DNA of 64,000 bases from Undibacterium parvum. GTDB lineage: Bacteria > Pseudomonadota > Gammaproteobacteria > Burkholderiales > Burkholderiaceae_D. The notes under the pieces are model-generated. The model did not search any database. It saw nothing but the letters and a program-made list of their open reading frames with translations, and was not told where the DNA came from. The DNA lies in assembly GCF_003955735.1 (NCBI RefSeq), contig NZ_CP034464.1, positions 310,001 through 374,000 of the forward strand, given 5' to 3'. Both the position numbers and the translations under genes were made by a program. Below are positions 1 through 64,000 of the stretch, piece by piece; the first letter of the stretch is position 1; each line of letters begins with the position of its first letter.

Positions 1-6
1 AAATAT

Positions 7-486
7 TTACAGATCCCACGAACCAATATCGGTGTCGTTGCCGGTACCACCAGGCTGTCCATCTGCACCTAATGAGAAAATTTCTATTTCCCCTTTAATT
101 CCAGGCGATAGGTATTGATAAGGATTACCCCATGGATCTTTCGGCAATTTATCGATATAGCCACCGGTTTTCCAGCCATTGGCAGAAGGCCCGGCTGTCG
201 GTTTTGCAATGAGGGCTTGCAAACCTTGCTCGGTACTAGGGAAATGCATATTATCTAATTTATACAACTTCAATGCACTCATCATCGTGGAGATGTCCTG
301 CTTGGCGGCGACTATGCGCGCATCATCAGTTCGACCCATGAGTTTTGGCACCACCAAAGCAGCCAGAATTCCCATGATGACCACCACCACCATGATTTCT
401 ATTAGGGTAAAACCACGGGCTGCACGCGAGACTAAGCTAGTAACCGGTTTGCTATGGCGATAGAGATGAAAACTTTGTTTGTTCAT
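7..486 (-). CDS. gspG: Type II secretion system major pseudopilin GspG
   Basis: Major pseudopilin of the type II secretion system, which polymerises into the inner-membrane pseudopilus that pushes folded exoproteins through the outer-membrane secretin. The 159-residue product carries a class III (prepilin) signal: Gly25-Phe26 with the motif GFTLIEI, Glu30 at +5, then a hydrophobic helix to about residue 47. The C-terminal globular part (DPWGNPYQY, then an Asp-rich tail) is typical of GspG. The leader before the cleavage site is 25 residues and basic, longer than the 6-10 usual in the family; no later Met precedes the motif. No clear Shine-Dalgarno is seen. The rest of the gsp cluster is not in the window. 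The two secreted peptidases upstream are plausible cargo (inference). Confidence 0.93.
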   Translation of the reverse strand: MNKQSFHLYRHSKPVTSLVSRAARGFTLIEIMVVVVIMGILAALVVPKLMGRTDDARIVAAKQDISTMMSALKLYKLDNMHFPSTEQGLQALIAKPTAGPSANGWKTGGYIDKLPKDPWGNPYQYLSPGIKGEIEIFSLGADGQPGGTGNDTDIGSWDL

Positions 487-730
487 AAAATAAAAGAGAA
501 AATAAGCCTAATTGATTAAATTAAACATGGCCAAAAATGCGTAATCAGAAATCGTAGCATGAAAGTATTACTTTCATATGAAGTTTCACTCCAATCAATA
601 CAAGTAGCTGGCTAACAGGGCAATTTTCTGGGTTGGCAGAGCTAAAAGCACTCTACACTAAATATATTTAAACTAGTTTAAAAAGGTGTAAGCGAATTGC
701 AACAAGTTCTCGCCACTTAAAAATCGAAGA

Positions 731-762
731 AAAACCCCACTGAAAAACAACAGTGGGGCTAA
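731..762 (-). terminator. Rho-independent terminator after the M28 peptidase gene
   Basis: On the minus strand an 8-bp perfect stem (735-742 with 751-758, sequence CCCCACTG/CAGTGGGG) is followed by a run of T. It lies about 30 bases past the stop of the M28 peptidase gene. The rest of 487-791 is AT-rich and shows no gene. Confidence 0.8.
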
Positions 763-791
763 TTTATACTTCAACAAAACTGACACAAAAT

Positions 792-2687
792 TTACTGAAT
801 AGTCGCGACCAAACTTGCCCCATTCACAGCTGCATAGGCTTTCAATAATAGGTAATAGGTCCCAGCAGCGGGAGAATTTATCGTTACGGTTTCAGCGTTA
901 GTCGATCCATCTGACTTACCGTCGTAGACTGTGCTGCTAGCTGCTGAACCAAGTTTTACATACAAATCGCCGTCGCCACTACCTCCTGACAATTTAAAAG
1001 TCAAACTAGACTTACCAGCGGGCACCACGATAGTGTAGGTTTTGCTTGCATTGAGCGCCAGCGAGATTCCACTAACAGCAGTCCCGCTACACAAGACCGT
1101 TGCCGAAGGTGTGCAGCCAGGTGGTGGTGTCGTGCTTGAGTAGCTAGCCACTATCGAAGCACCACTCACCGCTGCATAGGCGTTTGCCAGCAAATGGTAG
1201 GTGCCAGCAGTTGGCGCTGCAATCAAGATACTCTCTGCATTGCTAGAGCCGTCAGATTTCGCGAGATACGAGCTAGTACTAGGCGCAGTAGCTAGTTGCG
1301 TGTAAAGATCGCCATCGCCACTACCACCGGACATTTTGAAGCTTAGATTGCTAGCACCTGCGGGTACGGCGAAGGTATATTTCGCTTGATCACCGGCCGC
1401 ACCAGAAAAACTTACCGCAACATCCTTAGTCAAAACACCTGGTGGTGGAGTAACAACCGCGCCATCACTACCCAGTTCCACCGCATACGCCATCGCCATA
1501 CGCGCGAACTTAAGCGCCCCCAAAGCTTGGCTACCTGAATTGGCGTAAGTGTCGTTTGCGGTATGGATGTAGGGATTATCCTGATTTATCAAAGACTCAA
1601 ACGGCATAGAGGCAGGATAGCCTTGTGCAGTCCAGGATGCATGATCAGAACAGGCATAGCCACAAACATCGTTACCCACGGTCAAACTTGGCAAATAAGT
1701 GGAGATTAAGTTTGCTACGAAGCTGTTTTGCGCCGCGTTGGTATAGTCGGTGTACAGATAGATATCTTTCGCCGAGCCCTTGTAATTGGTCATATCCAAC
1801 TGCATAACACCAACCACATTGACATTATCGGCTTTAAATTTAGCAGCGATTTCTGCCGATCCTTTCAGCCCCACCTCTTCCGCCGAATATCCGATAAATT
1901 TCAAAGTGCGTCGTGGTTTATAGTTATTCGCCAGCATAACGCGGATCACCTCGGTCAAACTGGCAATTCCAGAGGCATCATCATCGGCTCCCGGCGCCTT
2001 GGCTGCCTCAGACCTGTCATTCAAATTAATAGAATCAAGGTGACCGCCCAGCACCACGACTTCAGACGCGTTATCTGTACCTTGTATCGTCAAAATGACA
2101 GATTTTTGCGCCCATCCTGTATGCGTGAATTGTTCAACCAAGATATCACTGCGCGCAGCACTCATTTGCTGCCACTTGGTTTTGAGCCAATTGGAGGCAT
2201 TCACACCATTGGTGGTGGTGTAATAGCGATTGGGAAAAGCCGACATATCGACGATGGTTTGCCCTATATTACTGTCTTGCATCTGCGTTAAATACGGAGT
2301 GACGGTGGCTTGATTATCGATCACATACGAGGGAGCAAGTAAGCTCATCATCTGCATAGGCTGCATCAAAGCAGCACGACCGCTGGCCTCGCTGGTATGC
2401 GACATAAAACCACCGCAACGATTCAATTTATGGTGTATCGCACCTGACAGACTTAACATTAGCGACTCGTCGACCTGCACCAGATGCACTTTTTCCTGAG
2501 CCAGGATGCCTGGAGCACCGGACAGCAGCACTTTGCTCTGTTTCGCGATGGTCTTTGGCGCTAACTTCTGCAACTCTGCATAAGCGGCATCGCCCAGAGT
2601 GATCCAGACTTTATCTGCAGCATATAGATTTGTAGCGCCCATAGAAAAGACACCTAAGAGCAAGCTAGTAATTAATTTCTTTTGCAT
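792..2687 (-). CDS. Secreted M28 family zinc aminopeptidase with two PPC domains
   Basis: Predicted secreted di-zinc leucyl-type aminopeptidase (M28, Vibrio AAP-like). I chose the ATG at 2687 (631 aa) over the upstream ATG at 2726 because it has a GGGAG ribosome-binding site and starts directly with a signal peptide (MQKKLITSLLLGVFSMG, cleavage near AYA/AD). The M28 ligand set is visible: His216 and Asp218 (GGHLDS), Asp235 (GADDDASG), Glu270/271 (SAEEVGLKGS), Asp298 (QLDMT) and His349 (CSDHASW). Two beta-sandwich PPC (pre-peptidase C-terminal) domains follow, about residues 418-520 and 535-631; they are usually removed during maturation. The PPC pair is nearly the same as that of the neighbouring M4 peptidase. 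Export probably uses Sec plus type II secretion (inference from gspG next door). Confidence 0.92.
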   Translation of the reverse strand: MQKKLITSLLLGVFSMGATNLYAADKVWITLGDAAYAELQKLAPKTIAKQSKVLLSGAPGILAQEKVHLVQVDESLMLSLSGAIHHKLNRCGGFMSHTSEASGRAALMQPMQMMSLLAPSYVIDNQATVTPYLTQMQDSNIGQTIVDMSAFPNRYYTTTNGVNASNWLKTKWQQMSAARSDILVEQFTHTGWAQKSVILTIQGTDNASEVVVLGGHLDSINLNDRSEAAKAPGADDDASGIASLTEVIRVMLANNYKPRRTLKFIGYSAEEVGLKGSAEIAAKFKADNVNVVGVMQLDMTNYKGSAKDIYLYTDYTNAAQNSFVANLISTYLPSLTVGNDVCGYACSDHASWTAQGYPASMPFESLINQDNPYIHTANDTYANSGSQALGALKFARMAMAYAVELGSDGAVVTPPPGVLTKDVAVSFSGAAGDQAKYTFAVPAGASNLSFKMSGGSGDGDLYTQLATAPSTSSYLAKSDGSSNAESILIAAPTAGTYHLLANAYAAVSGASIVASYSSTTPPPGCTPSATVLCSGTAVSGISLALNASKTYTIVVPAGKSSLTFKLSGGSGDGDLYVKLGSAASSTVYDGKSDGSTNAETVTINSPAAGTYYLLLKAYAAVNGASLVATIQ

Positions 2688-2753
2688 GAAAATCTCCCGC
2701 CCAGACATGCACAAACATGTGGGCAAAAATAAAATTGAAACCTCGAAATGAAA

Positions 2754-2783
2754 AAAGCCTCCCTCAAAAACAGAGAGAGGCTT
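2754..2783 (-). terminator. Rho-independent terminator after the M4 peptidase gene
   Basis: A stem of about 11 bp (2755-2765 with 2773-2783, core AGCCTC/GAGGCT) is followed on the minus strand by a T-run (TTTTT). It lies 20 bases after the stop of the M4 gene and separates its transcript from the M28 gene. Confidence 0.8.
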
Positions 2784-2803
2784 ACCAATTAAGGATCAGG
2801 AAA

Positions 2804-5502
<2,699 letters not shown>

Positions 5503-7767
5503 TCAAACCAAGCGCAATGGCAAGCTACGCAAACGTTTTCCTGTTAGCTTAAAGATAGCATTTGCCACCGCTGGTGCAATTGGTGGCACGCCGGGCTCAC
5601 CTATCCCTTCTGGCGATTCGGCACTTTTTATGATGACAGTCTCGATGACAGGTGTTTCGTTCATGCGCAAGGCTGGGTAATCATGGTAATTGCTTTGTTC
5701 CACTTGCCCGTTTTTAATGGTGATCTCACCGTATAAAGCGGCGGTAAGTCCAAAAATAACGGCAGATTCGATTTGCTGGGCGATGATATTTGGATTAACG
5801 GCAATCCCGCAGTCGACCGCGCAAGTCACTTTATGCACCCGAATTTGATTATCTTGAATCGAGACCTCGGCTACTTCGGCAACTATCGTGCCGAAGGACT
5901 GGTGTAAGGCCACACCTAATGCGCGCCCAACTGGCGGCTGCCCAGCTCGCGCCACCGCAGCATCGAGCACCGCCAGATGACGCGGGTGCTTAGTTAATAA
6001 TTCACGGCGAAACAGCACCGCATCTTTACCGGCAGCGTGCGCCAATTCATCAATGAAACTCTCTTTGAAAAAAGCATTATGTGAATGACCGACTGAGCGC
6101 CAGAAGCCAAGCGGCACCGGGGTAGGCACAATCACATGAGAAATTTTCTGATGCTCAAACTCATAAGGCATATCGAACTCGCCCTCGGCCGTAGTCTTAT
6201 CCGGCCCCGCCCCCATCAAGCCAAAAGTGCGTTTCAACACTTGGTGGGTAATCGATCCACTTGCCGATTTATTCTCATAGCCGGTCACCTTGCCACTCGC
6301 ATCCAGCGCTGCGCTAAAACGCGCCACAGCGGCGGGTCTATACATATCATGCGACATGTCTTCTTCCCGGCTCCAGATTATTTGAACAGCCGCGCCTTTA
6401 GTCTGCATTGCGATAGCCACCGCTTGCAGCACCATATCGACCTCCAGCCTACGTCCAAAACCACCGCCTAGATAGCTCATGTGCAAATTCACATCTTCAG
6501 TCTTGATGTTGGCTACTTTGGCAGCCACACCCACGGCAACACTAGGCACCTGCGTCGACACCCAGAGATCTAACTTACCGTCCTTAAATTGCGCAGTGCA
6601 ATTAATAGGTTCCATAGCGGCATGTGCCAGAAACGGTGCGCGGTATTCGGCTTTGAGTAGTTTGCCAGAATTGGCCGCCAAAGCCGCCGCCGGATCGCCT
6701 AGCTGATAATAGGTAAAGCCAGATTCGCTATCGAGCTTCTCTCTGAGTTCTTTATAAATAGCCTCACTCGAGAGCGTCGCGTTAGCACCGGCATCCCAAG
6801 TGATGGGCAATGCCGCCAAAGCCTGCTTAGCCGACCAATACGATTTGGCGACCACGGCGACTCCGACCACACCAACCTCGCCTACCGCTTGCGAAAAATC
6901 GACGACCTGCACCACATCGCGCATATTTTTAATTGCATCGGCATCGATTTTTTTGATTTTCCCGCCTATGCTAGGGCTCATTTTTATGGCCGCATACAGC
7001 ATGCCAGGCACACGCGCATCGATCCCAAATTGGGCTGTGCCATTCACCTTGCCGGCAATGTCGGTACGCGCTTGCGCAGTACCTATCAGCTTAAAATCCT
7101 TAGCTTGCTTCAAGCGAATTTCGCGCGGCTCGCTGCCTGCCGCCTTGGCTGCCAGATCGCCATAATTGGCGCTTTTACCCGAGGGGTGCGAGACCACGCC
7201 TTCGCTGACACGACATTCGGCAGCCGGTACGCCCCATTCTTTGGCGGCGGTATTGACCAACATGGCGCGCGCGGTGGCACCAGCTTCGCGCAGTGGTATC
7301 CAGGCATCCTTGACGCTAGAAGAACCACCGGTGATCTGCAAACCTAATTCACGCGCCAATTTTGAAGTCAACCATTGCGCGGTCTTTTTCAAACTACCTT
7401 GATCGTCGCTATGAAACGGCAGGCCATCGGCCATCATGGAGACATTGCCGTAAATTTTATCGATAGGGGCATGCATTGCTTTGACCTTAAGCATAGACAC
7501 ATCAAGCTCCTCGGCCACCAACATCTGTAAAGCCGTATGTATGCCCTGCCCCATCTCACTTCTATGCATGGCGACCGTGACCGTGCCATCCTTAGCGATC
7601 TTAATCCAGCCATTCAAGGCCACCTCGCCCTCAGTAATTTGCAAGGGACTAGCGCCTTGCAAACGCTGGCGTGGCGGCATCACGCCCCAACCAACTACCA
7701 AGGCACCGGCGACACTTAAACCACCTAAGATAAAACGGCGGCGCGAGCTGTTTTTTGCTGCTGTCAT
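5503..7767 (-). CDS. Xanthine dehydrogenase-family molybdopterin-binding (large) subunit, isoquinoline oxidoreductase beta-like
   Basis: Large catalytic subunit (754 aa) of a molybdenum hydroxylase of the IorB/aldehyde dehydrogenase type, oxidising an N-heterocycle or aldehyde at a Mo-cytosine dinucleotide centre. A twin-arginine signal is visible at the N terminus (SRRRFILGGLSVAGALVVG), so the enzyme is probably exported folded to the periplasm. Seen motifs: GGGFGRRLEVDM in the cofactor domain, FWRSVGHSHNAFFKES, and GIGEPGVPPIAPA near the C terminus with the catalytic Glu of GEPG. A GGAGA ribosome-binding site precedes the ATG. Oddity: these enzymes need a small 2Fe-2S subunit (IorA), normally encoded directly upstream; here the upstream gene is a DUF1289 protein and no 2Fe-2S subunit occurs in the window. 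The substrate cannot be told. Confidence 0.88.
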   Translation of the reverse strand: MTAAKNSSRRRFILGGLSVAGALVVGWGVMPPRQRLQGASPLQITEGEVALNGWIKIAKDGTVTVAMHRSEMGQGIHTALQMLVAEELDVSMLKVKAMHAPIDKIYGNVSMMADGLPFHSDDQGSLKKTAQWLTSKLARELGLQITGGSSSVKDAWIPLREAGATARAMLVNTAAKEWGVPAAECRVSEGVVSHPSGKSANYGDLAAKAAGSEPREIRLKQAKDFKLIGTAQARTDIAGKVNGTAQFGIDARVPGMLYAAIKMSPSIGGKIKKIDADAIKNMRDVVQVVDFSQAVGEVGVVGVAVVAKSYWSAKQALAALPITWDAGANATLSSEAIYKELREKLDSESGFTYYQLGDPAAALAANSGKLLKAEYRAPFLAHAAMEPINCTAQFKDGKLDLWVSTQVPSVAVGVAAKVANIKTEDVNLHMSYLGGGFGRRLEVDMVLQAVAIAMQTKGAAVQIIWSREEDMSHDMYRPAAVARFSAALDASGKVTGYENKSASGSITHQVLKRTFGLMGAGPDKTTAEGEFDMPYEFEHQKISHVIVPTPVPLGFWRSVGHSHNAFFKESFIDELAHAAGKDAVLFRRELLTKHPRHLAVLDAAVARAGQPPVGRALGVALHQSFGTIVAEVAEVSIQDNQIRVHKVTCAVDCGIAVNPNIIAQQIESAVIFGLTAALYGEITIKNGQVEQSNYHDYPALRMNETPVIETVIIKSAESPEGIGEPGVPPIAPAVANAIFKLTGKRLRSLPLRLV

Positions 7768-7794
7768 TATGCTGTCTCCATTATTCGAGTTTTC

Positions 7795-7895
7795 AGGGAC
7801 TTACACAAAATCGCCCCAGCGTGGTTGCACTCACCTCACAGTACTAACGTCATGTGAGGCAGCACACTTAGCTCGACCAATTTTGTGTAAGCCCT
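7795..7895. repeat. Intergenic palindromic element, family P, copy 1
   Basis: About 101 bp with near-perfect terminal inverted repeats of 17 bases (AGGGACTTACACAAAAT and, inverted, AGGGCTTACACAAAAT). Internal sequence is shared with copies at 11350-11459 (opposite orientation) and 47820-47923. It sits 28 bases upstream of the hydroxylase start codon, where it could affect expression. Confidence 0.75.
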
Positions 7896-7954
7896 ATTTT
7901 TTAATTAAGTTTAAATTACACAGACATTGAAGATAAAAATTTAAGGCCATTGCT

Positions 7955-8173
7955 TTAACGATTTCGGCGCGGATACCCCTGCGCAAGAATTCTGGTCCAG
8001 ACCAGCTCTTTACTCTCTTGCGACATAAACACCCAATCGGCTACCTCTGAGACTGTGCGCCCGCAACCACGACAGACGTCATCAAAGGTAGTCGAGCAGA
8101 CCGCCACACACGGCGTATCAGGGCGTTCTGCGCTGTCGCCCAGTATCGAGTTTTGCAGTTTATTTTCAGTCAT
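7955..8173 (-). CDS. DUF1289 domain-containing protein
   Basis: Small protein of 72 aa belonging to DUF1289, a family of proteobacterial proteins of unknown function. The four conserved cysteines are seen in PCVAVC and CRGCGRT, probably binding a metal such as zinc (inference from the spacing). Conserved features after them are the tryptophan in EVADW and the basic C terminus. It lies upstream of the hydroxylase gene on the same strand, separated by 187 bases that include a palindromic element, so co-transcription is uncertain. Confidence 0.85.
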   Translation of the reverse strand: MTENKLQNSILGDSAERPDTPCVAVCSTTFDDVCRGCGRTVSEVADWVFMSQESKELVWTRILAQGYPRRNR

Positions 8174-8430
8174 ACAAGTTCAGTTTCAATCTATCAACTC
8201 TCATAGTAACGTTAACCGCAGAGACTGGGTTTGCACAGTCCCTACTAAATCATGATTTTGAGTCTACCGAAAGCATAGTAAATCGGCATCGAAGATTGAC
8301 AGCTTAGTGCCTGCAGTAGGACAATCTGGCCTACGCAGGCTCTTTATTGCTGCAATCTGAGCTGCCATCTACGCTGCATCGACGTCACATTTCAAACATT
8401 TTTGTTTTTAAACAGTGCCCCTCTGGAGAC

Positions 8431-8485
8431 GCAATCCCCATGCGCCTGACAGAGCCGATAGGCTGGAAACCCGCATGGGGATTGC
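8431..8485. repeat. Hairpin repeat, family H, copy 1
   Basis: A perfect 14-bp inverted repeat (GCAATCCCCATGCG at 8431-8444 with its complement at 8472-8485) encloses a 27-base loop that has its own AGCC/GGCT stem. The same architecture (outer stem ending CATGCG/CGCATG, about 27-base loop) recurs at 16042, 24371 and 29364. It is the only structure seen in the 448-bp gap 8174-8621. Confidence 0.7.
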
Positions 8486-8621
8486 GCAAGCGGCTAGTGT
8501 CTTGTTAAAAATTTGAATTTTCCAGACCGCTCATTCTGATTTAAGCATAGGCAGCGCAAGGCAAACTCCCCCGCATTACTAGCCTGGCGACAGATAAATC
8601 TTTCACTCTAAAAAGAACAAA

Positions 8622-9224
8622 ATGACTCAAAATTTTTTCCAATCCTTCATCCTATTGATCCTGGTCACCGACCCATTTGGTAGTGTGCCTATCTTTGTCA
8701 GCGCGCTCAAGAACGTTGCACCTGAGCGACGCTGGCGCGTGGTAGTGCGTGAATGCGCGATCGCATTTGCTTTGTTATTGTTGTTTATGTTTTTCGGCAA
8801 ACACTTTTTGGTGGCGCTGCAATTATCCGAAGTCTCGCTGCGCATAGGTGGTGGCGTCATCCTATTTCTGATCGCCTTGCGTATGGTTTTCCCTCAAGAA
8901 GGCGGGATTTTTGGCGATGCCGAAGGCGACCATGAGCCCTTCATCGTGCCGCTGGCCATCCCTTTACTGGCCGGTCCTTCGGCACTGGCCACAGTATTGC
9001 TATTTTCATCCGATAGCCGAATGGACGTAGTGATACACGTAGCGGCACTGACCGCAGTAGCTGTGGTCTGGCTAATCGTCTTATTGAGTGCCGAACGCCT
9101 GCAGCGCGTGCTGGGTATCCGCGCTATGACGGCGTTTGAACGTTTGATGGGTTTGATACTGACTGCCATGTCAGTCGAAATGCTACTGGCCGGTATCAGA
9201 GATTATCTGAAAACCTTGGGCTAA
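8622..9224 (+). CDS. MarC family integral membrane protein
   Basis: MarC/UPF0056 family protein of 200 aa with about six hydrophobic segments, located in the inner membrane. The family was once linked to multiple antibiotic resistance, but its function remains unknown. Conserved family features seen: an N-terminal segment with LVTDPFGSVPIFVS, the central loop EPFIVPLAIPLLAGPSA (the MarC PLxxPLxxGP-type signature) and a C-terminal LMGLILTAMSVEMLLAG. Length is normal for the family. It stands alone on the plus strand between two minus-strand genes. Confidence 0.9.
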   Translation: MTQNFFQSFILLILVTDPFGSVPIFVSALKNVAPERRWRVVVRECAIAFALLLLFMFFGKHFLVALQLSEVSLRIGGGVILFLIALRMVFPQEGGIFGDAEGDHEPFIVPLAIPLLAGPSALATVLLFSSDSRMDVVIHVAALTAVAVVWLIVLLSAERLQRVLGIRAMTAFERLMGLILTAMSVEMLLAGIRDYLKTLG

Positions 9225-9363
9225 AGGCGGCACTAAGGACAGTAAGCTGAGATGTACTTTGTATAGGCATCTCAGCGGCAAACAACTTACTGTTAAAAGT
9301 AAAATAGCCCAGCAAAAACAGTATCAATGCGATGGCAAACTGCTTGAAAAATTGCTTGTTCAT
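9196..9363 (-). CDS. Candidate 55-residue membrane/secreted mini-protein
   Basis: Read directly from the sequence. ATG at 9361-9363 is preceded by GGAAG at a good spacing, and the frame stays open for 55 codons to TGA at 9196. The product starts MNKQFFKQFAIALILFLLGY, that is a basic N terminus, a 15-20 residue hydrophobic helix and a FAA/E site that resembles signal peptidase cleavage. It begins 19 bases after the stop of the CaiB-like gene, so it would be co-transcribed with it; its 3' end overlaps the end of marC on the other strand by about 29 bases. A 9-bp hairpin (9246-9254 with 9268-9276) lies inside it, so the region may be a terminator-like structure instead. No family recognised. Confidence 0.4.
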   Translation of the reverse strand: MNKQFFKQFAIALILFLLGYFTFNSKLFAAEMPIQSTSQLTVLSAAFSPRFSDNL

Positions 9364-9381
9364 GAAGATCTTCCCATTGAA

Positions 9382-10632
9382 TTAAATGATTTTTTCTAGC
9401 TGCATTTGCGCTATCTCGGCCTGACTATACCCCAGACTCTGCAAGACCTCGGCATTATGCTGTCCCAGCTTTGGCCCCAACCACAGGGTTTGCCCTGGCG
9501 TGAGCGACAACTTGGGGCTAATCGCTGGCAACTTCACCGGCGTGCCATCGGCAAAGGCATGCTGTTCAAACATGTCACGCGCGACGAATTGCGGATCATC
9601 CATCATGTCGCGCACCGAGTAAATTTTACCGACCGGCACATCCGCCAGCGCGAGTATTTGCAATGCAGTATCGATGTTCTGGGTCGAACACCATGTCTGA
9701 ATTGCGGCATCGATCTCGGCAGTGCGTGGCACCCGCCCGTCATTCCGTGCTAGCTGTTGATCATTCGCCATATCCGCACGCCCTATCGCCAGCATCAATC
9801 GGTGAAAAATCGCATCACCATTGCCGGCAATGACAATATTCTCGCCGTCGCCGGTGGTATAGGTATTCGAGGGCACGATGCCAGGTAAAGCACCACCAGT
9901 ACGCTCACGCACCACGCCAGCGTGATCAAACTCAGGCACCAGGGATTCCATTAAATTAAACACCGACTCGTACAGAGCCACGTCGACCATCTGGCCCTGC
10001 CCGGCAACACACTCTGCGCTAGGCTTGCCATTCCAGCGCCCGCCTGTCACATCTCTGTGGCGCAAGGCCATCATGGCACCGATCACGCCGTGCATGGCAG
10101 CCACCGAATCACCGATAGAAATACCGACGCGCACCGGCGGCCGATCCGGATGACCGGAGACATAACGCAAGCCGCCCATGGATTCGGCAATCGCACCAAA
10201 GCCAGGCATATCTTTCATAGGCCCAGTCTGGCCATAGCCTGACAAGCGCACCATGATCGCAGCCGGATTAATCGCCTTCAGATCGTCATAGCCTAGCTGC
10301 CATTTTTCCAGCACGCCAGGACGATAATTCTCGATGATGATGTCAGCGTCCAGCGCCAGTTGGCGCGCGATCGCTTGCCCTTGGGGCGACTTCATATTCA
10401 GAGTGATGCATTTTTTATTTCTTGCCTGCACGCTCCACCACAAGGAGGTGCCGTCTTTCAAGACCCGCCATTGACGTAGCGGATCACCGCCATCGGGCGA
10501 CTCGACCTTGATCACCTCAGCACCAAATTCGCCCAGCATGCGTGAGCAAAACGGCCCGGCAATCAGGGTACCTAATTCCAGCACCTTGATCCCGGCTAGG
10601 GGTCCAGCGTTTTTTGCAGTCAGATTTGTCAT
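9382..10632 (-). CDS. CaiB/BaiF family (class III) CoA-transferase
   Basis: Class III CoA-transferase of 416 aa, moving CoA between a carboxylic acid and an acyl-CoA by a mixed-anhydride/aspartyl-CoA mechanism. The N-terminal signature is clear: GIKVLELGTLIAGPFCSRML, then GAEVIKVESPDGGDPLRQW and NKKCITLNMKSPQGQ, and IIENYRPGVLEKWQLGYDDL. The GQTGPMKDMPGFG stretch is also typical, and the C-terminal part has DVPVGKIYSVRDMMDDPQF. The substrate cannot be read from sequence; succinyl-CoA:dicarboxylate transferases are common relatives. It follows recR by 54 bases on the same strand and may be transcribed with it, with the mini-protein downstream. Confidence 0.92.
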   Translation of the reverse strand: MTNLTAKNAGPLAGIKVLELGTLIAGPFCSRMLGEFGAEVIKVESPDGGDPLRQWRVLKDGTSLWWSVQARNKKCITLNMKSPQGQAIARQLALDADIIIENYRPGVLEKWQLGYDDLKAINPAAIMVRLSGYGQTGPMKDMPGFGAIAESMGGLRYVSGHPDRPPVRVGISIGDSVAAMHGVIGAMMALRHRDVTGGRWNGKPSAECVAGQGQMVDVALYESVFNLMESLVPEFDHAGVVRERTGGALPGIVPSNTYTTGDGENIVIAGNGDAIFHRLMLAIGRADMANDQQLARNDGRVPRTAEIDAAIQTWCSTQNIDTALQILALADVPVGKIYSVRDMMDDPQFVARDMFEQHAFADGTPVKLPAISPKLSLTPGQTLWLGPKLGQHNAEVLQSLGYSQAEIAQMQLEKII

Positions 10633-10686
10633 CAGAATCGCATTCCTAATGATGTTAGAGATGGTAAAAGAAGCAGCCTGGAAAAT

Positions 10687-11283
10687 TTAAGTTGCGCGCC
10701 TATCGAGCATGGCGCGTGCGATCGTACCGGCATCGACATACTCCAACTCACCGCCGACTGGCACACCGCGCGCTAAGCGTGTTACGCCCAGGCCGCGCGC
10801 TTTTAAAGTTTCACCTATGTAGTGGGCGGTGGCTTCGCCTTCATTGGTAAAATTGGTCGCCAACACGACTTCTTTCACCACGCCATCGGTGGCGCGGGTA
10901 ATCAGTCTATCCAGATGGATATCTTTAGGCCCTACCCCATCGAGTGGTGATAAACGTCCCATCAGAACAAAGTACAGGCCCTTATACGTCAAGGTCTGCT
11001 CTATCATCAATTGATCGGTAGGCGTCTCTACCACGCACAGTTTGCTCGCATCGCGCTCAGTATCGAGGCAAGTCTCGCATTGCTGATTTTCGGTGAAGGT
11101 ATTACAGGAAATGCAGTTCTTGATCTTCTCTACCGCATTGTTCATGGCGCGCCCTATCATAGCGGCCCCTTCGCGATCATGCTGCAGCAAATGGTAAGCC
11201 ATACGCTGTGCAGATTTTGGCCCGACTCCGGGCAAGCGACGCAAGGCTTCGCTGAGTAATTCAAGACTGCTGAGGGATTTCAC
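10687..11283 (-). CDS. recR: Recombination mediator protein RecR
   Basis: RecR (198 aa) works with RecF/RecO to load RecA onto gapped single-stranded DNA. Seen: N-terminal helix-hairpin-helix ([18 protein letters not shown]), a four-Cys zinc finger ([16 protein letters not shown]), and a Toprim domain starting [16 protein letters not shown], ending with the conserved [17 protein letters not shown]. The start codon is GTG at 11281-11283, chosen because it matches the family N terminus; no good Shine-Dalgarno is visible. It is the third gene of the conserved dnaX-ybaB-recR cluster, but a palindromic element of family P lies between it and ybaB. Confidence 0.97.
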
Positions 11284-11349
11284 GAGGAGATCTTAAAAAA
11301 AGATATTGTGGTGCATCGACAGAAAGCGCACCACATGCAGCAAAAAATA

Positions 11350-11459
11350 TAGGACTGACGCAAACTTGTTCCGGCCAGGCGTACCGCCGAAGACTTACTT
11401 GAGTACCTTAGTACTGTGAGGCGAGTACAACGACGTCAAGGCGTTTTTACGTAAGTCCC
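11350..11459. repeat. Intergenic palindromic element, family P, copy 2 (inverted orientation)
   Basis: Reading the minus strand, it begins GGGACTTACGTAAAAACGCC and ends TTTGCGTCAGTCCT, with the internal CTCGCCTCACAGTACTAA shared with copy 1 (7795-7895) and CTTCGGCGGTRCGCCT shared with copy 3 (47820-47923). It fills most of the ybaB-recR gap. Confidence 0.75.
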
Positions 11460-11467
11460 AAGATGAA

Positions 11468-11794
11468 TTAAAACGGCATTTTAAAGCCTGGAGGCATAGG
11501 CATGCCGGCAGTCAGTCCCGACATTTTCTCGGCGCTGGTGGCTTCTGCCTTGCGTACCGCATCATTGAAGGCCGCTGCCACCAAGTCTTCCAGCATATCT
11601 TTGTCGTCACCAAACAGGGATGGATCGATGGTGACGCGTTTGACGTTATTTTTGCACGTCATGACGACCTTCACCAGACCAGCACCGGATTGTCCTTCAA
11701 CTTCAACCAGAGCCAATTGGTCCTGGGCTTTTTTCATATTGTCTTGCATTGCTTGCGCTTGCTTCATCAAGCCTGCGAGTTGGTTCTTCATCAT
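11468..11794 (-). CDS. YbaB/EbfC family nucleoid-associated protein
   Basis: Small (108 aa) dimeric DNA-binding protein of the YbaB/EbfC family, thought to organise the nucleoid and modulate gene expression. Seen: Met/Gln-rich N-terminal helix ([16 protein letters not shown]), the central sheet with [21 protein letters not shown], and the tail with [18 protein letters not shown], typical of the family. Start with AGGAG ribosome-binding site; the first Met may be either of two adjacent ones. It lies 47 bases after dnaX and upstream of recR in the classic operon order. Confidence 0.95.
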
Positions 11795-11841
11795 AATTTT
11801 CTCCTGAAACTAATTTAACTAACTAACTTAACTGATTTAAT

Positions 11842-14148
11842 TTAAATAGGTCGAACGCTGCCGCTGGCAATAGTTGCGCCGAATTCTCTCATTAAAGTCT
11901 GCACGAAGGTATCGCTGCGTATCGATTTTTCTGCTTGCACCTGACGTGCGGCGCGCTCCGCCACCGCTTGCGCATTGGCGGTTTGCTCTACCGCACCGAT
12001 TTGCGTCTCTATGCGCACATCACGCCCAAAACGCTCAGACAAGGCGGCGATTAGTTTATCTACGCTACCCGACGACAATAAGGTTGGCAAAGGCACGCGC
12101 AAATGAAATACCGCGGCATTGCCATTCATCTCGCACTTAATCAACTCACTTTGTTGCGCCAGTTGCTGAGCAACGGCGCGCACCGGTAAGGATGCTGCCA
12201 AATTCGGCCAATGGCCATCCCAGTTCAATTCAGTGACTGGAACCACGATCAACGCTCTGGCAGTCATCGCAGGCGGGACTTCGGTCTCAGCCACATTCAC
12301 AACCACAGCTACCACCGGAGTATCTACGCGTGCTGCAACAGACGTGCTAGCCGGAACTGGCGTAGGGGCACGAACCGCAACCAGCGCCACGATGGAAGGA
12401 TTTGCGGATGGTCTGGCAGCCGGTGCTGGAGAGGACGAAAACATCACATCGTCATCCCAAGGCGGAGGCATATCATCCATACCGGCTGGCTCAAACTGGA
12501 TTTCCTGGACTGCTGAGACTGCTGCGACTGGCGTAGCGATAGCCGCAACTACCGGCATAGCTGCGACCGCAGGTGCGGCGACTACGGCGGCTGGCGGCAC
12601 AATAGCGGCCGGCACTGGAGCCACGGCAAGCACAGGTGGCACTACCGGCTCAACAACTGCTGCCGCTGCACGTGTGCCAGAACTGCCGCCCAAGGCTTTA
12701 TTACTGCCGGCGCGGGCAGCAGCCAATGCTGCCATGGCAGGACTAAGCGCGGGCTTGACTGACGCATCTACGGCGGCAACAGCCGGAGCTGTTGTAGATG
12801 CGGGCGTGGATGCGGGCGTGGATGCGGGTGTAGAGGTTGGCGCTGATACCGCGACTGGCAAGGGCATCACGCTGACGGCATTGTGCGGAGCAATTGGAGC
12901 TGTAAATGCAGGAGTTGCAGGTACCGCAGGCGAAGCCAATGGCAAAGCGCTACTGCTACGCACCGAATTGACCGGAGTCACCGCCAACGGCGCACTGGCA
13001 ACCCGGGCGGCCGGAGCACGCGCCATCGGTGCACTGCCAGATTGCACTTGATCGCCAGCGCCGTCAGCCGGACGGAAAGCCAGCATACGCAGCAAGCTCA
13101 TGCTAAAGCCGGCGTATTCATCCGGCGCCAAGCCCAACTCGTTACGACCATGCACCGCAATTTGATAATACAGTTGAATTTCTTCCTTACCGAACAGCTG
13201 CGCCAGACGCATCAGCTCGGCACGTTCGGGCAGATCTTCGGCTATCGCCGCTGGCACCATTTGTGCAATCGCGATCTGGTGCAGCAAAGTACCCAAATCT
13301 TGCAAGGCAGCCTTATACGACAGACTGCGCGCCGCCATTTCGTCGGCGACCGCTAATAAGCCTTTGCCGTCTTGCAGCGCCAGGGCATCGAGCAAGCGTA
13401 GCAAATACGATTGATCGAGTGAGCCCAGCATGCTTTGCACTGCGTCCAGCGTGACCTTGCCGGCCGCGTAGGCGATCGCCTGATCGGTCAGCGACAAGGC
13501 ATCGCGCATAGAGCCATGCGCGCCCTGCGCCAGCAGACGCAAGGCGGGCACTTCAAATTCTATGTGTTCTTGACCGAGGATATTATCCAGATGGCTAACG
13601 ATGTGGCCGGGCGGCATCTGCTTGAGATTAAATTGCAAACAGCGCGACAAGACCGTGACCGGGATTTTCTGCGGATCGGTGGTGGCCAGAATAAATTTCA
13701 CATGCTCGGGCGGCTCTTCCAGTGTCTTCAACATCGAGTTGAAGGCATGGTTGGTCAGCATATGAACCTCATCGATCATATACACTTTAAAGCGTGCATT
13801 CGAGGGGGCGTAGATCGCTTGTTCCAACAAGGACGCCATCTCATCGACACCGCGATTCGAGGCCGCATCCATCTCTATGTAATCGACGAAGCGCCCGGCA
13901 TCAATCGCAGTACAGGCGCCGCACACACCGCAAGGGTGGGCCGTAATGCCGGTTTCGCAATTGAAAGCCTTGGCCAGAATGCGCGACAGCGTGGTCTTGC
14001 CGACCCCGCGTGTTCCTGTGAACAGATAGGCGTGATGCAGCCGCTGCTGCTCCAGAGCGTGGGATAAGGCACGAACCACGTGCTCTTGCCCCACGAGCGT
14101 TTCAAAGCTCTTGGGACGGTATTTGCGGGCGAGGACTTGATATGACAT
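11842..14148 (-). CDS. dnaX: DNA polymerase III subunits gamma and tau
   Basis: Clamp-loader ATPase (768 aa) that loads the sliding clamp and, as tau, couples the polymerase cores to the DnaB helicase. AAA+ features are seen: Walker A GTRGVGKT (45-52), zinc ligands Cys64, Cys73, Cys76 and Cys79, Walker B with Asp116-Glu117 (MIDEVHML), sensor ATTD and the arginine-finger motif SRC (168-170). Residues from about 375 to 640 are an Ala/Pro/Val-rich low-complexity linker containing an in-frame 12-bp tandem repeat (TPAS units, about 12790-12840); the tau C-terminal domain follows. Whether a shorter gamma form arises by frameshifting is not obvious from the sequence. First gene of dnaX-ybaB-recR. 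Confidence 0.97.
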   Translation of the reverse strand: MSYQVLARKYRPKSFETLVGQEHVVRALSHALEQQRLHHAYLFTGTRGVGKTTLSRILAKAFNCETGITAHPCGVCGACTAIDAGRFVDYIEMDAASNRGVDEMASLLEQAIYAPSNARFKVYMIDEVHMLTNHAFNSMLKTLEEPPEHVKFILATTDPQKIPVTVLSRCLQFNLKQMPPGHIVSHLDNILGQEHIEFEVPALRLLAQGAHGSMRDALSLTDQAIAYAAGKVTLDAVQSMLGSLDQSYLLRLLDALALQDGKGLLAVADEMAARSLSYKAALQDLGTLLHQIAIAQMVPAAIAEDLPERAELMRLAQLFGKEEIQLYYQIAVHGRNELGLAPDEYAGFSMSLLRMLAFRPADGAGDQVQSGSAPMARAPAARVASAPLAVTPVNSVRSSSALPLASPAVPATPAFTAPIAPHNAVSVMPLPVAVSAPTSTPASTPASTPASTTAPAVAAVDASVKPALSPAMAALAAARAGSNKALGGSSGTRAAAAVVEPVVPPVLAVAPVPAAIVPPAAVVAAPAVAAMPVVAAIATPVAAVSAVQEIQFEPAGMDDMPPPWDDDVMFSSSPAPAARPSANPSIVALVAVRAPTPVPASTSVAARVDTPVVAVVVNVAETEVPPAMTARALIVVPVTELNWDGHWPNLAASLPVRAVAQQLAQQSELIKCEMNGNAAVFHLRVPLPTLLSSGSVDKLIAALSERFGRDVRIETQIGAVEQTANAQAVAERAARQVQAEKSIRSDTFVQTLMREFGATIASGSVRPI

Positions 14149-14209
14149 CCCGCAATTTTACCTTATCTGTCGCGCAAAAATACACACCCCGATAAATTGA
14201 GATGCGTGC

Positions 14210-15037
14210 TCAAGCGTCATCGCCCATTGAGGATTTGGTCTGCATTGCGGTCTTAATCTGAGCTTCCTGGGCGCGCAGTTCGCGCCTCAGTGCGGCAACT
14301 TCCTGATGGAGGGCGCGGATATCGCCATGCAATTCACGCTCAAACTTGGCTTCCTCTTCACCGACAAACAGCGCGGCAATATTCGCCGTCACGATGGAGA
14401 ACATGGCGTAGCCCAGCAAGACAATAAAAACGGCAAATATTTTTGAGGCTGGCGTGGATGGCACAAAGTCGCCATAGCCTACGGTTGCCACCGTAGAGAA
14501 AGCTAACCAGACACCGTCGGCGTAATTAAGGACAGTTGGTTCCAACCAGTAGAAGCCAGCCCCGGCACTAGTCAACATCAGCAGCGCCAGCAAGATCAGC
14601 TTAATCAAATAACTCGGTTTCATGTGGCGCAACACCAGGGTAGCAATGCGCACCAGGATCAGCGTGCACAAAGCTAGTCGCAGCATCCACTCCATAATTC
14701 CCCACTGAAAATGCGAGGGCAAGGCGCTCAGGGCGCAGCCGAGAATAATCGCGACATCGAGCATCAGCTTACCGCTGCGGCGCTGCTGCTTCCTATGCTG
14801 CAACCACTGCCACACCGTGTCTAGCAAGATCAAGACGGCAGCACTGGCATACAACACATGCCCGGCCAAACGGCTAGCGTCTTTTTCACCATCAAGCAGT
14901 AAATAGAAAGCCGGTATACTCAGCAGCAGCGCAAGCAACAGGACGGGGCGCGTCAGCCAGGCAAAAAATTGCTGGGTCTTAGGGTAAATGCCGCCAGCAC
15001 TGAGCGACTGGGCATAGGGCTTTTTTTTCATCATCAT
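14210..15037 (-). CDS. Voltage-gated-type potassium channel
   Basis: Ion channel of 275 aa in the inner membrane. Hydrophobic segments at about 30-48, 60-78, 92-105, 115-136 and 144-163 precede the pore loop with the selectivity filter TVGYGD (185-190), and one further helix follows (about 200-222), giving a six-segment Kv-like layout. The segment before the pore is not a clear S4, having only scattered Arg/Lys. After the pore, residues about 225-265 are charged with a heptad-like pattern (ELHGDIRALHQEVAALRREL), probably a tetramerising coiled coil. It is a monocistronic minus-strand gene. A pentanucleotide microsatellite lies 50 bases upstream. Confidence 0.9.
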   Translation of the reverse strand: MMMKKKPYAQSLSAGGIYPKTQQFFAWLTRPVLLLALLLSIPAFYLLLDGEKDASRLAGHVLYASAAVLILLDTVWQWLQHRKQQRRSGKLMLDVAIILGCALSALPSHFQWGIMEWMLRLALCTLILVRIATLVLRHMKPSYLIKLILLALLMLTSAGAGFYWLEPTVLNYADGVWLAFSTVATVGYGDFVPSTPASKIFAVFIVLLGYAMFSIVTANIAALFVGEEEAKFERELHGDIRALHQEVAALRRELRAQEAQIKTAMQTKSSMGDDA

Positions 15038-15087
15038 CCTTGCCGTTTGCGAATTGGATAGCCGGTAATTTAGCCAACTGCCTTGTG

Positions 15088-15115
15088 TTAAGTTAAGTTA
15101 AGTTAAGTTAAGTTA
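15088..15115. repeat. TTAAG pentanucleotide microsatellite
   Basis: Five full tandem copies of TTAAG plus a partial copy, about 50 bases upstream of the potassium channel start, in the probable promoter or leader. Copy-number changes by slippage could shift promoter spacing. The rest of 15038-15328 shows no gene. Confidence 0.85.
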
Positions 15116-15328
15116 GCTTAAGTTTCGTTCATGATCCACAATCAAGCCAATTAGCTATTGATATGCATCAATTTATGACGCAGCCAGCGCTAAATATTCT
15201 CTCCAACTCTAGGCAAAACTACTCAATTAGGGCTTAGGAAAAATTGCTGTCGCTGGGTCTAAAGACTATGGCCGTACTTCAATAGCTCCAGTCGGATACT
15301 ACAAGACTGGGGCGTATGTGCGATTGCA

Positions 15329-15766
15329 TTAGTGCTCATTGACTCGTCCACGCATGGCCTTGTGGACGCCACGTTTGAGCTTGCTTTCTAGTCGGCGCAA
15401 CTGCGAACCGCGGGTCGGCTTAGTGGCTTTACGCAGCACAGGGACGAAGCTCGCTTGCAAGATAATCTCGCGCAGACGCTGCAAAGCTTCGGCCTTGTTT
15501 TTCTCCAGACTGCGCGAACTCTGAGCCTTGATCACCAACACCCCGGCATTGCTAATACGCTGGTCCGAACAAGCCAGCAAACGCTGTTGATACTCCAGCG
15601 GCAAGGAAGAAGCGGCGATATCGAAACGCAGATGAATCGCGCATGAGACCTTATTCACGTTTTGCCCACCTGGACCCTGCGCCCGTATCGCATTAAAAGC
15701 GATTTCACTGAGGTGTATCGCAATGCCTGGGCTAATTTCAAAATATTTGGTGTCTGCACTTTCCAT
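15329..15766 (-). CDS. arfB: Alternative ribosome-rescue factor ArfB (YaeJ)
   Basis: ArfB (145 aa) hydrolyses peptidyl-tRNA on ribosomes stalled at mRNA ends, a backup for tmRNA. Seen: the RF1-type catalytic GGQ in RAQGPGGQNVNKVS (about residues 29-42), the preceding AIHLSEIAFNAI segment, and a basic, flexible C-terminal tail (KPTRGSQLRRLESKLKRGVH) that inserts into the empty mRNA channel. The length fits the family and excludes full-length release factors. Monocistronic, minus strand. Confidence 0.95.
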   Translation of the reverse strand: MESADTKYFEISPGIAIHLSEIAFNAIRAQGPGGQNVNKVSCAIHLRFDIAASSLPLEYQQRLLACSDQRISNAGVLVIKAQSSRSLEKNKAEALQRLREIILQASFVPVLRKATKPTRGSQLRRLESKLKRGVHKAMRGRVNEH

Positions 15767-15824
15767 ACTATTGATTTCTATTTTCTATATTAAAAGCCAG
15801 GTAACTGTTCCGCCAACGATGAGA

Positions 15825-16000
15825 ACTCCCTCGCCCGCTGGCGGGAGAGGGCCGGGGTGAGGGTGATTGAGCAACACTTGCTTTCAAATTACTGATGCGC
15901 TTAGCACTGTGAAGTATCAAACATTGTGCTCAATTTGAACCACCCTCATCCCAACCCTTCTCCCGCGAGCGGGGGAAGGGCTTAGTATAGCGAGCTAAAT
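15825..16000. repeat. Inverted pair of CCCTC-type GC-rich repeats
   Basis: Two arms of about 41 bases (15825-15865 and 15951-15992) are inverted copies: the left arm contains GGCGGGAGAGGGCCGGGGTG and the right arm, inverted, CGCGGGAGAAGGGTTGGGATG. Each arm has its own CCGC/GCGG hairpin. TTGAGCA and TGCTCAA extend the pairing inward. This type of repeat is common between genes in proteobacteria. Confidence 0.75.
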
Positions 16001-16041
16001 AGACACCATGACTAGCAAAAATTTAAAGCACCTGCCCGCTT

Positions 16042-16100
16042 GCGCATATCCCATGCGGGTTTGCGGGCAGATAGGCTGGCAAGCCGCATGGAATATGCGC
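16042..16100. repeat. Hairpin repeat, family H, copy 2
   Basis: Outer arms GCGCATATCCCATGCGG (16042-16058) and CCGCATGGAATATGCGC (16084-16100) pair almost perfectly around a 25-base loop containing GCAGATAGGCTGGC, similar to the loop of the copy at 8431. Confidence 0.75.
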
Positions 16101-16149
16101 CTCAGCCTATGCCAATTTAAAATCTAAATTCGTCCTTGCGCAGACTCAT

Positions 16150-18690
16150 TTAGGCTCTCAGCAAGCGCTGCCTCATCTCGGCGGCCGACAAGGGTTTACT
16201 GTACAAATAGCCCTGAAATTGATCACACTCTTGTGCTTGCAAGAACGCCAGTTGTTGCGCGCTTTCTACTCCTTCTGCGATCACTTTCAGATTCAAACTG
16301 CGCGCCATCGCGATGATGGCAGCAACGATCGCAGTACCATCCTGAGCGTCACCAATATCCATGACGAACGAGCGATCTATCTTCAAGGTATCGATAGGCA
16401 GGCGCTTCAAATAACTCAAGCTCGAATAGCCGGTTCCGAAATCGTCGATAGAAATCTGCACACCAAGTTGGCTCAATGCGCTCAAGGTGGCGACCACCTC
16501 ATCGGTATTATTCATCAGACTGCCCTCGGTAATCTCCAACTCTAGCGCGCTGGCAGTCAGGCCGGTCTCGGCCAGGATGCGCGTGACTGTCTGCAAAATC
16601 GAGCTATGGTGTATCTGTATCGCCGAGAGATTAATCGCTAAATGCGGCAAGCGGTAACCGAGCGAGCGCCACTCTTGTAGCTGGGTACAGGCAGTGCGCA
16701 ATACCCACTCACCGATCGCCACGATCAAGCCCGAACTCTCCGCCAGCGGGATAAACTCCACCGGACTGACCAAGCCCAAGACCGGATGCTGCCAGCGCAA
16801 TAAAACTTCCATAGATTCTATCTGGCCGCTCTGAACCCCGACGATGGGCTGGAAATTCAAGAAAAATTCATCACGCGCTATGGCATGCCGCAAGTCTGCC
16901 GTCATGGCATAGTGGCTAACCGCTAAGCGACTCATGTCGGCATGGAAGAACATAAAATGATTGCGCCCAGCCGCCTTCACCTGGTACATCGCAGTATCGC
17001 TATTTTTGAGTAAAACATCGACCTCGCCCCCATCCTGCGGCGACACTGCGATACCGATGCTAGAACCAATGTAGAGCTCACGTTCGCCTATCTTAAAAGG
17101 CGTAGATAGAATTAATTGCAGTTTGCTCGCCAAGGTCGCGGCATTACTAGGGTCCTCAATTTTCGGCATAAAGACGATGAATTCATCGCCGCCCTGGCGC
17201 GCCAACACATCATCGGCACGCACACAGGAGCGCAGGCGATCCGCCACTTCGATTAATAAAAGATCGCCGACGTCGTGACCGATAGAATCATTGATTGCCT
17301 TAAACTGATCTAAGTCGATAAACAATACTGCGGTCATGTTCTGTTTAACGCGGGCCAGGTCCAGAGCCTCCTGCATACGTTCACGCAATAGACTGCGATT
17401 GGCTAAGTCAGTCAAAGCATCGTGGGTCGCCATGTGCAGCATCTCTTGCTCAACTTTTTTACGCTCCGTGATATCGATGCGTATCGAGATATAACTGACC
17501 ACCACGCCATGCGCATCTTTCATAGGCACGATGGCAGAGTCTACCCAATACAATAGCCCCAACTTACTGCGATTACAAATCACGCCACGCCAGATTTCAC
17601 CCTGCGCGATAGTTTTCCACATGTCCGAAAAAAAACTAGCTGGATGCAGACCCGAGTTAAGAATACGGTGATCCTGACCGATCAACTCGTTCGTTTCAAA
17701 GCCACTGATCGCGACAAACTTGGGGTTAACTTTGAGTATGCGCCCGGCGCTATCTGCCACTGAAACGATGGCATGCTGATCGATTGCCTGCATGTAGGTC
17801 GATAGCTCAGAGAACGCCTGCTCTACCCCTTGCTTGGCAAACAGCAGGGTATTGGCGGTGAGCGCTTCCAGCTCGGATTTCTCTAGCTGAGTTTGGGCAT
17901 TCTGCAAATATTTAGCTTGCCGAACGAAGCGCCAGTTGAACCAAAATATGGCTGCAAAACTGCCAAATAAAATCGCAAAAATAAAAATACTGGTGCGATT
18001 AATCTGGCTACCTGCCAATAGCTCGGTTTTATCAAGGGGAATCGTGATCGACAAGGCACCGAGCAATTGATGTTGCTGCCACTGCTTGCCTATCTGTATT
18101 CCTTGGGCACCGCGTAACTTTAAAATTTCCGGAGTTTTTTCATACGCGTTATGGCAACTGGCGCACGACATTTGCGAGGCCGGATCGGCCGACAAGTAAC
18201 GCAATACCCGGCGTCCATTTTGTATCTCAAAGCGCGACACCGCTTGCCAATCAATTGCTGCCTTTGGTTGCGCCTGATCCTGCGACTCTAGTTGCGGCCA
18301 GGCCCAACGCAAGAAATCATCGGCTAAGCCCTGGCTCACTTCCAGGTTCCACTTACTGACGGGTTTGTATTCGTAGAGCTTATCGGCATTGGTCGAGGAA
18401 GCCTGCCCCACCAATTTTAAAAACTGGGCGGGGATAGGCACATGACCAGGCTTATTTGCCGAATCAACGCTAGGACCAAAACCATCCTGAAGAAGTTTAC
18501 CGACGATCTCGTGGGCATACACCGAGCGTGCCGTGGTGGCCTGACTTGCCACAATTTTTGCGATAGTTAAGGCCTGATGTTCTATGGTGCGATTAACTGC
18601 CTGGCGCACCACCAGATAGCCCAGCACACAGGCCAAACTAAACACGGCAATTAAAACCACAAAGGATCGCGAACTACGACGAAGACGCAT
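16150..18690 (-). CDS. Membrane haem-c/PAS sensor diguanylate cyclase/phosphodiesterase (DUF3365-PAS-GGDEF-EAL)
   Basis: Cyclic-di-GMP signalling protein of 846 aa. Order: N-terminal membrane helix (about 9-30); periplasmic Tll0287-like (DUF3365) domain with a CASCH haem-c motif at 176-180; second membrane helix (about 231-251); PAS domain (about 300-420) with the PAC segment DITERKKVEQEM; GGDEF domain with intact GGDEF at about 499; EAL domain starting with EVLLRWQHP (EVL in place of EAL), then DDFGTGYSSLSYLKRLP and the C-terminal KVIAEGVES. Both enzyme signatures look mostly intact, so net activity is uncertain. The periplasmic haem suggests sensing redox state or a gas ligand (inference). 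Single gene, flanked by repeats downstream. Confidence 0.93.
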   Translation of the reverse strand: MRLRRSSRSFVVLIAVFSLACVLGYLVVRQAVNRTIEHQALTIAKIVASQATTARSVYAHEIVGKLLQDGFGPSVDSANKPGHVPIPAQFLKLVGQASSTNADKLYEYKPVSKWNLEVSQGLADDFLRWAWPQLESQDQAQPKAAIDWQAVSRFEIQNGRRVLRYLSADPASQMSCASCHNAYEKTPEILKLRGAQGIQIGKQWQQHQLLGALSITIPLDKTELLAGSQINRTSIFIFAILFGSFAAIFWFNWRFVRQAKYLQNAQTQLEKSELEALTANTLLFAKQGVEQAFSELSTYMQAIDQHAIVSVADSAGRILKVNPKFVAISGFETNELIGQDHRILNSGLHPASFFSDMWKTIAQGEIWRGVICNRSKLGLLYWVDSAIVPMKDAHGVVVSYISIRIDITERKKVEQEMLHMATHDALTDLANRSLLRERMQEALDLARVKQNMTAVLFIDLDQFKAINDSIGHDVGDLLLIEVADRLRSCVRADDVLARQGGDEFIVFMPKIEDPSNAATLASKLQLILSTPFKIGERELYIGSSIGIAVSPQDGGEVDVLLKNSDTAMYQVKAAGRNHFMFFHADMSRLAVSHYAMTADLRHAIARDEFFLNFQPIVGVQSGQIESMEVLLRWQHPVLGLVSPVEFIPLAESSGLIVAIGEWVLRTACTQLQEWRSLGYRLPHLAINLSAIQIHHSSILQTVTRILAETGLTASALELEITEGSLMNNTDEVVATLSALSQLGVQISIDDFGTGYSSLSYLKRLPIDTLKIDRSFVMDIGDAQDGTAIVAAIIAMARSLNLKVIAEGVESAQQLAFLQAQECDQFQGYLYSKPLSAAEMRQRLLRA

Positions 18691-18803
18691 ACTCTCTACC
18701 TAATAAATTCTGTCAATTTTCTAGCGTTTAAACCCTGCACTTGTAAGCTAAGGCGACTAAGGCGAGGTCTAGACACCAATACTGAAGCTGCTTTGTATAT
18801 GTC

Positions 18804-20270
18804 TTAAGGATAAAGCCTGCGCAAGATCTGCGACATACTGCTCAGCAGCTGCGCAGCCAAGCGCTGTTGCAGTTGACTACGCTCAAGCTGCTCAGGCGCA
18901 CTGCGCGCCGACTGCCAGAGCGCCACAAAGTCCGGCTTGTTTTCGTTCAGCACCGCCTCTACCTCGGCTTGCCAAAACGAGGGTGCTTCACCCTCGGCGA
19001 AATTACCACGCCCACGGCCGAAATGCGCCACCGCCAGATAGCGCAGTAGCGCTGCGACTAACAGCGAATGTAAAAACTCATCTGAAAAGCGCAGCTGTGG
19101 ATGCTTTCTATCGGTACTGGCATTAAAGGCCCAGGCCGCACCGGCAAAACTGAGCGCACCGAGAATACCACCAACTAAGGCCCCAGCACCAAAACTTAAG
19201 CCGCCCGCCATCAAATCAGCAGACACCCCAGTGGCAGCACCGGATAACATAGCGCCGAGTAAGCCCGCCTGTTTAGCATCCAAGGGCGCGCGCACCACAT
19301 ACTGCTGATGCACGCGCTGATTAATTTTATGCGCGGCACCAGCATCTAGCCTATGCAGTTTGAGCAAATCAGCGGTGCTGGCGAGCACATTCTCGTTAAG
19401 CCGTAACATGAGTTGCTGCAGCGCTTGATCATGGCGTTTTTGCTCGCGCTGCTTACCCATGCCTATCACCTTCAAGACCGTGCTTAACATCGCCGTCTCT
19501 TCTGGCGCTAGCGCTTCCACATCTTGCGCAGCCCTGATCAATTGCAGCGCTATCAATTCCATCGCTGCCTGCAAGCGCTGCTCATTATCGCGCTGCCAGA
19601 GCGCAAACAGGCTGGCATAAGCCAATTTTTTATGGTCAGGTAGCAACTCGGCTAAGGCATCGTAAAACACGCGCTCATGCACCCAGCAGCGCGCAAAAGC
19701 ATCCAGCGCCAGCACTTTCTGAACCACCGGATACGCCGCCAGATAGCTCTGCCAGCGTTGTAACTCGGCCAATTCTTCCTGCGGCGGCCGCGGCGGCCCC
19801 ATTTGATTGAGCAAAACGATGACCGGCTTACCTAACCATTGGAGTATCGCCATCTCAGGCGCCAGATAGCCAGCATCCTGCGGATCCTCCGATGAATTGA
19901 CCAGATACAGCACCACATCGGCGGTTTCGCGCGCAGTTCTCAGCGCCTGCTGGCTCAGCCAAAAAGTGCGGTCGCGATAGCGATCCAGGACTTCGCGCAA
20001 AAACCAACCGATAGGATTATCCGCCATGCCCAAACGCTTAGATAGACGCACCGTATCACCAAAACCTGGCGTATCCCAGAGCAGCAATTGATCTCCGCCA
20101 GCGTTCTGCAACAAAATATGCGATTCGGAAAAACTGGTTACGTGCGGAGCATCCCGCACCTCGCCCACATCGAGCCCGGTCAGAGTTCTGGCCAGCGTGG
20201 TTTTACCGGCATTGGTGTGCGAAATCAGCGCAATTTGTATCTGCAAAGGAGTACTCGTGGTGGTCGGCAT
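18804..20270 (-). CDS. GTPase with DUF3482 domain
   Basis: Predicted P-loop GTPase of 488 aa. G1 is SHTNAGKTTLARTL (about 17-30), G3 is WDTPGFGDT (about 60), and the G4 position reads LLNQMGPP instead of NKxD, which is unusual for guanine specificity. The C-terminal DUF3482 region has Ala/Gly-rich hydrophobic stretches (GLLGAMLSGAATG, GALVGGILGALSFAGAA) that may insert in the membrane. The gene lies 44 bases after the DUF2868 gene, a pairing I recall as recurrent in beta- and gammaproteobacteria; together they may form a membrane GTPase complex of unknown role. Downstream 18691-18803 shows nothing notable. Confidence 0.88.
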   Translation of the reverse strand: MPTTTSTPLQIQIALISHTNAGKTTLARTLTGLDVGEVRDAPHVTSFSESHILLQNAGGDQLLLWDTPGFGDTVRLSKRLGMADNPIGWFLREVLDRYRDRTFWLSQQALRTARETADVVLYLVNSSEDPQDAGYLAPEMAILQWLGKPVIVLLNQMGPPRPPQEELAELQRWQSYLAAYPVVQKVLALDAFARCWVHERVFYDALAELLPDHKKLAYASLFALWQRDNEQRLQAAMELIALQLIRAAQDVEALAPEETAMLSTVLKVIGMGKQREQKRHDQALQQLMLRLNENVLASTADLLKLHRLDAGAAHKINQRVHQQYVVRAPLDAKQAGLLGAMLSGAATGVSADLMAGGLSFGAGALVGGILGALSFAGAAWAFNASTDRKHPQLRFSDEFLHSLLVAALLRYLAVAHFGRGRGNFAEGEAPSFWQAEVEAVLNENKPDFVALWQSARSAPEQLERSQLQQRLAAQLLSSMSQILRRLYP

Positions 20271-20314
20271 AAGGAGATTATTCTGAGGTCAAAGTGGCGC
20301 GCAAAGTGCCGCGA

Positions 20315-21841
20315 TCAGGCTGCTAAGCCAGCAGCGCCAGGCCAGCCGCGCCCGATATCATCGCTACTTTTCTGCAGCTCGCGTAGATTGAGCACCATGC
20401 AAGCGGCCTGCTGAGTGGCACAAAATTGCCGCCATAGGGCGATACGTTCATGCAGACGTTGCTCAGCTCCGGCTTGCGCACCTAGCCGTTCCAGATAAGC
20501 CGATTGGTCCACTAACACTAGCACACGGGCGAGCTGATCAGACGCTGGCCGCGGACCCGCCTGCAAGAAAGAGTTTAAAAATTCAGCATGATTCTCTGGC
20601 TCTGGCGTCGCGCTAAGATTAAATAAAACGATCGTCAATCCTGCGCTGCCTTTATCTGACACGTCCAGTTTCGAGGCAGCATGCAATTGCACGCCATAGC
20701 CGGTTGAGGGCCGCAACATCACATTCACCTGCTCACCGAGCAAGCTGTGCGCCACCGCCCTTAGAATTTTTTCACGGCCCTCATCGAGGGTAAAGCCATA
20801 AGGAAAAATTCTTAGCAGCGGCACCTGCGCAGGGCCAATTTTTGCAGTCAGTGTTTGAAAGTAAGGCTGCGCCAGATTCAAACTGAAATGTTTGCCCAAC
20901 CAGCGTTCCCGCGCATACCCCAGCAAAGCGAGTAGCGTTCTTGGAATAATCACCAGCAATAAGAGCGTACTGGCATATAAATGCACCCACAAAGCACCGT
21001 AGCCGCTGGTGTCGGTGTGTGGTATTTGCAGTGGTGCTAGTTGCAGCGCCTGCACTTGCGCCAGCGAAAACCCCGGCATAGAAAAGAGCTGCTGCACCGG
21101 CATAAACAACATCGACAAAATCGCATGTAGCTGCGCCGCATTGAGGAAAGTACTCTCCCATCCGGCCACATACTGTGACAGCATGCCACGCAGATATAAA
21201 GACGCAATCACGCCCAGCGAAAAACTGGCGGCGCTGAGATGGATGATGCGACTGGCGCGGGCGCTCAGCAGCGGGCCGCTCAGCACTAACCACTCCGCAT
21301 TAAATTTAGTCAGGGCGCTAGCCAGAACCACAGGCGTAGCACGCGGCAATTGCGGCGATGCGGCCAGTGCAAAAACCGCGCCACGCTTAAGCGCATCCCA
21401 GGGAGTACGCCCCAACTGAGGAAAAACCATCTGCACTAGTAACAACAGATAGACCACTAAATTCCACAAAATAATCAGCAGCAAAGGCGCCGCTAACAAA
21501 TCGACTCTATGGGTGTCGCCCATCCGGTCGAGTAAGCCACCGCACAAAAAAGCCAGCAAAGGTAAGCCCCAGCCTAGCCCTGCCAAGCGACTCTTACCCG
21601 CCACCAAGCGCGCCAGACCGGCATGACGTTCAATCAGTTTTTTTAAAATTTGCTCGGCCCGCGCTTGCAGAAACAACTCAGAGCTAAGCGCCACCTGCTT
21701 CTCGGCCGCCGCCCATTGCGCCAACTCATGCGCACTACGACTGGCGTAGCGTCTATCATCCTCGCTTAGAATCTGGCGCTCCGCGTCCGCATTCTCTATC
21801 GCCTGCACCAACACTATGTTTCGGAAAAACGACTGATTCAT
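20315..21841 (-). CDS. DUF2868 domain-containing membrane protein
   Basis: Membrane protein of 508 aa with unknown function. The start at 21841 was chosen over the ATG at 21874 because AGGAGC lies just upstream and the product begins MNQSFFRNIVLVQAIENAD, typical of the family. About four to five hydrophobic segments are seen (around residues 100-150, 210-235, 290-310 and 330-345), the first in LLAFLCGGLLDRMG and LLLLVQMVFPQLGR. The C-terminal third is soluble and includes a conserved LRPSTGYGVQLH-type stretch. It is directly upstream of the DUF3482 GTPase and surely in the same operon. Confidence 0.88.
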   Translation of the reverse strand: MNQSFFRNIVLVQAIENADAERQILSEDDRRYASRSAHELAQWAAAEKQVALSSELFLQARAEQILKKLIERHAGLARLVAGKSRLAGLGWGLPLLAFLCGGLLDRMGDTHRVDLLAAPLLLIILWNLVVYLLLLVQMVFPQLGRTPWDALKRGAVFALAASPQLPRATPVVLASALTKFNAEWLVLSGPLLSARASRIIHLSAASFSLGVIASLYLRGMLSQYVAGWESTFLNAAQLHAILSMLFMPVQQLFSMPGFSLAQVQALQLAPLQIPHTDTSGYGALWVHLYASTLLLLVIIPRTLLALLGYARERWLGKHFSLNLAQPYFQTLTAKIGPAQVPLLRIFPYGFTLDEGREKILRAVAHSLLGEQVNVMLRPSTGYGVQLHAASKLDVSDKGSAGLTIVLFNLSATPEPENHAEFLNSFLQAGPRPASDQLARVLVLVDQSAYLERLGAQAGAEQRLHERIALWRQFCATQQAACMVLNLRELQKSSDDIGRGWPGAAGLAA

Positions 21842-22246
21842 GAAGCTCCTGATTGATCTGCGGACCACACGCAAGAAAGAAAAATAGATAAGAGCACATT
21901 ATAACGCGATAGATTTGATGCAAAAAGACAAAGAAACGACAAAGAAACGACTAGGAGATAAGTTTCTCCCTTTATCTCGCTTTAACAATCATCTCATCAA
22001 GTTCAACAACAAAAAACCGCTATGCGCAGATTGTGCGAACCAGCTGGGGCGGATAAAACACGCTGCGATCAGATGCGACAGCTCCCGTCAAAGCGCTAAG
22101 TTTTAGCGTGGCCTGACGATACACCGTCGCTGAGTAGCCCTTTGAGATTAAGCAAATAGAGGGAGTATTTTTAGAAGCCCGCATCCGGTATGCGCGAACC
22201 ACCATGAATTCTCTGGTACTGGCAGGAGTATAACTGAGCAGCGCAG
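21842..22246. other. Intergenic region between DUF2868 gene and the cassette array
   Basis: No convincing gene. The stretch holds the probable promoter of the DUF2868-DUF3482 operon and a small hairpin CGCTAAGTTTTAGCG near 22096-22111. Short frames here lack ribosome-binding sites and resemble no family. It may include remnants of decayed cassettes beyond the last attC. Confidence 0.35.
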
Positions 22247-22301
22247 GCCAGTGGCTTAGCGCGCGGGGCGGCGGTTTGCGTTGGCGCTTTGAATTTAGCC
22301 A
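22247..22301 (-). other. Possible degenerate attC site after cassette 4
   Basis: GTGGCT and AGCCAC form the ends of an imperfect inverted repeat of about 52 bases directly after the cassette 4 stop codon, with GCGC-rich inner arms. The canonical GTTRRRY/RYYYAAC core sequences are not intact, so this is a weak call. Confidence 0.3.
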
Positions 22302-22786
22302 CCGTCGGAACTGCGCCTCTGCAATGACTGCTTAGGGTACTGGCGCCACCGCCAAACCCCATAGAAAACCAGTGCACCCACTACGCCATGCAGCGCAAAG
22401 AGCGCCACTCCCTCTGCATAGGTGAACCACGCATAAGCAGTCGGCACACCATCAACATAAGTTTCGATGTACTTGCCATGCCAGTTCTGCCCGGCCGAGT
22501 AGCCATCAAGACGACTAGGCCAAGAGGTCGCAGCGGATAAGGCACCAAGCACAAAACCGACTATGCCAAGTGAACGCCAACTATCGCGACGAAGTTTTCG
22601 CAGCGCCAAAAATGCAGGAACACCAAGTACTAGTACTAGCGTCGCACTGACAGCCACCACCGCGAACAGCACGAAGCCAATACCGTAATGCGACTGGGGA
22701 GACGAGAGATAGTCGGGCAACATGCGCAAGAGAAGCAACATGGGCTGAGCAGCCACCGCTGCGATTGCAGAAATCCAGATGTTCAT
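22295..22786 (-). CDS. Integron cassette 4: hypothetical membrane protein
   Basis: Unrecognised inner-membrane protein of 163 aa. The ATG at 22786 is chosen because it lies just after the attC end of the preceding cassette, the normal arrangement of cassette genes; a longer frame starting at 22861 would run across the attC site and is unlikely. Four hydrophobic segments are seen: MNIWISAIAAVAAQPMLLLL, the stretch around GIGFVLFAVVAVSATLVLVL, SLGIVGFVLGALSAA, and ALFALHGVVGALVFYGVW. Between the third and fourth there is a polar loop with WPSRLDGYSAGQNWHGKYIE. No function can be assigned. Confidence 0.65.
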   Translation of the reverse strand: MNIWISAIAAVAAQPMLLLLRMLPDYLSSPQSHYGIGFVLFAVVAVSATLVLVLGVPAFLALRKLRRDSWRSLGIVGFVLGALSAATSWPSRLDGYSAGQNWHGKYIETYVDGVPTAYAWFTYAEGVALFALHGVVGALVFYGVWRWRQYPKQSLQRRSSDGG

Positions 22787-22789
22787 GTG

Positions 22790-22847
22790 GGTTAACGTTT
22801 GACATGATGGGCGCCGCAAGGCGTCCCGCTTGATGGATGGGTTAGGT
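22790..22847 (-). other. attC recombination site 3
   Basis: On the minus strand the 58-bp site starts ACCTAAC and ends CGTTAACC. Between them is a hairpin (GGGACGCC-TTGC-GGCGCCC) with short unpaired positions. The stop codon of cassette 3 lies inside the first core, as usual in integron cassettes. Confidence 0.8.
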
Positions 22848-23273
22848 GCCCTGATAAGCACCTACCGAACAATTTGTTGGTCTTGTTGAATTCCATATTT
22901 CAATTAGAAGAGGTTTTGCATGTTTGTGCCAATACTCTATTTTCTTTTTATCTCTGCCCTCAATTTCACCCTTTAACAAATTGCAATTTTCAATATTAAA
23001 ACTGGCATCAATGTTTGGCGACTTTACATGAAAGTGCGGTGGTGGGTGTTCATCTGGGTAAATTTCTATTTTAAGTCCATTTACTTTAGCTACAAGCTGC
23101 TTAATTTCAATTAGAAACATTTCTCCATTTTCTTCCCATACATTGCATGGGTTATGAAGAATTGCCTCTAGCCAAGCAGCAAAATCATCAAATGATTTTA
23201 ATTGCTCAGGTTCGACATTATGAAACCAAGGTGTTTTTTTTAATTCTTCAACTGACATTTCGGAGAATTTCAT
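22842..23273 (-). CDS. Integron cassette 3: DUF4160-like protein
   Basis: Protein of 143 aa. The N-terminal half (MSVEELKKTPWFHNVEPEQL) is not recognised. The C-terminal half matches the DUF4160 pattern: HPPPHFHVKSPNIDASFNIE, then NLLKGEIEGR and a W-H-K-H segment ending LLIEIWN. DUF4160 proteins are small, of unknown function, and often sit in mobile or toxin-antitoxin-like settings. The ATG at 23273 is chosen; a GTG nine bases upstream lies inside the attC core. The gene is AT-rich compared with the chromosomal neighbours, a sign of transfer. Confidence 0.75.
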   Translation of the reverse strand: MKFSEMSVEELKKTPWFHNVEPEQLKSFDDFAAWLEAILHNPCNVWEENGEMFLIEIKQLVAKVNGLKIEIYPDEHPPPHFHVKSPNIDASFNIENCNLLKGEIEGRDKKKIEYWHKHAKPLLIEIWNSTRPTNCSVGAYQGT

Positions 23274-23280
23274 AAATTGC

Positions 23281-23349
23281 ACCTAACGTTTGAGATGAGA
23301 GGCGGCGCCCGGCTTGCCGGGTGACGTCCTCTCGATTGAAGGGTTAGGC
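23281..23349 (-). other. attC recombination site 2
   Basis: On the minus strand the 69-bp site starts GCCTAAC and ends CGTTAGGT, exact matches to the attC core consensus. The inside folds as GAGAGG/CCTCTC and CCCGGC/GCCGGG arms with offset bulges, the classic single-strand attC hairpin. The TAA stop of cassette 2 lies in the first core. Confidence 0.92.
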
Positions 23350-23748
23350 CTCAGATTTCGCATGAGTACTTTGCGCGGCAATTGCATTTTTTAGCAGAGC
23401 CAAAACTGAAGGTGAGGCGACCTGCGCGAGGGTACTGATTTTGACGTGACGAAGGGATTTGCCAGTTCCTTCAAGGAGTACTGCGGGATCGGAAAGCGAG
23501 GTTCCGCGGTAGAAGCCCAAATTTGTGTGCTTCGCTTGGATGCCTATATATGCATAGTGATCAAGCATCTTTCGAGGACCAAAGCCGTAGCTGACGATGC
23601 CTTGCTTTGGCCAAGCAAGCATGTAGGCACCTGGGTGCACGCTTAGGATTTTCTGATGAAGCGCCTCGACTATTGGGCGTTGCTCTTCGGAAGCAAGTGC
23701 GAACACGGCTTCAAAGGAACTAAGCGTTGGATTTTTTGAGGCAGCCAT
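23344..23748 (-). CDS. Integron cassette 2: DUF1801 domain-containing protein
   Basis: Protein of 134 aa of the DUF1801 (YdhG-like) family, small single-domain proteins of unknown biochemical role. Seen: VEALHQKILSVHPGAYMLAW near the N terminus, the KQGIVSYGFGPRKML strand pair, YAYIGIQAKHTNLGFYRG and GTGKSLRHVKI, all typical of DUF1801. The ATG lies a few bases after the upstream attC core (GTTAGGCCTCAGAAAATG), with no separate ribosome-binding site beyond GGCCTCAGAAA. Its stop codon is inside the downstream attC. Function unknown; DUF1801 genes are common integron cassettes in my recollection. Confidence 0.85.
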   Translation of the reverse strand: MAASKNPTLSSFEAVFALASEEQRPIVEALHQKILSVHPGAYMLAWPKQGIVSYGFGPRKMLDHYAYIGIQAKHTNLGFYRGTSLSDPAVLLEGTGKSLRHVKISTLAQVASPSVLALLKNAIAAQSTHAKSEA

Positions 23749-23756
23749 TTTCTGAG

Positions 23757-23847
23757 GCCTAACGCCGAAATGACGAGATCGCCACGACGGTCATAAATTT
23801 ATGCGAAATAGTCATTGGCGATTCTCCGTCGATTGACCTGTTAAGGC
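23757..23847 (-). other. attC recombination site 1
   Basis: On the minus strand the 91-bp site starts CCTTAAC and ends CGTTAGGC. Inner arms GACGGAGAATCGCCA and TGGCGATCTCGTC pair with extrahelical bases. The TAG stop of cassette 1 touches the first core. Confidence 0.85.
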
Positions 23848-24155
23848 TAGTCCTCGGATTCATCTTTAACCTGAATGCTTCCATAGGTGTCCACCAATAA
23901 GAATAATAATGCAAAAAATACAGCTCCACTGATGGATATGCGTAGAACAAAACCAGGCCACCAATCTGTACCAGCAACGCCATACACAAATGGATAAATA
24001 ATAAAATCTGCGAAAGTTGAGAGCACAAACGCACAAATAAATAGACCAGTTGTTTTACATTTCAAAGCAACGGAGCAGGAACTACAAACAAAATTTTCGC
24101 TAACCTTCAGCGCATTAATACGTACCCCGCACTTGGGACATGCAAGTGACATCAT
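23847..24155 (-). CDS. Integron cassette 1: zinc-ribbon membrane protein
   Basis: Protein of 102 aa (or 101 if the second of two adjacent ATGs is used). The N terminus is a zinc ribbon: CPKCG at about residues 6-10 and CSSC at about 24-27. Two hydrophobic segments follow (TGLFICAFVLSTFADFIIY and ISISGAVFFALLFLLV) and the tail is acidic. A related layout is seen in other small bacterial membrane proteins, but no named family is recognised. A GTTAAGGC core a few bases upstream marks the cassette boundary. Confidence 0.7.
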   Translation of the reverse strand: MMSLACPKCGVRINALKVSENFVCSSCSVALKCKTTGLFICAFVLSTFADFIIYPFVYGVAGTDWWPGFVLRISISGAVFFALLFLLVDTYGSIQVKDESED

Positions 24156-24212
24156 GAGCCTTAACGTGTTTTAATTTTCATTTTGCAATATTAACCGAGC
24201 GTGTTAAAAAAG
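24156..24212 (-). other. Upstream cassette boundary (attC/attI remnant)
   Basis: On the minus strand the sequence ends CGTTAAGGC just before the start of cassette 1, as an attC or attI end would. TTAACACG about 45 bases further upstream could be the partner core, but the stem is poor. No integron integrase gene is present anywhere in the window. Confidence 0.4.
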
Positions 24213-24370
24213 ACAATTTGTTTCAAGTACCTTGAAACCCGCGTGGATATTGACTAAATCTGGTTATACTGACTATTTATACAGTTGAACAAAATCGACA
24301 AAAACATCACTTTAACGCAGCAAGGTGCGATCGTAGCTTTGCATGAAATTTCATAAGCATCCCTGCCACC

Positions 24371-24429
24371 GCGCATATTCCATGTGCTTCTGCAAGCACA
24401 CTAGCCTGTAGACCGCATGGGATATGCGC
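24371..24429. repeat. Hairpin repeat, family H, copy 3
   Basis: Arms GCGCATATTCCATGTG and CCGCATGGGATATGCGC (24413-24429) pair around a 26-base loop. It forms the outer edge of the large inverted-repeat element that follows. Confidence 0.75.
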
Positions 24430-24496
24430 GCTGGCGGCATGCGTTTTTTTGCTTTGCTGTGGCTTGGTCTTGTTTTTACTTCTGTCGTAGCTGTGC

Positions 24497-25115
24497 GATT
24501 GCTGGCCGGTGGTAGACCGGCGGCTACTTCCTTTTCTTGCTTCGCCAAGAAAAGTAAGCAAAAGAAGGCGACGCAAAGTCGCTGCCCTGCGGGTACCCGC
24601 CTGTGCAGGTCAAAAAATGGGGAATGAAGCAAACTCGCTACGCTCAGACAGCTTCATTCCTAATCCATTTTCTGCCATGCACAAGCGGCAGCGCCACATG
24701 CGAAAGGCGAAGGTCAACACATCCGTAGCGCGACTGCCGTTTCTCTACACACGCATTGCCCAGGCACGTCGCGCTACGGCAATCCGGTGCTTTTGACTTG
24801 GCTTTTGACTTGGCTTTTGACCTGGCTTTTGACCTGGCTTTTGACCTGGCTTTTGACCTGGCTTTTGACCTGGTTTTTGAATTAGTTTTTGACTTTGCTT
24901 TTGACTCGAATTCGCATGTGGCGCTGCCAATTGTGCGGGGCGGAAAATGGATTAGAAGTGAAGCTGTCTGAGCGCAGCGAGTTTGCTTCATTTCCCATTT
25001 TACGACCTGCACAATTGGGTATCCCGCAGGGACAGCGACTTTGCGTCGCCTTCTTTTGCTTACTCTTCTTGGCGAAGCAAGAAAAGTAAGTAGCCGCCGG
25101 TCTACCACCGGCCGG
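24497..25115. repeat. Large inverted-repeat element with 12-bp tandem repeat core
   Basis: Arms of about 205 bases at 24497-24704 and 24908-25115 are inverted copies with high identity by eye (shared GGTAGACCGGCGGCTACTT, CTTGCTTCGCCAAGAA, GAAGGCGACGCAAAGTCGCTG, CTCAGACAGCTTCA). The spacer holds a perfect 12-bp hairpin (CCGTAGCGCGAC with GTCGCGCTACGG) and a tandem array (24791-24910). Open frames across it (for example 24644-25189 minus, a Ser-Lys-Ala-Arg repeat) are caused by the repeat and are not called genes. The whole 24213-25236 gap has no supported CDS. Confidence 0.8.
24791..24910. repeat. 12-bp tandem repeat array (GCTTTTGACCTG)
   Basis: About nine to ten copies of a 12-base unit; the central five are identical (GCTTTTGACCTG) and the edge copies diverge (ACTTG, AATTA, ACTTT variants). 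The unit length is a multiple of three, so it keeps frames open on both strands. Confidence 0.9.
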
Positions 25116-25236
25116 CAATCGAAAAACAACGACGGAAGTAAAACACCTGCACGCCAGAAAAATGCAAGGGACAGGTATCGAGAATGCAAGGGCGATACTG
25201 AGTCACGGCCCTATTTCACGTCCCTATCTTAAGCCC

Positions 25237-26187
25237 CTATTGTGAGATTAGCTTCGCGACCTCGATTGCTGGCAATACGCCCGCATATTGGGGAATGCCG
25301 TTTTTATCGAGCTTGGCGACGTGGATCTTCCACTCCATTTTTTTATCCTTATCCACCATCAATTCCAGCGCCCAACCCGTCTGTGAATCTTCCGTGTGAA
25401 AGCCATTGAATATGAAATTTCCCAGACTGTAAAATATCGGCTTGTTTTGGTAGATCTCGATATTTTGCGTCACATGCGGGTGACCGCCAACAACCGCGTC
25501 TGCGCCCGCCTCTATCATCAAATGAGCCAATTGAATCTGACGTGGTGAGGCCATTTTTTCATGCTCCCAACCCCAATGCGGATAGACAATCACAATATCG
25601 GCCTTATGCGTAGTCTTGGCGGCACGAATATCAAACACGATCTGATCATCATCGGCCCACGCCACGCCTGGCCGGTCTTCCAAGGCTTCAAAGCTACGAG
25701 GAAAAAAATCATCATAGGCCAAAATAGCAATGCGCACGCCCTTAACTTCGCTCACATAAGGCGCATGCGCAGCACGGACATCGCGCCCTCCGCCAAAATA
25801 AGGAATCCCTTTTTTCTCTAACAAATCCATCATCTTGCCAAAGGCAGCAGGACCATAATCACCAGTGTGATTATTCGCCAAGGACACCGCATTAAAATGC
25901 TGCTTGATGGTCGATAACACGCGCGGATGCGCCTGAAAGGTAAACGGTTTTGTTTCGCGTTTGCCGGTATTACCGACGCTGCATTCCAAATTACCGAAAC
26001 GCAGATCAGCTTGCGAAAACTGGGCCTCAAACGCCGCAAAAGGGTTTTTGCCTTGTTTAATGAGCTGCCCTGGCAACTCATCGACCATCAGATCGCCGAC
26101 AAATAACAGCTTGACAGCGGTCTGCTGGGCATGCGCGGAAGCGGCAAAAATAAGTGCCGCGATGAACGCAAAATAAGACTTATTCAT
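25237..26187 (-). CDS. CapA family protein (poly-gamma-glutamate capsule-type metallophosphatase fold)
   Basis: Secreted or periplasmic protein of 316 aa with a CapA/PGA_cap calcineurin-like fold. The start at 26187 is chosen for its AAGGAGC ribosome-binding site and the signal peptide MNKSYFAFIAALIFAASAHA. Metal-binding motifs seen: FVGDLMVDE, FGNLECSVGN, SLANNHTGDYG, AILAYDDFFP, YPHWGWEHE and VVGGHPHVTQ, then YSLGNFIFNG. In Bacillus CapA takes part in poly-gamma-glutamate synthesis; most proteobacterial relatives have no defined role. The start overlaps the stop of the upstream secreted protein by four bases (ATGA), so the two are translationally coupled. Confidence 0.88.
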   Translation of the reverse strand: MNKSYFAFIAALIFAASAHAQQTAVKLLFVGDLMVDELPGQLIKQGKNPFAAFEAQFSQADLRFGNLECSVGNTGKRETKPFTFQAHPRVLSTIKQHFNAVSLANNHTGDYGPAAFGKMMDLLEKKGIPYFGGGRDVRAAHAPYVSEVKGVRIAILAYDDFFPRSFEALEDRPGVAWADDDQIVFDIRAAKTTHKADIVIVYPHWGWEHEKMASPRQIQLAHLMIEAGADAVVGGHPHVTQNIEIYQNKPIFYSLGNFIFNGFHTEDSQTGWALELMVDKDKKMEWKIHVAKLDKNGIPQYAGVLPAIEVAKLISQ

Positions 26188-26594
26188 TTTTGCTCCTTGT
26201 CTGCGCAAACTGGTGTGCATTGAAATAGTAACTCTCGTTCGAATTTTGCCGAGTAAATACGATGGAGCCCAAAGCCCTGTGCATGACTGGCGCAGACATT
26301 CTCTTGAATAATATTTTCGCTTAAATGTATCAACACATAACGCTCTTTTGATTCGTGATACACATAGGTTTTGAATTTATTTTCATTCGCAAGATATTGC
26401 ATAGAAAAGCGATAACCGCCATCCAAATCAAGCGTCTTGTAGACGTAAGGATCAGCACTCTTGGCCACTTGCAGTGTATTGACAGTACCCGACACTTTAA
26501 TCTCACAACGCAGCTCAACCGCAGAGGCAGAAGTAGTGGCAAGGCTAGCGAAAAAAAGGCCGACTAGTCCCATGATCCAAATTATTTTATGCAT
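26184..26594 (-). CDS. Hypothetical secreted protein coupled to CapA
   Basis: Unrecognised protein of 136 aa. I start it at the ATG at 26594 (MHKIIWIMGLVGLFFASLAT), which gives a signal peptide ending near ASA/VE; the frame is open to 26708 but that longer start adds an unlikely second hydrophobic stretch. The mature part has four cysteines (ELRCEIK, NVCASH, FQCTPVC), consistent with two disulfides in the periplasm, and a DGGYRFSMQYLANENKFKTY strand region. Its stop overlaps the CapA start by four bases, so the two probably act together (inference). Confidence 0.65.
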   Translation of the reverse strand: MHKIIWIMGLVGLFFASLATTSASAVELRCEIKVSGTVNTLQVAKSADPYVYKTLDLDGGYRFSMQYLANENKFKTYVYHESKERYVLIHLSENIIQENVCASHAQGFGLHRIYSAKFERELLFQCTPVCADKEQK

Positions 26595-26885
26595 AAAAGT
26601 CCGGTAAAAAATGAAAATGACAAAAATCGTCTTGTCGTTGATTGCATATGCCCCCGCCATGATAGCGGCAGAAGCAATTCTGGAGACGAATTTATTATTT
26701 AAATACAATAGTATTGAAAAGTATTGAACAACGCAGCAGAGAGCAAGGTCTTCATCATGATTTGCGACGATTCAACATAAAAGCGGTACGTGCTAAGTAA
26801 GTAGCCGCCGCTCTACCAGTTGCCAGCAATGGCACAGCAACGTAAGCGTCCAACAGATCCGTCTAGCATTTATTCCTAAAGCGCA

Positions 26886-28451
26886 TTAACAAGGCAGCGG
26901 TAGCAGTTCATCAATCCGGCTGTTTGGATGCGTCGGTAATTTTTCGAGTGTGCCTTTAAGCCATGCCAAAGGTTCTATGCCATTGGCTTTCGCGGTGGCG
27001 AGCAGGCTTTGAATGGCGGCAGCTTGTCGGCCTGCTCGTTCAGAACCGGCGAAGAGCCAGTTCTTTTTGCCAATGGCAATAGGGCGAATGGCGTTTTCAA
27101 TCGGATTATTGTCGATTGGCAGATGACCGCTATTGGCGTAGCGTTCAATCGCGCTCCAGCGTTTGAGGCTGTAGTCGATGGCTTTGGCGAGACTGCTGCC
27201 ATCGGCGCTCTGTTGGCGTGTGTGAATCAGCCAGGCATGCATCGCTTTGAGTTCTGGCAGCGCCTGTGTAGCACGTCGTTGTTGTCGTTGTTCGATACTG
27301 TCGCCTTTACCCTCGGCCTCAATGTGATACAGCTTTGCAATGCGTGTAAGTGCCTCATTGGCAATCGGATGCCCATTGGCGGCGTGCAGGTCGAAGAATT
27401 TGCGACGGGCGTGCGCCAGGCAGGCCAGTTCGGTGATGCCCAGCGCGAACAGGGCTTTGTAGCCGGCATAATCATCCACCATAAGATGGCCTTGCCAATG
27501 CCGCAGAAACGCGCGCGCATGACTGCCACTGCGTCCGGTTTGGAAATCGAACACGATGATGGCAGGCTGGTCTTCTAAGGCATTGCTGCGATATGCCCAT
27601 AGATAGGCACGCTTGGTCTTACCATTGCCGGGGTCGAGCAGCGGCACCGGGGTTTCATCGGCATGCAGCACTCGTCCTTGCTTGAGTATTTCTGCCAACC
27701 GGTCACTGAGCGGTTGCAGGGCGACGCCAATCCGTCCTACCCACTCGGCCAGTGTGGAGCGGGCAATGCCAACACCGTGTCGACTGCTGATTTGCTCAAT
27801 CCGATACAGTGGTAAGTGATCGAGATATTTTTGAATTACCACCCATGCCAATAATCCTGGTGCCGCCAGACTACGATCGATCACTGCCGGGGGAATGGCT
27901 GCTGCGGTGACTGTCTCACAAGCGCGACAGGCGTATTGAGGGCGAATATGCCGATGCACAAAGAAGCGTGCTGGTTCGACGTCGAGTTGTTCACTGATGT
28001 CTTCACCGATCTTGATCAGGTCTTTGCCGCATTGAGCGCAGGTGCAGCTTTCTGGCTCATGACGATGTTCAATGCGCGGCAGTTCCGCTGGCAGTGGCCT
28101 ACGTCCGGTAGGGCTTGGCTTACGTGGTGTTGTCGCTGAAGATAATTGGGCAAGCTCGGCCTGCATCGCAGCCAGGTCGCTTTGTTCGCACTCTAAAAAC
28201 AGGTCGCGTTGTTGTACCGTAAACGCTTCGGCTTTTGCGCTGAATTTGAGACGTTTGTGATACGCCAGTTCTAAAGTCAAGGCTTGAATTTTGCATTCTT
28301 TGACGTGAAGATCGTGCTCCTTGCGACGTAATTGATCCTGCAAAGCAGCCTTCTCCGCCTGTGCCAGTCCGGCCCCATTCAACTGCGCCATCACCCATTG
28401 AGTCAGTGCGGGGTCAGCGTTGAATTGGGCGAGTTTGGTGGCGATATCCAT
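26886..28451 (-). CDS. tnpC: IS66 family transposase TnpC
   Basis: DDE-type transposase of IS66, 521 aa, full length. Order: N-terminal helical region with coiled-coil character (residues 1-90), a zinc-finger segment (CTCAQCGKDL and YACRACETV), then the catalytic core with LHADETPVPLLDPGN (first Asp), HLMVDDYAGYKALF (second Asp), LACLAHARRKFFDLH, and the C-terminal NNPIENAIRPIAIGKKNW (catalytic Glu) with FAGSERAGRQAAAIQSLL. It is the last gene of the element; it ends 44 bases from the left end. Confidence 0.96.
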   Translation of the reverse strand: MDIATKLAQFNADPALTQWVMAQLNGAGLAQAEKAALQDQLRRKEHDLHVKECKIQALTLELAYHKRLKFSAKAEAFTVQQRDLFLECEQSDLAAMQAELAQLSSATTPRKPSPTGRRPLPAELPRIEHRHEPESCTCAQCGKDLIKIGEDISEQLDVEPARFFVHRHIRPQYACRACETVTAAAIPPAVIDRSLAAPGLLAWVVIQKYLDHLPLYRIEQISSRHGVGIARSTLAEWVGRIGVALQPLSDRLAEILKQGRVLHADETPVPLLDPGNGKTKRAYLWAYRSNALEDQPAIIVFDFQTGRSGSHARAFLRHWQGHLMVDDYAGYKALFALGITELACLAHARRKFFDLHAANGHPIANEALTRIAKLYHIEAEGKGDSIEQRQQRRATQALPELKAMHAWLIHTRQQSADGSSLAKAIDYSLKRWSAIERYANSGHLPIDNNPIENAIRPIAIGKKNWLFAGSERAGRQAAAIQSLLATAKANGIEPLAWLKGTLEKLPTHPNSRIDELLPLPC

Positions 28452-28504
28452 GCACGAAAGTATACCTCGCCCGACCGAAAGTTAACAGGGGGAGGCATCC
28501 CTTT

Positions 28505-28852
28505 TTATACGCGCCAATTCGATTGTGGCGACGCATTAAGTCGGGGCCAGTCAACGCCCGTGGTGAGCCATTGCCATTCTTCGTTCGACAAGACACACGC
28601 CGCATCATGGCTCTGCGGCCAGACGAAGCGAGCTTTGTGCAAGCGTCGCATACATAACCAAACACCGGTGCCATCCCAGATCAATAGCTTGATGCGGGTG
28701 CTATTCTTGTTACGAAATGCATAGGCACTGCCATCGCAAGGTGGCTTACCCAAACTTTCTTGTACATGCAGGGAAAGTCCGTCAACACCGCTGCGCATAT
28801 CGATCGGTTCGACAGCGAGATACACCTGTGCCGGAGTCAGTGGCAGGCTCAT
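28505..28852 (-). CDS. tnpB: IS66 family accessory protein TnpB (Orf2)
   Basis: 115 aa, the IS66 Orf2-like protein needed for transposition of this family, exact role unknown. The typical motif set is visible: QVYLAVEPIDMRSGVDGLSL near the start, then AYAFRNKNSTRIKLLIWDG, GVWLCMRRLHKARFVWP and a C-terminal LTTGVDWPRL. It overlaps the end of tnpA by four bases (ATGA), a translationally coupled pair. Confidence 0.95.
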   Translation of the reverse strand: MSLPLTPAQVYLAVEPIDMRSGVDGLSLHVQESLGKPPCDGSAYAFRNKNSTRIKLLIWDGTGVWLCMRRLHKARFVWPQSHDAACVLSNEEWQWLTTGVDWPRLNASPQSNWRV

Positions 28853-29250
28853 GGTAGTTGCCGCAGCAATTGCGCCAACACGGGTAAGTCAACATGGTTA
28901 GAAATAGTCACCTGCCAACCGGCCGGGCTGCACAAGACAATCTCGGGAAGTGATGCCCTGATCGACACCGGCACCAACTTGCAAGGCTTCATGGCTGGCC
29001 GCGGCGATGTCGATGCGATTGTCGTGAGGGAGGTGTGCTTAGCTTGAGAAACTACTGACGATTTTACAGCGGGTGTGGCAAGTGTGACGCTTTGATCAAT
29101 AACGATGGAAGCGAGGCGTTTGCGCCAGGTATAAAACGTGGAGTAGCCGATGGCTTCACGTCGACAATACGCGCTCAGTGATAAGCCGCTCTCAGCCCAG
29201 TGCTGCTGATGCTTAGTCCAAAACGCCACTTTGAGAGGATTGAAATTCAT
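28849..29250 (-). CDS. tnpA: IS66 family accessory protein TnpA (Orf1)
   Basis: 133 aa, first gene of the element, with an N-terminal helix-turn-helix region of the IS66 TnpA type: KVAFWTKHQQHWAESGLSL, SAYCRREAIGYSTFYTWRKR. The C-terminal part ends with PEIVLCSPAGWQVTISNHVD and a short Leu-rich tail as in relatives. Probably binds the element ends. Starts 78 bases inside the right end. Confidence 0.93.
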   Translation of the reverse strand: MNFNPLKVAFWTKHQQHWAESGLSLSAYCRREAIGYSTFYTWRKRLASIVIDQSVTLATPAVKSSVVSQAKHTSLTTIASTSPRPAMKPCKLVPVSIRASLPEIVLCSPAGWQVTISNHVDLPVLAQLLRQLP

Positions 29251-29363
29251 GCTAACTCCAGATCATTGAAAGAGTGGAGTGTCACTTATAACGTTCTCAA
29301 TTCCCAGATGGTTACGTTGGACGCTTACACAGCAACCACCACAAAAGTAAACCAAGCACACCG

Positions 29364-29432
29364 CCAACACGCATATCCCATGCGCCTCGCAGGCCAGCAT
29401 GCTTGAAGAAGCGCATGGAATATGCGCGTTGG
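29364..29432. repeat. Hairpin repeat, family H, copy 4
   Basis: Arms CCAACACGCATATCCCATGCGC and its near complement at 29411-29432 enclose a loop of about 25 bases. It lies just outside the IS66 right end and, with the sequence left of the IS, reconstructs one copy of the repeat arm seen at 24371-24540. Confidence 0.75.
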
Positions 29433-29461
29433 CAGGGTGTGGTTTTAGATTTCGCGCAAAA

Positions 29462-29495
29462 AGAAAAATCCGCCCGATTACGCTGCGCTAATCGG
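29462..29495 (-). terminator. Probable terminator after relA
   Basis: On the minus strand a perfect stem CCGATTA/TAATCGG (29474-29480 with 29489-29495) is followed by a short GC tract and then TTTTTCTTTTT. It is about 60 bases past the relA stop. Confidence 0.55.
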
Positions 29496-29553
29496 ACCTA
29501 CGCGACCGGTCCGGTCTCCTGATTGCGCTCACAGAGCAAAAAGAAGCTAGCCA

Positions 29554-31791
29554 TCACTGACGCCGCACCTCTTGCACCCCACTCACTTCGCGTATCACTG
29601 CCAGCGCTTTTTGCAGTTGTGCGGTGCCGCCGATTTCGGCGGTAAATGACATGCGGGCTTGCGACTTGGCGCTTTGCGTATTGACCCCGATGACATTGAT
29701 TTTTTCGCGTGAAAAGACCTCAGAAATATCTCTGAGCAGCCCCTGCCGGTCTTGCGCCAGTACAAAAATATCTACCGGATAAACGGTCTCTTTGCCATGC
29801 TCGCCCCAGGTGGTGTGGATCACCCGCTCCGGTGCCTTATTGCGCATCTCGGCAAAATTTTTGCAATTTAAACGATGGATAGAGACACCCTTGCCGCGCG
29901 TCACAAAACCGACGATATCGTCCGGCGGTGCTGGTTTACAGCAGCGCGCCAATTGCGTCATCAAGCCATCGGTGCCGACCACCAACACGCCCGATTTAGC
30001 GCCGCGCGTGACGCTCGATGCCTTGCTTTTATTGGTGATACTGATTTCATCCAGCACTACCGGCTCTGGCTGATCGCGCAAGACGTTTTCTATCTGGCGC
30101 AGGCTAAACTCTTCTTTGCCTACCGCCAAAAACAAATCATCGACATTGGCAAAGGCCAGTTTGCGCGCCAATTCATCGAGATTAACCGCGGTCTTGCCCT
30201 CACGCTGCAAGGTTTTTTCGACCAGGGCACGGCCGTTACCTAGCGTCTCTTGCTGATCAATCAGGTTAAACCATGCGCGGATTTTGCTGCGGGTGCGGCT
30301 ACTGGCCGAATAATCTGCGCCCATCCAATCGCGTGAAGGCCCGGTTTGATTCGAGCCGACTTTGAGTGTGATGATCTCTACCGTTTGACCGTTTTTCAAA
30401 GCGGTATTCAGGGGCACCATGACATTGTCGACGCGCGCACCACGGCAACGATGGCCGACATCGGTATGCAAATGATAGGCAAAATCGACCGGCGTGGCAC
30501 CGCTAGGTAGCTCGATCACACGCGCCTGCGGGGTTAGCACATAGATGCGGTCGTCCAGCGAGGCCGCCTTGATTTTTTCTACCCATTCACGCTGTAATTC
30601 TTCTTGCCCGACCACCACATCGGCAACCTCGGATTTCCAGGCCAAAAGTTCGCGTAGCCAGGCGATCTTACTATCGTATTCTTGCGCCGAGAAGTTGGAG
30701 CCGCCCGCTTCTTTATAGCGCCAATGTGCCGCCACTCCATATTCGGCAAATTGATGCATCTCGCGCGTACGGATCTGCACCTCTAGCGGGCGGCCATCTT
30801 CGACCACCACCACGGTGTGCAGAGATTTGTAGCCGTTCGCTTTCGGGCGCGAAATATAGTCGTCAAATTCTTTAGTGATCGGGGTCCAGGCGTTATGCAC
30901 GATGCCCAGCACGGTATAGCAATCCTTGACGTCATCGACGATGACACGAAACGCGCGCACATCGTACAACTCGTCGAAGTTGACGTCCTTGCCGCGCATT
31001 TTTTTCCAGATGCTATAGATGTGCTTGGGCCGACCCGAGACTTCGGCCTTGACGCCGACTGCCGCCAACTCTCTCTCTAGTCTGGCAATCGCCGTGACCA
31101 CGAAACTCTCGCGCTCCAGGCGTTTTTCTTCCAGCATTTTGGCGATGCGTTTGTACTGAACCGGCTCTAAAAAGCGGAAAGATAAATCCTCCAGCTCCCA
31201 TTTCAGTTGCCAGACCCCGAGGCGGTTCGCCAATGGCGCATACAAGTCCATGGTCTCGCTGGCAAATTGCTGGGCCAGACCATCCTCGCGCTTGCAATCG
31301 GCAAAATAGCGCAGCGTGGTCACGCGCGAAGCGAGGCGCACCAGCACCACCCGCATATCGGTCGCCATCGCCAATACCATCTTGCGCAGGGTTTCCATTT
31401 GGGTCGCCATTTTTTCGGCAGCGTCTTTGCCGCGGCCTACATCGTGCTGAGTCAGCGCGGCATCGCGCAGGCGCATCAGGCGACGTATGCTAGAAACCAA
31501 ATTAGCGATCTCGTGACCAAAGCGCGCTTCGATCTGCTCGGCAGCGTGCGGATTGAGCTCGGGCAATTCAAACAGCAGGCCAGCGATACGGGTATCGACA
31601 TCGGTTTTTAGCATGGCCAGAGTGGCGACTACGCCCTGCACAAATTGCAAGGCGTTTTGCTCAGTAATGACACTGCAATTTTCGTAGTAAGGGGTGACAA
31701 ATTCCAGGGCCGCCATGACCCTTTCAGACTCTGACTCGGACAAGCCCTCCAACAAGGGAGAATCTGAGGATGTCGCTGAGATCGATACCAT
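29554..31791 (-). CDS. relA: RelA, (p)ppGpp synthetase
   Basis: Ribosome-associated stringent-response enzyme (745 aa) that makes (p)ppGpp from ATP and GTP/GDP when amino acids are scarce. Order: a degenerate, presumably inactive HD hydrolase domain (residues 50-200; the usual HD position reads LLFELPEL at 72-79); synthetase domain with GRPKHIYSIWKKM, the RelA-type EFDD motif at 308-311, SRPKANGYKSLHTVV and EVQIRTREMHQFAEYG; TGS domain (about 405-465); helical/zinc-finger region with LARCCKPAPPD; C-terminal ACT domain. The EFDD motif, in contrast to RxKD of SpoT/Rel, marks a synthetase-only enzyme. A separate spoT is expected elsewhere. Confidence 0.95.
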   Translation of the reverse strand: MVSISATSSDSPLLEGLSESESERVMAALEFVTPYYENCSVITEQNALQFVQGVVATLAMLKTDVDTRIAGLLFELPELNPHAAEQIEARFGHEIANLVSSIRRLMRLRDAALTQHDVGRGKDAAEKMATQMETLRKMVLAMATDMRVVLVRLASRVTTLRYFADCKREDGLAQQFASETMDLYAPLANRLGVWQLKWELEDLSFRFLEPVQYKRIAKMLEEKRLERESFVVTAIARLERELAAVGVKAEVSGRPKHIYSIWKKMRGKDVNFDELYDVRAFRVIVDDVKDCYTVLGIVHNAWTPITKEFDDYISRPKANGYKSLHTVVVVEDGRPLEVQIRTREMHQFAEYGVAAHWRYKEAGGSNFSAQEYDSKIAWLRELLAWKSEVADVVVGQEELQREWVEKIKAASLDDRIYVLTPQARVIELPSGATPVDFAYHLHTDVGHRCRGARVDNVMVPLNTALKNGQTVEIITLKVGSNQTGPSRDWMGADYSASSRTRSKIRAWFNLIDQQETLGNGRALVEKTLQREGKTAVNLDELARKLAFANVDDLFLAVGKEEFSLRQIENVLRDQPEPVVLDEISITNKSKASSVTRGAKSGVLVVGTDGLMTQLARCCKPAPPDDIVGFVTRGKGVSIHRLNCKNFAEMRNKAPERVIHTTWGEHGKETVYPVDIFVLAQDRQGLLRDISEVFSREKINVIGVNTQSAKSQARMSFTAEIGGTAQLQKALAVIREVSGVQEVRRQ

Positions 31792-31918
31792 AATTATTTT
31801 TTCAAACTATTCTTAGGCCTAATTAAGCCCACTAATGCCACTCTCCCTACTTCTGGATTATGGCAAATCTTCCGCTACAGCGATGGCGAACGCCGGGCTG
31901 TTGTTCGCATATTGCTGA

Positions 31919-32269
31919 CTATTTTTGCGCGGCAGTCACCACCACCTCGATACGCCATGCGGCATTCGCCAAGGCGGCCTGTACCGTGGCACGTGGCGGC
32001 GTATGACCAGCAGCGACCCAGGCGTCCCACGCCTGATTCATGCCGCCTATGTCATTGATGTCGGTCAAAAAAATCTGGCACATCAAGATCTGCGTTTTAT
32101 CGCTACCCGCTTCTGCCAATAATCTATCCACATGCGCCAGCACTTGCTCGGTCTGGCCAACGATGTCTTGGCTGACATCATCCGGTATCTGCCCGGCCAG
32201 ATACACGGTGCGATTAAAGATGGCGGTCTCAGACAAACGCGGCCCTACATGTAACCTTTGAATACTCAT
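31919..32269 (-). CDS. RidA family protein (reactive intermediate deaminase-like)
   Basis: Small trimeric RidA/YjgF/UK114-family protein. Archetypal RidA hydrolyses reactive 2-aminoacrylate-type enamines to ketoacids. The start at 32269 (116 aa, MSIQRLHVGPRLSETAIFN) fits the family; an in-frame ATG at 32296 gives a nine-residue extension without homology. Seen: VYLAGQIPDD, EQVLAHVDRLLAEAG, ILMCQIFLTDI, AWVAAGHTPPRATVQAALAN and a final IEVVVTAAQ. The conserved Arg (PPRAT) and Glu (RIEVVV) are present. It follows the alpha/beta hydrolase by 33 bases and may form an operon with it and relA. Confidence 0.92.
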   Translation of the reverse strand: MSIQRLHVGPRLSETAIFNRTVYLAGQIPDDVSQDIVGQTEQVLAHVDRLLAEAGSDKTQILMCQIFLTDINDIGGMNQAWDAWVAAGHTPPRATVQAALANAAWRIEVVVTAAQK

Positions 32270-32302
32270 TTTTGTTCCGATACAAATAAAATGCAAATTA
32301 GA

Positions 32303-33166
32303 TTAATTTAGTAAAAATTCTCTGGCCACGGCGATTTGATCGTCCTGCACAAAGGTCGGTGCATGGCCCACCCCTGGCAACTCAATTAATTGCGGGCGCG
32401 GACCGCGCTGGGTCATCTGCTGCGCCGCCTCGGCGGTTAATAAATCAGATTCACTACCGCGCACCAGCAAGGTCGGGCAGCGTATTGCATCGTAAGCCTG
32501 CCACAGCATGGTTTGCGCTGCCGCTGCCAACTCTGGCGTGGTGTTCTTGACCGGTATCGCCAGACCTAAATCGTAGTGGCGTATCCACTGCCCCTGAGCG
32601 TTTTGCTTTAACACGTCGCTCGCTAATTTATTCCATTGCTGCTCGCTATGCGGACCAAACGAAAGAGAAATTGAACGGATATAGGCAGCCGCCTCATCAA
32701 AGCTGGCAAAGCGCACATCCTGGCCTATGTACTCACCGATGCGCGCGATCGCCTCTACATTGAGCGAGGGTCCGACATCATTCAAGACCAATTTTCGGAT
32801 AGGCGTATCCGGCAAAGATGCCAGCCCCATGCCTATCAAACCGCCCATCGAGGTACCAAACCAATCTAGGGTTTCGGCGTTGACGCGCGCCAACAGCGTC
32901 ACCATATCGCTGACGTATTGCGGAATTTGATAGTGCAGCGGATTACGCAAGCCGCCTGATTGCCCGCGCCCGACAACATCGGGACAAATCACGCGATACT
33001 CGTCGGCCATGGCGGGCGCCAGCACATCAAAGTCATCCGCTACACGGGTAATCCCATGCACGCAGATTAAGACCTTGGAATTGGCAGGATCGCCCCATTC
33101 TTTATACGACATCTGGTGCAGACCTGCGGGCGACAGACATTGCACTGATTTGCGGATGGCTTGCAT
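32303..33166 (-). CDS. Alpha/beta hydrolase
   Basis: Hydrolase of 287 aa with an alpha/beta fold. The start at 33166 has an AAAGG ribosome-binding site; an upstream ATG at 33232 is less likely. Seen: LICVHGITRVADDFDVLAPA (oxyanion region), the nucleophile elbow WFGTSMGGLIGMGLAS with Ser in GTSMGG, an Asp in VRGSESDLLTA and the catalytic His in LPGVGHAPTFV. The set is consistent with an esterase/lyase-type hydrolase; the substrate is unknown. Upstream partner of ridA. Confidence 0.9.
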   Translation of the reverse strand: MQAIRKSVQCLSPAGLHQMSYKEWGDPANSKVLICVHGITRVADDFDVLAPAMADEYRVICPDVVGRGQSGGLRNPLHYQIPQYVSDMVTLLARVNAETLDWFGTSMGGLIGMGLASLPDTPIRKLVLNDVGPSLNVEAIARIGEYIGQDVRFASFDEAAAYIRSISLSFGPHSEQQWNKLASDVLKQNAQGQWIRHYDLGLAIPVKNTTPELAAAAQTMLWQAYDAIRCPTLLVRGSESDLLTAEAAQQMTQRGPRPQLIELPGVGHAPTFVQDDQIAVAREFLLN

Positions 33167-33318
33167 AAGGAACCTTTCGGCGCATTGATCAAAAGAAGCT
33201 AGTAGTTTTACTAGAACTGTAATTAAGACCACATTTTACTAGGCGTTAGACTTAAAATCACAGAACAGCTTTCACGCGGTAAATTTTTCATTTATTCAAC
33301 AATTCTACAGGAGTCACG

Positions 33319-34113
33319 ATGTCCGCTCTCACACTAAAAGACAAAACTGCATTAGTTACAGGATCTACTTCAGGAATAGGATTGGGGATAGCCCGCAGTC
33401 TGGCCGCTGCCGGCGCCAATATCATGCTCAATGGCTTTGGCGAGCTAGAGCAAATCAATGCGATCCGCGCCGACCTGGAAAAAGAGTTTGGAGTCAAAAC
33501 CGCTTACCACAATGCCGATATGAGCCAGGCTGCGCAAATCGCAGCCATGATGGAAGTGGCCATGCAAGAGTTCGGCGGCGTCGATGTGCTAGTCAACAAT
33601 GCGGGGATACAACATGTGGCCAATATTGAAGATTTCCCAGTTGAAAAATGGGATGCCATCATCGCCATCAATCTCACTTCCGCCTTCCATACCACACGTT
33701 TGGCGCTGCCCTCCATGAAGGCCAAAAACTGGGGCCGCATTATCAATTTAGCCTCGGTGCATGGCCTGGTCGCCTCGGCGCAGAAATCAGCCTATGTGGC
33801 GGCCAAACACGGTCTGGTCGGCTTCACCAAAACGACCGCACTCGAGACTGCCCACACTGGCATCACTTGCAATGCGATCTGCCCGGGTTGGGTATTGACA
33901 CCCCTGGTGCAAAAACAAGTCGATGCACGCGCACTTGCAGAGGGACTCAGCAATGAAGACGCTAAAAAGTCTTTGCTAGCCGAAAAACAACCGTCTGGTG
34001 AGTTTGTGACCCCTGAACAACTCGGTGCGCTGGCAGTATTTTTTTGCAGCGAAGCCGGCAATCAAATCCGTGGCGTGGCCTGGAATATGGATGGCGGTTG
34101 GGTCGCGCAATAA
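33319..34113 (+). CDS. bdhA: D-3-hydroxybutyrate dehydrogenase
   Basis: NAD-dependent SDR of 264 aa oxidising D-3-hydroxybutyrate to acetoacetate, in poly-3-hydroxybutyrate or ketone-body turnover. Seen: Rossmann motif TGSTSGIGLGIA (about 14-25), NNAGIQHVANIEDF, catalytic Ser in NLASVHGLVAS, YVAAK tetrad (Tyr/Lys), and the family-typical NAICPGWVLTPLVQKQVDAR. Length and signature are those of 3-hydroxybutyrate dehydrogenases and not of acetoacetyl-CoA reductase PhaB. AGGAG precedes the ATG at a good distance. The acetoacetate product could be activated by the ScoAB CoA-transferase at 46.3-47.7 kb. Confidence 0.93.
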   Translation: MSALTLKDKTALVTGSTSGIGLGIARSLAAAGANIMLNGFGELEQINAIRADLEKEFGVKTAYHNADMSQAAQIAAMMEVAMQEFGGVDVLVNNAGIQHVANIEDFPVEKWDAIIAINLTSAFHTTRLALPSMKAKNWGRIINLASVHGLVASAQKSAYVAAKHGLVGFTKTTALETAHTGITCNAICPGWVLTPLVQKQVDARALAEGLSNEDAKKSLLAEKQPSGEFVTPEQLGALAVFFCSEAGNQIRGVAWNMDGGWVAQ

Positions 34114-34243
34114 GTACTTGCAAAACAGCTGCAAAACATCTACTCAACAGTTGTTAAGCACTGTTTAAACACTGGGTGAGCTAGAGTAAGCGCAGTTATC
34201 TTATTTTGCAGTTATGCAGCCTGCTACGAAAACCATTAAAAAC

Positions 34244-34371
34244 AAAAACCTCTCAAAGGAGGCACAGAAACACGGAGACACGGAGACAAAACGGAGAACT
34301 TCCCGGCTTTCCCCTGGGAATCTCTGTGCCTCTGTGCCTCTGTGTTGAGTGGTTTTGATTTTCTTCATAGA
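34244..34371. repeat. Long intergenic repeat, copy 1 (GAGGCACAGAG type)
   Basis: About 128 bases with internal self-complementarity (GGAGGCACAGAAACACGGAG against CTCTGTGCCTCTGTGCCTCT). An inverted copy is at 37010-37128, sharing AACCTCTCAAAGGAGGC, AAACGGAGAACT and TGTGCCTCTGTGTTGAGTGG. Repeats of this type are widespread in bacterial intergenic DNA. It fills the bdhA-DUF3617 gap (34114-34475). Confidence 0.85.
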
Positions 34372-34475
34372 CGACTGAATACTTAGCTTATTTTTTTAAA
34401 ACTGTTGTATTCCCTTACACTTTTCTACGCTACATCCTATAGTAAGCCATCGTCCTTTCTTTTATGGAGTTTGCC

Positions 34476-35021
34476 ATGTCGCTATATCGCAAAATGATTC
34501 CTCTCTCTCTTCTCTCGGCACTCATTGCATCGCTCGCCTTTGGCAATGCCTACGCCGCGGGCAAAATGAAGCCTGGCCTGTGGGAAATGCACATGCAATC
34601 GGATGAGATGAAAAATATGCCGCAAATCTCGCCCGAGCAAATGGAGCAAATGAAAAAAATGGGCGTCAAAATGCCCACCATGCAAGATGGCGGCATGGCG
34701 GTAAAAGTCTGTGTCAGCAAAGAAATGTCCGAGCAAGAACAGCCACCGCTGGCGCAGAAACAGCATTCCGGATGCACCCCGCAGAATATGAAACAAAACG
34801 GCAATGAGTATTCTATGGAGCTAGTCTGCGACGGCCCCGAGCTCAAAGGCATAGGCATGGTAAAAGGCAGTTACAACGGCAGCGACAGCATGCGCTCTAG
34901 CTATGACTTCAAAGGCGTATCGCACGGCAAACCCATGACGCAGCACATGGAAAGCAAGGGCAAATGGCTAGCCGCCGATTGTGGCGATGTCAAGCCAGCG
35001 GGCGTAATGCCGAAGAAGTAA
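34476..35021 (+). CDS. DUF3617 family secreted protein
   Basis: Periplasmic protein of 181 aa of the DUF3617 family, function unknown. The ATG at 34476 is chosen over the one at 34464 because GGAG lies just upstream and the N terminus then forms a signal peptide (MSLYRKMIPLSLLSALIASL, cleavage after AYA). DUF3617 features seen: KMKPGLWEMHMQ, KVCVSKEMSEQE, the GCTPQNMKQNGNEYSME segment and SYDFKGVSHGKPMTQHMESK with the final CGDVKP. The middle is rich in Met, Glu and Lys (EQMEQMKKMGVKMPTMQ). It stands alone, ahead of a REP-like element. Confidence 0.85.
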   Translation: MSLYRKMIPLSLLSALIASLAFGNAYAAGKMKPGLWEMHMQSDEMKNMPQISPEQMEQMKKMGVKMPTMQDGGMAVKVCVSKEMSEQEQPPLAQKQHSGCTPQNMKQNGNEYSMELVCDGPELKGIGMVKGSYNGSDSMRSSYDFKGVSHGKPMTQHMESKGKWLAADCGDVKPAGVMPKK

Positions 35022-35031
35022 GCTCCCCCAG

Positions 35032-35133
35032 CTAAGCCGATAAAACTAGGGTTTAAGGGGGAGTATCATCCTCCCCTACCAGCTTGCGCATATCCCATAT
35101 GCGCAAGCCAAATAGCCAAGCCGATACTCCCCC
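35032..35133. repeat. Palindromic 3'-end element, family E, copy 1
   Basis: Outer arms GGGGGAGTATC (35057-35067) and GATACTCCCCC (35123-35133) are perfectly complementary. Inside lies a perfect 12-bp hairpin GCTTGCGCATAT-CCC-ATATGCGCAAGC (35082-35108). It begins 11 bases after the DUF3617 stop. Other copies: 37802, 45120, 46140. Confidence 0.85.
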
Positions 35134-35320
35134 GTGGTATCCGTAAGTTTCAGAGAAAATCCCGACGATAATGTGGATGGTTTTGCTAGCCATGCCATGA
35201 GCTTGCGGCATGTCTAGTAAGCGACGCCTATACCGCTTACGAACGCGGCTAACTATTTGGCGCTAAAGATTTTTAGTTAGGACTCCTTTACAAATAATTA
35301 AACGAAGGCTACAATTCGGC

Positions 35321-36016
35321 ATGAACTCACCATCACCATCACCATCACCATCACCATCACAATCGCCATCCCCGTGGGATACCACACCAGCGATCAGCGT
35401 ACGCATAGTCAGCGCGATATCTCGCATCGCCAATGTACTACGCTCGGGTGCCTGGCAGTTTGCTACCGCTGAAGGCTTAAATCCGACGCAGGTCGATATC
35501 TTGCAAATACTATTAAGCCGTGATGCGGGTGTGCGCTTATCCTGGATCGCGCAACAGCTAGGCGTCACTGCGGCCAGCGCCAGCGATTCAGTCGCTTCGC
35601 TTGTGGCAAAAAAACTGGTCGAAAAAGGCCGGGCCTCGGATGACGGACGCGCAATTGCGATCTACCTGACGGCTGAGGGGCGGCTGCTGGCAAAAAAAAT
35701 AAATAGCGCGATGTCTTTCGCTTTTGATGCGGTGAATGAATTACCGCAGACGTCCCAGCAAGCCATGTTTGAAGCTCTGCTGGCCTACATAGGAAAACTT
35801 CAGCAAAGCGAGCGTTTCCCAGAGATTCGCGCCTGTGTGACGTGTCAGCATTTTGCCGCGAATAAACATAAAAATGAGCTGGCACCACACCACTGTAATT
35901 TGGTCAATGCACCACTGCCGCACATGCTACTGCGCTTAGATTGCGAAGAGCACGCGCCAGCAGAGCCTGCAACGGCTACATTAAATTGGAAGAAATTAGA
36001 AAAAATGTCCCTTTGA
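35321..36016 (+). CDS. MarR family winged-helix regulator with Cys/His-rich tail
   Basis: Transcription regulator of 231 aa. After an N-terminal Ser-Pro repeat (residues 3-18) comes a MarR-type winged helix: AEGLNPTQVDILQILLSRD, LSWIAQQLGVTAASASDSVA (recognition helix) and KKLVEKGRASDDGRAIAIYL (wing with the DxR). A dimerisation helix follows, then an unusual tail of about 65 residues with CVTCQHFAANKHK, HHCNL and LDCEEH, four Cys and several His that could bind a metal. The Ser-Pro repeat is encoded by a hexanucleotide microsatellite. Ribosome-binding site GAAGG is rather far. Downstream palindromes may be its operators (inference). Confidence 0.85.
   Translation: MNSPSPSPSPSPSQSPSPWDTTPAISVRIVSAISRIANVLRSGAWQFATAEGLNPTQVDILQILLSRDAGVRLSWIAQQLGVTAASASDSVASLVAKKLVEKGRASDDGRAIAIYLTAEGRLLAKKINSAMSFAFDAVNELPQTSQQAMFEALLAYIGKLQQSERFPEIRACVTCQHFAANKHKNELAPHHCNLVNAPLPHMLLRLDCEEHAPAEPATATLNWKKLEKMSL
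35327..35360 (+). repeat. TCACCA hexanucleotide microsatellite
   Basis: Five tandem TCACCA units plus TCAC, coding for Ser-Pro repeats at the N terminus of the MarR-like regulator. Copy changes would alter length but not the reading frame. Confidence 0.9.
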
Positions 36017-36022
36017 TTGAGT

Positions 36023-36072
36023 TCAATTATTGAGCTCAATAATTGAGTTACATCATTAATTTTAATGATGTA
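36023..36072. promoter_or_regulatory. Two adjacent perfect palindromes, candidate MarR-type operators
   Basis: First palindrome: 24 bases, perfect, 36023-36046 (half-site TCAATTATTGAG). Second: arms of 11 bases around TT, 36049-36072 (half-site TACATCATTAA). They lie 7 and 33 bases past the stop of the regulator gene and about 150-200 bases before the secreted protein gene at 36222. MarR-family operators are AT-rich palindromes of similar size; direct evidence is lacking. Confidence 0.45.
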
Positions 36073-36083
36073 CTCGCAGGGCA

Positions 36084-36110
36084 ATGCCTAACGCAAGTTT
36101 GGCATTTTTT
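36084..36110 (+). terminator. Rho-independent terminator after the MarR-like gene
   Basis: Stem ATGCCTAAC/GTTTGGCAT (36084-36092 with 36097-36105, one mismatch), GCAA loop and a run of T (36106-36110). It separates the regulator from the next gene. Confidence 0.8.
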
Positions 36111-36221
36111 AAGCCTCATGTAATTAGGACTCCTATTTTAAATGCGAAGTTTTTAGGCTCACACATCGCATCGCAAACCCCGAGCCACCCTTGAAATACC
36201 AACCAATTAAAAGGACACAGC

Positions 36222-36944
36222 ATGAAACTCAAACTGACCCAAATCGCGGCAATCCTTACGCTCGCCTCTTCAGCGCAGTTAGTCGCAGCACATGAGCATA
36301 GCGGTGGCATCGCGACAGCAGCGACACCTACAGTGCAGGCCGCTTTTGACATCTTTCATACCAAGATCACGACAGCAGGCAATATCGCCACTTTCCATAT
36401 TGCCGTCTCTGGCAAGGCAGGAAAAAACAAACCAAACAAAGTCGGCAAGTTGGCCGGTAGCACAGTGTTTTCTTATGTGTGGCCCACGACGATAGATCCC
36501 TCTGCCGTCGGCTTCGAGGAAAAAAGTGGCATCTTGGCCTTCGCGGTCACCTCGCATCCGGATTTCAACGACACACCTTTATTTGCCGGTGGCGGTGGCG
36601 AATGGCATTCTCATTGGGTGGTCTTGCAAGCCGATCCGGTCTGTGGCAAAGACGCTTTAAAAGTAGTCGATATACCCGAGGGCAGCAAACCTAAGCTGCC
36701 AAAAACCTGGCCAGGTTTACCGATCTTGATTGATAGCCCGGGCTGGAACCCAGTTTTCAAAGGCAACACGCTGGAAGTCAAAGTCCCATTTGACGACATC
36801 GGCGTTGTCACAGCGGCCAATTTCGATGGCGTGACCGCTGCCTTGCGCGTCAACGCGAGTGTCCATGCGCCTTTGCTATGCGTTGCCGATGTCTTCAAAG
36901 TCGCCTCAGGCAAGCTGTCCTTGCCGGGAAAAGTAAACCAATAA
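36222..36944 (+). CDS. Hypothetical secreted protein
   Basis: Unrecognised protein of 240 aa. The N terminus is a clear signal peptide (MKLKLTQIAAILTLASSAQL, cleavage near VAA/HEHSGG). The mature protein begins with a His-rich stretch (HEHSGG), so metal binding is possible, and contains a beta-rich domain with FDIFHTKITTAGNIATFHIA, VWPTTIDPSAVGFEEKSGIL, GGGGEWHSHWVVLQADPVCG and a second Cys in PLLCVADVF; the two cysteines could form a disulfide. The start has AAAAGGA upstream. It lies behind the terminator and palindromes of the MarR-type regulator and may be its target (inference). Confidence 0.75.
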   Translation: MKLKLTQIAAILTLASSAQLVAAHEHSGGIATAATPTVQAAFDIFHTKITTAGNIATFHIAVSGKAGKNKPNKVGKLAGSTVFSYVWPTTIDPSAVGFEEKSGILAFAVTSHPDFNDTPLFAGGGGEWHSHWVVLQADPVCGKDALKVVDIPEGSKPKLPKTWPGLPILIDSPGWNPVFKGNTLEVKVPFDDIGVVTAANFDGVTAALRVNASVHAPLLCVADVFKVASGKLSLPGKVNQ

Positions 36945-37009
36945 TTGGCTCGACAGAGCAGCATCAATCGATCAAGCAATCTATCGGTAAATGCTTACGG
37001 TTCAGCCCG

Positions 37010-37128
37010 CTATGAAGAAAGTCAAAACCACTCAACACAGAGGCACAGAGGCACAGAGATTCACAGAGGAAAGCAAGGCAGTTCTCCGTTTTTCTCTGTG
37101 TCTCTGCGCCTCCTTTGAGAGGTTTTCG
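37010..37128. repeat. Long intergenic repeat, copy 2 (inverted relative to copy 1)
   Basis: Inverted copy of 34244-34371, clearly similar over its whole length. Together the two copies flank the DUF3617, MarR-like and secreted protein genes as an inverted pair. Confidence 0.85.
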
Positions 37129-37242
37129 TTTTTTGAATAATTTTAATAATAGGCTGAATAGTTACGGTAAATGTATCGTCTGCGGAGTACGGCTAAGCGT
37201 CCGACTCCGCAGCTTTCACCCATCAAAATGCCAGAGGACACT

Positions 37243-37800
37243 ATGTTAAAGATGAATACGCCAGCGCCAGAATTAAGCATTTCTACTTGGATCAACAGCC
37301 ACGCGCCGATCACACTGGCCGAACTGAAAGGCCGCGTGGTCGTCATACATGCGTTTCAAATGCTGTGTCCCGGCTGTGTCTCTCACGGGCTGCCGCAAGC
37401 GAGCGCCATTCATGCTGCATTTCCACAGACAGAGCTGGCGGTGATCGGCATCCATAGCGTGTTTGAACATCACGAGGCGATGAATGCGTATGCACTCAAA
37501 GCCTTTGTCCATGAATACAAAATAGCTTTCCCTATCGGCATCGATACCCCAGACACGGTCAGTGCGATTCCCCTCACGATGCAAAGCTATGGCATGCGCG
37601 GCACCCCAAGTTTGATCGTTTTGGACCGCTTAGGCATGGTTAGACTGCATCACTTTGGGCGCTTAGATGATTTGCGCCTAGGTGCACTGATAGGGCAATT
37701 ATTGGCAGAATCGCCCACTCCTAAAGAGCAAAAAATCGAGCCTGCCCAAGACTTAAACTTGGGTGCCAGCTGCACCACAGTATCCTGCCAGATTCGCTAA
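37243..37800 (+). CDS. TlpA-like redoxin with CPGC motif
   Basis: Thioredoxin-fold protein of 185 aa, probably a cytoplasmic thiol peroxidase/reductase-like protein. The ATG at 37243 is chosen for its AGAGGA ribosome-binding site; the frame is open from 37171 but has no support there. Seen: LAELKGRVVVIHAFQMLCPGCVSHGLP (redox pair Cys-Pro-Gly-Cys), FPQTELAVIGIHSVFEHHEAM, the cis-Pro loop MRGTPSLIVLDRLG, and a tail with two cysteines (GASCTTVSCQIR). No signal peptide is seen. The substrate is not known. It is followed at once by an element of family E. Confidence 0.85.
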   Translation: MLKMNTPAPELSISTWINSHAPITLAELKGRVVVIHAFQMLCPGCVSHGLPQASAIHAAFPQTELAVIGIHSVFEHHEAMNAYALKAFVHEYKIAFPIGIDTPDTVSAIPLTMQSYGMRGTPSLIVLDRLGMVRLHHFGRLDDLRLGALIGQLLAESPTPKEQKIEPAQDLNLGASCTTVSCQIR

Positions 37801-37801
37801 A

Positions 37802-37909
37802 CCAAGCCGAAAACCTAGCATTAAGGGGGGAGTATCGCCCCCCCTATCGGTTCGCGCATATTCTACGCGCGCAATTTAGCACGCATGGCACATACCCTGC
37901 CCCAGTATC
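37802..37909. repeat. Palindromic 3'-end element, family E, copy 2
   Basis: Starts two bases after the redoxin stop. Shares CAAGCCGAAAACCTAGCATT, GGGGGGAGTATCG, CGCGCATATTC and CATACCCTGCCCCAGTATC with the other copies. Lies upstream of jetA in the same orientation as the copy downstream of jetD. Confidence 0.8.
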
Positions 37910-38149
37910 TACAGGCAACCTAGCCCCAACTACCTGCGCATCAGCCTAGCCCTAACTGCGTTAGCGATGCATTAGCGATGCGATTAATGGAGCGACAACG
38001 GCGAACACCAACAGCGCAAGCGCAGCACTAGCTTGGCCGTCACCCAAAGCACTGATTGACCAAGCTGATCAGTTAGACGCATACTCATGCGCGCGGATTT
38101 CGCTTATTTACCGTTCCTAGCTTATTGCTCACGTTTTTGCTCAACTATT

Positions 38150-39601
38150 ATGCTCAACTATCACACGCTAGAAACCCTGCGCAGTCATCATCCGGCCTGG
38201 CGTTTGCTCAATTCTCCGCATGCGCCCTTAATTGCCAGTTTCTTGCAAAGGGTGTTTGTGATGCCGAATGTGCGCGTGCTTGCGGCGCTTGATCTGGCCG
38301 AGATGTTGGAAGACGATCTGTATGTTTTGCGTGAGCAATTGGGTGAGCAGGCGTTCCCTAAACGTAGTCTGGAGTATTTGAACGATTGGGCGGGCAATGA
38401 TAAAGGCTGGCTGCGTAAGTTTTATTTAGCCGGTTCAGACGAAGCCCAGTTTGATCTTAGCCCGGCCAGCGAAAAAGCGATTGCCTGGCTAAGTAGTTTG
38501 CAAGAGCGTAGTTTTGTCGGTACCGAGTCGCGCCTGCTGACCCTGTTTGATCTGCTCAAGCAAATGCAGCAAGGCAGTGAAACTGATCCCGAAAAGCGTA
38601 TCGCCGAGCTGCAAAGAAAACGCGATGAGATCGATGCCGAGATGACGCGCGTCTTGAGTGGTGACGTCGCGCTACTCGACGATACGGCGGTGAAAGATCG
38701 CTTTCTGCAATTTAACCAGTTAGCACGCGAGTTGCTGACCGATTTTCGTGAAGTTGAGCAAAATTTTCGCCTCTTAGATAGGCGGGTACGTGAGCGCATT
38801 GCCTTATGGGACGGGTCCAAAGGTGCTTTGCTTGAAGAAATTTTGAAAGAAAGCGATGCCATCGCCGATTCCGATCAAGGTAAAAGTTTTCGTGCCTTTT
38901 GGGATTTTCTGATGTCGAGCCGACGCCAGGAAGAACTCGGCAGCCTGCTCGACTATGTCTTAAATTTAGCACCGGTGATCGCACTCAAACCCGAAGCACG
39001 TACCCGTCGCATCCATTATGATTGGCTGGAAGCGGGCGAGCATACACAAAGAACGGTGGCGCAACTATCCCAGCAACTACGGCGTTTTTTAGACGATAAG
39101 GCCTGGTTAGAAAATCGCCGCATCATGGATATTTTGCACGGCATAGAATCCAAAGCACTGGCCTTACGTCAAGCAGCGCCGAGCGGCAACTTTACCGAGA
39201 TGCCTGAGTTAGCCGCCGAAATAACACTGCCAATGGAGCGACCACTCTACACGCCCAGCATAAAAAGCCTCATCCGGCAATGCGTCTTAACGATGGGGGA
39301 TGAAAGTCTCGATGCCAGTGTTTTGTACGCACATATCATTGTCGATAAAGCACAGTTGGCGCACAATATACGGCATGCCTTGCAACTAGAGGCGCAAGTG
39401 AGTCTGCAACAAATTATCCAAAATACTCCATTGCAACATGGTCTGGCCGAACTTATCGTCTATCTGCAACTGGCCAGCGATGCTTTTAGCACGGTGATCA
39501 ACGAGGAGCAGCGTGATTGCATACGCTGGCACGCTTTAGGCAAAGACGGTGAAATAGTGGAAAAAAGTGCTGAATTACCGCGTGTTATTTTTGTTAGATG
39601 A
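38150..39601 (+). CDS. jetA: Wadjet system protein JetA (DUF3375, MukF-like kleisin)
   Basis: First subunit of a Wadjet anti-plasmid system. JetA is the kleisin that links the two JetC ATPase heads. Seen: N-terminal LETLRSHHPAWRLLNSPHAP LIASFL (split here), typical of DUF3375, a central helical region, and C-terminal HALGKDGEIVEKSAELPRVIF-like winged helix end. The start at 38150 (483 aa) matches the family start; the frame is open from 38087, adding 21 residues of doubtful value, and no strong Shine-Dalgarno is seen. First gene of a four-gene plus-strand operon; 74 bases before jetB. Confidence 0.92.
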   Translation: MLNYHTLETLRSHHPAWRLLNSPHAPLIASFLQRVFVMPNVRVLAALDLAEMLEDDLYVLREQLGEQAFPKRSLEYLNDWAGNDKGWLRKFYLAGSDEAQFDLSPASEKAIAWLSSLQERSFVGTESRLLTLFDLLKQMQQGSETDPEKRIAELQRKRDEIDAEMTRVLSGDVALLDDTAVKDRFLQFNQLARELLTDFREVEQNFRLLDRRVRERIALWDGSKGALLEEILKESDAIADSDQGKSFRAFWDFLMSSRRQEELGSLLDYVLNLAPVIALKPEARTRRIHYDWLEAGEHTQRTVAQLSQQLRRFLDDKAWLENRRIMDILHGIESKALALRQAAPSGNFTEMPELAAEITLPMERPLYTPSIKSLIRQCVLTMGDESLDASVLYAHIIVDKAQLAHNIRHALQLEAQVSLQQIIQNTPLQHGLAELIVYLQLASDAFSTVINEEQRDCIRWHALGKDGEIVEKSAELPRVIFVR

Positions 39602-39675
39602 ACGCATTTAAAGCACGAATTTAAAGCAAGCACAATACCATTATTAACTTACAAATTAATCACCTCTAGCCACTC

Positions 39676-40356
39676 ATGCGCGAAACTGAAATCCACTCCG
39701 AAGATAATTTACTTACCGATCAGCAGCATGGTGATATTGGCTTGTCCAACTTAATTATTCATCTGCTTAAAGGCGTTCTATATCGTGAAAACGACGAAGC
39801 GAGCTGGAGCGCCCTGCTCAAATATCAGGCGAGTGTGAGGGATTATGTGGCGGTGTTAAATCTTGATTTTATTTTGGATGAATCCGAAAGTTACGCCTAC
39901 TTAAAAAGCAAACCAGATCCCAAGCTGATCACTGGTGAAACTGAAGCAAGCTCAAAAGTAGCCCGCTTAGTGACACGACGGGCCTTGTCGTTTACTGTCA
40001 GCCTGTTAATCGCTTTGCTGCGTAAAAAACTCGCCGAATTTGATGCCAGTGGTGGCGATACGCGTCTGATTTTGAATAAGGATGAGATCGTTGAATTGAT
40101 ACGCGTCTTTTTACCAGACAGCAGCAATGAAGCAAAACTAGTCGACCAGATCGAAACGCAGATTAACAAAGTGATAGAACTCGGTTTTTTACGTAAATTA
40201 AAAAGTTCTGGCAATGCGACTAGCTATGAAGTCAGGCGCATCATCAAGGCCTTTGTCGATGCACAGTGGTTGGCCGAATTTGATGCCCGCCTGGCCGACT
40301 ATCAAACGCAACTCGCGGGCGACCTAGACCCACAGGAGAGCGGGCCAGATGAATGA
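39676..40356 (+). CDS. jetB: Wadjet system protein JetB (DUF4194, MukE-like KITE)
   Basis: DUF4194 protein of 226 aa, the MukE-like winged-helix (KITE) subunit that binds the JetA kleisin. Seen: [20 protein letters not shown] near the start, [33 protein letters not shown] and a C-terminal [22 protein letters not shown]. Charged and largely helical, no signal or membrane segment. It overlaps jetC by eight bases, so translation is coupled. Confidence 0.93.
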
Positions 40357-43300
40357 AGAACTTTTTCCTGAAGTTTCTGCTGACGTTTCTGCTGAAGTTG
40401 CGACTGAAGTGAGCGCCACAGCAGATAATGCACCAGAACCGATCTGCGCGGTGCTACCTGAAGTGTTAGCTGAAGTGACAGCCATTACAGCAAGCATTAC
40501 AGAAGATCTGGCAGGCTTTCGCCTGCAACGCTTAGAAATTTTTAATTGGGGCACCTTCGATCAGCATGTCTGGACCTTACAGATTGATGGTCGCAATGGC
40601 TTATTGACCGGTGATATCGGTTCCGGAAAATCGACCATCGTCGACGCCATCACCACGCTACTGGTACCGGCACATAGAGTCGCTTACAACAAAGCGGCCG
40701 GTGCTGGTGTGAAAGAACGCGATTTGCGCTCGTATGTCTTGGGTCACTACAAATCCGAGCGCAATGACATCACGGGCAATGCCAAACCGGTCGCGCTGCG
40801 TGACAGTAACAATTATTCCGTGATACTGGGCGTGTTTCAAAATGCCGCTTACGGGCAAACCATCAGCCTGGCGCAATGCTTTTGGATGAAAGATGCGCAT
40901 GCGCAACCAGCGCGTTTTTTCCTTGGTGCTGAGCGCGATTTAACGATCAAAGAACATTTCTCCAATTTTGGTACGGACATGAATCAGCTGCGTAAAAAAC
41001 TACGTCGCTTGGGTGCCGAGATTGAAGATGGCTTCCCTAAATATGCGGCATGGTTCCGGCGTCGCTTTGGCATAGAAAACGATCAGGCTTTAGAATTATT
41101 TCATCAAACCGTATCGATGAAATCGGTTGGTAATCTCACTGATTTTGTCCGCAGTCATATGCTGGAAGCCTTTGATGTGCAAACGCGCATGCTGGCTTTA
41201 ATCCAACATTTTGACGACCTCAATCGCGCCCACGAAGCAGTCTTAAAAGCCAAACGGCAAGTTGATCTATTGACGCCTATGTGCGCAGATGCTGAGCGCC
41301 AGGCACTGATCGCCGCCGAGATCGATCAATACCGGCAATGCCGCGAAGGCTTACGCGCCTATTTTGCCGGGATCAAACTCACTTTACTACAGCAAGAACT
41401 GCTGCAATTGCAAGATCAGGACGAACGTCTGCAGAGTCGCCTGCAAGCCTTAACACCGGAAAGAGAAAGTCAGCGTCAGAGCATCGATGCGATCAAAAGC
41501 GCTTTACATGCCAATGGCGGTGATCGCATAGAGCGTCTGAACCATGAGATTAAAAGCAAGGAAACGCTGCGCGATCAGCGAAAATACAAAGCCGAGCGCT
41601 ATCGCCAATTATGTAGTGCTGTAGCGCTAGACGATGTCAGCGATTTAAATCAATTTTTAGATCAGAGAAGTGCACTGAAAAATCTAAGGACGGAGGCGCG
41701 CGCGCAAGAAGCGTCGCTACACAACGACTACGCAGAACACGGGGTTAATTTTCGCCAGGACAAAATTGAACGAGATCAAATTCATGCAGAGATCAGCAGT
41801 TTAAAACTAAGACGCAGCAATATTGATGACCGACAAATCCAAATTCGCGCAGCGCTCTGTGCTGAGCTTGGCTTTGCAGAAGCGGATTTGCCTTTCGCTG
41901 GAGAGCTTTTGCAAATTCATGAGCAAGAACGCGATTGGGAAGGCGCGGCTGAGCGCTTAATACATGGATTCGGTTTATCACTGCTAGTGGCAGATGAACA
42001 CTATGCGGCAGTGGCAGAATGGGTGAATAGCCATCACTTGAAACAACGCTTCGTGTATTTCCATGTACATACACATCATCGCTCTGAAATGCCCAACTTA
42101 CATAGGGATTCTCTGGTCAGAAAAATCGCCATCAAACCTGACTCTGCTTTTTATACCTGGCTAGAACGCGAAATCGCGCGACGCTTCGATGTCGCTTGTT
42201 GCCTGGATCAACAACAGTTTCGCCGTGAGGCGCGGGCAATAACGCTGGCTGGTCAAATTAAAGACCCCAGCGGTCGCCATGAAAAAGATGACCGACATAG
42301 CCTGCATGATCGCAGCCGCTACATCCTAGGCTGGAGCAATACAGAAAAGATCAAAGCCCTGGAGAAAAAACGCCTCAAGCTAGAAACCGAATTAGGCAAA
42401 ACTGCGCAAGTGATGATGGCCGTCAAAGCGCAGATGGATGCACTCAATACGCGCATAGAAAACTATAATCGACTGGAAGAATTTAGCGAATTTGAAGAGC
42501 TAGATTGGGCCAGCCTGGCGAGCGAGATTCAAGCTTTGCTTGAGCAAAGAGCCAGCCTCGCCGCCAGCTCCGACATCATGGCGCAATTGCAGAAACAACT
42601 GCAGTCTGCTGAAAAGGCCATCATCAAGACGGAAGAAGATTTAGACACTTACAAAGCCCAAGCTGCGCAAGTAGCGCTACGGCTGAGTAATAATCAAGAA
42701 CACCAGCAGCAAATTCTATCCATTTTAGAAGAAAACTTAAGCAGTGCCGATACCGAATCGCTGTTTGAAAAATACCGCACACTGGCATTAGGCGAACACA
42801 GCATTACCCTGCTCTCTTGCGACAATTACGAACAAAAGCTGCGCGCCTGGCTACAAAATAATATTGATAAAGAAGAGCAAAAACTCAAGCGCTTGCGCGA
42901 GAAAATTCTGCAAGCGATGAATCAATTCAAAATTGAATTCAAATTGGAAACAGCAGAATTTGATGCAAGTATTGATGCTGGTTTTGAATATCAGAATTTA
43001 CTCACGCAATTAAGTCTGGATGATTTACCGCGCTTTGAAGCGCGCTTCAAAGACATGCTCAATGTCAACACCATTAATGAGATCGCCAACTTCAATGCCC
43101 AGCTCGCGCGTGAACGTGAAACCATTAAGGAGCGCATCACCCACATCAATCTATCGCTGACCCAGATCGACTACAACCCCGGGCGTTACATCGTTTTAGA
43201 GTCGCAGATCAGCCCCGATGCGGAGATCCGCGACTTTCAGGCTGAGCTAAGAACCTGTACCGAAGGTGCGCTCACAGGATCGGATGAGGCGCAATATTCT

Positions 43301-43885
43301 GAAGCCAAATTTTTACAGGTGAAACGCATCATTGATCGTTTCCGTGGGCGCGATGGTTTGTCAGAAGCCGACAAACGCTGGACCACTAAAGTGACCGACG
43401 TACGTAATTGGTTTTTATTTGCGGCCAGTGAACGCTATCGCCTCGATGATACTGAGTTTGAACATTATTCTGATTCAGGTGGTAAATCCGGCGGGCAAAA
43501 AGAAAAGCTGGCCTACACTATTTTGGCGGCGAGTCTGGCCTATCAATTTGGTTTAGAGTGGGGCGCCAGCCGCTCACGCTCTTTCCGCTTTGTGGTGATT
43601 GATGAAGCCTTCGGGCGCGGTTCGGATGAGTCGGCGCAATACGGCTTGCGCCTGTTTGCCCAGCTCAATTTACAACTCTTGATCGTCACGCCTTTACAAA
43701 AAATTCATATCATAGAACCCTATGTCGCCCATGTCGGTTTTGTACATAATGAAGATGGCCGTAGTTCTAAATTGCGTAACTTGTCGATTGCCGAGTATAG
43801 ACGAGAAAAAACGGCCTTGAGTGAAGTGCGTGCCTTAATCCAGCACCCAATACAGAAAACAATACCGCAACCTATACCGCAATGA
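40349..43885 (+). CDS. jetC: Wadjet system SMC-like ATPase JetC (MukB-like)
   Basis: SMC-family ATPase of 1178 aa, the motor of the Wadjet complex that extrudes DNA loops to recognise small circular DNA. Seen: Walker [10 protein letters not shown] (88-96); long coiled-coil regions (about 350-600 and 680-980); SMC signature SGGQKEK (about 1047) and Walker [11 protein letters not shown] with Asp-Glu near 1085. Residues 1-53 before the canonical [14 protein letters not shown] start are unusual, made of a degenerate Glu-Val/Ser-Ala repeat ([16 protein letters not shown]). It overlaps jetB and jetD by 8 and 4 bases. Confidence 0.95.
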
Positions 43886-45117
43886 ATTGGAGCACCGAAA
43901 AGAGCTTAAAAGATCAAATCTTGCGCCTGTGGGAGCAAGGCGCATTGTTGCGGGCGACGCTAAGGCTTAGGGGAAATAATGACGCCGGGTTAGGCTCCCA
44001 GATGGACTTGGTGTTCCCGTATCGGCTGGCATTCAAAGCGCCAAGTTCAAGCGAACTATCGGATCATTTTGAAGAGGTCAGAAGCTGGATAGCCAAACTA
44101 TCCGCCATCAAAGGACTACGCATAGAATGGCGTGAGCTCAATCATCGGATACTCGGCAAGCAAACAATCCCGCAAGCGATCTGGCTAGATACACTGAAAG
44201 ACGCATTAACACTGATCGCGAAGCAAAAAGAAGCCAGCTGGTTTGACGAGATGGCGAGCGACACCGGCAACCGGCATCCTGAACTATTAGCCTGGCTAGA
44301 TAGACGTCCACTACTCGCGCTTAGTTTGTATCAGGAATGGCCGCGTTTGCTAGACATCGTCAGTTGGATCAAGCTACACCCGCAGCCGGGCATTTATTTG
44401 CGCCAGATTGACATCGCTGGCGTGCATAGCAAATTCATAGAAAGCCAGCGCCGCGTATTAAGCGAGTTGTTTGATTTAGTTTTACCAGAATATGCGATTG
44501 AACAGGAATACTCGGGCATCAAACAATTTTCAGCGCGCTACGGTTTTCTCGACAAACCGCAACACATACGTTTCCGTAGCTTGGATAGCGCTTTAAATTT
44601 GATCGCGTCGACCCCACTGGCCGACCTCAGTATAGACAGTCACAATTTTGCAAAATTAAACCTGAGGCCGACGCGCGTCTTCATTACCGAAAACGAAACC
44701 AATTTTCTAGCCTTCCCCCAGTTCGCAAATTCACTGCTTATTTTTGGTGCTGGCTACGGTTGGGATGCCCTCGCTCATGCAGATTGGCTACAGCACTGCG
44801 AGATTTACTATTGGGGCGATATCGACACCCACGGTTTTGCCATACTCAACCAGTTACGCCATCGTTTTGCGCATGTGCGTTCGTTCTTGATGGATGAACG
44901 CACACTGCTGGCGCATCAAAATTTATGGGGGCGAGAAGAACAGCCTGTGAGCCATGCACTGCCGCTATTAAGTCAAGAGGAAGCGCAACTATTTAAGCGC
45001 TTGCAAGAGCATAGCCTGCAAGATCATCTGCGTTTAGAACAAGAACATATCCGTTTTAGTGCCTTGCAAGCAGCGCTAGCAAAGATACAATTAGTGCCAC
45101 CCGCCAATAAGCACTAG
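43882..45117 (+). CDS. jetD: Wadjet system nuclease JetD (DUF3322/DUF2220, TOPRIM-like)
   Basis: Nuclease subunit of 411 aa that cuts the captured plasmid DNA. Two parts: N-terminal DUF3322 ([20 protein letters not shown] onward) and C-terminal DUF2220 with a topoisomerase VI-like Toprim core. Catalytic acidic residues are seen: FITENETNF (Glu270) and the Asp pair in WGDIDTHGF (Asp313, Asp315). Nothing suggests inactivation. Starts with an ATGA overlap with the end of jetC. Last gene of the operon, directly followed by a family E element. Confidence 0.94.
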
Positions 45118-45119
45118 CT

Positions 45120-45230
45120 TCAAGCCGCAAAATTAAGGCTTCCAGGGGGAGTATCGCCTCCCCCTATCTGCTTACGTATATATTACATGCGTAAATTAAA
45201 CTCTGAAGCATATACCCTCCCCTAGTATCA
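45120..45230. repeat. Palindromic 3'-end element, family E, copy 3
   Basis: Starts three bases after the jetD stop. Shares CAAGCCGCAAAA, GGGGGAGTATCGC, CTCCCCCTATC, CTTACGTATA and CCCTCCCCTAGTATC with the other copies. The remaining part of 45118-45472 holds the PEP-CTERM gene's upstream region. Confidence 0.85.
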
Positions 45231-45472
45231 ACAAATGAAAGCGTCTAATAAAGATAGAATCGGCGCTGGTCATGACGCCGCTCCTAGCACCTGTGTCGGC
45301 TTTTTTTACACTACCAGACCAAAAAGTCTTCACAAAGAGGTAAGTAATTGATTTAAATCAATATATGCTTGTGGCATGTTTATTGCTAATGAGTTAATTA
45401 ATGGCATTTTTCTTAATTCACAGGCCATTAGTTAAATTTAATCAACGTCACACTCAACGGGCCTCATTCAAA

Positions 45473-46120
45473 ATGAAAAAAATTCTAATTAAGTTTGTAC
45501 TTGCCGCCCTTGCCTTTGCTTCTTTTGCCGCTAATGCAAGTCTGGTAACCTGGGACTACCGGGGAAATATCACGGGCGCCACCGGTTACCCAGACTACCA
45601 TGTCGGCGACGCGTTTCAGGTCTTGCTCAGTTTCGATACCAATGCCGCCATCCTCAATACCAAGCCGAGCAGAACCGAATTCGATCCTGCCAGCTTAATC
45701 ATGGACTTTAAAATTGGCGGAACAAACTGGCAGCATATTGCCTACCAGGCCGCTAGTGGCGGCTTAATTTACTTGCGTAACAATCAAGCCAATCCGGATG
45801 CGGGCGCCGGACCAGAACTAGTGGATGGTCTGAGTTTTGGACTGAGCAGCACGGAATTTCCGAATGGAATCGCTTTGATCCTGCGCTCATTTGACCTCGA
45901 CTCATTGAGCAGCGCACTATTACCAAGCACACCGTTCGCGCTGACAAATATTGCTGCGAATAACTTCCAGGATAGTGGAGATAATGCCACTGGAAAATTC
46001 TTTGCTGGAACTATCACCTCCGTCAATGCAGTGCCAGAACCAAGCACACTGGCGTCACTAGGCATAGGTTTATTCGCACTGGCTGCATTGGCTGCATTTG
46101 CACCACGCAAACGTGTATAA
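45473..46120 (+). CDS. PEP-CTERM sorting domain-containing protein
   Basis: Secreted protein of 215 aa. The ATG at 45473 gives MKKILIKFVLAALAFASFAANA, a signal peptide; upstream frame to 45401 is not supported, and no strong Shine-Dalgarno is seen. The C terminus is a PEP-CTERM tail: VPEPSTLASLGIGLFALAAL, then a basic end RKRV, the substrate signal of exosortase (EpsH/XrtA type), which anchors or releases exopolysaccharide-associated proteins. The mid region is beta-rich (SLVTWDYRGNITGATGY). No exosortase gene is in the window. Followed by a family E element. Confidence 0.9.
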   Translation: MKKILIKFVLAALAFASFAANASLVTWDYRGNITGATGYPDYHVGDAFQVLLSFDTNAAILNTKPSRTEFDPASLIMDFKIGGTNWQHIAYQAASGGLIYLRNNQANPDAGAGPELVDGLSFGLSSTEFPNGIALILRSFDLDSLSSALLPSTPFALTNIAANNFQDSGDNATGKFFAGTITSVNAVPEPSTLASLGIGLFALAALAAFAPRKRV

Positions 46121-46139
46121 ATGCGTCCTTGCTTTCATC

Positions 46140-46250
46140 CAACAGCGCGAGTACCTAAGGTATTAGGGGAGTATCGCGTACACCCATCGGCTTGCGCATA
46201 ACTTACCTGGGCAAACTAGCTCAGAAGGCTGATACCCTCCCCTAGTATCG
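46140..46250. repeat. Palindromic 3'-end element, family E, copy 4
   Basis: Starts about 20 bases after the PEP-CTERM gene stop. Shares GGGGAGTATCGCG, CGGCTTGCGCATA and GATACCCTCCCCTAGTATCG with the other copies, most closely copy 3. Confidence 0.8.
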
Positions 46251-46266
46251 ACAAATATCTAGCAAT

Positions 46267-46304
46267 AAAAAAGCGCTGGCAATCAAATGCCAGCGCTTTT
46301 TTTA
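46267..46304. terminator. Bidirectional rho-independent terminator
   Basis: Perfect 10-bp stem AGCGCTGGCA/TGCCAGCGCT (46272-46281 with 46288-46297), loop ATCAAA, six T after it and five A before it. Serves the plus-strand PEP-CTERM gene and, 25 bases past its stop, scoB on the minus strand. Confidence 0.93.
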
Positions 46305-46328
46305 AGACCCAACACTACAAATTAATTA

Positions 46329-46970
46329 TTAGGCGAAGGCGCTCACATCCAATTCAGCCTCGGTCTTGGCGATTACTTCTTCTTTGCTCACGCCAGTAGC
46401 CAGCTCTATTAATTTCAAACCCTGCGGTGTGACATCGATCACCGCCAGATCGGTGATGATGCGATTGACCACGGCGACACCGGTGAGTGGCAAATTGCAG
46501 GCTTTTAAAATTTTATGCGCATCGCCCTTGGCGACGTGTTCCATCAAGACCACCACACGGCCAACGCCTGCCACCAGATCCATCGCGCCGCCCATGCCTT
46601 TGACCATCTTGCCGGGTATCATCCAGTTAGCCAGATCACCGCCCTGGCTTACCTGCATCGCACCCAGGATCGCCAGATTAATTTTGCCGCCACGTATCAT
46701 GGCAAAGGAATCGGCCGAGCTAAATATCGATGAACCAGGCAAGGTGGTAACGGTTTGCTTACCTGCATTGATGAGGTCGGCATCGACTTCATCTTCGCTA
46801 GGAAACGGGCCGATTCCTAGCAAGCCGTTTTCTGACTGCAACCAGACGTCCATGCCGGCAGGCACATGGTTGGCGACCATGGTTGGCAAACCTATGCCCA
46901 GATTAACGTAAAAACCATCTTGTAATTCTTGTGCTGCACGCGCAGCCATTTCGTCGCGATTCCATGCCAT
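46329..46970 (-). CDS. scoB: 3-oxoacid CoA-transferase subunit B
   Basis: Beta subunit (213 aa) of a class I succinyl-CoA:3-ketoacid CoA-transferase, which activates acetoacetate using succinyl-CoA. Seen: [15 protein letters not shown], the catalytic glutamate in [47 protein letters not shown] and [15 protein letters not shown]. It lies 29 bases after the scoA stop and forms one operon with it. Which ketoacid is used cannot be read with certainty. Confidence 0.94.
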
Positions 46971-46999
46971 CTTATTTCTCCTGTTTATTTTTTTCTGGA

Positions 47000-47698
47000 T
47001 TATGCGGGGCGAACGGTGCGCTGCTCTATGCGTTTTTCTGGCTGAGTATTGACCACGATACGTTGCACGTAGATACCAGGCGTATGAATTTCATCGGGAT
47101 CGAGTTCGCCGATCTCGACCAGGACCTCGACCTCTGCCACCGTGATTTTACCCGCCATGGCGACGTTGGGATTAAAATTGCGCGCCGTTTTGCGGTACAC
47201 CAGATTGCCAGCTTTATCGGCCTTGTAAGCCTTCACCAGCGAGACGTCGGACACCAGAGAGCGCTCCATCACATATTGCTGGCCGTCAAATTCGCGGATT
47301 TCCTTACCTTCGGCGACGATGGTGCCGACCCCAGTTTTAGTAAAGAAGGCCGGGATGCCGGCACCACCAGCGCGTAGCTTTTCGGCCAGCGTACCTTGCG
47401 GGGTAAATTCTAATTGCAATTCTCCGGCCAGATACTGGCGCTCGAATTCTTTGTTTTCACCGACATACGATGAAATCATTTTCTTGATTTGACGGGTAGT
47501 GAGCAACTGCCCCAGACCAAAGCCATCTACGCCGGCGTTGTTTGAAATTGCGGTCAGATTTTGCACGCCAGTATCACGCAGTGCAGCGATTAAGGCTTCA
47601 GGAATGCCGCACAAACCAAAACCACCAACCGCGATGGTCTGCCCATCTTTGACGATATCCGCAAGAGCGGATGCTGCATCAGGATATACCTTGTCCAT
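47000..47698 (-). CDS. scoA: 3-oxoacid CoA-transferase subunit A
   Basis: Alpha subunit (232 aa) of the same CoA-transferase. Seen: the CoA-binding motif [59 protein letters not shown] segment (here [20 protein letters not shown]), [10 protein letters not shown] and [16 protein letters not shown]. Ribosome-binding site AAGGGACAG precedes ATG. First gene of scoAB. It is divergent from the PAS-LuxR regulator, with 363 bases between that hold a family P element. Confidence 0.94.
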
Positions 47699-47819
47699 AG
47701 CTGTCCCTTTTTTTAATTAAAATGTTTTTGCTAACCAGAAAAAAGATCTCAGCTGGCAATTGTGTGACACAGGATATGATGCTACGCTTGCGCGCGCAAT
47801 ACCGTAAAACTACCTGAGA

Positions 47820-47923
47820 AAGACCTTAAGCAAAATCGCCCCAGCGTTGTTGCACTCGCCTTGCCGTACTAGCGTACTGTCTTCGGCGGTGCGCCTAGCT
47901 GGAGCAATTTTGCGTAAGCCCTA
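47820..47923. repeat. Intergenic palindromic element, family P, copy 3
   Basis: Starts AGACCTTAAGCAAAATCGCC and ends AATTTTGCGTAAGCCCT. Shares CAAAATCGCCCCAGCG with copy 1 and CTTCGGCGGTGCGCCT with copy 2. Lies between divergent scoA and the LuxR-type gene, where promoters of both genes are expected. Confidence 0.75.
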
Positions 47924-48061
47924 TAAGGAAAGGGCAAATTCAATTGCCTGCCAAATTGCACTACATCATCAAATTCAGGCAAACTCAGGCGAACTCAGCC
48001 AAACAAAGACTTACTCTAATCGAACTCTGCTCGGCACACAACACAGAAAACACCAGAAACT

Positions 48062-48622
48062 ATGAATGCAGTGCGCGCTATCGATTTCGAATCCATTTTT
48101 CAATATGCACCGGTAGGTATGTGCGTCTCAGAAAATCGCATCATTCAGGCATGCAATGATGTCCTGGCCCAGATGTTCGGCTACCAGAAAGAGCAATTAC
48201 TAGGGCAATCTTTCATTATCCTGTACCCAACTCCGGCCGAGTATGAACGCACTGGCGCACGGATTACACCGATCATGAATGCCAAAGGCCATTACTCGGA
48301 TGAGCGCATCATGAAACGCGCCAGCGAAGAGCTATTTTGGTGCCATGTATCGGGGCGCGGCTTGCACAAAGAGGATGCGCATGCGGCAGGCATCTGGACC
48401 TTTGAAGACCTCAGCGCCAAGCGCCAGGTGTCGGCCGAACTGAGCCCCAGAGAGCGTGAAATTGCAGCGCTGTTGGTAGAGGGAAAAACCAGTAAATTAA
48501 TCGCCAGGCAAGTCGAGCTCAGCCCGCGTACGGTAGAGATGCACAGAGCCAAATTAATGCGTAAATTTAACGCCGCTACCTCTAACGAACTGGTGAATAA
48601 ACTCTTAAGACTAGGTAGTTAA
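48062..48622 (+). CDS. PAS domain-containing LuxR family regulator
   Basis: Transcription factor of 186 aa. N-terminal PAS domain (about 5-115: FESIFQYAPVGMCVSENRII, MFGYQKEQLLGQSFIILYP) and C-terminal GerE/LuxR helix-turn-helix (about 125-186: LSPREREIAALLVEGKTSKL, RTVEMHRAKLMRKFNA). No response-regulator phospho-acceptor domain. It sits divergently from scoAB and may control it (inference). Confidence 0.92.
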   Translation: MNAVRAIDFESIFQYAPVGMCVSENRIIQACNDVLAQMFGYQKEQLLGQSFIILYPTPAEYERTGARITPIMNAKGHYSDERIMKRASEELFWCHVSGRGLHKEDAHAAGIWTFEDLSAKRQVSAELSPREREIAALLVEGKTSKLIARQVELSPRTVEMHRAKLMRKFNAATSNELVNKLLRLGS

Positions 48623-48651
48623 GTGCACGCCCTAGTCTGAAGTTGTGCGAC

Positions 48652-49110
48652 TCAGACTGCGACACGTTTGGGTTTCGCAGCGGCTTTCAACTCTTGTATT
48701 TTTTGGCGTATAGCCTCCGGCAGCGGCGCCGACTTTTCGGTTTTAGGATCAACCCAGACCACCTTCGCACCGCCCTCCGCATACAGTGCATAGCCATCGC
48801 CAACGCTGCGCATTTCTTGTATGGTCTCGATACTGCTACGACCAGCGGCACCAATAAAAGTGCAGACCTCGACCTGCCCCGGATATTTTAAAGCGCGCTT
48901 AAACGTACAATAGGCATTGACGATCACCGGCCCGTTACCCTTCTCATCGGGCAAGCAGCCCATCATCGTCAACCACTCTATTCTGGCTTGCTCCATATAG
49001 CGAAAATACACCGTGTTATTCACATGGCCCATGGCATCCATATCACCCCAACGGATCGGGATCGTGACTGTGTACACCAGTTTTTTTTCCGCTACTGCAG
49101 GCACTATCAT
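48652..49110 (-). CDS. Acyl-CoA thioesterase (4HBT/hotdog family)
   Basis: Single hotdog-fold thioesterase of 152 aa. Seen: IRWGDMDAMGHVNNTVYFRY (the catalytic Asp of the 4-hydroxybenzoyl-CoA thioesterase type is in GDMDAMGHV), MEQARIEWL, YCTFKRALKYPGQVEV and RSSIETIQEMR. Hydrolyses acyl-CoA; chain-length preference unknown. It overlaps the SDR gene by four bases (ATGA at 49107-49110). Confidence 0.92.
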   Translation of the reverse strand: MIVPAVAEKKLVYTVTIPIRWGDMDAMGHVNNTVYFRYMEQARIEWLTMMGCLPDEKGNGPVIVNAYCTFKRALKYPGQVEVCTFIGAAGRSSIETIQEMRSVGDGYALYAEGGAKVVWVDPKTEKSAPLPEAIRQKIQELKAAAKPKRVAV

Positions 49111-49883
49111 TGCGCGCTCATCCCATCATCAGCAGTGACGATAGTGCCGTTTAAAAAGCGCGATTCTTCTGCCGCCAAGAGCAACAGCAAGCCATCCAAA
49201 TCTTCCGGCAGGCCGACCCGTTTGCGTGGCAGCATCTCTATCAATTTTTGACCTTGCTCACTATTAAAGTGCTCGGCATTGATCTCGGTCGCAATATAGC
49301 CGGGGCAAATTGCATTGACGTTAATTCCAAACTTGCCCCACTCTACCGCCATCGCCTTAGTCATATGAATCACGCCGGCCTTACTCATGCAATACACGCC
49401 TATTTGCGGCAATACCCGCAAACCAGCGACCGAGGCGATATTGATGATGCGATGTTGTTTTTTATGGTCGCCCTTGTAGCGCGCGATCATGCGTTTGGCG
49501 GTTTCCTGTGCCACAAAAAAGGCACCGCGCTGATTGGTATCCATCACATAGGCATAATCTTCAGGGGTGACATCGACTAGTTTTTGGGTGGTAGAAACGC
49601 CTGAATTATTGATCAGAATATCGATGGGGCCGGCCTCAGTCTCGGCATGCGCAATCGCTGATTTAATGCTGGCGTAGTCGGTCACATCCAGAGCCACAAC
49701 ATGGGCCGCACCACCTTCAGCCTCGATCTCGGCGCGCAATTCTTTCAGTCTGTCGATGCGACGCGACGCCAGCACGACCTGAGCGCCAGCTTGCGCTAAA
49801 ACTTTTGCAAAACGGGCGCCAAGGCCGCTAGAGGCACCGGTTACCAGTGCGATTTTGCCTTCAAAGTTGACTTCGATTCCCAT
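49107..49883 (-). CDS. SDR family oxidoreductase
   Basis: NAD(P)-dependent short-chain dehydrogenase/reductase of 258 aa. Seen: TGASSGLGARFAKVLAQAG (cofactor loop), RRID segment after strand 2, NNSGVSTTQKLVDV, NIASVAGLRVLPQIG and YCMSKAGVIHMTKAM, ending TVTAD-type tail (GTIVTADDGM). Ribosome-binding site GGGAG. Translationally coupled to the thioesterase gene, which suggests acyl-CoA or fatty acid chemistry (inference); substrate unknown. Confidence 0.92.
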   Translation of the reverse strand: MGIEVNFEGKIALVTGASSGLGARFAKVLAQAGAQVVLASRRIDRLKELRAEIEAEGGAAHVVALDVTDYASIKSAIAHAETEAGPIDILINNSGVSTTQKLVDVTPEDYAYVMDTNQRGAFFVAQETAKRMIARYKGDHKKQHRIINIASVAGLRVLPQIGVYCMSKAGVIHMTKAMAVEWGKFGINVNAICPGYIATEINAEHFNSEQGQKLIEMLPRKRVGLPEDLDGLLLLLAAEESRFLNGTIVTADDGMSAQ

Positions 49884-50186
49884 TTAATTCTCCCACTCGT
49901 ATATTCGAATAATCGTACTACTCTAATTGAAACGCTATGATGACATAGTCACCACGCCCCTGTTTTATAAATTACATCTTTCGCACGATTTTTACGGATA
50001 AATCGGGCTGCCAAGCATGAAATTACTGCATCTTATGCATCGCTCTGCGATAATTCTCTAGTTTTCGCTTGCCAACTCAGCTTACCGCTAGTTTCGGCAC
50101 TGCTTGCAGAATCACTTCACAGCATATAACATGCTGACAACAAATAAGCACGTTCGTTCGTAAAATTTTTTAAAGCGATAAAAGCC
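49884..50186. other. Divergent promoter region between the SDR and ETF-QO genes
   Basis: 303 bases that must carry promoters for both divergent genes. A short inverted repeat CAGCATATAACATGCTG at about 50120-50136 may be a regulatory site, but there is no direct support. No gene is seen. Confidence 0.4.
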
Positions 50187-51851
50187 ATGACACAAAGTCT
50201 AGTTGAACAATTCGGTCCTCGCGATGCAATGGAATATGACGTCGTTATCGTAGGCGGCGGCCCTGCTGGCTTATCAGCTGCGATCAAATTAAAACAGTTA
50301 GCCGCAGAGACTGGACGCGAAGTCTCAGTCTGCGTACTGGAAAAAGGCGGGGAACCTGGCGCACATATTTTATCTGGCGCGGTCATGGATCCTAAGGCAT
50401 TGAGCGAGCTTTTCCCTAACTGGAAAGAAATGGGCGCGCCACTCAACACCGAAGTGACGGAAGATCGTGTCTTGGTCCTGACCGAGAAGAAAGCCTATAA
50501 AACCCCTAATTGGATGCTGCCTAGCTGTTTTGAAAATCATGGCAACTACATCGTGTCACTGGCCAATGTCACGCGCTGGTTAGGACAGCAAGCCGAAACT
50601 TTGGGTGTGGAAGTTTTCCCAGGTTTTGCCGCTGCTGAGATTTTGTATAACGACGACGGCTCAGTCAAAGGTGTCGCGACTGGCAATATGGGCGTAGACA
50701 AACACGGTGCCGCCTCACCCGCCTTCCAGCTAGGTATGGAATTGCACGCCAAGTACACCTTGTTTGCCGAAGGAGCACGCGGCCATCTCGGCAAGCAAGT
50801 CATGGCCAAATATGACTTAAATAAGGGTAAAGATCCACAATCCTACGGCTTAGGTATCAAAGAGCTGTGGGAAATCGATCCTAAACAACATAAAGCGGGC
50901 TTAGTGGTGCACACCACAGGCTGGCCTATGATGGATCAATATAGTGGCTCGTTCTTATATCACCTGGAAAACAATCAGGTCGCAGTCGGCTACGTGGTTG
51001 GACTGGCGTATGAGAACCCATATATTTCTCCGTTTGAAGAATTTCAACGTTTCAAAACGCATCCGGCAATTCGCGGCTTCTTTGAAGGCGCGAAGCGTAT
51101 TTCCTATGGTGCCCGTGCGATTACCGCCGGTGGTTTGCAATCATTACCAAAATTAGTGTTCCCGGGCGGCGCCTTGATAGGCTGCGATGCTGGCTTCCTC
51201 AACATGAGCCGCATCAAGGGTAGCCATGCCGCCATCAAGACCGGTATGCTGGCCGCTACAGCCGCGTTTGAGGCCCTGGGTGCACAACGCCAACATGATG
51301 AACTGAGCGCCTACGCGACAGCCTTTGAGCAGTCTTGGCTACACGAAGAGCTGTACACGGCGCGCAACGTAAAGCCTTTGCTGAAAAAAGGCACCTACGG
51401 CTCGCCACTGGTCTGGATAGATCAAATGATCTTACGCGGCAAAGCACCATGGACTTTGCATCACTCCAAGGCCGATCACGAGTGTCTGCGCCCTGCTGCT
51501 GATTTTAGCCCTATCGTCTATCCGAAACCTGACGGCAAATTGACTTTTGATCGTCTGTCATCGGTATTCATATCCAACACCAATCACGCCGAAGATCAGC
51601 CTGCTCATCTGACCTTGAAAGACGCCAGCGTTCCTGTTGCTATTAACCTAGCAACCTATGCCGGACCAGAAGCACGCTACTGCCCGGCTGGCGTGTATGA
51701 GTTTGTAAAAACCGATGAAGGCGCAGACCGCTTGCAGATCAACTCGCAAAATTGCGTGCATTGCAAAACTTGCGATATCAAAGATCCTAGCCAAAATATT
51801 ATCTGGGTGACGCCTGAAGGTGGTGGTGGGCCGAATTATCCAAGCATGTAA
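50187..51851 (+). CDS. Electron transfer flavoprotein-ubiquinone oxidoreductase
   Basis: ETF-QO (554 aa) passes electrons from electron-transfer flavoprotein, reduced by acyl-CoA dehydrogenases, to ubiquinone; FAD and one 4Fe-4S cluster, peripheral to the inner membrane. Seen: FAD motif VVIVGGGPAGLSAAIKL near the N terminus, GGEPGAHILSGAV, LVFPGGALIGCDAGFLNMSR, and the C-terminal cluster CVHCKTCDIKDPSQNI plus a Cys in ARYCPAGVYE. No strong Shine-Dalgarno. Monocistronic, with a terminator. Confidence 0.96.
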   Translation: MTQSLVEQFGPRDAMEYDVVIVGGGPAGLSAAIKLKQLAAETGREVSVCVLEKGGEPGAHILSGAVMDPKALSELFPNWKEMGAPLNTEVTEDRVLVLTEKKAYKTPNWMLPSCFENHGNYIVSLANVTRWLGQQAETLGVEVFPGFAAAEILYNDDGSVKGVATGNMGVDKHGAASPAFQLGMELHAKYTLFAEGARGHLGKQVMAKYDLNKGKDPQSYGLGIKELWEIDPKQHKAGLVVHTTGWPMMDQYSGSFLYHLENNQVAVGYVVGLAYENPYISPFEEFQRFKTHPAIRGFFEGAKRISYGARAITAGGLQSLPKLVFPGGALIGCDAGFLNMSRIKGSHAAIKTGMLAATAAFEALGAQRQHDELSAYATAFEQSWLHEELYTARNVKPLLKKGTYGSPLVWIDQMILRGKAPWTLHHSKADHECLRPAADFSPIVYPKPDGKLTFDRLSSVFISNTNHAEDQPAHLTLKDASVPVAINLATYAGPEARYCPAGVYEFVKTDEGADRLQINSQNCVHCKTCDIKDPSQNIIWVTPEGGGGPNYPSM

Positions 51852-51880
51852 TCTGTTAGAGATATCTGCTGGAATAAAAA

Positions 51881-51908
51881 AGCCGCTATGAATTTAGCGG
51901 CTTTTTAT
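51881..51908 (+). terminator. Rho-independent terminator after ETF-QO
   Basis: Stem AAGCCGCTA/TAGCGGCTT (51881-51889 with 51896-51904), loop TGAATT, then a T-rich tract. It lies between the convergent ETF-QO and NUDIX genes and may serve both. Confidence 0.9.
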
Positions 51909-51948
51909 TTCTTGGAACTTAAAAATGAGTAAAATTTTATTACTTCAG

Positions 51949-52518
51949 CTACCAACGCTCTTTAAGAATTTTCTCTAGCCAGAAGCAGCCTATTATGGTC
52001 TTCACATCAGTAATTTTCCCCAACTTCACCCACTCAAGCACTTGCGATAAGGGCGCTTTAAAGGTTTCCAAAAACTCCCCTTGGTCCAACTGTGCTTCGC
52101 CAGCCGTCAAACCCTGTGCCAGAAAAATATCCAGATGCTCGTCCGAATAAGCGATCGCATTGTGTATGGTGCACAGATAGCGCCAATCGGTAGCGATGTA
52201 GCCAGTTTCTTCACGCAATTCTCTTTTTGCACAGAGCAAGGGGTCTTCGCCAGCGTCAATTTTTCCAGCTGGGAATTCGAGAAAAACCCGATTTAGTGGA
52301 TAGCGAAATTGGCGCTCCAGCAAGACTGAGCCATCTTCAAATAAGGGCAAGATCACCACGGCACCTGGATGCTTGATGTACTCGCGACTAACTTGTTGGC
52401 CGTCCGGCAGGCGTACGGTGTCTTTTTCTATTTGAAGAAAACTACCTTGATAAGCGCGCCTACTATCTGTTTGAACTTCCGCCAGATGCGGATTACTAGC
52501 GGGATCAAAATCTAACAT
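51949..52518 (-). CDS. NUDIX hydrolase, ADP-ribose pyrophosphatase-like
   Basis: NUDIX hydrolase of 189 aa, probably an ADP-ribose/nucleoside-diphosphate-sugar pyrophosphatase (NudF-like). The Nudix box is seen (core GKIDAGEDP then RELREETGY), preceded by the typical AVVILPLFEDGSVLLERQFR. Metal-coordinating Glu residues of REEXXEE are present. Last gene of the operon after DUF2818, 7 bases downstream of it; nuo-linked in related betaproteobacteria. Confidence 0.93.
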   Translation of the reverse strand: MLDFDPASNPHLAEVQTDSRRAYQGSFLQIEKDTVRLPDGQQVSREYIKHPGAVVILPLFEDGSVLLERQFRYPLNRVFLEFPAGKIDAGEDPLLCAKRELREETGYIATDWRYLCTIHNAIAYSDEHLDIFLAQGLTAGEAQLDQGEFLETFKAPLSQVLEWVKLGKITDVKTIIGCFWLEKILKERW

Positions 52519-52525
52519 GGCGAAC

Positions 52526-52825
52526 TTATTTTTTTAGATAGCGATACACGAAGCCAGGAAAAGCGATCACCAGAAATAGACAGGCGGTGACCGCATAAAA
52601 CTCCCAAGTCTGGATGAAGCGATTGCCAGTCGCCGTTTCGAGCATAAAGGCGAATCCACCCAAAATAAAATACAGGCTAATCAGCTCTAGCAAACGAAAC
52701 CAGAATGGTTTCACAGGAAAGGCGCGCAAGGCGAGCATGCCAAAGCAGCGCTCATTAAAAAAGGGCAGGTTCGCTGCCAGCAAGGACAGCAAAATCAACA
52801 ACCAACTAGCAGAAGTAAGATTCAA
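52526..52825 (-). CDS. DUF2818 family membrane protein
   Basis: Small inner-membrane protein of 99 aa with three hydrophobic segments (ASWLLILLSLLAANLPFF, LLELISLYFILGGFAFML, FYAVTACLFLVIAFPGFVY). DUF2818 proteins follow nuoN in many betaproteobacteria; the role is unknown and could be in complex I assembly (inference). It starts 24 bases after nuoN. Confidence 0.9.
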   Translation of the reverse strand: MNLTSASWLLILLSLLAANLPFFNERCFGMLALRAFPVKPFWFRLLELISLYFILGGFAFMLETATGNRFIQTWEFYAVTACLFLVIAFPGFVYRYLKK

Positions 52826-52848
52826 AACTAAGTCCTCTTGCTAATGAC

Positions 52849-54321
52849 TTAGGAGGCCAATGTTTTGACGATGGCAGCGGAACATGCAGTCATCAAAGAG
52901 TCTGGCATTAAACCCAGCGCCAACACCGCCAGACCATTCACGCTTAAGACTATGCGCATGTCGGTATCAGCGACGATGACGCCTTGGTCAGCAGGCTCAT
53001 CAAAATACATTAATTTAACTACGCGCAAATAGTAGAAGGCCCCGATCAAGGAGAACAGCACAGCCAGCACAGCCAACCAGATTTGCCCGGATGCCAACAC
53101 CGCCTGCAGCACCGACAATTTTGCATAAAAGCCCATCAATGGTGGAATACCTGCCAAAGAGAACATCAGCAACAACATCACGAAGGCAAACCAAGGGCTA
53201 CGTTTATTCAAGCCCTTCAGGTCGGACAGATTCTCGGCCTCAAAGCCAGAGCGCGCTAACAACATGATCACGCCAAAACTACCCAGGGTAGTCAGGACAT
53301 AAGTAATGCTATAAAACATAGATGCACTATACGCATCTGCGGCCAAATTGATGTTGCCATTGGATACGCCTGACAACAGGCCCAATAACATGAAACCCAT
53401 CTGAGAAATCGTAGAATATGCCAACATACGTTTCAAGTTGGTTTGCGCTATAGCAGTGATATTTCCTATTGCCATAGACAGCACCGCCAAGACCATCAGC
53501 ATCTGTTGCCAATCAACTGCCCGAGGGAATAAACCTTCTACCAAAATACGGAAACATATCGCAAACGCCGCAAGTTTTGGCGCCCCACCCAGCAACAAAG
53601 TGACTGCCGTTGGTGAGCCTTGATACACGTCCGGAACCCACATATGGAAAGGCACGGTGCCCAGTTTAAAGGCCAGGCCAGAAACCACAAAGACGATACC
53701 GAATACCAAGATGGTTTTGTTCGCGGTAGGTGATGCCGCTGCCTTGGCAATCGCGCTCAAATCAAGGGTACCGGTTGCGCCATACAGCATGGAAATACCG
53801 TACAGTAAAAATCCTGAAGCCAAGGCCCCCAAGATGAAGTATTTCATGGCAGCTTCGGTCGACAGCGTATGCTCACGACGCAGTGCAACCAAGGCGTACA
53901 GCGACAAGGACATCAACTCCAAACCCAGATAAATAATCAGCAGATTATTTCCTGAAATCATGATCATCTGACCTAATAATGAGAACAAGGCCAGCACGTA
54001 AAATTCGCCACCCAACATACCGCTAGTCATACCTCTATCCGCCACATACTGCCTACCGTAAATCAAAGTCACACCGACTGCGATATAGGAAAACAATTTC
54101 AATAGATTCGACATAGGATCAGAGACAAACATATTGCTACTGATATACACGGTGCCGCCGTCAGAGTTAAGCATGGTCAATGCGCCGCACACCGTCAGGC
54201 TCAATAAACTGAGTACGTAGGTGATATTGCGTTTATCATCCGCAAGAAACATGTCGACCAAAAGAATAACGCAAATGGCCAGCAGCAGAAAGATTTCAGG
54301 ATAAAGAGGTATCAGGTTCAT
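52849..54321 (-). CDS. nuoN: NADH-quinone oxidoreductase subunit N
   Basis: Antiporter-like membrane subunit of complex I (490 aa from the ATG at 54321; an in-frame ATG at 54342 gives 497 aa). It forms one of three proton-pumping modules. About 14 membrane segments; conserved features seen: [14 protein letters not shown] (the glutamate of TM5), [20 protein letters not shown] (lysines and His of the pumping path), [20 protein letters not shown] (TM12 lysine). No good ribosome-binding site at either start. Follows nuoM by 70 bases. Confidence 0.96.
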
Positions 54322-54392
54322 ATTATTTATTTGTACTAACATTTATCTGCACTTACGCGCAATGAGCGCAGCTCAGCAACTCAATAGATCAA

Positions 54393-55886
54393 TCAGGGCG
54401 CAATTTTTGACACTGCGACATGCTTTAAAAGATCGCTCACTGATACTTGCATCGCATCAGTAAATGGCGCTGGATACAGTCCCATAGCGATGACTGCAAT
54501 CGCCAAAATTCCCAGCATAAAAAATTCGCGTTTATTCAAATCAGTTAACTGTGCAACATGCTCATGCGTAATCGCACCAAATACCACGCGTTTTACCATC
54601 CATAAGGAATATGCAGCACCGAAAATCAAGGCTGTGGCGGCTAACATACCTATCCAGAAATTGTATTTTACGGCACCCAAGATCACCATAAATTCACCAA
54701 CAAAACCGGAGGTTGCTGGCAAACCGCAGTTAGCCATGGAAAAAAGAACGAACAAAGCTGCAAATTTCGGCATGGTGTTCACCACCCCACCGTAGTCGAC
54801 GATATTGCGGGAATGAACACGGTCATACAAGACACCAATACACAAGAACATCGCACCGGAAATAAAGCCATGCGAAATCATTTGTACGAGCGCGCCCTGC
54901 ACTGACATGTCATTAAACATGAAAAATCCCAGGGTCACAAAACCCATATGCGCAATCGAGGAATATGCCACCAGTTTTTTCATATCGGTCTGAACCAAGG
55001 CGACCAGACCGATGTAAATAACGGCTATCAGGGATAGCGTGATCATGAAGCTAGACAAGTAATGGCTGGCGTCCGGCAAGATTGGTAAAGAAAAACGTAG
55101 GAAGCCATAAGCACCGAGTTTCAACATAATCGCCGCCAACACTACAGAACCACCGGTTGGTGCTTCTACGTGGGCATCCGGCAACCAGGTATGTACTGGC
55201 CACATAGGCACCTTGACCGCAAACGCCATCAAGAACGCAACGAATAAAAATATTTGTGTTTGAAACGGCAGCGCCAAACCATGCCACGCCAAGATATCAA
55301 AGGAATTACCTGCTTTCAAGTAGAGGTAAATGATAGCTACTAACGTCAGCAAGGACCCCATCAAAGTGTATAAAAAGAACTTAAACGCTGCATACACACG
55401 GTTCGGGCCACCCCAAACACCGACGATGATATACATAGGTATCAAGGTCGCTTCAAAAAACACATAGAACAACAGGCCATCAGTAGTGCAAAATACACCT
55501 ATCATCAGGCCAGACAAAATCAGAAACGCGCCCATATATTGAGCAACCTGCTTCTCTATCACTTCCCAGGCGGCGATCACCACGATCACAGTGATGAAGG
55601 CAGTCAAAGGCACCAGCCAAAGCGAAACGCCGTCGATTCCCAATGCATAGAAAGCATTGATGCGCTCTATCCAGGCACTTTTTTCGACAAATTGCATGCC
55701 GTGTGCAAGATTATCAAAGCGACTCACCAGCGGCAGCGTGACGAGAAAACTCGCAATAGCGGCGATCAGGGAAACGCCACGCACCATACCAGCGTTGGTG
55801 TCGCGACCAAAGGCCAGGATAAAGAATCCGAAGGCGATAGGACACCAAATCGCCAGGCTTAATAAGTAAGAGTTTGACTGCATCAT
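54393..55886 (-). CDS. nuoM: NADH-quinone oxidoreductase subunit M
   Basis: Antiporter-like subunit of complex I, 497 aa, about 14 membrane segments. Seen: FFEATLIPMYIIVGVWG (essential Glu144 equivalent), KVPMWPVHTWLPDAHVEAPT with the Lys of the half-channel, and DMKKLVAYSSIAHMGFVTLG with the TM12 Lys. Lies between nuoL (20 bases upstream) and nuoN in the usual order. Confidence 0.97.
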   Translation of the reverse strand: MMQSNSYLLSLAIWCPIAFGFFILAFGRDTNAGMVRGVSLIAAIASFLVTLPLVSRFDNLAHGMQFVEKSAWIERINAFYALGIDGVSLWLVPLTAFITVIVVIAAWEVIEKQVAQYMGAFLILSGLMIGVFCTTDGLLFYVFFEATLIPMYIIVGVWGGPNRVYAAFKFFLYTLMGSLLTLVAIIYLYLKAGNSFDILAWHGLALPFQTQIFLFVAFLMAFAVKVPMWPVHTWLPDAHVEAPTGGSVVLAAIMLKLGAYGFLRFSLPILPDASHYLSSFMITLSLIAVIYIGLVALVQTDMKKLVAYSSIAHMGFVTLGFFMFNDMSVQGALVQMISHGFISGAMFLCIGVLYDRVHSRNIVDYGGVVNTMPKFAALFVLFSMANCGLPATSGFVGEFMVILGAVKYNFWIGMLAATALIFGAAYSLWMVKRVVFGAITHEHVAQLTDLNKREFFMLGILAIAVIAMGLYPAPFTDAMQVSVSDLLKHVAVSKIAP

Positions 55887-55906
55887 GATTTATTTTTTAT
55901 GGACAC

Positions 55907-57961
55907 TTATTTTGCGAACAGTAAAGGCAAGACGAAATACGTCAGGGATCCCAATACGCCTATTATCATTACGAAAGCATAGTGATAGATGTAGCCCGTC
56001 TGGAACAACCTCACCCCAGATGACAGCCAGCCAACTAATTTAGCACTACCATTCACGACCAAGCCATCGATCAGACCTTTATCGCCAAATTTCCAAAAGC
56101 CATCACCCAAGAGTCGGGCTCCGCCGGCAAAAACGATCTCATTGAATCTATCCAGATAATATTTGTTGTCCAACAAATTGTAGATAGGTGTCATATTTTT
56201 CTTGATCGCTGCCGGTATCGCTGGTTTGACCATGTAAAAAATATAGGAAGTCACAACACCACTTAGCGCCAACCAGAAAGGCAGGCTCGTTAATGCATGC
56301 ACCGCCATTGCGATAGGTCCATGAAATTCATGCTTCAATTCTTCCATCGCCTGATGCGCTTCATCTACGACGATCACGCCTTTGAAAAACTCACCGAACA
56401 ACATAGGTTCTATCGTCATGAATCCGACGATGACTGATGGAATCGCCAGCAATACCAATGGCAGCCAAACTACCATCGGCGATTCGTGTGGTTTCTGACC
56501 CGGAGCTAATCCATGATGCTCATCATGTGCATCGTGATCATCATGGGCATCGTGATCATGATGACCGTGATCGTGTGCCTTACCGAAGCGTTCTTCGCCA
56601 TGAAATACAAGGAAATACATACGGAAAGAATAAAAAGCCGTCACAAAGACACCCGCTAACACAGCGAACTGGGCAAATCCAGCGCCCGCTAGATGGCTTG
56701 CCTGTACCGCTTCAATGATGCTGTCCTTAGAGTAAAAACCCGAGAAAAATGGGGTACCTATGAGCGCTAATGAGCCCAGCAAGGAAGTGATCCAAGTGAT
56801 AGGCATGTATTTACGCAGCCCACCCATATTACGTATATCTTGGTCATGATGCATGCCAATTATCACTGAGCCGGCCGCCAGAAACAGCAGCGCCTTGAAG
56901 AAAGCGTGTGTCATCAAATGGAATACCGCAACCGAATACGCAGACGCGCCAAGTGCTACTGTCATATAACCTAACTGCGACAAAGTAGAGTAAGCAACGA
57001 CACGTTTGATATCGTTCTGGATAATACCCAGAAATCCCATGAACAAGGCAGTGATAGAGCCGATGATCAAAATAAAGGATAAAGCAGTATCGGACAACTC
57101 AAACAAGGGTGACATACGCGCCACCATGAAAATACCCGCAGTTACCATCGTTGCCGCATGTATCAATGCAGAGATCGGTGTAGGACCTTCCATAGAGTCC
57201 GGCAACCAGACGTGCAAAGGAAATTGTGCTGATTTACCCATTGCGCCGATAAACAAGCAGATACAAGCGACCGTAATCAACATCCAGTCAGTACCAGGCA
57301 AAGTGAGGGCTAGCAATTGTTCTTTCTTTGCAAAAACCTCGGTGTAGTTCATGGATCCGGCGTAAGCGACCAACAAACCTATTCCTAGAATAAATCCAAA
57401 ATCGCCGACACGGTTTACCAAGAATGCTTTCATGTTGGCGTAAATTGCCGTAGGTTTGGTATACCAAAATCCTATCAGCAAATAAGAAACCAAGCCAACC
57501 GCTTCCCAACCAAAGAACAACTGTAAGAAATTATTGCTCATCACCAGCATCAACATGGCGAAGGTGAAAAGCGAGATATAAGCGAAGAAGCGGTTATAAC
57601 CTTCGTCTTCTTTCATATACCCTATTGTGTAGATATGCACCATCAGCGAAACAAAAGTCACCACGCACATCATCATCGCAGTCAGGCTATCGACTAAAAA
57701 GCCGACTTCCAACTTCAATCCACCGACATTCATCCACTGATACAAAGTGGCATTATAGCTAGCCCCATCCATCACTGCCGATAGAGTAAAACACGAGATG
57801 ATAAAGGCGACCAGCACGCCAAGTATGGTGGCACTGTGCGACACAGTACGACCAACTAAATTACCGAAAAACTTAGTACCAAGCAAACCAGCAATAGCCG
57901 ATCCTGCCAGAGGTGCCAGAGGTACAGCCAGTAGTAAATGTGGGTTAAGTTGCCCCGCCAT
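55907..57961 (-). CDS. nuoL: NADH-quinone oxidoreductase subunit L
   Basis: Largest antiporter-like subunit of complex I, 684 aa, with about 16 membrane segments and the long C-terminal lateral helix that runs along NuoM/N. Seen: GWEAVGLVSYLLIGFWY (TM5 Glu), GKSAQFPLHVWLPDSMEGPT, and DIKRVVAYSTLSQLGYMTVA. A ribosome-binding site AAAGGG precedes the ATG. Unusual: residues about 461-483 form a loop very rich in His and Asp (HDHGHHDHDAHDDHDAHDEH), a possible metal-binding insertion. Confidence 0.97.
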   Translation of the reverse strand: MAGQLNPHLLLAVPLAPLAGSAIAGLLGTKFFGNLVGRTVSHSATILGVLVAFIISCFTLSAVMDGASYNATLYQWMNVGGLKLEVGFLVDSLTAMMMCVVTFVSLMVHIYTIGYMKEDEGYNRFFAYISLFTFAMLMLVMSNNFLQLFFGWEAVGLVSYLLIGFWYTKPTAIYANMKAFLVNRVGDFGFILGIGLLVAYAGSMNYTEVFAKKEQLLALTLPGTDWMLITVACICLFIGAMGKSAQFPLHVWLPDSMEGPTPISALIHAATMVTAGIFMVARMSPLFELSDTALSFILIIGSITALFMGFLGIIQNDIKRVVAYSTLSQLGYMTVALGASAYSVAVFHLMTHAFFKALLFLAAGSVIIGMHHDQDIRNMGGLRKYMPITWITSLLGSLALIGTPFFSGFYSKDSIIEAVQASHLAGAGFAQFAVLAGVFVTAFYSFRMYFLVFHGEERFGKAHDHGHHDHDAHDDHDAHDEHHGLAPGQKPHESPMVVWLPLVLLAIPSVIVGFMTIEPMLFGEFFKGVIVVDEAHQAMEELKHEFHGPIAMAVHALTSLPFWLALSGVVTSYIFYMVKPAIPAAIKKNMTPIYNLLDNKYYLDRFNEIVFAGGARLLGDGFWKFGDKGLIDGLVVNGSAKLVGWLSSGVRLFQTGYIYHYAFVMIIGVLGSLTYFVLPLLFAK

Positions 57962-58050
57962 GATGACCCTTTGTTATCTTATTACTTTTTTTAAATTGCT
58001 AGACTATGATGATTTTTTCGCGTCAAGATGAGCGAAATTCAGCACATCGA

Positions 58051-58359
58051 TTACCCTTTGAGTGCATCCAAATCTTCAACATTGATCGTATCAAGATTGC
58101 GAAACAGCACCACCAATATCGCCAAACCAATAGCAGACTCAGCCGCGGCGACAGTCAAGATGAAAAAAACAAAAATCTGTCCAGCCACATCGCCCAAGTA
58201 ATACGAAAATGCGATGAAATTCATATTGACGGCCAAAAGCATTAATTCTATCGCCATCAATAAAACGATGATGTTCTTACGATTTAGAAAAATTCCGATT
58301 ATGGAAATGGCGAATAAAATCGCTCCCAAAATCAAAAAATGTGTCAGCGTTAAAGTCAT
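58051..58359 (-). CDS. nuoK: NADH-quinone oxidoreductase subunit K
   Basis: Small complex I membrane subunit, 102 aa with three membrane helices. Seen: [20 protein letters not shown], the conserved Glu in [20 protein letters not shown] (proton path), and [18 protein letters not shown] with the second Glu. One base separates its start from the nuoJ stop. Confidence 0.96.
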
Positions 58360-58360
58360 T

Positions 58361-58987
58361 TTATGCCTCCGTCTTTTCTACAACGTTGAGGCGATCAGAT
58401 TCAGCCTTCATGCTCACAATACGGATACGATCACTACGCTTAACCTTCAAGGCTTTCGCTGGGCTAAAGTACTTTGAATCTTTTCTGCGGCGTAAAGTCA
58501 AGGCGACCGCAGCCACAATGGCAAGTAGCAAGATGGCCGCAGCAATTTCAAAAGCTAAAGTGTACTGAGTGAAAATCGCGATACCTAAATTTTTTGTGTC
58601 GCCGATATGCTCAGAGGCTGCCGGAATATGATTGTCTGGACGCAAAAAGCCGCGCCACAATACAGCCGACATTTCCAGCACTATCACTACGCCGACACCA
58701 GCAGCGGCAGGAAAGTGACTCCAGAAACCTTCGCGCAATTTTGGCATATCAATATCAAGCATCATGACGACGAACAAGAACAAGACCATTACTGCACCGA
58801 CATACACCAAGACCAAGACGATTGCGAGAAATTCGGCTTTCAGCAATAGCCATAGGCAGGCGGCTGTAAAAAACGACAACACCAAAAACAATGCCGAATG
58901 AACGGGACTGCGTGCGGTAATAACTAAGGTCGCAGACAATATCAAAATTGCTGAGAACACATAAAATAGAGCGGTTATAAATTCCAT
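58361..58987 (-). CDS. nuoJ: NADH-quinone oxidoreductase subunit J
   Basis: Complex I membrane subunit, 208 aa with five hydrophobic segments. Seen: family N terminus [40 protein letters not shown] and the [19 protein letters not shown] stretch that bears the pi-bulge of TM3. The C-terminal part (residues 160-208) is basic. Located between nuoI and nuoK as usual. Confidence 0.96.
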
Positions 58988-59005
58988 AGCCAGGCCAGAT
59001 CCAAT

Positions 59006-59494
59006 TTAACGGTAGGCTGCGTCAGCGGCGCGCGCTGCAGCAATCTCGGGTTCATAGCGGTCACCAACAGCGAGCAACATCTCTTTGGTGAAATACAGAT
59101 CGCCACGTTTCTCACCGTGATACTCAAGCACGTGAGTCTCGACGATAGAATCAACTGGGCAAGACTCTTCACAAAAACCGCAGAAGATGCACTTAGTCAA
59201 ATCGATGTCATAACGCGTGGTGCGACGACTACCGTCATCGCGCTGCTCTGACTCTATCGTAATCGCCATCGCCGGACAGACGGCTTCGCACAATTTACAA
59301 GCGATACAACGCTCTTCCCCATTCGGGTAACGACGCAAGGCATGCAGTCCACGAAAGCGCGGTGACTGCGGTGTTTTTTCCTCTGGGAATTGCACCGTGA
59401 TTTTACGAGCGAACATATAACGCCCGGTCAAGGCAAAACCTTTAATCAATTCACGCAGCATCAGGCTGCTGAAAAAATCCTTAATTGCTTCCAT
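59006..59494 (-). CDS. nuoI: NADH-quinone oxidoreductase subunit I
   Basis: Peripheral complex I subunit with two 4Fe-4S clusters (N6a and N6b), 162 aa from the ATG at 59494 ([24 protein letters not shown] ribosome-binding site); the frame opens further to 59548 inside nuoH but that part is not conserved. Both cluster motifs are seen: [12 protein letters not shown] and [12 protein letters not shown]. It relays electrons from NuoG towards NuoB. Ten bases separate its start from nuoH. Confidence 0.97.
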
Positions 59495-59504
59495 TTTTAG
59501 CCTT

Positions 59505-60575
59505 TTACTTCCAAATATTCCAGGAGGTTTGCATCCAAGTCGCAACAATGACCAGATACACCAAAGTGAGCGGAATAAATACTTTCCAGCCTAGGCGCAT
59601 GATCTGATCGTAACGATAGCGAGGAAAAGAAGCGCGCGCCCAAATAAACATAGACACGACCACAAATGTTTTCATTCCCAACCAGATCCAACCCGGTACC
59701 CAATTAAACACGATAGAGTCTAATGGTGCCGCCCAACCGCCCAGGAACATCAGGGAAGCCATAGCAGAAATTAAAATCATATTGGCGTATTCAGCCAAGA
59801 AGAACATGGCGAACGACATACCCGAATACTCAACCATGTGTCCTGCAACAATCTCAGATTCACCTTCCACTACGTCAAATGGGTGACGGTTAGTTTCGGC
59901 AATACCGGAAATGATATACACCACAAACATAGGCAACAACGGTAACCAATTCCAAGACAGGAAGTTGAGACCCATATCAGCGAAACGTCCATGCGTCTGC
60001 GCATTGACGATGTCTATCATATTCAGACTACCCGAGACCATCAACACAATCACCAAAACGAAGCCCATAGCGATTTCGTAGGACACCATCTGAGCTGAGG
60101 CGCGCATCGCTCCCAAAAACGCATATTTAGAATTGGAAGCCCAACCAGCGATGATCACGCCATACACTTCCATAGAAGTGATCGCCATAATCAACAACAA
60201 ACCAGCATTGACGTTGGCCAAAACTGTTTCTGGACCAAATGGTATGACTGCCCAAGCTGCCAATGCCGGCATGATAGTCATAATCGGTGCTAACACGAAC
60301 AAAACCTTGTTCGCCTTGGCTGGAATGATGATTTCTTTTAACAGCAGTTTTAAGGCATCCGCGATAGGCTGCAACAAGCCGGCCGGACCAACCCGATTGG
60401 GCCCTAAGCGTATATGCATCCAACCTATCATCTTGCGTTCCCACAAAGTCAGATAGGCAACACAGCCCATCACTGGCAAGGTGATGCAGATAATTTTAGT
60501 TAAGGTCCAGACTAAGGGCCACAAGCCTCCGAAAAGATTGAGACCGAAGGATTGGATAGTGGGCAAAAAGTTCAT
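59505..60575 (-). CDS. nuoH: NADH-quinone oxidoreductase subunit H
   Basis: Membrane subunit of complex I that forms much of the quinone-binding chamber, 356 aa with eight membrane helices. Seen: [20 protein letters not shown], the [21 protein letters not shown] signature (split by residue count; conserved Arg and Glu), [19 protein letters not shown] and [18 protein letters not shown]. The ATG overlaps the end of nuoG by four bases. Confidence 0.97.
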
Positions 60576-62899
60576 ACTGCACGCTCCACGCTAATAGCAC
60601 CAAACATTCCGCCCAAAGCTTGGGTCGCAACAACTCCCGCAGCAAGCCTAAGCACATTGTCTGGCAAGGCCTTATCTAGCGCAGCTGGCAATATGGCGAC
60701 CGCATCGCCTTGCACTAGCTTCACGAAATCGCCGGCTGTTATTCCCAATTTAGCAAATTCAACACTGCTTAGCCATACATTGCCAGTCTTCGCGTCAGTG
60801 GTTCTCTGCAAAGACTCAGACCTTCTAACAATCGCATCTGTGCTGTAAATAGGCACATCAGAAACACGTTCCAGCCCGACTGGTGTATTCGACAGTGATG
60901 GTGCAATCGAAGAGAAATTATTCAACTTAGCTGAAAGATCCTTCACATCCTTACCCAACACCTCATCGCGTATCGCTTCTGAAGTTTCGAATTCGAAGCC
61001 ATCCAAGCCAAGCAAATTACCTAAAACCCGCAACACTTTCCATGCCGGACGAGTGTCACCTAAAGGCTTCACGACACCATGAAAACTCTGTGCGCGGCCT
61101 TCACAATTGATGAAAGTCCCCGAAGTCTCAGTAAATGGCGACACCGGCAATAAGACATCAGCATAATCAGATGCGTGCTTAAATGCAGACAAGACGATCA
61201 CCATCTCAGCCTGATTCAGAGCCAGTTTTGCCTGATGAGGATTTGCGCTATCGAACTCAGGCTCGGTGTTAAGCAAGACATAGGCTTTTTTCGGAGTACT
61301 AAAGAGTGAGCCCACATTGGCAACTGGCTTAGCATTTACCAAATAAGCGCCGACCGTATTCGCCGCTTCAGTCAGATAACCAAATCCTGCGCCGGAATTC
61401 TGTGCAATCCATTGGGCTAGAGCGTGAATTTTTGCAGCGTCGCTGTATTGTGCCGCGGCGTTACCGATAAATACGCCACTAGCAGCGGCTTCCGCACCAG
61501 CCAGCAAGCTTTGCGCAATTGCTTCAGCTGCGGATGAAACCTGTATAGACTCAAATCCTACTGGTTTTGCGATTTCTTTTTTGTTGGCAATTGCAACCGC
61601 GATTTCAGCCAAGAAAGCTAACCATGCAGATGGCGCTAAGATCGCTTTATTCGCAACTGGTATCAATAGATCGTCATCAGTGGCATGCAAAATACTCAGC
61701 TTTGCACCCATTTTGACAGCCTGACGCAAACGTGCCGCCAACAAAGGATGATCCTTGCGCAGGAAAGACCCGATCACAAACACGTTTTTCAGATGTCCGA
61801 AATCATTAATCGACATCCCCAACCAAGGCTTAATCTCAGCGCTGATAGAAAAATCGGCTTGACGCAAACGGAAATCTATATTTTCAGAACCTAAGCCACG
61901 CGTAATTTTTTGCGACAAAAAAAGCTCTTCCAATGTTGAATTTGCTGTCGCCACAGTGGCGATAGCATCCGCGCCATGCTCATGCTTAATATTACGCAAA
62001 CCGTGCGCCACGTATTCAAGCGCTGTTTGCCAATCAGTTTCTTGCCATTGACCGCCCTGCTTAATCATAGGCTTGGTCAAACGCTCAGAGCTATTCAGGC
62101 CTTCGTAGGAGAACCTATCCTTGTCCGAAATCCAGCACTCATTGATCGCTTCATTTTCCAGAGGGACGACACGCATCACCTTATTGTTTTTTACCTGCAC
62201 CGTCAGATTAGAACCCAGTCCATCGTGCGCGCTAATCGATTTGCGGCGAGACAATTCCCAGGTACGTGCAGAAAAACGGAAAGGCTTAGAGGTCAATGCG
62301 CCAACTGGGCACAGATCTATCATATTGCCCGACAACTCGGAATCAACGGTTTTACCAACAAAGGAAGTAATTTCCGCGTGCTCACCGCGACCAAGCATGC
62401 CTAATTCCATCACGCCAGCGATTTCCTGTCCGAAACGAACACAACGTGTGCAATGTATGCAGCGCGTCATTTCTTCCATGGAAATCAAAGGACCAACGTT
62501 CTTATGAAAAACCACGCGTTTTTCTTCTTGATAGCGTGAGCTCGTGCCGCCATAACCAACGGCAAGATCTTGCAACTGACACTCGCCGCCTTGATCGCAA
62601 ACAGGGCAATCTAAAGGATGATTGATCAGCAAGAACTCCATCACGCCTTTTTGAGCAGTGATCGCCTTATCGCTATTGGAGCGAACGATCATACCTTGCG
62701 TCACAGGCGTGGCGCAGGCTGGCAATGGCTTAGGTGCTTTTTCAACCTCGACCAGACACATACGGCAATTTGCCGCAATAGATAATTTTTTGTGATAACA
62801 AAAATGAGGAATGTAAGTGCCAAGTTTATTGGCAGCATCCATTACCATGCTGCCCGCGGGCACTTCAACTTTTTTGCCGTCTATTTCGATTTCAACCAT
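60572..62899 (-). CDS. nuoG: NADH-quinone oxidoreductase subunit G
   Basis: Iron-sulfur subunit of the peripheral arm, 775 aa. Order: 2Fe-2S ferredoxin domain ([19 protein letters not shown], then LPACATP); 4Fe-4S motif with His ([18 protein letters not shown]); [14 protein letters not shown]; then a molybdopterin-oxidoreductase-like domain without cofactor (about 220-680). Length is typical of proteobacteria. 43 bases after nuoF. Confidence 0.97.
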
Positions 62900-62942
62900 G
62901 GTTTACTCTGGGTGCGCTAAGCGAATAAAAATTCAAGCTGGC

Positions 62943-64000
62943 TTACATGTAAGTAGGAACCAAGCAATGCTTATGCTCGATGTGATATTCAAACTCTTCT
63001 CGGAAGTTCTTGATAAAGGCGCGAACCGGCATCGCAGCAGCATCACCAAGTGCGCAAATAGTGCGCCCCTGAATGTTGTCGGCGATAGAGTTCAGCATAT
63101 CCAAATCATCAGGACGTCCTTGACCGTGCTCTATGCGATGCACCATGCGATACAACCAACCGGTACCTTCACGGCATGGTGTACATTGACCGCAAGATTC
63201 TTCAAAATAGAAGTAAGACAAACGCAGTAAAGACTTGACCATGCAACGGGTCTCATCCATCACAATCACGGCACCAGAACCGAGCATAGACCCGGCTTTG
63301 GCGATGGAATCATAATCCATGTCGGTTGCCATCATCACGTCAGCCGTCAACACTGGCATAGAGGAGCCGCCAGGAATAACCGCCTTCAGCTTTTTACCGT
63401 CGCGCATACCGCCAGCCAATTCCAACAAGGTGGCAAACGGCGTCCCCATAGGAACTTCATAATTACCCGGCTTGGCGACGTCGCCCGACATAGAGAAAAT
63501 TTTAGTACCTCCGTTGTTTGGCTTACCCAGGGCGGCATATTTCTCACCCCCCATAGCCAGTACAAACGGCACGGCCGCAAAAGTTTCGGTGTTATTAATC
63601 GTCGTCGGCTTACCATACATGCCGAAACTGGCAGGAAAAGGAGGCTTAAAGCGCGGCTGTCCTTTTTTACCTTCTAAGGACTCCAACAATGCAGTTTCCT
63701 CACCGCAGATATAGGCGCCATAACCGTGGAAGGCATGCAACTGGAACGAGAATTCTGAACCATGAATTTTGTCGCCCAACATACCGGCAGCACGCGCTTC
63801 CTCAATCGCTTCTTCGAATCTATCGTAGTCAGCAAAAATTTCACCGTGTATATAGTTGTAGCCGACGGTGATTCCCATCGCGTAAGCACCGATGGCCATA
63901 CCCTCGATCAGGGCATGCGGGTTATAACGAATGATATCTCTATCTTTAAAAGTACCTGGTTCGCCTTCATCCGTATTGCAGACCAAATATTTTTGACCAG
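62943..64000 (-). CDS. nuoF: NADH-quinone oxidoreductase subunit F (partial, runs past the window end)
   Basis: C-terminal part of the NADH-binding subunit, about 352 residues visible; the start lies beyond position 64000 (the family is about 430 aa). Seen: [18 protein letters not shown] (FMN/NADH site), [37 protein letters not shown] for the N3 4Fe-4S cluster and a further Cys in [13 protein letters not shown]. It oxidises NADH and passes electrons via FMN and N3 to NuoG. First visible gene of the leftward nuo operon; upstream genes (nuoE and others) lie outside the window. Confidence 0.95.

Follow-up and report, generated by a model that had tools for sequence, protein, structure and literature searches.

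A cassette array in Undibacterium parvum that very probably descends from a chromosomal integron stripped of its integrase gene

The window, by which we mean the whole 64,000-base stretch analysed here (G000:C1:310001-374000), contains a compact array of gene cassettes in which three attC sites lie within 1.1 kb and four open reading frames, A to D, occupy the minus strand, as do the attC sites. Before the first cassette, the array adjoins a stretch homologous to the attI of intact integrons in congeners, and this homology continues into what appears to be the very beginning of an integron integrase gene. The features are listed below in the order in which the cassettes are read, with window coordinates and with bit scores from the covariance model R1 described further on.

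24294-24310, plus strand: intI stub without its start codon, five to six codons or about 17 bases long; from alignment with the attI-intI regions of G015 and G010
24269-24284, no strand given: putative LexA-like box, CTG-N10-CAG, common to G015 and G010 upstream of intact intI
24188-24216, minus strand: candidate cassette promoter, TTGTCT-17-TAATAT, weak; by eye, below the scan threshold
24158-24310, minus strand: attI remnant; by homology to congener attI that immediately precedes an intact intI
24158-24165, minus strand: attI/cassette core, GTTAAGGC; from core comparisons
23847-24155, minus strand: cassette A gene, 102 aa, no family over cut-off
23757-23847, minus strand: attC of cassette A, 24.0 bits
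23344-23748, minus strand: cassette B gene, 134 aa, DUF1801 (28.4 bits, cut-off 27.2)
23281-23349, minus strand: attC of cassette B, the middle site, 52.4 bits
22842-23282, minus strand: cassette C gene, 146 aa, DUF4160 by family scan
22790-22847, minus strand: attC of cassette C, 20.9 bits, R' core degenerate
22295-22786, minus strand: cassette D gene, 163 aa, no family, homologue in Ideonella azotifigens
22291-22337 (about), minus strand: degraded attC of cassette D; by-eye alignment with an Ideonella cassette attC (34.0 bits)

An earlier note on this DNA had proposed three attC sites with folded inner arms, lying between genes whose stop codons fall in the attC cores, and had named a covariance-model search as the check. 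Rfam, searched at its gathering thresholds, gave no match in the window and thus supplied no attC model, and a core-and-fold script caught only the middle site of the three, along with other candidates; we therefore made a covariance model of our own (R1). Its candidates were drawn from stretches beside integron integrases in 20 order-mates, of which 19 yielded attC candidates with the same script, and the final model was built from 27 attC sites in 13 of the 20 integron loci, the window sites not being included, with the structure assigned by hand. In the alignment used, of which one of the 27 rows is misaligned, 87.9% of cells pair, compared with 75.1% in shuffles, and 75 cells carry double changes, compared with 27.1 in shuffles; another alignment was discarded for its badly placed gaps. 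Over the 64,000 bases of the window at E<=10, R1 returned three matches, all on the minus strand, with E-values (rough ones, according to the search tool itself) of 1.6e-11 for the attC of cassette B, 3.8e-4 for that of cassette A and 2.5e-3 for that of cassette C. The ends of all three matches coincide exactly with the attC coordinates of the earlier note, whose three sites in one orientation thus withstood the check it had named, run here with our own model.

Its further claims on these sites stood in part. Folded as single-stranded DNA, the middle attC reaches -19.5 kcal/mol on the bottom strand (z -4.96 against shuffles) and -13.6 kcal/mol on the top strand (z -2.69). For the other two sites, the bottom-strand z-scores are -0.93 and -0.54, and those of the top strand -1.03 and -1.05. 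Folding is clearly better than in shuffles for one of the three sites, such that the inner arms described earlier are plain in the middle attC, while for the other two no clear gain over shuffles is seen. Two genes, with their ends at 23344 and 22842, do have a stop codon in an attC core (R''), but the stop codon of the first gene, at 23847, overlaps its site at the edge only.

Circular cassettes are expected to have an R'' core that pairs with their own 5' core. In cassettes A, B and C alike, R'' is complementary to that core at every position (8/8, 7/7 and 7/7), compared with 6/8, 6/7 and 4/7 for the R' core found in situ, which is owned by the next cassette. The same preference appears in 50 neighbouring attC pairs from four other integron loci, where the own core is perfectly complementary in 36 and the in-situ core in 9. 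Judged by their core letters, the three cassettes of the window agree with the expectation for circular cassettes.

These observations bear on whether the sites might be nothing but chance inverted repeats between ordinary genes. Such a reading could draw on the low scores of two sites (20.9 and 24.0 bits), on their shuffle-like folding, and on comparable weak matches elsewhere in the genome: a genome-wide R1 search at E<=10, in which the best 150 of 1453 candidates were scored, gave at least nine matches, two of them inside the array, and the 24.0-bit site is absent among the matches listed, presumably having been dropped at first look. It would leave unexplained three sites of the same orientation in 1.1 kb, a middle site with an E-value of 1.6e-11, own-core complementarity in three of three cassettes, and an adjoining attI. 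The middle attC and the attI together refute it in practice, and we assign it next to no probability.

The cassette genes differ widely in GC content (0.42, 0.52, 0.37 and 0.55 for A to D). The protein of cassette C has a weak likeness to the toxin DhiT (37.6 bits, cut-off 100), and a scan of A to D against a defence library gave nothing. When the proteins of A, B and C were used to search plasmids, distant homologues of C were found in four records and of B in two, with no homologue of A. The scan made with the protein of cassette D confirmed a single relative, a homologue in Ideonella azotifigens (72%, residues 1-156) whose gene lies between attC sites of 42.5 and 34.0 bits. The homology between the two crosses the stop codon into the second Ideonella attC, ending, by eye, at its R' core, and for this reason we regard D as a genuine cassette whose attC, at about 22291-22337, is degraded, with its R' core lost and no match by R1. 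The attC before the Ideonella gene (L195, 4024-4092) closely resembles the hairpin of the middle window attC, again by eye.

The attI remnant matches the attI of G015 at 77.6% over 156 nt and that of G010 at 74.8% over 155 nt. Both belong, with G009, to the congener integrons that have a whole IntI frame beside a homologous attI, and by this homology an attI would lie beside the first cassette of the window. The intI stub, about 17 bases long, is weak on its own and counts as the continuation of the attI alignment. As to the putative LexA-like box, LexA control of intI is described as common among integrons in a passage of PMC3108266. The terminator scan picked out a palindrome within the attI, GTTTCAAG-GTA-CTTGAAAC at 24220-24238. 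A promoter within the attI, the candidate for which is listed above, may drive transcription of cassette A; the promoter scan itself gave 4 promoter-like sites, against 3.6 in shuffles.

The cassette side of the attI is marked by a core which the earlier note had taken for a fourth boundary before the first gene; the core exists, at 24158-24165, as the junction of attI and cassette and not as a mere boundary. In the alignment, the conserved attI end reads GCAAAATGAAAATTAAAwCACG|TT. Across 28 attI-like sites, most of the sequences are closely alike to the left of G|TT, and to the right they vary with the cassette, as recombination between attI and attC predicts. A copy of cassette A in G024 is 85% identical to that of the window, with homology that begins at CGTTAAGG and unrelated sequence upstream, which identifies the fourth core as a recombination boundary; R1 recognised no attC behind this copy.

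The absence of an integrase from the window, as previously claimed, was confirmed by tblastn with the intact IntI of G015 and G016, which gave no match at E<=0.01 and leaves the stub of about 17 bases as all that remains of the gene. This absence extends to the whole genome. The integron integrase model TIGR02249 had no match over its cut-off of 265 in the 4.91 Mb, one-contig genome, and the best of seven weak stretches reached 81.8 bits. Xer-type models give the better score for each of the five frames behind these seven matches. One frame is XerD (379.7 bits, cut-off 329.6; the whole protein scores 129.1 with TIGR02249), one is best described as XerC and falls just below cut-off (330.9 versus 335.15), and the remaining three fit Xer-type models better than TIGR02249 while staying under all cut-offs.

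Two or more neighbouring attC sites of like orientation, genes between them and no integron integrase nearby make the array a CALIN (a cluster of attC sites lacking an integrase) by the usual definition. The earlier assignment, a CALIN carrying four genes, is supported on this count, although it overlooked the attI, the intI stub and the fourth, degraded attC. Of the parts of a complete integron, the attI beside the first cassette is present and the intI gene is reduced to about 17 bases; the locus differs from other CALINs in that it retains an attI, a putative SOS-type box and the intI 5' end, making its origin readable. According to a passage of PMC9024848, IntegronFinder does not detect attI outside class 1 integrons.

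CALINs have been proposed to arise in three ways: by off-target insertion, by rearrangement, or when a recognisable intI is lost (a passage of PMC8618304). Because both the integration site and the start of intI appear to survive, this CALIN can be assigned to integrase loss, which is most likely its origin in preference to off-target insertion: the retained attI and intI start point to an integron minus its integrase and not to a free-standing cluster of attC sites. A rival reading, in which an integrase acting from elsewhere placed the cassettes at a secondary, attG-like site that had never been an attI, can draw on the lack of an integron integrase in the genome and on cassette A in G024: this copy follows unrelated sequence that does not resemble an attI, so that cassettes of its kind could be placed in such a way. 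Since 150 bases of attI homology, complete with LexA-like box and intI bases, immediately precede the array, we consider this reading highly improbable. In our reading, the array is very probably a chromosomal integron whose integrase gene was deleted, an assignment made from homology and weighed down by an attI homology of only 75-78% and by the two of three attC sites that fold no better than shuffles. Cassettes A to D would have been acquired by IntI-mediated recombination between attI and attC, and intI would later have been lost by a deletion that ended after codon five or six, with repeat DNA now lying beyond. From then on, the order of the cassettes would have been frozen in cis, though the array might still be worked in trans by an incoming integrase that recognises its attI.

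A second locus of the same genome raises the matter of copying. L196 (5582-6284, that is G000:C1:297581-298283), 36 kb away, has an attI stub with the intI breakpoint of the window, sharing 268 nt at 92.5% including that breakpoint, and a different gene behind it, an open reading frame of about 114 codons followed by a 16.3-bit attC. Given this near-identical stub, the one in the window may have been copied from an integron that was already broken, and more generally the attI stub and array could be a duplicate or fragment of an integron elsewhere that lost its integrase before or during copying. A block of 12.5 kb around the array that is without mismatch to G014 outside a repeat might be taken in the same sense. 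However, the genome contains no integron integrase anywhere that could mark a source, and the L196 copy has lost its core and is not the better original; we regard an origin by copying as quite unlikely, and prefer deletion of the integrase gene.

The surroundings call for caution in the use of G014. Apart from about 24325-25500, window 15486-28008 matches it without a single mismatch; identity in the neighbouring DNA is 75-86%, and so G014 is not an independent witness. Both edges of the identity coincide with stretches missing in G014, and the block is either a very recent transfer or an assembly chimera; its conservation as a sign of selection was rejected. The G014 copy of the block ends inside transposase genes at window 26886-29250, which we take to be IS66-like. 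Close to the stub, window 24341-25147 is a dispersed repeat, in which inverted arms of ~233 nt (90% alike) surround a short tandem array, and which has many copies in its own genome and in congeners. As a cause of the deletion it was set aside, for it starts near the break but is too frequent in the genome for nearness to prove much. Among 43 genomes of the genus, the neighbouring DUF2868 gene has matches in only 3 and the PGA_cap gene in 33, and these counts established no empty site.

In the same 43 genomes (our own included), IntI scores over cut-off in 12, attC matches at E<=0.1 occur in 33 (with stricter filters applied in scoring), and matches to the window attI in 22. From 69 rows of the attI search, 28 loci were picked by hand, mostly by score, with L208 and L212 taken for their known nearby attC; they hold 28 attI-like sites that reach the core, L209, L213, L214 and L215 yielding none. 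Twenty of the 28 sites have an attC in the same orientation within 1.5 kb downstream (the nearest at 20 bits or more in 16 of these 20), three have one upstream in the same orientation, and none has one in the opposite orientation if a single 12.7-bit row is set aside. That row, a partial match on the opposite strand of a counted attC, was one of two weak L161 rows excluded, the other being a 12.3-bit row on the same strand. A whole IntI frame stands beside this attI family in three of the examined loci, and eight have an N-terminal piece only, reaching codon 24 to 142, a form of remnant that searching through attI favours; an intI search across the genus also turned up pieces from other parts of the gene, C-terminal in G022 (260-315) and internal in G007 (82-201).

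In the genome of the window, where the count is unpicked, there are seven attI-like sites including that of the window, and four of the seven have a correctly oriented downstream attC within 1.5 kb, although one of these attC reaches only 16.3 bits and some of the seven cores are damaged. The orphan attI-like sites around the array are an unusual surplus. Elsewhere in the same genome, a GNAT acetyltransferase gene ends at a 41.8-bit attC (L089, 6462-7520), a third attI stub with about 14 intI codons precedes an open reading frame without family (L089, 9991-10612), and single attC sites occur at L091 (6913-7420), L092 (6736-7498) and L197 (6152-6671), one of them after a glyoxalase-like gene (below the Pfam cut-off) and two behind short attI cores. 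The L208 locus of G011 (2143-6409) has three attI cores within 3.4 kb. Behind every core lies an attC of its own, and a gene for a REP-associated tyrosine transposase separates the second core from the third. Large attC clusters were seen at G012:C1:463526-484092 and G001:C11:396571-410699, both in congeners without IntI over cut-off.

In a large survey, CALINs numbered 2961 against 2760 complete integrons (a passage of PMC9024848). Decay of chromosomal integrons has been described in Xanthomonas, where a passage of PMC12444791 reports a progressive loss of integrase activity; there, intI lies downstream of ilvD with two exceptions, whereas the attI-like sites described here are scattered, with seven in a single genome. 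Pieces of attI away from intI are also found in the deltaattI-type cassettes of class 1 and 2 integrons (PMC12901181, in the portion consulted), but those pieces replace the attC downstream of a gene, while here, at most of the examined sites, attI cores stand upstream of a gene that has its own attC. Our literature searches found no report of multiple, orphan or duplicated attI in integrons under those wordings, and none linking integron, Oxalobacteraceae and attC.

In conclusion, the element is of a known type, and its origin by integrase loss is still readable. Since integrases that are intact, truncated or vanished all occur in the genus beside one recognisable attI family, the decay of the integrase can be traced step by step. 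A bolder suggestion, doubtful though worth stating, is that attI sites have multiplied and scattered across the genus apart from any integrase. If so, the genome would be a set of distributed docking sites, each with its own first-cassette position, which a visiting integrase of this type could fill or shuffle in trans. With several orphan attI sites per genome, their use by an integrase arriving in trans becomes testable.
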